22,652 nucleotides of DNA from a virus. The DNA lies in IMG/VR virus record IMGVR_UViG_3300018428_000211, positions 1-22,652 of that record; one strand, written 5' to 3'. A model generated the notes under the pieces. That model was not told the DNA's origin. It saw only the letters and a program-made list of their open reading frames with translations, and searched no databases. Shown here piece after piece: positions 1-22,652 of the stretch (position 1 is its first letter; every line of letters starts with the position of its first letter). The translations under genes and the position numbers were made by a program.

Positions 1-519
1 TATATACGTAACAAATATTCTACTGTAATAGAAATATTACCATCTGTAGTAAGATCGTTTGATAATGGAAATAAACATGGTAATAAATTGTTTGAATGGA
101 ATGATTTATTAAATGATATTGCTGAAGATGTAGACTATTTTAAAAATAATATTCATTTTTTACAAGGTGATTTATCGCACAAAGCATTTCATTATTCAGT
201 AATAGGTATTCATAATGGTAATGTTTATATGTCTCCATTTATATACGAAAATGCAGCAATATATAATGATGATTTTAAAATAGAAATTAATAATTCAATT
301 CATAAATCTATACTTAACTATAAAAATTATGTAGTTAATGAACAAATAGAAAACAGTCATAACAAAGAATGTATTACTTGCAAATATTTAAATATATGTA
401 GTAATAGATTAATACCTAAAGTTATGGATAATATATTTAATAACAGAAAAGAATGTATATTAAATAAACAAGTGATTGAACTTTTTGATAATGAGTATTA
501 TAATGCCAATAGTTACTGA
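1..519 (+). CDS. Radical SAM/SPASM-type protein, C-terminal part (5' end outside window)
   Basis: The frame is open from the first base, so this is the last 172 codons of a longer gene; the TTG at 88 is not a credible start. The C-terminus has a CxxCx5C...C cluster (CITCKYLNIC, then a further Cys near the end), as in the auxiliary iron-sulfur region of SPASM or twitch radical SAM proteins. It aligns by eye with the next gene along its whole visible length: ILPSVVRS matches LNPSFFRS, MSPFIY matches WTPFIY, and the Cys clusters line up. The two are therefore tandem paralogues, and the missing N-terminal half probably carries a CX3CX2C radical SAM motif. That last point is inference because the region is not in the window. 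The stop overlaps the start of the next gene, which suggests translational coupling. Confidence 0.7.
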   Translation, partial: YIRNKYSTVIEILPSVVRSFDNGNKHGNKLFEWNDLLNDIAEDVDYFKNNIHFLQGDLSHKAFHYSVIGIHNGNVYMSPFIYENAAIYNDDFKIEINNSIHKSILNYKNYVVNEQIENSHNKECITCKYLNICSNRLIPKVMDNIFNNRKECILNKQVIELFDNEYYNANSY

Positions 520-1522
520 TAATTTAAAACACTCACAAGCAGATAAAGACTTTAACTTATCCTTTGATAAAGGACATGAAATTAAAGTGCAATTTAATTG
601 TGAAGTATTATCTGGTTGTGAATTTAAATGTAAAGGTTGTTTTGTTAATAAAGTAGGATCTAATATGGGATCTTATGATAGATTAAACAAAGCAATTGAT
701 TTATTTAATGATAATGGATTTAGAGTTTCAACAATTAATATAGGTCCTACTGATTTATTTGGTAATAATAATATTGTTTCATTACTAAAAGATGAAACGT
801 TTAGAGAATGTTTAAGTAAAGTTACCACTATTCAATTTGTTACTACATTAGAAAAAGTAGATGATGAAGTCATAGACTTATTAAATAGTATTCCAAAGAA
901 AGATGGATTTATGTATGATGCAAATATTGCATTGCAATTACCTGTTGATTGGGATAAAATTGAAAGTAAACTAAATCTACTTAATAAATTTAAAGATGAT
1001 TTAAATTATTATATGGTTTATAATATGAGTAATGATGACGAATATAATAGCCAAGTACTTGAAATGGCTAAGTTAGTAAAAGAACGATTTAATTCATTAC
1101 TTACACTAAACCCTTCTTTCTTTAGATCTCCTAAATCAAAATTACAAAAGCATTTAATTAATAAATGGAAGCAATATGATTTTAGCGATGATTTATATCC
1201 TAAAACAATTATCGATCAAGCTCAAGGTGGATCATTAGAACTTAACTATACTTATTGTAATGAAAGATTTTTTTGGACTCCATTCATTTATGATATTGCA
1301 TTAATAGGAACATCTGAATTTGAAGTAAAAAATGAAAGCGATATTAATTCTTGGACTGAAATTAAAACAGATCAATTTATGGAGCAATTAGTTTATGCTC
1401 AAGAAACAAAAAACTGTGGTAATTGCCATAATCAAATGACTTGTATAGACAAAGGTGTATTATCTTATATGAAACATCATTCAATCACTTCGTGCGTGTT
1501 TCCCGGCGTAGTATCTTCCTAA
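491..1522 (+). CDS. Radical SAM protein with C-terminal SPASM/twitch-like Cys cluster
   Basis: Counted from the ATG at 491, the radical SAM 4Fe-4S motif CEFKCKGC (CX3CX2C) is at C43, C47 and C50, and a C-terminal auxiliary cluster is at C309, C312, C318 and C335. Such enzymes cleave S-adenosylmethionine reductively to a 5'-deoxyadenosyl radical; SPASM-type members commonly act on peptides or proteins. The substrate here is unknown. The start could be the ATG at 491 or at 503; both lie inside the upstream gene and neither has a clear Shine-Dalgarno, so coupling to that gene is likely. An upstream TTG at 476 extends the frame but is less likely. The 3' end overlaps the convergent minus-strand gene by 42 bases, leaving no room for a terminator between them. 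Confidence 0.88.
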   Translation: MSIIMPIVTDNLKHSQADKDFNLSFDKGHEIKVQFNCEVLSGCEFKCKGCFVNKVGSNMGSYDRLNKAIDLFNDNGFRVSTINIGPTDLFGNNNIVSLLKDETFRECLSKVTTIQFVTTLEKVDDEVIDLLNSIPKKDGFMYDANIALQLPVDWDKIESKLNLLNKFKDDLNYYMVYNMSNDDEYNSQVLEMAKLVKERFNSLLTLNPSFFRSPKSKLQKHLINKWKQYDFSDDLYPKTIIDQAQGGSLELNYTYCNERFFWTPFIYDIALIGTSEFEVKNESDINSWTEIKTDQFMEQLVYAQETKNCGNCHNQMTCIDKGVLSYMKHHSITSCVFPGVVSS

Positions 1523-2182
1523 GAAAGTACTTGGGTAATTATTCTGAAAAGCATCCCACTCTGTTTTTGGAATTAGATAATGTTCTAATTCAACCTTTTT
1601 ATCAGTCATAGGATAGATAGACATTATAGGAGTTCCATATTTTAATTGTACAGTGTATTCTTCTTCTTTAATAGGAAATACAAGGAACACATTAAGAGTA
1701 TGCTGATCTTTAAAATTAGCAATACCCGGCGATATTAATATATCATGTTTACGAAGATCTTCTGAGTAATGTATTTCTTTTAACATAAACTCTGTTCTAT
1801 CAGATCCTTCTATAGCCCACGGACCATATAGCTTAAATACTGTTCTACCAGGATAAAGTTCTTTTCCATATTGATAATCTTCATGCACACCACCACCAAT
1901 TCTGTTAAAACTTTCGATGGGCTCTGCAAGTTTTACTTTACCGTCTGGTTTTATATTAAATATAACATCAGACCATAATTTGAGTGTAATAGGTTTACGA
2001 ATATAATCTGCAACTCCTGGACAAGTCTTGATTGTTGGTACTGGAATATTTACTCCAGATCTAATATCAAACTTATGAGCAAAGTTTTTAATTTTTTTCC
2101 ACCAACTTGGAGGTTTAGTTTTGTATTCTAATTTTTGTAATTCAAATACACTCTTATCGTGTGTGTAACATTTCAACTTCAC
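1481..2182 (-). CDS. Uncharacterised protein with PPSWW and TCPGVADY motifs, last gene of the radical SAM operon
   Basis: A 233-residue protein with no signal peptide or membrane segment. Visible marks are PPSWWKK near residues 24-30, KTCPGVADY at 52-60 followed by LKLWSDV, and a beta-rich remainder with many aromatic residues. It resembles a family of unknown function found in marine phages and bacteria (possibly the DUF6065 type; this is from memory and unverified). The start is a GTG at 2182 with GGAGAAG seven bases upstream. It overlaps the preceding radical SAM gene by 29 bases and is the last gene of the minus-strand operon. The operon position suggests it serves the same pathway, but the sequence itself indicates no catalytic role. 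Its 3' end runs into the convergent plus-strand radical SAM gene. Confidence 0.75.
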   Translation of the reverse strand: MKLKCYTHDKSVFELQKLEYKTKPPSWWKKIKNFAHKFDIRSGVNIPVPTIKTCPGVADYIRKPITLKLWSDVIFNIKPDGKVKLAEPIESFNRIGGGVHEDYQYGKELYPGRTVFKLYGPWAIEGSDRTEFMLKEIHYSEDLRKHDILISPGIANFKDQHTLNVFLVFPIKEEEYTVQLKYGTPIMSIYPMTDKKVELEHYLIPKTEWDAFQNNYPSTFLGRYYAGKHARSD

Positions 2183-3221
2183 TTTTCTTCTCCATATAAT
2201 TAAACCACATACGCATTACACAATCTGGTAAATCGCGTTCTCGGTTTTTCCAATCCCATTGTGTATAACATCTAAATCCACATTTATTCCACCATTTACA
2301 TGATAAACAACCGTGCTCATCCATATAAGCTTGCATCATAGAAGCATTATCTTTTCTATTTAAAGGTGTATTAAAATCTTCTTTTGTATATCTATTCCAT
2401 CTACAATTTGATGTAGAATTATCTGGAAATATTGTTACTTTATTTAAAGCCATGCAATGCATGTGATTGCTACTTTTTTCTATCAAATCTTTCATAGGAT
2501 TTATATCAGGATATTTCCTATAAACAAATTTTAAAAATGCTAGGTACATACTATCAGATGGAATTAAATAATCAAAACCTTTATCTGGTATGTAATCATC
2601 AAAATAAAAATTATCAAACTTATTATAAAGATAATGAAAATATTCATCATCGTCAGCCATAAATTTTTTTATTGATGGAACTGTTGCAACCATATTAATT
2701 GATATAATATAATCTGCAAAATATTCTATATTATCTTGGTATGGTCCTTTTTGTGGTCGTCCATCAAAGTCATAAGAACAAATAATATATGAAGGAATAT
2801 TTGCTGCATTTAAATCATCTAATAATTTTTTAACTAAATCTTTTTTACTAAATTGAAATGATGTTACCCAAACAACTTTTATTTTGTGATTATACTTATC
2901 ATATAATTTTTTAATCTCAATAAGCAAATCATAATAAACATCGTATGCCCAGTCAGATATTCTATCTTGAAAAAGTTCTCCTCCCACCATGTTAATTTGG
3001 CAAGTTTCAACTCTTCCTTCCATTTTAATTAAATGTTCTTCTACTAATGGTATCTTAGAAAATATTTCTTCTCTAGATAATCCTACTGTAGATTTTTTAT
3101 CGTGATGACAAAAAGCGCAATTTAAATGACAGTTCTCAAATAAAGTTAATTCTATCTCACCTAATTCTGGTCTCTTAGGTTCTAATAAAACTTTTATTGG
3201 TTCACTTTGTTCGTAATCCAT
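2154..3221 (-). CDS. Radical SAM/SPASM domain protein
   Basis: Counted from the ATG at 3221 (355 aa), the radical SAM motif CHLNCAFC gives C31, C35 and C38. A conserved GGE (VGGEL) follows, where SAM-binding GGE motifs usually lie. The C-terminus has a SPASM-like cluster at C305, C308, C314, C318 and C334, preceded by a further Cys pair around CMALNK and NCRW. This architecture binds one SAM-cleaving and one or two auxiliary 4Fe-4S clusters; known relatives modify peptides or proteins. I chose 3221 over the longer frame start at 3287 because an AAGAAG Shine-Dalgarno-like stretch precedes 3221 and the overlap with the upstream small gene then falls to 20 bases, like other junctions in the operon. 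The substrate is unknown. Confidence 0.88.
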   Translation of the reverse strand: MDYEQSEPIKVLLEPKRPELGEIELTLFENCHLNCAFCHHDKKSTVGLSREEIFSKIPLVEEHLIKMEGRVETCQINMVGGELFQDRISDWAYDVYYDLLIEIKKLYDKYNHKIKVVWVTSFQFSKKDLVKKLLDDLNAANIPSYIICSYDFDGRPQKGPYQDNIEYFADYIISINMVATVPSIKKFMADDDEYFHYLYNKFDNFYFDDYIPDKGFDYLIPSDSMYLAFLKFVYRKYPDINPMKDLIEKSSNHMHCMALNKVTIFPDNSTSNCRWNRYTKEDFNTPLNRKDNASMMQAYMDEHGCLSCKWWNKCGFRCYTQWDWKNRERDLPDCVMRMWFNYMEKKSEVEMLHTR

Positions 3222-3609
3222 ATAACATTTCTTCTTTATAATATTCGTAAATGTCCGGAACCATTCCGTCATTTCGATCAAATTCACCTATTTGTCTAAG
3301 TATTGCATCGTATGTGCCTTCATCTTCAGAGTATGGTACAAAATACGGATCATTATTAAATAATAATTCTGGATCATCTAATACTTCGTAAAAATCTTCT
3401 CCATAATCTTCTGATAACCATGTTGCATAACAAATTGCAACCACATATGATTTAGCCGGATAAATCCATTCATCTACTTCTTCGTAAAAATGCATTACCG
3501 CGTCGTCTACTATATCATCTGATACAGTAATATCAACGTCATTTAAATCATCTTTAAATTCTGTATTAGCGAGATGATACGCTGCTTGTCTAGCTTTCCA
3601 ATCTTTCAT
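3202..3609 (-). CDS. Small acidic, tyrosine-rich protein embedded in the radical SAM operon
   Basis: A 135-residue protein I do not recognise. It is strongly acidic and aromatic: 14 tyrosines (about 10%), with acidic-aromatic runs such as HFYEEVDEWIYP, DYGEDFYEV and IYEYYKEE. It has no signal peptide, membrane segment, enzyme motif or Cys cluster (a single Cys, in AICYATW). It sits between two radical SAM genes and overlaps both by 20 bases, so it is very probably translated with them. It could be a substrate, a recruitment or scaffold protein, or an unrelated phage protein. The substrate idea is inference from position and composition only; the protein is longer than most RiPP precursors and has no obvious leader-core boundary. 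Confidence 0.8.
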   Translation of the reverse strand: MKDWKARQAAYHLANTEFKDDLNDVDITVSDDIVDDAVMHFYEEVDEWIYPAKSYVVAICYATWLSEDYGEDFYEVLDDPELLFNNDPYFVPYSEDEGTYDAILRQIGEFDRNDGMVPDIYEYYKEEMLYGLRTK

Positions 3610-4984
3610 ACGTAATATTTACACTTATTCGTGGTGTATCTCCTGTATAATTTTCTACCCTATGAAACCAAGTTATAGGAAAAGTTATTACCTTTCCTTT
3701 TTCGAATTCAAATGAACTAATGTTAGCATTATCATCCATAACTTTAAGTTGTCCACCTTGATTACTTTCTCCATCTATCCAAATAATTAAAGCATGTGTT
3801 CCTGGCATAACATTTTGATTACCGCCAGCGCCTTTTTCATTATGCCAATCAAAAGTATTTAGATACCCTTTATATATTGTTTTATTTAACCAACTATTTA
3901 ATATTTTTAATTTAAATCCTAAAGTTTTTTCTAATATTTCTTGTATAAATTCTGTTCCATTAACAATATCTAAAGGACCATCAACATTGTTATCTTTAAG
4001 ATTTTTTAGATCATTAAATATTGGATAAGAAATATCTATATCTTTAATTATAAGATTATTATATTTTAAAATAACGTTATTAATCTTATCATTATACCAA
4101 TCTAATAATCCTTTATAACCATTACATCCATTATCTAAATCTTTTACATATCTATAATGTTCTGTTAAACAGTTACCATAATATACACAGCTTTTACATA
4201 TATCAGATGTATTTTTATCTGGTTCTTGTTCAGCCCATTTTTTATATTCTTTATATGTATCTAATTCTAAAAAATATTCATTATCATTTTTATCAAATTC
4301 TAATACCGCATATTTTCCATTTGGAGTAATATAAACATGATCATTAGAAAAAGCATTATATCTTGCATCTAAAGAATTTCTTATATGATTCTCATTTATA
4401 AATTGGAATTTTTTTTCAATTGGACTTTCAATCCATTTTTTAACAAACTCTTCAAAATCTTTATGTGTAACATTATGAGCATTTGATTGATTAGTAGAGT
4501 AAGGTTTAATTTCAACTGTTTCTATTTTAGAACACATATTAAAAATTGATATCATTTCATCGACATCTTTTTCTAATACTTTTGGTGATGCTAATACTAA
4601 TATGAATAATGGCTTTTTTGATGCCATTATATTATTTAAAACAAACTGTTCTTTTTCTCTGGCAGAGAAATCATAAGACACTGAAATTTTAATATCGTCA
4701 TCATAGAAAAAATCAGGTAAAGCACTAAAATTAGTATTAATATTAATAACACCTTGATAATACTTTTTAATAACATTTTTAATTGAATAAAAATATTCTG
4801 GTGTTAATAAAGCTATTTCACCACCATATAAATCAATATGTTCAATAGGATCTTCTATATTACTAAGTAATTCATCTAATTTTTCTGGAGTAATTTTCTT
4901 TCTATCACTAAGTTGTTCTTTTGTAAGATAACAAAAGTCACATTTAAAATTACAATAGTAAGTAGGATTAATCGATAAATTCAT
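3590..4984 (-). CDS. Radical SAM-SPASM protein fused to a C-terminal 2OG-Fe(II) oxygenase domain
   Basis: A 464-residue protein with two catalytic modules. Residues 1 to about 290 are radical SAM/SPASM: CNFKCDFC gives C11, C15 and C18, a GGE lies at 54-56 (DLYGGEI), and the auxiliary Cys are C263, C266, C272 and C287. Residues about 300-464 resemble a 2-oxoglutarate/Fe(II) oxygenase. The predicted metal ligands are H381-x-E383 (DWHNE) and H441 (WFHRV), with R452 (TPRISVN) placed to bind the 2OG carboxylate, separated by GGQLKVMD and the GKVITFP strand typical of prolyl-4-hydroxylase-like folds. The first ligand pair is HxE rather than the commoner HxD. The two chemistries differ sharply: radical SAM clusters are usually oxygen-sensitive, whereas 2OG enzymes need O2. 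The start overlaps the upstream gene's end by 17 bases. I expect sequential modification of one substrate, which is inference. Confidence 0.87.
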   Translation of the reverse strand: MNLSINPTYYCNFKCDFCYLTKEQLSDRKKITPEKLDELLSNIEDPIEHIDLYGGEIALLTPEYFYSIKNVIKKYYQGVININTNFSALPDFFYDDDIKISVSYDFSAREKEQFVLNNIMASKKPLFILVLASPKVLEKDVDEMISIFNMCSKIETVEIKPYSTNQSNAHNVTHKDFEEFVKKWIESPIEKKFQFINENHIRNSLDARYNAFSNDHVYITPNGKYAVLEFDKNDNEYFLELDTYKEYKKWAEQEPDKNTSDICKSCVYYGNCLTEHYRYVKDLDNGCNGYKGLLDWYNDKINNVILKYNNLIIKDIDISYPIFNDLKNLKDNNVDGPLDIVNGTEFIQEILEKTLGFKLKILNSWLNKTIYKGYLNTFDWHNEKGAGGNQNVMPGTHALIIWIDGESNQGGQLKVMDDNANISSFEFEKGKVITFPITWFHRVENYTGDTPRISVNITYERLES

Positions 4985-6020
4985 AAGGTATACTTTCGTT
5001 AATATATGGTGTTACACTATTTGGATCTAATCCATTAATTTCTAATATTCTAGGTGCAAGAGTTTTCATATGCTTACAATGATCTTCTACAATTCCTTCT
5101 CTTTTCATATCTCGTATTGTTTTTTTACAACCATTACATATCTTAAACATAGGACATGTATAGCATGCCATTTTCATTGTTTGAATATGAGGATCGTTTT
5201 GTAAAGGTGTTTCAAATCCTCCTTGCATTTCTTTTTCAAAATCAATAGAATAATCTTTATCATCACCAAAAGCACCACAGCTATAATAGTCTCCACCAGG
5301 ATTCATTGCTCTTATTCCAATATCGCATTCTCTTAATTGTGGACAAGTAGTATTTTCTCCAATAAGACGTTTAGCCATTTGCATAGTATTCCACTCATAA
5401 TCTACTAAACCCATATCATATATTTTAACATACATCTCATATATTTTACTAAGTCTATATGTAGATCCTTGCACACCACTTGCCATTGCATAATTTAATT
5501 TACACGTTACGCCCATCTTCTTTGCGAGCTCTACATTTTTTAATGCATCTTTTTCATTTTCATCTACAATAACAGAAATAAAGTCTGGTCTATAACCACA
5601 ATATTTAAGCATAGCATCTGAACATTTCCAAAAATCTTCTTCACTAAATTCGGAATAATCACCTTTAAGGCGTCCTCCTCCATATTGAAATGATGTACAT
5701 ATACCTACTCTTTCGTTATTAAATAAGTCTACCCACTTCTCTGGTTTTTTATAAAAAGGCCACAAGTTTGTTGTAAGTGATACTGTTGCGGGTAAATCGT
5801 GCTCATCTAAATAATTAATAATCTTCCAATAATATTCTGGTTCTACCATTAAAGGATCACCACCATTTACAATAATAGTATTAGTTTCGGGAAATCTTTC
5901 TAAAAATTTAAAAATATAATCATGACTTAATAACCCAGCATTATTCGGATCAATATCTGTTGAAGAACAAAATGTGCATTTAAAATTACAAACTTCGGTT
6001 GGTTTAATAATTAAATCCAT
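4968..6020 (-). CDS. Radical SAM/SPASM domain protein
   Basis: A 350-residue protein beginning MDLIIKPTEVC, the usual first strand leading into the cluster-binding loop. The radical SAM motif CNFKCTFC gives C11, C15 and C18; VNGGDP is the GGE-type motif with Asp in place of Glu. The SPASM region includes the YYSCGAF Cys and a CxxCx5CxxC...C cluster at C286, C289, C295, C298 and C315. The start has a good AAAGGAAAAAGA ribosome site and overlaps the upstream gene by 10 bases. SPASM family members are known to act on ribosomal peptides or on enzymes. Which substrate this one uses is not evident, and it lacks an obvious N-terminal peptide-recognition (RRE) domain. Confidence 0.9.
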   Translation of the reverse strand: MDLIIKPTEVCNFKCTFCSSTDIDPNNAGLLSHDYIFKFLERFPETNTIIVNGGDPLMVEPEYYWKIINYLDEHDLPATVSLTTNLWPFYKKPEKWVDLFNNERVGICTSFQYGGGRLKGDYSEFSEEDFWKCSDAMLKYCGYRPDFISVIVDENEKDALKNVELAKKMGVTCKLNYAMASGVQGSTYRLSKIYEMYVKIYDMGLVDYEWNTMQMAKRLIGENTTCPQLRECDIGIRAMNPGGDYYSCGAFGDDKDYSIDFEKEMQGGFETPLQNDPHIQTMKMACYTCPMFKICNGCKKTIRDMKREGIVEDHCKHMKTLAPRILEINGLDPNSVTPYINESIPYEFID

Positions 6021-7042
6021 TCTTTTTCCTTTGCTAATTCTACCATAAGCGATTTAGGTGCAGGGCATACTCCATCCATCCATTTTAATTGATGACAATC
6101 AGAATGACATAAATTAAATACAGGACATTCATAACATTTGGGATTTCTTAAATGTATTTCATTATCTATAGCAGTCATTCTTTTTGGACATACTTTTACA
6201 TCAGGAGCTGGCTCATCTATATGACCATAAAAATCAGTAGGAGCTGAATTAGGACAGCCTGCTATTGTTCCATCTGCGTTTATAGTAAATAATTTTTGTT
6301 CACAATCTCTACAAAACGTTCCACTACGTGTTTCGTTATAATCAAATTTATTATATACAGTATTTAAGAAAGTATTTTTTACTTTGTGATGACGAGTTGT
6401 TTGATGCATCAACATCCAAAAATTATCCAGTTGTTTATTATGCGGAAATATTTCTAAATTAATTGTAGCATTGCCATTATGAGTTAATCTTTCATATGAT
6501 AATTCTTCAATACCTAAAGATTCCATATAGTTTGCAATTTTAATTGGCTCCATATTAACAACATCATTTGATACAGATACAAAACATTTAACTGCAAGAC
6601 CTTCATCTACTAATTTTTTTACATTATCTTCCCATAATTTAAGTTGTTTATCATTAGTAAATCTTATCTTCGGATCCCAAGATGTTCCTATAAAATCTTG
6701 CTTAACAATATCTTTAAAGAAATCTATGTATTCTTGTTTTAACTTATAAACTAAGTTTGTTGTAATGCCTATTGTTAATCTATCATCCCACTGAGATCTT
6801 ACTATTTTTACAAACTTTTTAAGATCCTCTAATGGAGCAAGCATAGGCTCTCCACCATGAAATTCAAAGTGAACTCTATTATCTCCAGTATCTAATTGGT
6901 TACACCAATCTGCAGTCTTTATAGGATCAAAATATATTTTTCTACCTTTAGTACCAGAAGTAAAACAATGATCACAATTTAAATTGCAAGTTTCAGTTGT
7001 TTTTACGTATACTACTAAGTGTTTCTGTGTCGCTAATGCCAT
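6011..7042 (-). CDS. Radical SAM/SPASM protein resembling anaerobic sulfatase-maturating enzymes
   Basis: A 343-residue protein with the most complete SPASM region of the set. CNLNCDHC gives C19, C23 and C26, and FHGGEPML is a textbook GGE motif. Further Cys occur at FCRDCEQ, AGCPN and KVCPKR, then CYECPVFNLCHSDC (C303, C306, C312, C316) and C326. Two auxiliary 4Fe-4S clusters are likely. The layout is like anSME-type enzymes, which oxidise Cys or Ser to formylglycine, but also like many peptide-modifying SPASM enzymes; the exact reaction cannot be told. The ATG at 7042 lies 50 bases inside the upstream cupin gene, with AAAAAGG somewhat far upstream (about 15 bases), so reading through from the upstream gene may help initiation. 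Confidence 0.9.
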   Translation of the reverse strand: MALATQKHLVVYVKTTETCNLNCDHCFTSGTKGRKIYFDPIKTADWCNQLDTGDNRVHFEFHGGEPMLAPLEDLKKFVKIVRSQWDDRLTIGITTNLVYKLKQEYIDFFKDIVKQDFIGTSWDPKIRFTNDKQLKLWEDNVKKLVDEGLAVKCFVSVSNDVVNMEPIKIANYMESLGIEELSYERLTHNGNATINLEIFPHNKQLDNFWMLMHQTTRHHKVKNTFLNTVYNKFDYNETRSGTFCRDCEQKLFTINADGTIAGCPNSAPTDFYGHIDEPAPDVKVCPKRMTAIDNEIHLRNPKCYECPVFNLCHSDCHQLKWMDGVCPAPKSLMVELAKEKEWI

Positions 7043-7457
7043 AAGAAATCATTAATGCCTTTTTACTATTAATTGCTCTATGCTTTGTATTTGCTGGAAT
7101 GAATAATGATTCACCTGGATTTAATGTAACTCTAGCTCCACGCACTTCCAAATCTTTTTCACCATCTAAACATTCTATTATTACATCAACTGGGTCTTGA
7201 TGAAGTTTAAAAGTTGGCCCATTATCTTGATTATAAAACACATGCGCCGTTTTGTCAACTATTTTTAATACTTTTTCATATTGTTCTACTTTGATTGTAT
7301 TTTTTTCAGCAATAAGTATTCCTACCTTTGCAATATATGCATGGTAATCTGTTTGATCTAAGTAATGCTGAAGGCCTTCAATATCAATATAAGATACATC
7401 ATGATTTTCAAAACACTCATTAGAGTATAGCCATTGTTCAAAGTCTGAGAAATTCAT
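6993..7457 (-). CDS. JmjC/cupin-fold protein, putative Fe(II)-dependent oxygenase
   Basis: A 154-residue protein, the first gene of the minus-strand operon. The C-terminal half has cupin strands: FKLHQDPVDVII, then LNPGESLFIPANTKHRAIN. H86-x-D88 and H126 form a facial metal triad in JmjC/cupin_8 order, and PGESLFIP...H is the usual second cupin motif. This fits an Fe(II)/2OG hydroxylase acting on proteins or small molecules, but a non-catalytic or other metal cupin is possible: the domain is short and a 2OG-binding Lys or Arg is not clear. The start is the ATG at 7457; the frame extends only three bases further, to a TTG. A perfect sigma70 promoter on the same strand lies within this gene (7230-7258), so downstream genes may be transcribed without it. 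Confidence 0.78.
   Translation of the reverse strand: MNFSDFEQWLYSNECFENHDVSYIDIEGLQHYLDQTDYHAYIAKVGILIAEKNTIKVEQYEKVLKIVDKTAHVFYNQDNGPTFKLHQDPVDVIIECLDGEKDLEVRGARVTLNPGESLFIPANTKHRAINSKKALMISYGISDTETLSSIRKNN
7230..7258 (-). promoter_or_regulatory. Perfect sigma70 consensus promoter inside the first operon gene
   Basis: On the minus strand TTGACA (7258-7253) is followed by exactly 17 bases and then TATAAT (7235-7230), matching both hexamers and the optimum spacing. It points into the radical SAM genes, with a predicted start near 7223. It lies in the codons for VDKTAHVFYNQDNG of the cupin gene. This suggests transcription of the radical SAM genes by host polymerase early in infection. Confidence 0.7.
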
Positions 7458-7474
7458 CAATTTTCCATTACAAC

Positions 7475-7503
7475 TTGTTGATAATTATATATATAATTAT
7501 AAT
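7475..7503 (+). promoter_or_regulatory. Divergent intergenic region: candidate promoter and 20-bp perfect palindrome
   Basis: The 69-base gap between the divergent cupin and oxygenase genes holds a perfect 20-bp palindrome at 7481-7500 (ATAATTATAT/ATATAATTAT). It provides a TATAAT on the plus strand (7492-7497) and on the minus strand (7489-7484). A better-spaced plus-strand candidate is TTGTTG (7475-7480), 17 bases, TATAAT (7498-7503), just before the AAAGGAG ribosome site of the oxygenase gene. The -35 matches only 3 of 6. The palindrome could be a symmetric promoter or an operator; AT-richness makes chance a real alternative. Confidence 0.4.
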
Positions 7504-7526
7504 ATCATGAAAGGAGTGATCTATCA

Positions 7527-8087
7527 ATGAATTTTTATAATCTGTGGCCAACTAAATTAAGTATTGGTCATTTTCATGTCGAAGGTTTATCAGACTATAT
7601 TCTTACAAATTATGATCTTAATACACCAGAGAATGGTGAATTAGCTGGTAAAAATTTTTTCGATAATGATTCAAAACCAATTAAAGAATTTAAAAAAGTA
7701 GTTTATAATTGTTTTGATGAATATTTACAGAAAACTATAAATAAGTCTATAAGTGATTTTGCAGGTTATCGAACAAACGCTTGGATAACAAAAATGACAA
7801 ATACGGGAATGAATTTTCATAATCATCGTGGTAATCTTTTATCAGCCGTTTTTTATCCACTTGCTGAAGTAACAGATGCTGGTGGGTCGATTGTTTTTCA
7901 TGATCCAAGATTTAACGCAAATAGAGGTTATCCACCACCTTTTTATCATTTATTTGAAAAGGAAGAATATATACCAGAAACAGGAGATGTTTTTATTTTC
8001 CCGAGTTTCTTGTATCATTCAGTAAGTCCTTATTTTTCTGATTATAGAATTTGCATTCCTGTAGATTTACAGTTGTTCACTGAGTAA
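7527..8087 (+). CDS. 2OG-Fe(II) oxygenase superfamily protein (TIGR02466-like)
   Basis: A 186-residue protein starting MNFYNLWPTKLSIG, the typical opening of TIGR02466-like phage oxygenases. The jelly-roll core shows HNH at 98-100 followed by LLSAVFYP, then GGSIVFHDPR at 119-128, GDVFIFPSFLYHSV (H164 as distal metal ligand) and YRICIPVD (R174 for 2OG). The usual family order is HxH/HxD, GG-strand, FPS-H, R, so the ligands look intact. Such proteins are frequent in marine T4-like phages; substrates are largely unknown, with protein or nucleotide hydroxylation proposed. AAAGGAG lies 10 bases before the ATG. It is transcribed divergently from the radical SAM operon across a short shared promoter region and may supply a further oxidation step to it (inference). 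Confidence 0.88.
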   Translation: MNFYNLWPTKLSIGHFHVEGLSDYILTNYDLNTPENGELAGKNFFDNDSKPIKEFKKVVYNCFDEYLQKTINKSISDFAGYRTNAWITKMTNTGMNFHNHRGNLLSAVFYPLAEVTDAGGSIVFHDPRFNANRGYPPPFYHLFEKEEYIPETGDVFIFPSFLYHSVSPYFSDYRICIPVDLQLFTE

Positions 8088-8091
8088 TTCA

Positions 8092-8131
8092 TATAAATAA
8101 CATAAATGATAAATTCTAATATAGATAAATA
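8092..8131 (+). promoter_or_regulatory. T4-type late promoter elements (two) before the 8166 gene
   Basis: TATAAATA, the exact T4 late promoter -10 sequence, is at 8092-8099, and a second ATAAATA core (GATAAATA) is at 8124-8131. Both lie in the 78-base gap before the gene at 8166. Late promoters of this type need no -35 and are read by polymerase carrying the phage sigma (gp55) and clamp. Confidence 0.65.
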
Positions 8132-8165
8132 AAGAAGTAAATAACTTAAACATGGAGAAGAAAAC

Positions 8166-8549
8166 ATGGCTTTTACATATACATATTCTGTTACTAATCT
8201 TAAAGTAAAAGATGAAGTAAACAGTGATGGTGTTACATTATCTAATGCTGTCTGCCAAACTTATTGGAAAGTAACTGGTACAGACGAAAACGGTGATTCA
8301 GGTGAATTTTCTGGCGCAACACCATTTAGCGCATCAGAAGTATCTGAAGGCGCTTTTGTAGCATTTGAAGATTTACAAGAATCAGATGTTATTGGTTGGA
8401 TTCAAGCTGTAGTTGATGGCGACGCTGATTATAAAGCACACATTGATGCACAAATTCAAAGACAAATTGACGAAACGGCAACGACAGAGCCAGATACACT
8501 TCCTTGGGCTTCAGCACCAGAAGCTGATCCAGCTGAAGTAGACTCTTAA
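8166..8549 (+). CDS. Small late protein, probable virion or tail-associated (paralogue 1)
   Basis: A 127-residue acidic protein: MAFTYTYSVTNLKVKDEVN, then NAVCQTYWKVTGTDENGDSG, a short beta domain, an IGWIQ helix and an IDAQIQRQIDE helix, ending in a Pro/Ala/Asp-rich tail. It resembles small uncharacterised proteins of cyanophage-like genomes whose role is not established. GGAGAAG is eight bases before the ATG. It is followed by a diverged tandem paralogue. Late promoter elements and its position just before the late glycan and structural genes make a virion or assembly role likely, but nothing in the sequence proves it. Confidence 0.8.
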   Translation: MAFTYTYSVTNLKVKDEVNSDGVTLSNAVCQTYWKVTGTDENGDSGEFSGATPFSASEVSEGAFVAFEDLQESDVIGWIQAVVDGDADYKAHIDAQIQRQIDETATTEPDTLPWASAPEADPAEVDS

Positions 8550-8557
8550 GAATAAGT

Positions 8558-8565
8558 TATAAATA
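8558..8565 (+). promoter_or_regulatory. T4-type late promoter
   Basis: Exact TATAAATA in the 38-base gap before the 8588 gene, about 23 bases before its GTG start. The gene's AAAGGA ribosome site lies between, so the leader would be short. Confidence 0.65.
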
Positions 8566-8587
8566 AAATTAAACAAAGGATTCTGTC

Positions 8588-8917
8588 GTGAATTATTCGT
8601 ATCACATCTTAAAACTTGGATTGAGAGATGAAACAAATACAGACGGAGAAGTAAACGAAAATTCTGTAGTAGAAATTCAATGGAAAAAAATTGCTACAGA
8701 TACTGATGGAATAACTGCTAGTTATGTTGGTAAAACATTAGTAAGTTCCGAATCTACTTCTTCATCTGATTTTGTTGCATTAGCTGATTTAACTAAAGAT
8801 ATAGTTCTTAATTGGGTTATGTCTGATATTAGTGCTAAGCAAGATAAAATAAATAATACATTACAAAATAAAATAGATAAAAAGAAAACAACATTTACTA
8901 CTCCTAACTGGAATTAG
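8588..8917 (+). CDS. Small late protein, tandem paralogue 2
   Basis: A 109-residue paralogue of the upstream gene. Shared landmarks in order: the SY/TY start strand, KLGLRDETNTDG against NLKVKDEVNSDG, VVEIQWKK against VCQTYWKV, DFVALADLTKDIVLNWV against AFVAFEDLQESDVIGWI, and a closing amphipathic helix (LQNKIDKKK against IQRQIDE). It lacks the acidic Pro/Ala tail of its partner and is more basic at the end. The start is a GTG with AAAGGA seven bases upstream. Each copy has its own exact late promoter, so the duplication appears to have included the promoter. Function is unknown; a virion-associated role is inferred from late-type control. Confidence 0.8.
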   Translation: MNYSYHILKLGLRDETNTDGEVNENSVVEIQWKKIATDTDGITASYVGKTLVSSESTSSSDFVALADLTKDIVLNWVMSDISAKQDKINNTLQNKIDKKKTTFTTPNWN

Positions 8918-8943
8918 ATTAATGTTTATATTATGGAGGTGAT

Positions 8944-9999
8944 ATGCATGATATGCATATGGGTGGTTTGGCGACCTATGCCTTAAAAAGAGGCGGAACG
9001 TTACACCCAATTATTCTACCTAAAGAAGTATTAGGTAATGAAACTGGAATTATGAACCCATCTATCTTCCAACACAAAGGGAAGATTCTTCTAAATATCC
9101 GTCACATTAACTATATACTCTATCATAGTGAAGGAAAGAAATTCCCTCATCAGTGGGGACCGCTTGTATACGTACATCCCGAAAACGACGTAACTCTTAC
9201 TACACATAATGTAATGTGCGAGTTAGATGATAATATGAACGTCAAAAACGCCCAACGTATTAATATGGCTCTTGATACAGGTAAACCTACTTGGAACTTT
9301 GTTGGTTTAGAAGATTGTCGTTTATTTTCTTGGCATGATAAATTATATTTGTGTGGTGTTCGTAGAGATGCATACGATGATAAAGGCAAAGGTCGTATGG
9401 AGATGGCAGAAATTGATTTCATTGATGGAGAATGGAGAGAAGTATCTCGTAATCCTATTCCAGCTCCAGGCGATGATAGCTCATATTGTGAAAAAAATTG
9501 GATGCCTATTAATGACATGGAAGATCATTTTGTTAAATGGTGTAATCCTATTCAAATTGTAAAATATGATATTGAAGAAGGTACAACAACAGAAACATAT
9601 AGAGATAAATCTCCAAGAGCGCCATTTCCTAGAGATTTTAGAGGTGGTTCACAAGTCATTAGAATTGGTGACAACCAAAGAATGGCATTTGTCCACGAAA
9701 CAACTTTATTAAAAGATCCATTCGGTAGAAAAGATGGTGATTATGCTCATCGAATTCTTATTTGGGATGACGATTGGAATTTAATTCATGCAACTAAACC
9801 ATTTCATTTTATGGGAACTTATTACGATCATGTAACTAATACTGATTATAATATTGAATTTGTTACTGGTATGACAATTAGAAATAATGATATTTTAATT
9901 TCATTTGGTTGGCAAGATAATGCTTCATTTATTCTTAAATTACCAATGAAAGTATTTAATGAATTTCTAGTTAATTATGGAGATCATAATGCAATTTAA
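8944..9999 (+). CDS. Five-bladed beta-propeller glycosidase/phosphorylase-like protein (GH130/DUF377 type)
   Basis: A 351-residue protein with landmarks of the GH130 and related GH43-like five-bladed propellers: MNPSIFQHKGKILL with a conserved Arg (about R53), GLEDCRLFSWHDKLYL at 121-136, EKNWMPI at 183-189, then FRGGSQVI and FVHETTL blades. In GH130 the GLED and EKNW motifs line the active site and the enzyme phosphorolyses mannosides; here GLED-C-R replaces GLED-P-R. The substrate cannot be assigned. The start at 8944 follows GGAGGTGAT directly (only four bases after GGAGG); ATGs at 8953 and 8959 are alternatives. Its neighbours are an FkbM methyltransferase and a sugar nucleotidyltransferase, so a role in host surface glycan or virion glycan processing is plausible. 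Confidence 0.75.
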   Translation: MHDMHMGGLATYALKRGGTLHPIILPKEVLGNETGIMNPSIFQHKGKILLNIRHINYILYHSEGKKFPHQWGPLVYVHPENDVTLTTHNVMCELDDNMNVKNAQRINMALDTGKPTWNFVGLEDCRLFSWHDKLYLCGVRRDAYDDKGKGRMEMAEIDFIDGEWREVSRNPIPAPGDDSSYCEKNWMPINDMEDHFVKWCNPIQIVKYDIEEGTTTETYRDKSPRAPFPRDFRGGSQVIRIGDNQRMAFVHETTLLKDPFGRKDGDYAHRILIWDDDWNLIHATKPFHFMGTYYDHVTNTDYNIEFVTGMTIRNNDILISFGWQDNASFILKLPMKVFNEFLVNYGDHNAI

Positions 10000-11230
10000 G
10001 AATATGAAATTATTAAATGACGTTGTTCTTGATTATGATAATCCAGATAAAATTTATAAATTAGCACGCGAGTACGATAAGCTAGAACAAGGTGCCGCCG
10101 CGGCTGGCTTTTATCTACGTGCTGCTGATATGTCAGAAGGTAAAACATTTGAAGAGAAATGGCTTCAATATAAATGTATGATATTACAAGCTTTCATTTA
10201 TGAAAGAAATGAAAATAGAAACATAAGTGTTTTAGGTTTTTTAGAAATGGCAATTGAAACTTTACCTGATAGACCTGAAGCATATTATTTTATTTCAGAT
10301 TTATATGAAAGAAGAAATCAATGGCGTAATAGTTTAGTATATTCTAAAATCGGAATACAATGTTACGAAAATAAAGAAATCGATTCTATTGATAATGATG
10401 TAAATTATCCTGGTTTAGAAGCATTAAAATTTTTATATGCAAAAGCTAAATGGAAAACAGACGGTAGAGATGAATCGAAAAATTTATTATTTGATTTAAA
10501 ATATAAACATAAATTAGATAAAAATTTAGAATTAGAAGTTGATAATTATCTAAATCAAGTAAAATATCCAAGTACTTTACCATTCACTCCAGATTTATTA
10601 GAAAGATATAAATTTCCATTTGATGGTATAGAAAATGTAGAGAGTAATTATTCTCGCCATTTCCAAGATATGTTTGTATTATCTGTTACTAATGGTAAAA
10701 GAAATGGAACATTTGTAGAGATTGGTTCTGGACATCCTAAACTTTTTAATAATACATTATTACTTGAAAAAGAATTTGGGTGGAAAGGTTTATCGATAGA
10801 TATATCAGAAAGAATGTGCCATCAACATTCAAGAATGAGATCTACAGGTGTTATGATTGCAGATGCAAATAATTTAGATTATAATGAATTATTTAATTCT
10901 CATTGCTTTGAAAATAAAATAGATTTCTTAAGAATTAATGCTGAGCTCGCTTCTCTTAATACTTTACAAAAAATGCCATTTAATAAATTTGAATTTGGTA
11001 TTATACAGTTTCAACATAATAATTGTTGGTGGAATAATAATTTTAGAGAAGAATCTAGAAAGATCTTAAAAGATATTGGATATATATTAATAGTACCAGA
11101 TGTTGCAGTAGATCATTCATCTAATTATGAAGATTGGTGGATTCATCCTATGTATGTACAAAATGCTCGCACAATGAAAGGTAAAGACGGAATTAATTTT
11201 GCTTGGGATTATATGATGGAGAAATTATAA
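9989..11230 (+). CDS. TPR-repeat protein with C-terminal FkbM-like methyltransferase domain
   Basis: From the ATG at 9989 (413 aa) the N-terminal 20-185 region is helical with TPR-like units (AREYDKLEQGAAAAGFYLRA; PEAYYFISDLYERRNQWRNS). Residues about 238-390 form a Rossmann methyltransferase: GTFVEIGSGHPK is the SAM-binding loop, GWKGLSIDIS ends strand 2 with the acidic residue, and DFLRINAE and GYILIVPD follow. This is the FkbM arrangement, usually O-methylating sugars. VEIGSG replaces the common VEIGAN, and the usual DxEG-like segment is N-A-E. An upstream in-frame ATG at 9977 is less likely because GGAG at 9979-9982 is well placed for 9989. The start overlaps the propeller gene, and the next gene begins directly after the stop. 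A glycan O-methylation role is inference. Confidence 0.8.
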   Translation: MQFKNMKLLNDVVLDYDNPDKIYKLAREYDKLEQGAAAAGFYLRAADMSEGKTFEEKWLQYKCMILQAFIYERNENRNISVLGFLEMAIETLPDRPEAYYFISDLYERRNQWRNSLVYSKIGIQCYENKEIDSIDNDVNYPGLEALKFLYAKAKWKTDGRDESKNLLFDLKYKHKLDKNLELEVDNYLNQVKYPSTLPFTPDLLERYKFPFDGIENVESNYSRHFQDMFVLSVTNGKRNGTFVEIGSGHPKLFNNTLLLEKEFGWKGLSIDISERMCHQHSRMRSTGVMIADANNLDYNELFNSHCFENKIDFLRINAELASLNTLQKMPFNKFEFGIIQFQHNNCWWNNNFREESRKILKDIGYILIVPDVAVDHSSNYEDWWIHPMYVQNARTMKGKDGINFAWDYMMEKL

Positions 11231-11992
11231 ATGAAAGTAGTTTTAGTTACTGGAGGATTTGATCCAATTCACTCTGGTCATATTGCATATTTTAGAGCAG
11301 CAAAAAAATTAGGTGATAAACTTGTCGTTGGATTAAATTCAGATGAGTGGTTGGAGCGTAAAAAAGGTAGAGCATTTATGCCTTGGAATGAGCGTCTTGC
11401 TATTGTTAATAATTTAGAAATGGTAGATGAAACGTTTACATTTTTAGATGATGATAATACAGCAAAAAACTTTATACTACAAGTAAGAGCTCATTATCCT
11501 GACGCTCATTTAATATTTGCAAACGGCGGTGACCGTACATCGGATAATATTCCAGAAATGGATGTAGAAGATAATAATATTACATTTGAATTTGCGGTGG
11601 GAGGAGACGATAAAAAGAACTCTTCAAGTTGGATTTTATCAGAATGGGATAAACCAAAGACTCAAAGACACTGGGGATATTATAGAAATTTAGATCAAAA
11701 TGGTCATTGGAAAGTAAAAGAACTTACTATTGCAAAAGATAAAAATTTATCAGATCAAAGACATTTTAAAAGATCTGAACATTGGCATATCGTTGATGGA
11801 GATCTTATGATGAATTTAGAATTCGAAGATGGTCTTAAAACTTCTCAGATCTATCATTCTGGTGATAGTATTGATATTCCTGTTAATACTTGGCATTACG
11901 CTGTTAATGTCGGATCTGATCCAGTTAAAGTAATCGAAGTTTGGATGGGATCTGAATTATCAGAAGAAGACATAGAAAGAAGAACACTATGA
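11231..11992 (+). CDS. Cytidylyltransferase-like domain fused to a ManC-type cupin
   Basis: A 253-residue two-domain protein. Residues 1 to about 137 are an HxGH nucleotidyltransferase: GGFDPIHSGH puts H14 and H17 in the nucleotide site, NERLAIV follows, and KNSSSWIL at 129-136 corresponds to the ISSTxI motif. Residues about 147-245 are a cupin like the C-terminal isomerase half of mannose-1-phosphate guanylyltransferases: HFKRSEHWHIVDGD (H178, H184, H186) and IPVNTWHYAVN (H222) give the metal site. The first domain would join a nucleotide to a sugar- or polyol-phosphate, as in glycerol-3-phosphate cytidylyltransferase or heptose adenylyltransferase; the cupin may isomerise or bind the sugar. 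It starts directly after the methyltransferase stop, without a separate promoter. Confidence 0.85.
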   Translation: MKVVLVTGGFDPIHSGHIAYFRAAKKLGDKLVVGLNSDEWLERKKGRAFMPWNERLAIVNNLEMVDETFTFLDDDNTAKNFILQVRAHYPDAHLIFANGGDRTSDNIPEMDVEDNNITFEFAVGGDDKKNSSSWILSEWDKPKTQRHWGYYRNLDQNGHWKVKELTIAKDKNLSDQRHFKRSEHWHIVDGDLMMNLEFEDGLKTSQIYHSGDSIDIPVNTWHYAVNVGSDPVKVIEVWMGSELSEEDIERRTL

Positions 11993-12013
11993 TGGTTTGT
12001 AAGGCATAAGCCT

Positions 12014-12042
12014 ATTATACCAAAGATTCTAAACGTTGTCAA
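12014..12042 (-). promoter_or_regulatory. Perfect extended -10 sigma70 promoter pointing antisense to the glycan genes
   Basis: On the minus strand TTGACA (12042-12037), exactly 17 bases, then TATAAT (12019-12014) preceded by TGG, an extended -10. The predicted start is near 12007, running antisense into the nucleotidyltransferase gene. No minus-strand gene follows until 7457, so the product would be an antisense RNA or a very long leader to the radical SAM operon. It is back-to-back with the late promoter at 12052. Confidence 0.65.
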
Positions 12043-12051
12043 CCCTTTTTT

Positions 12052-12059
12052 TATAAATA
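12052..12059 (+). promoter_or_regulatory. T4-type late promoter before the structural block
   Basis: Exact TATAAATA, 31 bases before the ATG of the gene at 12091, with a GGAG ribosome site between. It lies 10 bases from the -35 of the minus-strand sigma70 promoter. Confidence 0.7.
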
Positions 12060-12090
12060 ATTAGAAAATAAATTAATAAAGGAGAAATAA

Positions 12091-12495
12091 ATGGCCTTTC
12101 AATTATCTGTCGATGCAAGAAATGCTACTTTGCAAGGTCTTGAAGATGAAATCGGCGAAAATCCAGTACTTACAATTAATACGGGAAGTGTTCCTGCTAA
12201 TTGTGGCGCAGCTAATACAGGTACTGTTCTTGCTACTATGGTATTACCAAATGATTGGCTCGGCGCTCCAGTTAATGGTCAAATTGCTCTTTCAGGCACT
12301 TGGCAAGATTTATCAGCAGATGCTGCTGGTACAGCTGGTTATTTTAGAGTACATGATTCAGGCGCTAACTGTCATATTCAAGGAACTGTTTCAGCAACGG
12401 GCGCAGGTGGCGATATGCAATTAGATAATACTAATATTGCGCAAGGACAGCAAATCACAATTACTACATTTACGATTACTGCTGGCGGCGAATAA
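12091..12495 (+). CDS. Phage virion-type protein, beta-rich
   Basis: A 134-residue protein of a type widespread in tailed phages: MAFQLSVDARNATLQGLEDEIGENPVL, INTGSVPANCGAANTGTVLA, a GTWQDLSADAAGTAGYFR strand pair, CHIQGTVSATGAGGDM and a final QQITITTFTITAG strand. Such proteins are annotated as structural or hypothetical in many phages and probably form a small jelly-roll attached to tail or capsid; the exact role is not established. AAGGAG precedes the ATG and an exact late promoter lies upstream. It opens a run of three small virion-type genes just before the neck genes. Confidence 0.82.
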   Translation: MAFQLSVDARNATLQGLEDEIGENPVLTINTGSVPANCGAANTGTVLATMVLPNDWLGAPVNGQIALSGTWQDLSADAAGTAGYFRVHDSGANCHIQGTVSATGAGGDMQLDNTNIAQGQQITITTFTITAGGE

Positions 12496-12510
12496 CACAG
12501 GTAAATTCTC

Positions 12511-13092
12511 ATGTCAGCAAACGGCTCAGTATCCGCTTCAATAGATTACGGGTTTTTTGGTGGCGGATATATAAGAGTAAAAGGTAGTGTAGATTCTACC
12601 TTTTCTTTATCTTCAGATATTACAGGTTATGTACCTATTGTTGGAGAGATTAGTAATCTCAATATACCTTTTACTTTCACTTCTGAAGCTGGTAAAGATC
12701 CAATACGCGGATATGCATATGGTGTTATTAATTTTAGTGGAAGCGGTACTGGTAAACTTGGTGATACAATATATGGTGACTTAAATTATCCTTGGATTTA
12801 TTTTACCGGAAGCGCAACAGGTAAAAACATAACTCACGGTTATTTTGATAATACATTAGAATTTAGTTCTGCTTCAAGAGCTGCACAATTTGAAGATGCA
12901 GATACTGCTGGAAGAATTACTTTTAGTTTAAGTTCTATTGCACTAAATTATACTACTCTCACTAAATCAAGAGTTGGCCAAAATTTCTCTAGAGTGATTG
13001 ATAATACTAATAATACGAGAATCGATAATCCAATAAATGATGTTTTTATTAGATCTGATGGTTCAAATATTGTGACTATTATACAAAAATAA
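12511..13092 (+). CDS. Uncharacterised beta-rich protein, probable virion component
   Basis: A 193-residue protein I do not recognise. It is rich in Gly, Ser, Thr and Asn with repeated short beta strands (GGGYIRVKGSVDSTFSLS, FTFTSEAGKD, INFSGSGTGKLGDTIYGD), with no Cys and no enzyme motif. This composition suits a tail, fibre or head-decoration protein. It starts 15 bases after the previous gene with only a weak AGG ribosome site, so it is probably co-transcribed and perhaps coupled. A structural role rests on composition and position only. Confidence 0.72.
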   Translation: MSANGSVSASIDYGFFGGGYIRVKGSVDSTFSLSSDITGYVPIVGEISNLNIPFTFTSEAGKDPIRGYAYGVINFSGSGTGKLGDTIYGDLNYPWIYFTGSATGKNITHGYFDNTLEFSSASRAAQFEDADTAGRITFSLSSIALNYTTLTKSRVGQNFSRVIDNTNNTRIDNPINDVFIRSDGSNIVTIIQK

Positions 13093-13111
13093 AAAGATAG
13101 TACTAATTTTT

Positions 13112-13119
13112 AATAAATA
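13112..13119 (+). promoter_or_regulatory. Probable late promoter variant
   Basis: AATAAATA, one base off TATAAATA but keeping the ATAAATA core, in the 53-base gap before the 13146 gene. In AT-rich DNA this could be chance, but it falls only in the intergenic position expected. Confidence 0.45.
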
Positions 13120-13145
13120 AAACATAAAGATATTGGAGAAACTAA

Positions 13146-13478
13146 ATGGCGGCTACGTTTTATATAAAGCAAAATGATACTGCGCCTGCCCTAGAAGCTG
13201 TTTTAACAGACTCACAAGGTAGAGCACGATCGTTAGCCCAAGCATCTACTGTAAAATTTCATATGTCTACCGAATCTGGTAACAATGTAATTTCTGGTGC
13301 AACCGGTACCATTGTAAATGCCGACAAAGGAATTGTATTATATACTTGGCAATCAGGAGATACTTCTGATGATGGTTCTTATAAAGCAGAATTTCAAGTT
13401 GAATATAACGATGGAAAAATAGAAACATTCCCAAATTCAAGTTATATCAAAGTTATTATTAAGAGCGAGTTAGCTTAA
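13146..13478 (+). CDS. BppU N-terminal-like baseplate/virion protein
   Basis: A 110-residue protein with the pattern of BppU/DUF2479-type N-terminal domains: FYIKQNDTAPALEAVLTDSQG, TVKFHMSTESG, IVNADKGIVLYTWQSGDT, GSYKAEFQVEYNDGKIETFPN. In lactococcal phages BppU joins receptor-binding proteins to the baseplate; stand-alone domains like this are common beside tail genes of many phages, with unproven function. TTGGAGAA precedes the ATG and a late-type element lies in the gap upstream. The gp13 gene follows after 15 bases with its own AAGGAG. Confidence 0.78.
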   Translation: MAATFYIKQNDTAPALEAVLTDSQGRARSLAQASTVKFHMSTESGNNVISGATGTIVNADKGIVLYTWQSGDTSDDGSYKAEFQVEYNDGKIETFPNSSYIKVIIKSELA

Positions 13479-13493
13479 TTAAGGAGCAATTAA

Positions 13494-14237
13494 ATGGCAC
13501 AGCCAACTACAAGAGATGAATTCAAAGATTACATTCTAAGAAAGATTGGCGCTCCTGTAATCGAAGTTAACGTGTCTGATGAGCAGATAGATGATAGAGT
13601 AGAAGAAGCATTATCTTTCTGGAGAGATTATCATTATAATGGTAGTCAATTAGTTTATCTAAAACACGAATTAACAGCAGAAGATATCGAAAACGGATAT
13701 ATTACATTACCTCAAAAACTTCTTGGTATCTCAAAAGTATTTGATCTAAATACTTCTATTTCTACTGGCACAGGTATCTTTAATGTACAATATCAATTTG
13801 TACTAAATAATCTTACAGACCTCACAGGATATAGTATTCAAAATTATTGGATGACTATGTCTCATATGGCATTCTTACAAGAGTGGCTTGTAGGACATCC
13901 TTTAATACGTTATAATAGACATGTTAATAGGCTCCATATTGATGCAGATAAGGCAGCATTAAGGGAAGGAGGCTTTATTATCATTGAGGCCTATGACGTT
14001 ATTGATGAAGAGTTTTATGAGGATGTATGGTCAGACAGATGGCTTCAGAACTATGCTTCCGTGCTAGTCCGTGAGCAGTGGGGATTAAATTTAACTAAGT
14101 TTACAAATATGCAATTAGTTGGTGGCGTCACGTTTAATGGTGAGCAAATTTTGCAAGAAGCAAGAACAGAACGTCAACAAATGGAAGAAGATGCAATAAG
14201 AACATTACAACCATTGACATATAACTTTATTGGATAA
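13494..14237 (+). CDS. 13: Neck protein gp13
   Basis: A 247-residue homologue of T4 gp13, which with gp14 forms the neck that closes the filled head and joins it to the tail. The N-terminus (TTRDEFKDYILRKIGAPVIEVNVSDEQIDDRVEEAL) is the conserved gp13 helix pattern of T4-like phages, followed by LPQKLLGISKVF. It is shorter than T4 gp13 (309 aa), as is usual in marine relatives. The order gp13-gp14-gp15 with three- and one-base gaps confirms it. The stretch from about 13,920 to 14,090 is richer in G and C and uses different synonymous codons from its flanks, a possible recombination patch. Confidence 0.92.
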   Translation: MAQPTTRDEFKDYILRKIGAPVIEVNVSDEQIDDRVEEALSFWRDYHYNGSQLVYLKHELTAEDIENGYITLPQKLLGISKVFDLNTSISTGTGIFNVQYQFVLNNLTDLTGYSIQNYWMTMSHMAFLQEWLVGHPLIRYNRHVNRLHIDADKAALREGGFIIIEAYDVIDEEFYEDVWSDRWLQNYASVLVREQWGLNLTKFTNMQLVGGVTFNGEQILQEARTERQQMEEDAIRTLQPLTYNFIG

Positions 14238-14240
14238 AAC

Positions 14241-14921
14241 ATGGCAACTAATGCTTACTTCAGAAATTATGACAGTTTCAACGAGCAGAATTTAATTGAT
14301 GATCTAGTTATTGAATCAATTAAAATGTATGGCCTTGACGTCTTTTTTCTTACAAGGTCTATGGATAACGTTGATAAAATATTCAACGAAGATGATACAC
14401 CTGTTTACGATGAAATGTTTCAATTTGAAGTATATGTTAAAAATGTTGATGGCTTCGAAGGAGAAGGTGATTTCCTTTCTAAGTTTGGTTTACAAATCAG
14501 AGACCAAGTTACATTTACAGTTGCAATAAGAACATTTGAACAGTTCGTAACTCGCAACGACGCTCCAAGAATAAGACCTAATGAAGGTGACATAATTTAT
14601 ATGCCTCTTAATAATAAGATGTTTAAGATTAATTATGTTGAACATGAAAGTGTATTCTATCAAAGTGGTGCTTTACAAGTTTATGACATGCGCTGTGAAC
14701 TTATGGAATATGCTGGCGAAACATTTGATACAGGCCGTTGGGAAATCGATCATTACTTCGATGATCAAAATCAAACAACAGAATTTGTTGATACATTAGA
14801 AGAAGTTGAAGAAGTAGATCCAATTGCTAGAAACTTAACTTACGAACAAGAGGCTGATGGTATTATTGACTTCTCAGAGATTGATCCATTTAGTGAAAAC
14901 ATTGTAATACAGGATTCATAA
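14241..14921 (+). CDS. 14: Neck protein gp14
   Basis: A 226-residue homologue of T4 gp14, the partner of gp13 in the neck. Recognisable T4-like features are the N-terminal NAYFRNYDSFNEQNLIDDLVIESIKMYGLDVFFLTR, then DKIFNEDDTPVYDEMFQFEVYVKNVDGF, FLSKFGLQIRDQVTFTVAIRTF, and RPNEGDIIYMPLNNKMFKINYVEHE. It begins three bases after gp13 stops without a strong ribosome site, so coupling is likely. It has a long acidic C-terminal tail (TLEEVEEVDP). Confidence 0.93.
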   Translation: MATNAYFRNYDSFNEQNLIDDLVIESIKMYGLDVFFLTRSMDNVDKIFNEDDTPVYDEMFQFEVYVKNVDGFEGEGDFLSKFGLQIRDQVTFTVAIRTFEQFVTRNDAPRIRPNEGDIIYMPLNNKMFKINYVEHESVFYQSGALQVYDMRCELMEYAGETFDTGRWEIDHYFDDQNQTTEFVDTLEEVEEVDPIARNLTYEQEADGIIDFSEIDPFSENIVIQDS

Positions 14922-14922
14922 A

Positions 14923-15900
14923 ATGGCAATTGCAAATTATTTTTATAACTTAACCACAAGAAAGTATGTTGCGCTTTTTGGCTCTATATTTAATCAATTA
15001 AAGATTAAAAGAAGAGATAATAGTAATGTAACACAAACAGAAATAATTGTTCCATTATCATATGCGCCATTTCAAAAAGTACTTTCAAGAGTTACTCAAG
15101 ATCCAGACTTATTAAATAGTAGAACAACTGGAATTAAACTTCCAAGAATGTCATTTGAGATTGCAAGTATTACTTATGATCCAACAAGAAAACTTGCTTC
15201 TACTCAAAAAATGAGAAAAGATAGTAAAGCGGAAACTGATAGTTCTCGACATTTTTTATATTCATCTGTTCCATATAATCTTGATTTTAATTTGTACATT
15301 ATGACAAATTATTCTGAAGATGCAACTCAGTTAATGGAACAAATACTTCCATTTTTTACGCCAGACTGGACAGTAACTGCTAAAATGGTAGAAAATTTAG
15401 ATCCTGTAGATATTCCTATTATAATGAATAGTGTAACTACAGAAGAGTTGTATGAAGGAAGCTATGAAGAAAGACAAGCAATTCTTTATACATTAACATT
15501 TACTGTAAAAGGATATTACTGGGGTCCTGAAAGAAAAAGAAAAATTATTAAGTTTGTTGAAGCGGCTGTACATAATAATCCAGAAGATTTAGACTTTACT
15601 CATATCTCAAATACAGAGTTATTCCAAATTGAGAATGATAATGATGAGATCGAAGTAGTAGAATTATTCCCAATCATTGAATCTAATACAGATATTCAAT
15701 GGCCTGATATTGAATTTAATGATGACTGGGTACCAGTTACACCTATGGGTTATACAATCGATACAGGTGCTGCTAATACTGATTATTATTATCAAGAAAC
15801 ATATGAAGATCTGAATCAAGATCTAAATGCTAATACTGCTAATGGTACATTAGATTTACAAATTGGTTATGGATCTCAAGATTTGAACGCTAATACTTAA
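14923..15900 (+). CDS. 15: Tail sheath stabiliser / tail completion protein gp15
   Basis: A 325-residue homologue of T4 gp15, the ring that caps the tail tube and sheath and docks the neck. Conserved segments: NYFYNLTTRKYVALFGSIFNQLKI, PLSYAPFQKVLSRVTQDPDL, LPRMSFEI.SI.YD..RKL, VPYNLDFNLYIMTNYSEDATQLMEQILPFFTPDWT and ILYTLTFTVKGYYWGP. T4 gp15 is 272 aa; the excess is a C-terminal extension after about residue 270 that is acidic and Asn/Asp-rich and ends with two copies of QDLNANT 20 residues apart, the second at the very C-terminus. The extension's role is unknown. It starts one base after the gp14 stop. Confidence 0.93.
   Translation: MAIANYFYNLTTRKYVALFGSIFNQLKIKRRDNSNVTQTEIIVPLSYAPFQKVLSRVTQDPDLLNSRTTGIKLPRMSFEIASITYDPTRKLASTQKMRKDSKAETDSSRHFLYSSVPYNLDFNLYIMTNYSEDATQLMEQILPFFTPDWTVTAKMVENLDPVDIPIIMNSVTTEELYEGSYEERQAILYTLTFTVKGYYWGPERKRKIIKFVEAAVHNNPEDLDFTHISNTELFQIENDNDEIEVVELFPIIESNTDIQWPDIEFNDDWVPVTPMGYTIDTGAANTDYYYQETYEDLNQDLNANTANGTLDLQIGYGSQDLNANT
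15817..15897 (+). repeat. 21-bp direct repeat encoding QDLNANT at the gp15 C-terminus
   Basis: Two copies, 15817-15837 and 15877-15897, differ at three positions and lie 60 bases apart in frame. Each encodes QDLNANT; the second copy ends the protein. Confidence 0.7.
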
Positions 15901-15906
15901 TAAATA
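15899..15906 (+). promoter_or_regulatory. Probable late promoter variant before the fibre gene
   Basis: AATAAATA, overlapping the gp15 stop codon, 34 bases before the fibre ATG; same variant as at 13112. It could drive the fibre, gp16 and gp17 genes. Confidence 0.45.
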
Positions 15907-15940
15907 ATACATTAATACGAAATTTAAATAAGGTATAACA

Positions 15941-18900
15941 ATGGCAAAAATTCTAAAACATAGAAGAGCTGCAAGTGGAGCAATTGGTGCAATTAAAGGA
16001 GAAGAAGGTGAATTCTTTATGGATACCACCACTGGTACTATTCATGTTATGGATGGTCAAACTTACGGTGGTCACCAGTTAGCTTTATTTTCAGATATTC
16101 CACTAGATATAAATCAATTCACTGACGCTGATGATTTACTCTTAAGAGATAAACCAGTAGAATGGGCCGACGTTATTCATGTACCAACAAATCTAGAAGG
16201 TCTTTACCTTAAGAATGAAGTACAAGGAATGATTAATGTTGCTATTACTAATACTTTAGGTCCAGTATCAGATAGCTTAGATACTCTAGATGAATTAGCT
16301 GAAGCTATTGGAGACGATCCTCAATTTATTACTACAATTAATACAAGAGTTGATGAAGTAGAAGCCGCAGCAAACGCAGCTAATATTGCTACTAATGTTA
16401 AATTTGATGCAGAAGCAAATACAATTAATATTAGAATTGATGGAGTAGAGAATGACGCTAATACAAGACTTATTGCTCTTGATAATAAAGTAAATACAGA
16501 AGTAAATAATTTAGAAACAGTTAAAGCAGATAAATCTTATTTACATCCAATTGCAAACACTGGATCATATAATGATTTGATTCAAGTACCTAATTGGCAC
16601 CCAATTGCATTATCAGGTTCTTATTTAGACTTAAATAATAAACCAAACTTTGCTACAATTGCATTAACTGGTTCTTATAATAACTTATTAGATTTACCTC
16701 CATTTAAATCCGTTGCAACCTCTGGTTCTTATTCAGATTTAATTGATAAGCCAATCGCCAATAATGCGTTAACAGCAAACTTAGATTTAAATACATCAGA
16801 TATTCTTGGTACTGGTAATATTAATATTACTGGTGATATTACAGTTACTGGAGCTATTACAAGTACAAGTGATTTATCATCTAATGATATTACATCAAAT
16901 GATATTTCTGCTAATAATATTACAGCAACTGGAGATATGAGCGCAAATGGTGCATTACGCATTGACGGTGGTGCTACTGTTGTTGGAAACATTACAGGTA
17001 ACGAAATTTATGCGGCTAGTAATTTAACAACTTCAGCAGAGATTTTTGCTTCAGGAAGAATTACAGCATTAGGTGCAGCAACATTCGGTGGTAATACTGC
17101 AATAGGCGGAACTCTTTCTGCAGGTGCTACAACAATTACAGGTCCAACAGCAATTACTGGAAGTTTATCAGCAACTGGTGATGGCACAATTGGTGGTAAT
17201 GCTAGTATTACAGGTAATGCTACTATTACAGGAAATATAACAGCAAATGGAAATATTAATGCTAGTACTGGCGATTTAACAATTATTGATATTACTGCTT
17301 CTGGCGATTTGGGAGTTGATAATATTACTGCTTCTGGTGATATGTCAGTCGGAGCAATTACAGCTTTTGACATAACTACTGTATCAACTATTACTGGTCC
17401 TACTTTAAATATAACTGCAGATGCAGATGTTGGTGGTGATTTAGGTGTAGTTGGTGATACAGACGTTGGTGGTAATTTAGATGTAGTTGGTAATATTACA
17501 GCAAATAATGTTACGCTTGACGGTAACTTAACTGTTAATGGTACAACAACCACAGTAAATACAGAAACAATTAATCTTGCAGATAATATTATTTCAATTA
17601 ATAGTAATCTTGCTGCAAATACAGCACCTTCACAAGATGGTGGTCTAGAAGTTAATAGAGGATCTTCAGCAAATGTTTCTTTCCTTTGGGATGAATCAAA
17701 TGATAACTGGACGATTGGAAATAAAACACTTGTTACTGGTAGTATTATTCCAGCAGCAAATGTTGCTTATGATCTAGGTACTTCAGAAAAAGCATTCAAA
17801 GATTTATATTTAAGTGGTAACACAATTAATTTAGGTGGAGCTACTATTTCATCTAATAATGGTGCAATTAGTGTACCAAGTATTAATGTTACCGGTTCAA
17901 TTACGACAACACAACCAAGTTCAATTAATCAAATTATTCCAGATGCAAATACAGATTTTGAAATTGTAACCGCAGAGGAAGGCGAAATTCGTATTACATC
18001 TTTGGAAGATGACATTAGAATTAGAGGTAAAGGATTTGTAAGTATTATTGCTGGAGAAGATGATCTTGCTAATGTAGACGTTCTTTCTGATATGACTATT
18101 GGAGCTCATACAGTTGACGTAAATGGTTATGCTTGGTTAATGTATCCGCATTTAGATCTTTTTGGAGATACTACATTTAAAGATCAAGCGAATGTTCATT
18201 TTGAAACTGGCACAATAGTTACGGTTAATACAGATATTACAAGTACTGGAGATATTACAGCAAATAACTTTATTGGTAATGTAACAGGTGATATCGTAGG
18301 TGATATCGCTGGAAATGTTACAGGTACAGTTAGTAGTATTTCAAATCATGATACAGACGCTTTAGCCGAAGGTAATACTAATCTTTATTATACAGATACA
18401 AGAGTAAGATCGGTATTATCAAATGATAGTATTGCAAATACACAATATGTCGATAATGCGATATCAACTAAAGACGCACTTAGTGAATTATCAGGAACAA
18501 CTGATGATATTACAGAAGGTAACACAAATGTATATTATACAGATACAAGAGTAAGATCAGTTTTATCAAGTGATAGTATTGCAAATACACAATATGTTGA
18601 TAATGCAATATTAACTAAAGACGCACTTTCAGAATTATCTGGCACATCAGATGACATTACAGAAGGTAATACTAATTTATTCTTTACAAGCGCAGAGCAA
18701 ACAAAACTAGCAAATATAGAAGCTAATGCAGATGTAACTGATACAGTAAATGTAACGGCAGCTGGTGCATTAATGGAGAGTGAAGTCACTAACCTAGCAC
18801 AAGTTAAAGCATTTGATTCAGCAGATTATGCAACTGCAGCACAAGGAACATTAGCAGATTCAGCTTTACAAGATATTACTGGAGAATCTGTTGGAGATTT

Positions 18901-19924
18901 ATCTGATGTAACTATTACAAATGCTACAAGTGGTCAAGTACTTAAATACAATGGAAATACTTGGGTTAATGATTCAGACACAGATACCGGAATATCAAAT
19001 CTCGTAGAAGATACAGCTCCACAACTCGGCTTTAGTTTAGACACTAACGGCTACAACATTAACTTTAAGGACAATAATAGAGCTGTTTTTGGTGGTTCAG
19101 GTGACCTGAGTATCTACCATAACGGGCTTAATAGTTTCATTGAAGAAACAGGCACTGGTGATTTATTCATCAGAGCTTATGACAACCTCTTACTTCAATC
19201 ACCAGATAGTGGTAGCGGTTGGCAGACAATGCTCAAGACTAATGGTCTTGGCACTACGGCATCTGTAGATATTACTTACGGAGGTGCAACCAAGTTATCA
19301 ACAACCAACACAGGCATAGATGTAACAGGCACGGTGACTGCTGATGGATTAACTCTTGATGGTAACTTAGATACGTCTAATACAACTATTACAGGTGACT
19401 TAGATGCATCCAACTCAACCATTACAACTTTAGAATCACAAACTCAAGCGAATGAGTTAGGTCGTATTAACAGTTCTGATCAATGGGTTCCATTTGTATA
19501 CACAGAGTCAATTTCAAATACATTACAAGATGCTATTCCTCCAACTTTAAATGCTAATAATGATATTGTTAAAACCGTTTATAGTAAATCATTAGATAGA
19601 TATACAAGTGGTGGTGAATTATTATTAACATTTATTAATAATACTGGAACAAACAAATACTATTGTACTAAGAGAGTACTATTTAGTAGAGATGAAAGTG
19701 CTGGCGCAAATGGTGTATTTAATACAACAGAAACTAGCATAGGTGATGCGGCAGAATTAGTTGATAGTATTGAAATTCAAGAAAGAACAGTTAGCTCTGA
19801 TTTATATTTAGATGTAACAGTTACTTCTCCTAATACTGCAATTGCAGAAGCAGAATTTACTAGAGTTGTAGGAGAAATAAAATATACTAGTGTGCCAATT
19901 TTCTTAACGGCATCAGGATATTAA
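15941..19924 (+). CDS. Large repetitive tail-fibre-like protein
   Basis: A 1327-residue protein. The N-terminus (MAKILKHRRAASGAIGAI..GEFFMDTTTGTIHVMDG) is the start seen in many marine myovirus fibre or structural proteins. Next come LDTLDELAEAIGDDPQF, a coiled coil, and four GSYxDL modules (residues about 205-275). A long Ser/Thr/Asn/Gly region of short beta repeats (TGDITVTGAITSTSDLS; ATITGNITANGNINA) suggests a triple-beta-helix shaft. Then come two 49-residue repeats with YYTDTRVRSVLS (810-907), a DLSIYHNGLNSFIEETGTGDLFIRA module, and a C-terminal beta domain. No intramolecular chaperone or enzyme motif is recognised. T4 has no gene at this position between gp15 and gp16. AAGG lies nine bases before the ATG. 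A host-contact role is inferred. Confidence 0.85.
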   Translation: MAKILKHRRAASGAIGAIKGEEGEFFMDTTTGTIHVMDGQTYGGHQLALFSDIPLDINQFTDADDLLLRDKPVEWADVIHVPTNLEGLYLKNEVQGMINVAITNTLGPVSDSLDTLDELAEAIGDDPQFITTINTRVDEVEAAANAANIATNVKFDAEANTINIRIDGVENDANTRLIALDNKVNTEVNNLETVKADKSYLHPIANTGSYNDLIQVPNWHPIALSGSYLDLNNKPNFATIALTGSYNNLLDLPPFKSVATSGSYSDLIDKPIANNALTANLDLNTSDILGTGNINITGDITVTGAITSTSDLSSNDITSNDISANNITATGDMSANGALRIDGGATVVGNITGNEIYAASNLTTSAEIFASGRITALGAATFGGNTAIGGTLSAGATTITGPTAITGSLSATGDGTIGGNASITGNATITGNITANGNINASTGDLTIIDITASGDLGVDNITASGDMSVGAITAFDITTVSTITGPTLNITADADVGGDLGVVGDTDVGGNLDVVGNITANNVTLDGNLTVNGTTTTVNTETINLADNIISINSNLAANTAPSQDGGLEVNRGSSANVSFLWDESNDNWTIGNKTLVTGSIIPAANVAYDLGTSEKAFKDLYLSGNTINLGGATISSNNGAISVPSINVTGSITTTQPSSINQIIPDANTDFEIVTAEEGEIRITSLEDDIRIRGKGFVSIIAGEDDLANVDVLSDMTIGAHTVDVNGYAWLMYPHLDLFGDTTFKDQANVHFETGTIVTVNTDITSTGDITANNFIGNVTGDIVGDIAGNVTGTVSSISNHDTDALAEGNTNLYYTDTRVRSVLSNDSIANTQYVDNAISTKDALSELSGTTDDITEGNTNVYYTDTRVRSVLSSDSIANTQYVDNAILTKDALSELSGTSDDITEGNTNLFFTSAEQTKLANIEANADVTDTVNVTAAGALMESEVTNLAQVKAFDSADYATAAQGTLADSALQDITGESVGDLSDVTITNATSGQVLKYNGNTWVNDSDTDTGISNLVEDTAPQLGFSLDTNGYNINFKDNNRAVFGGSGDLSIYHNGLNSFIEETGTGDLFIRAYDNLLLQSPDSGSGWQTMLKTNGLGTTASVDITYGGATKLSTTNTGIDVTGTVTADGLTLDGNLDTSNTTITGDLDASNSTITTLESQTQANELGRINSSDQWVPFVYTESISNTLQDAIPPTLNANNDIVKTVYSKSLDRYTSGGELLLTFINNTGTNKYYCTKRVLFSRDESAGANGVFNTTETSIGDAAELVDSIEIQERTVSSDLYLDVTVTSPNTAIAEAEFTRVVGEIKYTSVPIFLTASGY
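16546..16752 (+). repeat. Four GSYxDL coding modules in the fibre gene
   Basis: Four in-frame units of 14-19 codons contain GSYNDL, GSYLDL, GSYNNL and GSYSDL, each followed by a P-containing turn (QVP, NKP, DLP, DKP) and, in the first three, a short spacer. They are protein-level repeats typical of phage fibres. Confidence 0.75.
18368..18661 (+). repeat. 147-bp tandem repeat, two full units plus partial third
   Basis: Units at 18368-18514 and 18515-18661 begin GAAGGTAA and encode EGNTN-YYTDTRVRSVLS-DSIANTQYVDNAI-TKDALSELSGT-DDIT. A third unit begins at 18662 but diverges after EGNTNL. The frame is kept and differences are mostly synonymous, indicating a fairly old in-frame duplication. Confidence 0.85.
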
Positions 19925-19942
19925 AATTTTGAGGATAATATT

Positions 19943-20407
19943 ATGGCAGATAATGATAAAATTTCTTCAGCCCTTGGTATTCGACCATTGTCTGAAATTG
20001 ATGAAGAAGAACAAAATTTACCAGTTGTAGAAACGGTAGAAGAAACTCCTCTTGCAATTATTCCAGATGACGACGAAAATGTTCAAGATTTAGAACAAGT
20101 CCGTCAAAATATTCAAGGTATTATTGAAAAAGGCGAAGATGCAATCGCAGAAATGCTTGAAATTGCAAAACAGTCTGAGCAGCCAAGAGCATTTGAAGTT
20201 GTATCAACATTAATGAAAACAATGTTAGATGCAAACAAAGATTATGCAGATGTTTCTACTAAGAAAAAATTTGCTAAAGAAGAATTAAGCGGTCCAAAAC
20301 AAGAAACAAATGTTGTAAATAATAACTTAATTTTATCTACTAATGATTTATTGAAAATGATTAAAGATAACAAAAACAACAAAGAGGATAAAGTAATCGA
20401 TGGGTGA
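19943..20407 (+). CDS. 16: Terminase small subunit gp16
   Basis: A 154-residue homologue of T4 gp16 (164 aa), which forms a ring that starts DNA packaging and stimulates the gp17 ATPase. Features: a disordered acidic N-terminus with LGIRPLSEIDEE, a central coiled-coil helix pair (DLEQVRQNIQGIIEKGEDAIAEMLEIA, then RAFEVVSTLMKTMLDANKDYADVSTKKK) and a C-terminal tail containing LSTNDLLKMIKDN. This is the layout of gp16 in T4-like phages. GAGG precedes the ATG, and the 3' end overlaps gp17 by eight bases, as expected for the coupled pair. Confidence 0.93.
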   Translation: MADNDKISSALGIRPLSEIDEEEQNLPVVETVEETPLAIIPDDDENVQDLEQVRQNIQGIIEKGEDAIAEMLEIAKQSEQPRAFEVVSTLMKTMLDANKDYADVSTKKKFAKEELSGPKQETNVVNNNLILSTNDLLKMIKDNKNNKEDKVIDG

Positions 20408-21986
20408 TGGTTATCTTGGTAATGTCCACCTTAAAAAGGTAGCAACTGATATTGAATGGACACCAGAACTTCTTCAAGAATATATGAAGTGTTCCGATGA
20501 TCCTGAATATTTTGCTAAAGAATATATGAAAATCGTTCACGTGGATCGAGGATTAGTTCCGCTTGAATTATACGATTATCAAAAAGAAATTGTCGATAAA
20601 ATTACTAATCATAGAAGAGTAGCTGTTCTTACTGCTCGTCAATCAGGTAAAACAACAACCGCAGCAGCTGTAATATTACATTATATTTTATTTAATGAAC
20701 ATAAAACAGTGGCCATTCTAGCCAACAAGGGTGACGCATCGAGGGAAGTTTTAGCCAGGATTAAGTTAGCCTATGAAGCGCTTCCAAAGTGGCTCCAGCA
20801 AGGAATAGAGGAATGGAACAAGGGTAATATAGCATTAGAAAATGGTTGTCAAGTATTAGCAGGTACAACAACATCATCAGCCATTCGTGGTAAATCTGTT
20901 AACTTCCTATATCTAGATGAGGTAGCATTCATTGAAGGATTCGATGAATTTTTTGCTTCAGTTTATCCTACTATTTCTTCTGGTGAAACAACAAAAATGT
21001 TAATGACATCTACACCTAATGGTCTAAATCATTTTTGGAAAACATGTAAAGGTGCAGAAGAAGGAACAAACGGTTATCAATTCGTTAAAGTTATGTGGCA
21101 CGATGTTCCAGGACGAGATGAGAAATGGAAAAAAGAAACTATTGAATCACTTGATCACGATGAAGAGAAGTTTAATCAAGAATACTGTTGTGAATTCCTT
21201 GGTTCTTCTGGAACTTTAATTTCAGGTAGTAAATTAAAACAATTATATCCAGAAAAATGTATTGCACAAAGTGAAGGATTTATACAATATGAAAAACCAA
21301 TACGAGATCATCAATATGTAATTACTGCTGATGTAGCACGTGGAAAAGGCCTAGATTATTCTACCATAAATATAATAGATATAACAGAAATGCCTTATAG
21401 ACAAGTTGCAATATTTAGAGACAATTTTATTGGACCTATTGACTTTTCTGGCGTATTACATAGAGCTGGTATTCTATATAACACTGCAGGAATTTTAATA
21501 GAAATTAATGACATCGGCGGACAAGTTGCTGATGTATTACTATTAGATCATGGTTATGAAAACCTACTTTATACTTCAAATTCAGGAAGAAGTGGAAAAG
21601 TATTAACTGGTGGGTTTGGAAAAAATATAGATAATGGTATAAGAACAACAAAATTAGTTAAAGGTACTGGATGTTCAATGCTTAAAATGTTAATTGAACA
21701 GGATCAGCTTTTAATAAAAGATTTAGATACAATTGAAGAGTTAAGCCGTTTTTCAAAAAAAGGCAACTCATATGAAGCAGAATCTGGATTTCACGATGAT
21801 TTAGTAATGAATCTAGTACTGTTTGCATGGATGACTGAGCAGGAATATTTTAAAGATATGACTGACATAAATACATTAATAAAACTAAGAGAAAAAACTG
21901 ATGAGCAAATTGAAGAAGAAATGTTGCCTTTTGGCTTCGTTGATGACGGTTCACAAGACTGGGATGATGACGGATTAAGATTATAA
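20400..21986 (+). CDS. 17: Terminase large subunit gp17 (packaging ATPase-nuclease)
   Basis: A 528-residue homologue of T4 gp17 (610 aa), the motor that translocates DNA into the prohead and cuts the concatemer. The N-terminal ATPase has Walker A ARQSGKTT (79-86), Walker B NFLYLDE (168-174, with catalytic E174) and coupling motif TSTPNG (203-208). The C-terminal RNase H-like nuclease shows D311 (ITADVARG), an acidic site at IEIND (E368) and D466/D467 (FHDDLVMN), matching the three-acid site of T4. It is shorter than T4, mainly at the N-terminus and tail. An island at about 20,700-20,830 is clearly richer in G and C than the rest. Packaging is expected to be headful. Confidence 0.97.
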   Translation: MGDGYLGNVHLKKVATDIEWTPELLQEYMKCSDDPEYFAKEYMKIVHVDRGLVPLELYDYQKEIVDKITNHRRVAVLTARQSGKTTTAAAVILHYILFNEHKTVAILANKGDASREVLARIKLAYEALPKWLQQGIEEWNKGNIALENGCQVLAGTTTSSAIRGKSVNFLYLDEVAFIEGFDEFFASVYPTISSGETTKMLMTSTPNGLNHFWKTCKGAEEGTNGYQFVKVMWHDVPGRDEKWKKETIESLDHDEEKFNQEYCCEFLGSSGTLISGSKLKQLYPEKCIAQSEGFIQYEKPIRDHQYVITADVARGKGLDYSTINIIDITEMPYRQVAIFRDNFIGPIDFSGVLHRAGILYNTAGILIEINDIGGQVADVLLLDHGYENLLYTSNSGRSGKVLTGGFGKNIDNGIRTTKLVKGTGCSMLKMLIEQDQLLIKDLDTIEELSRFSKKGNSYEAESGFHDDLVMNLVLFAWMTEQEYFKDMTDINTLIKLREKTDEQIEEEMLPFGFVDDGSQDWDDDGLRL

Positions 21987-22017
21987 TGGTTGTAATTAAT
22001 AAGCAAATCGGTAAATT

Positions 22018-22025
22018 TATAAATA
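22018..22025 (+). promoter_or_regulatory. T4-type late promoter before the tail sheath gene
   Basis: Exact TATAAATA in the 93-base gap between gp17 and gp18, 54 bases before the ATG. High late expression is expected for the abundant sheath protein. Confidence 0.7.
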
Positions 22026-22079
22026 GAAACAGTGATATAATTAAAAACGCGTTTCTAATATTTAATAAAGGAGAAAAAC

Positions 22080-22652
22080 ATGGCTTTTTCCGTAAGTCCT
22101 TCAGTAATTGTTCGTGAAGTAGACGCAAGCCAATCAGTACCTGCTGTTGCAACACCACCCGCTGCAATTGCTGGAGTATTTAGATGGGGCCCTACAAACG
22201 ATCCAATTCTTATTACATCGGAAAATGATTTAGTAGATAGATTTGGTAAACCAACCGATGATAACTATGAAACATTTTTCACGGCGGCAGATTATCTGTC
22301 ATATTCTAATGCTTTGTACGTAGTTCGTGCAGATGATAGCTCCAATACAGCTACTGCAACAAATATTGTTTACGATTCTAATAATAACATTGTTGTTGCT
22401 GACACAACATATGGTGGATTTGAAGCTAAATATCCTGGATCTTTAGGTAATTCACTTGAAGTTGCATGGGTTGATTCATCAGGATACTCAACAGAGTGGT
22501 TTGACGTTGGTGGTGTAGATGCAAATGCAGTATCAAATACTCAAGCAGAACAAACAGTAGATTTTGGCACAACATCAGTAAGCTTTGAAACAGCAAACAC
22601 GGTTCAATTACCAGCTCTTGGTATTGGAGATGTATTAAAGATTGGTAATTCA
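22080..22652 (+). CDS. 18: Tail sheath protein gp18, N-terminal part (3' end outside window)
   Basis: The first 191 codons of the contractile tail sheath subunit. MAFSVSPSVIVREVDASQSVPAVATPPAAIAGVFRWGP followed by FGKPTDDNYETFFTAADYLSYSNALYVVRA is the conserved sheath N-terminus of T4-like phages; the text then continues through SLGNSLEV. AAAGGAG lies 10 bases before the ATG, with an exact late promoter upstream. The frame is open to the window end, so the protruding domain and the C-terminal contractile core are not seen. Confidence 0.96.
   Translation, partial: MAFSVSPSVIVREVDASQSVPAVATPPAAIAGVFRWGPTNDPILITSENDLVDRFGKPTDDNYETFFTAADYLSYSNALYVVRADDSSNTATATNIVYDSNNNIVVADTTYGGFEAKYPGSLGNSLEVAWVDSSGYSTEWFDVGGVDANAVSNTQAEQTVDFGTTSVSFETANTVQLPALGIGDVLKIGNS

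What the first reader, a model, noticed from the sequence alone, without database searches (positions are those of the whole stretch)
1..8087. Dense phage-encoded cluster of radical SAM/SPASM enzymes with three Fe(II)-type oxygenases
Seen: five CX3CX2C radical SAM domains (genes at 491, 2154, 3590, 4968, 6011), a sixth inferred from a truncated paralogue at 1-519, an embedded 2OG oxygenase domain, a JmjC/cupin and a TIGR02466-like oxygenase, all in 8 kb of a T4-like phage. Known: SPASM radical SAM enzymes typically modify peptides or proteins. Inference: this is a multi-step protein or peptide modification pathway, perhaps acting on a host protein, a phage-made peptide or the virion. I know of no described phage system of this make-up.
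Basis: partly seen in the sequence, partly recalled or inferred. Interest (0 to 1): 0.92.

Follow-up and report, generated by a model that had tools for sequence, protein, structure and literature searches.

The report
Phage pathway modifying a virion-protein tail
A family of phages, and some predatory bacteria, carries a conserved set of radical-SAM enzymes beside a small protein with a repeated cysteine-histidine tail; the enzymes probably remodel that tail, which would be an unrecognised way for a virus to chemically equip its own particle.

Summary
The window holds five radical-SAM (rSAM) genes plus the end of a sixth, a cupin and a 2OG-Fe(II) oxygenase. A 99.84%-identical longer record of the same phage has nine rSAM genes.

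The likely substrate lies about 5.8 kb beyond the window edge. It is two tandem genes for small proteins ending in (Cys-His-x-Ser)3-Arg-Gly-Arg-Arg-stop ("CH proteins"). They directly follow a 3194-aa appendage-type protein. A DNA scan for this tail alone, blind to rSAM, found rSAM genes nearby in 104 of 113 viral loci and 15 of 16 genome-contig loci, against 0 of 72 chance-motif controls. All six isolate phages found with the rSAM core encode a CH protein next to it. Nine of 368 genomes in the phylum of predatory Bacteriovorax carry the tail, each beside rSAM genes.

In phage Atu_ph07 the CH protein is gp170. The published virion proteome names CDS 170-215 as a cluster rich in virion proteins.

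Best reading: a RiPP-like maturation pathway for the C-terminal tail of a virion, fibre-associated protein. Shown: genes, synteny, motif, co-occurrence. Inferred: that the tail is the substrate, its chemistry, its place in the virion.

Earlier papers noted rSAM-rich phages; in the passages I read, none named a substrate.

The parts
1..519 (+). A: C-terminal part of a sixth radical-SAM/SPASM-like protein, cut by the window edge
   Evidence: phrog_31457 2e-9, TIGR04085 E 0.001, below cut-off; full 380-aa gene with CX3CX2C on the 99.84% identical record L001/L118
476..1522 (+). B: radical-SAM protein (start probably at about 503)
   Evidence: CEFKCKGC motif, C-terminal CX2CX5C; phrog_31457 5.9e-9; Pfam Radical_SAM E 0.029, below cut-off
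1481..2182 (-). C: 233-aa protein of unknown function, present in a subset of relatives
   Evidence: phrog_7084 5.3e-12; 35 ORFs over the loci held
2154..3287 (-). D: radical-SAM protein, part of the conserved core
   Evidence: phrog_1802 1.6e-18; CHLNCAFC
3202..3609 (-). E: 135-aa conserved core protein of unknown function; confident mostly helical model with no PDB match
   Evidence: phrog_20737 5.2e-42; 13 invariant columns in 61 sequences; pLDDT 89.8; no Foldseek match with E <= 0.001
3590..4984 (-). F: radical-SAM protein with a C-terminal extension resembling a 2OG-Fe(II) oxygenase (weak)
   Evidence: PF04055 1.2e-7; PF13759 E 0.0021 on 416-456, below cut-off; phrog_1802 6.2e-37 and phrog_274 1e-5 on 344-460; tblastn matches in isolate phages cover only residues 1-301
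4968..6020 (-). G: radical-SAM protein with SPASM-type cysteines
   Evidence: PF04055 3e-9; phrog_1802 3e-51; 54-60% identical in isolate jumbo phages
6011..7042 (-). H: radical-SAM/SPASM protein; its homologue is the gene directly upstream of 83 of 163 distinct CH genes
   Evidence: phrog_1802 1.4e-57; TIGR04085 at cut-off
6993..7460 (-). I: cupin-domain protein overlapping H
   Evidence: Cupin_2 1.4e-9, JmjC_2 1.1e-5
7527..8087 (+). J: 2OG-Fe(II) oxygenase
   Evidence: PF13759 8.6e-12; phrog_81 1.6e-24

Best explanation
The cluster is a RiPP-like post-translational modification pathway carried in the tail-fibre (host recognition) region of the phage. Its substrate is a small phage protein, the CH protein, whose extreme C-terminus is (Cys-His-x-Ser)3-Arg-Gly-Arg-Arg. 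The rSAM/SPASM enzymes (core H, D, G, F; A/B-type enzymes mostly where there are two CH proteins) act in sequence on the repeated C-H-x-S units. Conserved partners X1 and E probably assist, and the cupin and 2OG oxygenases add oxidative steps. The tail stays on the protein and becomes part of the virion, probably with a fibre or fibre-like appendage, where it would help contact the host envelope. Shown here: the genes, their motifs, the conserved order, the CH tail and its close linkage to the rSAM set in phages and in some genomes of the phylum of predatory Bacteriovorax. Inferred from linkage: that the tail is the substrate. Inferred from one published proteome's cluster boundary and from neighbours: that the CH protein is in the virion. 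Speculative: the chemistry. Three H-x-S units suggest His-Ser crosslinks of the cyclophane type, with Cys as a further target.
For: (1) A motif-only DNA scan of viral contigs, blind to rSAM, gave 119 loci not held before. 113 have a CH ORF ending exactly at the motif, and 104 of these have an rSAM gene in the held DNA (98 of 105 after merging loci with an identical CH protein); 7 of the 9 without have under 4.3 kb held. (2) In genome contigs 15 of 16 CH loci have an rSAM gene, against 0 of 72 loci whose motif match was chance, at similar mean lengths (7.5 and 7.3 kb). (3) The reverse test: 144 loci found with queries H, G and F fall into 66 sequence groups. 31 have CH in the held DNA, 7 more on the full record, and one has a variant tail. 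(4) 163 distinct CH proteins keep residues the pattern did not demand: Ser at -13, -9 and -5 in 150, 131 and 145, Gly at -3 in 149. Cys and His codons are mixed (TGT/TGC, CAT/CAC), so selection is on the protein. (5) X1 is present in 102 of 102 phage CH loci with at least 4 kb held downstream (78 of 78 merged), and in 0 of 72 controls. (6) Merged groups with 12 kb or more held: one-CH groups most often have 4 rSAM (27 of 55), two-CH groups 9 (8 of 13) or 6 (3 of 13); A/B-type rSAM occur in 12 of 55 one-CH and 12 of 13 two-CH groups. (7) All six isolate phages with an H homologue encode CH directly after H. (8) Atu_ph07 gp170 is the CH protein, and PMC6102473 section 29 gives CDS 170-215 as one of three clusters encoding most MS-detected virion proteins. 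(9) In the window's own phage the two CH genes directly follow, one base apart, a 3194-aa protein on the same strand. Its C-terminal domain is found upstream on the same strand in 58 of 79 phage CH loci with 4 kb held there (49 of 62 merged) and in 0 of 72 controls; the gene before the 3194-aa protein matches tail-fibre families (1.6e-33). (10) In 6 of 10 loci of the Bacteriovorax type a protein matching the prepilin/Peptidase_S74 fusion of L276 lies nearby. (11) Relatives add a tryptophan-halogenase-family enzyme and more 2OG oxygenases above cut-off, and B12-binding-type rSAMs below cut-off.
Against: No modification has been observed; the enzyme-substrate link rests on gene linkage. That gp170 is in the virion is read from the boundary of a published gene cluster. 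That range also spans the rSAM gp171 and the cupin-like gp172; the peptide table (Supplementary Table S5) could not be opened, and gp170 is not named in the main text. CH N-terminal halves differ widely between subfamilies, and neither the CH model nor the E model matched a known fold. The 3194-aa neighbour matches only PHROGs of unknown function (best phrog_22593), so 'fibre' is an inference, and 21 of 79 phage CH loci with 4 kb upstream lack its domain. X1 was found in only 8 of 16 genome-contig CH loci (stretches of at most 8 kb) and 8 of 10 wider predator-type loci. No PqqD-like recognition domain was hit by Pfam in A-J. HxsB/HxsC-type models are far below their cut-offs. Two CH loci with 8.6 and 10.7 kb held (L224, L256) show no rSAM, and in 27 of 66 rSAM groups no tail was seen, all on fragments. 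The CH genes lie outside the window.
Confidence: 0.68

Rival explanations
1. The cluster makes or modifies sugars, lipopolysaccharide or a small molecule for the infected host (an auxiliary metabolic or glycan pathway); the CH protein is an accessory.
For: Neighbouring genes in the window include a nucleotidyltransferase/mannose-6-phosphate-isomerase fusion (11231-11992). Pelagimyophage host recognition clusters are rich in LPS genes (PMC7029224). A metabolic role was suggested for the rSAM-rich Campylobacter phages (PMC2853527).
Against: The neighbours M, N and O were not found in the held DNA of several relatives with the core, for example L121, L137, L140 and the isolate loci L354-L357. The CH tail and, in phages, X1 are the constant companions. 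The top three NCBIfam hits of G and the top seven of H, though far below cut-off, are peptide or protein maturases.
Confidence: 0.12
2. The CH protein is a classical RiPP precursor: its modified tail is cleaved off and released as a small toxin or signal (a phage bacteriocin) rather than kept on the virion.
For: Short gene next to rSAM/SPASM enzymes, a conserved C-terminal core, and extra tailoring enzymes.
Against: The proteins are long (mostly 120-300 aa). Apart from the self-processing or chaperone domains Peptidase_S74 and Peptidase_G2 of appendage proteins, no peptidase or exporter turned up among the neighbour genes that I scanned with Pfam, though many neighbours were not scanned. Atu_ph07 gp170 opens a cluster rich in MS-detected virion proteins. 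Appendage-type genes adjoin.
Confidence: 0.12
3. The (CHxS)3 tail is not a substrate but a metal- or iron-sulfur-binding or redox element, either a tip metal site like the His-rich iron sites of some phage spikes and fibres (recalled) or a cofactor carrier for the rSAM enzymes.
For: Alternating Cys and His is a good metal-ligand pattern; the tail is nearly invariant.
Against: It does not explain why up to nine rSAM enzymes accompany it, nor why A/B-type rSAM go with the second CH gene. The conserved Ser and RGRR have no role in it.
Confidence: 0.1

Closest known systems
rSAM/SPASM RiPP maturation systems (e.g. His-Xaa-Ser HxsA/HxsB/HxsC; cyclophane-forming FxsB, GrrM, YhhB; DarE, DynA, PapB)
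   Same: Small genetically linked protein with a repeated short core; rSAM/SPASM enzymes beside it; H-x-S units as in His-Xaa-Ser; weak profile similarity of F, G and H to these maturases
   Different: All scores far below family cut-offs; the CH proteins scanned have no NCBIfam or Pfam hit; most often four and up to nine rSAM per locus; substrate probably a virion protein; no exporter or leader peptidase seen among the genes scanned
rSAM-rich Campylobacter phages CP220/CPt10 (PMC2853527, passages read)
   Same: T4-like phage with 11-12 rSAM genes, five in an exchangeable module
   Different: CP220 is in the collection but no place in it was returned by tblastn with H, G, F or the FLC6 D homologue; no CHx2CHx2CH in its first 50 kb (the rest not examined); the described module includes a putative glycine amidinotransferase; authors suggested metabolic benefit
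Aeromonas jumbo phage 332-Vera (PMC12390700, passages read)
   Same: Eight rSAM genes inside the structural gene cluster; compared in that paper with pPa_SNUABM_DT01, which has the CH system
   Different: In the passages read only the number was remarked on; genome not examined here
rSAM cassettes in the host recognition cluster of pelagimyophages (PMC7029224, passages read)
   Same: Same genomic region, between VrlC and the neck genes, among tail fibres
   Different: No substrate or mechanism proposed in the passages read
Phage and predator appendage proteins with S74 or Peptidase_G2-type C-terminal domains
   Same: A Peptidase_S74 protein (L276, L353) and one protein with a sub-cut-off Peptidase_G2 match (L096) lie near CH genes
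   Different: No rSAM-modified partner for them turned up in my ten literature searches, none of which used these domain names as terms

Membership tests
Radical-SAM superfamily | CX3CX2C [4Fe-4S] motif in a radical-SAM domain | tested here: met
   Present in B, D, F, G, H and in the full-length A on L118; 610 of 618 distinct family members over 280 aa; profile hits, B and D weak in Pfam
SPASM-domain peptide/protein maturases | C-terminal SPASM domain (TIGR04085) with auxiliary-cluster cysteines | tested here: inconclusive
   H meets TIGR04085 (27.1 against 27), G 20.8 and A 19.4 below, B, D, F no hit; CX2CX5C spacing in all six
His-Xaa-Ser (Hxs) RiPP system | HxsA precursor and HxsB/HxsC maturases at family cut-offs | tested here: not met
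   HxsC 18.7 (F) and 24.5 (G) against 267.9; HxsB 29.5 (H) against 370; four CH proteins scanned without NCBIfam hit
RiPP pathway (general) | Ribosomal precursor with conserved core linked to maturation enzymes | tested here: met
RiPP pathway (general) | Demonstrated modification of the core | not testable with these tools
   needs mass spectrometry
RiPP pathway (general) | Leader removal and release of a mature peptide | tested here: inconclusive
   No leader peptidase or exporter among the neighbour genes scanned; not all neighbours were scanned
RiPP pathway (general) | RRE (PqqD-like) recognition domain | tested here: inconclusive
   No such Pfam hit in A-J at E <= 1, nor in the X1 and X2 proteins scanned at E <= 0.05 or 0.01; distant RREs could be missed
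Virion structural protein (CH protein) | Detected in purified particles | tested here: inconclusive
   Atu_ph07 gp170 is the first CDS of the range CDS 170-215 given as a cluster rich in MS-detected virion proteins; peptide table not readable, gp170 not named in the text
2OG-FeII_Oxy_5, PF13759 (J) | Curated Pfam cut-off | tested here: met
   45.8 against 27
TIGR02466 (J) | Curated NCBIfam cut-off | tested here: not met
   33.1 against 62.5

The most novel reading that the evidence does not exclude
Phages and some genomes of the phylum of predatory Bacteriovorax share an unrecognised class of genetically encoded, radical-chemistry-modified protein tail, (C-H-x-S)3-RGRR. It is mounted at the tip of their fibres or pili and made by a dedicated set of up to nine rSAM enzymes. 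The covalently crosslinked tail is the working end that contacts or breaches the Gram-negative envelope, shared by viruses and bacterial predators facing the same barrier.
Probability: 0.3. Interest if true: 0.97.

Novelty: new variant of a known kind. Interest (0 to 1): 0.88.

Why it matters
If right, it gives a class of rSAM-rich phage clusters, noted before but unexplained, a substrate and a testable function. It would extend radical-SAM maturation from secreted peptides and enzymes to a virus particle. It also points to chemistry that phages and some bacteria of a predatory phylum both use, perhaps at their host-facing appendages. The substrate motif is short, nearly invariant and open to mass spectrometry in existing isolates (Phosso, Atu_ph07, pPa_SNUABM_DT01), so the question is directly testable, and the motif is a simple marker for finding such systems in metagenomes.

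Tried and rejected
Sought a known fold for the CH protein (model pLDDT 79) and for E (pLDDT 89.8) with Foldseek against PDB, and for CH also against BFVD: nothing with E <= 0.001. Looked for the CH N-terminal half in phage records by tblastn: only noise for the L121 protein, only close relatives for FLC6, so in these tests only the tail is common across lineages.

Looked for DNA-level relatives of window 1-3609 among phage records: none. Tested whether the second partner X2 of the window-type phage (365 aa) is homologous to X2 of other clusters: not detectably (hhalign probabilities 5.8% and 18.4%), so X2 is not claimed as universal. U184 of the predator loci and the phage appendage domain were not joined by iterative search (0 shared members), so I do not claim they are homologous.

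A tree of H proteins (82 sequences, 12 from Bacteriovorax-phylum-type loci) did not place those 12 in one clade; direction of transfer is open.

Considered: that rSAM loci without CH refute the link. Of 66 sequence groups, 27 showed neither the motif nor the variant. 22 of these records are under 18 kb and were not checked one by one for where they are cut. The five longer ones (L009, L012, L077, L120, L125) end 1.2-5 kb from the matched gene on the side where CH lies in mapped relatives (coordinates; maps).

Dropped before counts: 6 of 119 motif-scan loci whose CH ORF did not meet the end-at-stop rule; L140, L175 and L358, duplicates of Atu_ph07, from the neighbour count; 5 of 48 short CH proteins from the modelled alignment; about a quarter of the 84 E proteins listed from the modelled alignment of 61. 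One search kept the best 80 of 259 confirmed matches. Counts are not de-duplicated by contig; one search gives merged counts.


Full report
WHAT IS IN THE WINDOW. Genes, in order: A (1-519, end of a sixth rSAM), B (rSAM), C (phrog_7084), D (rSAM), E (phrog_20737), F (rSAM with a weak 2OG-like extension), G (rSAM), H (rSAM/SPASM), I (cupin), J (2OG-Fe(II) oxygenase). Then come two DUF7936 proteins, M, N and a nucleotidyltransferase/mannose-6-phosphate-isomerase fusion (O). After these are a head-tail adaptor, head closure, tail sheath stabiliser, a 1327-aa protein with tail-fibre matches, terminase and tail sheath. The rSAM block therefore lies near the neck genes of a T4-like phage. The pelagimyophage paper calls the region between VrlC and neck gene gp14 the host recognition cluster and reports rSAM cassettes there (PMC7029224, passages read). 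The gp13/gp14/gp15 labels in my scripts are from recalled T4 gene order; one search supports the functions.

LARGER COPY. Two IMG/VR records hold the same phage (99.84% identity over 14,984 bases for L118). Beyond window position 1, record 3300023105_000036 (L118, and L390 from the same record, G404) carries the rest of A, three more B-type rSAM genes, X1 (262 aa) and a 365-aa protein. Then come two complete tandem CH genes (127 and 126 aa), and, one base further, a 3194-aa protein on the same strand. The whole set has nine rSAM genes. The nearer CH gene lies about 5.8 kb outside the window (L118 20814-21197; window position 1 is L118 14984). The gene before the 3194-aa protein matches tail-fibre families (1.6e-33); the 3194-aa protein itself matches phrog_22593, unknown function.

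THE TAIL. CH proteins end in C-H-x-S-C-H-x-S-C-H-x-S-R-G-R-R followed at once by the stop codon. In the viral motif-scan loci 136 of 138 in-frame occurrences end exactly at the stop. Among 163 distinct proteins the positions not demanded by the pattern are also conserved, and the Cys and His codons are mixed. The CH proteins scanned match phrog_35144 (unknown function) and have no Pfam or NCBIfam hit.

LINKAGE, BOTH WAYS. From the motif: 104 of 113 viral loci (98 of 105 merged) and 15 of 16 genome-contig loci carry an rSAM of these families, against 0 of 72 chance-motif control loci. From the rSAM side: 144 loci fall into 66 sequence groups. 31 have CH in held DNA, 7 more have it on the full record, and L139 has a variant tail. 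The other 27 are on fragments: 22 under 18 kb, and five longer records that end 1.2-5 kb from the matched gene on the CH side. CH is directly downstream of an H homologue for 83 of 163 distinct CH genes. X1 is in 102 of 102 phage CH loci with at least 4 kb downstream (78 of 78 merged) and in 0 of 72 controls, but in only 8 of 16 of the shorter genome-contig loci. Merged two-CH groups have more rSAM genes than one-CH groups, the extra ones being A/B-type: 12 of 13 against 12 of 55.

ISOLATES. Of 50,697 phage records, seven (six phages) match H and the same seven match G and F: Atu_ph07 (two records), Phosso, FLC6, FLC8, SURPRISE13 and pPa_SNUABM_DT01. All six phages have the CH tail in the next gene after H, annotated as hypothetical protein.

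VIRION. In Atu_ph07 the CH protein is FDI40_gp170 (121118-122008). Attai et al. 2018 (PMC6102473; section 29 and passages read) report 131 proteins by MS in particles, most of them encoded in CDS 31-76, CDS 170-215 and CDS 284-329. The second range begins exactly at the CH gene. It also spans the rSAM gp171 and the cupin-like gp172, so being inside it proves nothing; that it starts at gp170 suggests that gp170 itself was detected. I take this as suggestive, indirect evidence; the peptide table was not readable here and gp170 is not named in the text.

APPENDAGES. The C-terminal domain shared by the L002 1501-aa protein, Atu_ph07 gp176 and, in the window's phage, the 3194-aa protein (4.8e-46) is upstream on the same strand in 58 of 79 phage CH loci with at least 4 kb of upstream DNA (49 of 62 merged; 0 of 72 controls). 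One member resembles Peptidase_G2, below cut-off.

PREDATORS. Nine of 368 genomes in the phylum of a Bacteriovorax genome have the tail motif, each beside genes of these rSAM families. Titles seen include Bacteriovorax, Bacteriovoracaceae, Bdellovibrionaceae and Halobacteriovoraceae; that these groups are predators is recalled. With L139, ten such loci were mapped: X1 in 8, and in 6 a protein matching the L276 prepilin/Peptidase_S74 fusion by phmmer, the L276 locus itself included. Pfam confirms S74 in L276 and L353; the prepilin motif is above cut-off only in L276. The system is thus rare in that phylum and its direction of transfer is open.

MECHANISM. SPASM rSAM enzymes commonly form crosslinks in peptides (established knowledge of the class; PMC8326336, passages read). 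H-x-S is the unit of the His-Xaa-Ser systems of Haft and Basu (as cited in PMC9062424, passages read). I therefore propose stepwise radical crosslinking at the three C-H-x-S units, with oxidation by the cupin and 2OG enzymes. X1 and E are the best candidates for substrate handling, because X1 goes with CH and E is a core gene. Relatives add a tryptophan-halogenase-family enzyme (1.1e-72) and B12-binding-type rSAMs (below cut-offs), which would fit peptide tailoring. The order of steps and the bonds are unknown.

PRIOR WORK. Ten full-text searches led to reports of rSAM genes in phages: CP220/CPt10 (PMC2853527), 332-Vera (PMC12390700), pelagimyophages (PMC7029224), FLC6 annotation (PMC8066314) and RP12/RP31 (PMC5468394). 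In the passages read, none names a substrate or the tail; a jumbo-phage overview (PMC7824862) has no 'radical SAM' in its main text. The library lacks most subscription papers and bioRxiv, so this does not prove absence from print.

VERDICT. rSAM maturation is a known kind of system; a virus-borne set of up to nine enzymes acting on a probable virion protein tail is a new variant of it, possibly a new class.

Noticed in passing
window 11231-11992: Fusion of a cytidylyltransferase-like domain (5.7e-14) and a mannose-6-phosphate-isomerase C-terminal cupin (1.7e-21) in one phage gene, found next to N and M in many marine relatives.
   Followed up: no
window 8944-9999 and 9977-11230: Two large genes (M, N) with no Pfam hit at E <= 0.1, side by side in the mapped relatives that have them; N has a weak glycosyltransferase-family PHROG match.
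   Followed up: no
L028 16717-18057: A tryptophan-halogenase family protein (1.1e-72) inside the rSAM/CH cluster of a phage contig, a possible halogenation step.
   Followed up: partly
L060 6638-8554 and L096 7803-9494: Proteins with weak (below cut-off) B12-binding and radical-SAM matches inside the cluster.
   Followed up: partly
L355 18403-18927: Dihydrofolate reductase gene (PF00186 1.3e-46) inside the cluster of Burkholderia phage SURPRISE13, next to a second gene annotated as dihydrofolate reductase, as also in FLC6.
   Followed up: no
L139 6715-7323: Variant tail ...CHSNHCSHSNHGSRGRR in a locus with prepilin/S74-like neighbours; the spacing of C and H changes while GSRGRR is kept.
   Followed up: partly
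L276 5955-7142, L353 284-1525: Prepilin-type N-terminus (above cut-off in L276, just below in L353) fused to the tail-fibre chaperone Peptidase_S74 in Bacteriovorax and a genome of the same phylum; a pilus-fibre chimera worth study in its own right.
   Followed up: partly
window 3590-4984: F carries an extra 160-aa oxygenase-like extension not covered by its matches in the isolate phages.
   Followed up: partly
L390 909-10493: A 3194-aa gene directly before the two CH genes in the window's own phage, matching only PHROGs of unknown function.
   Followed up: partly
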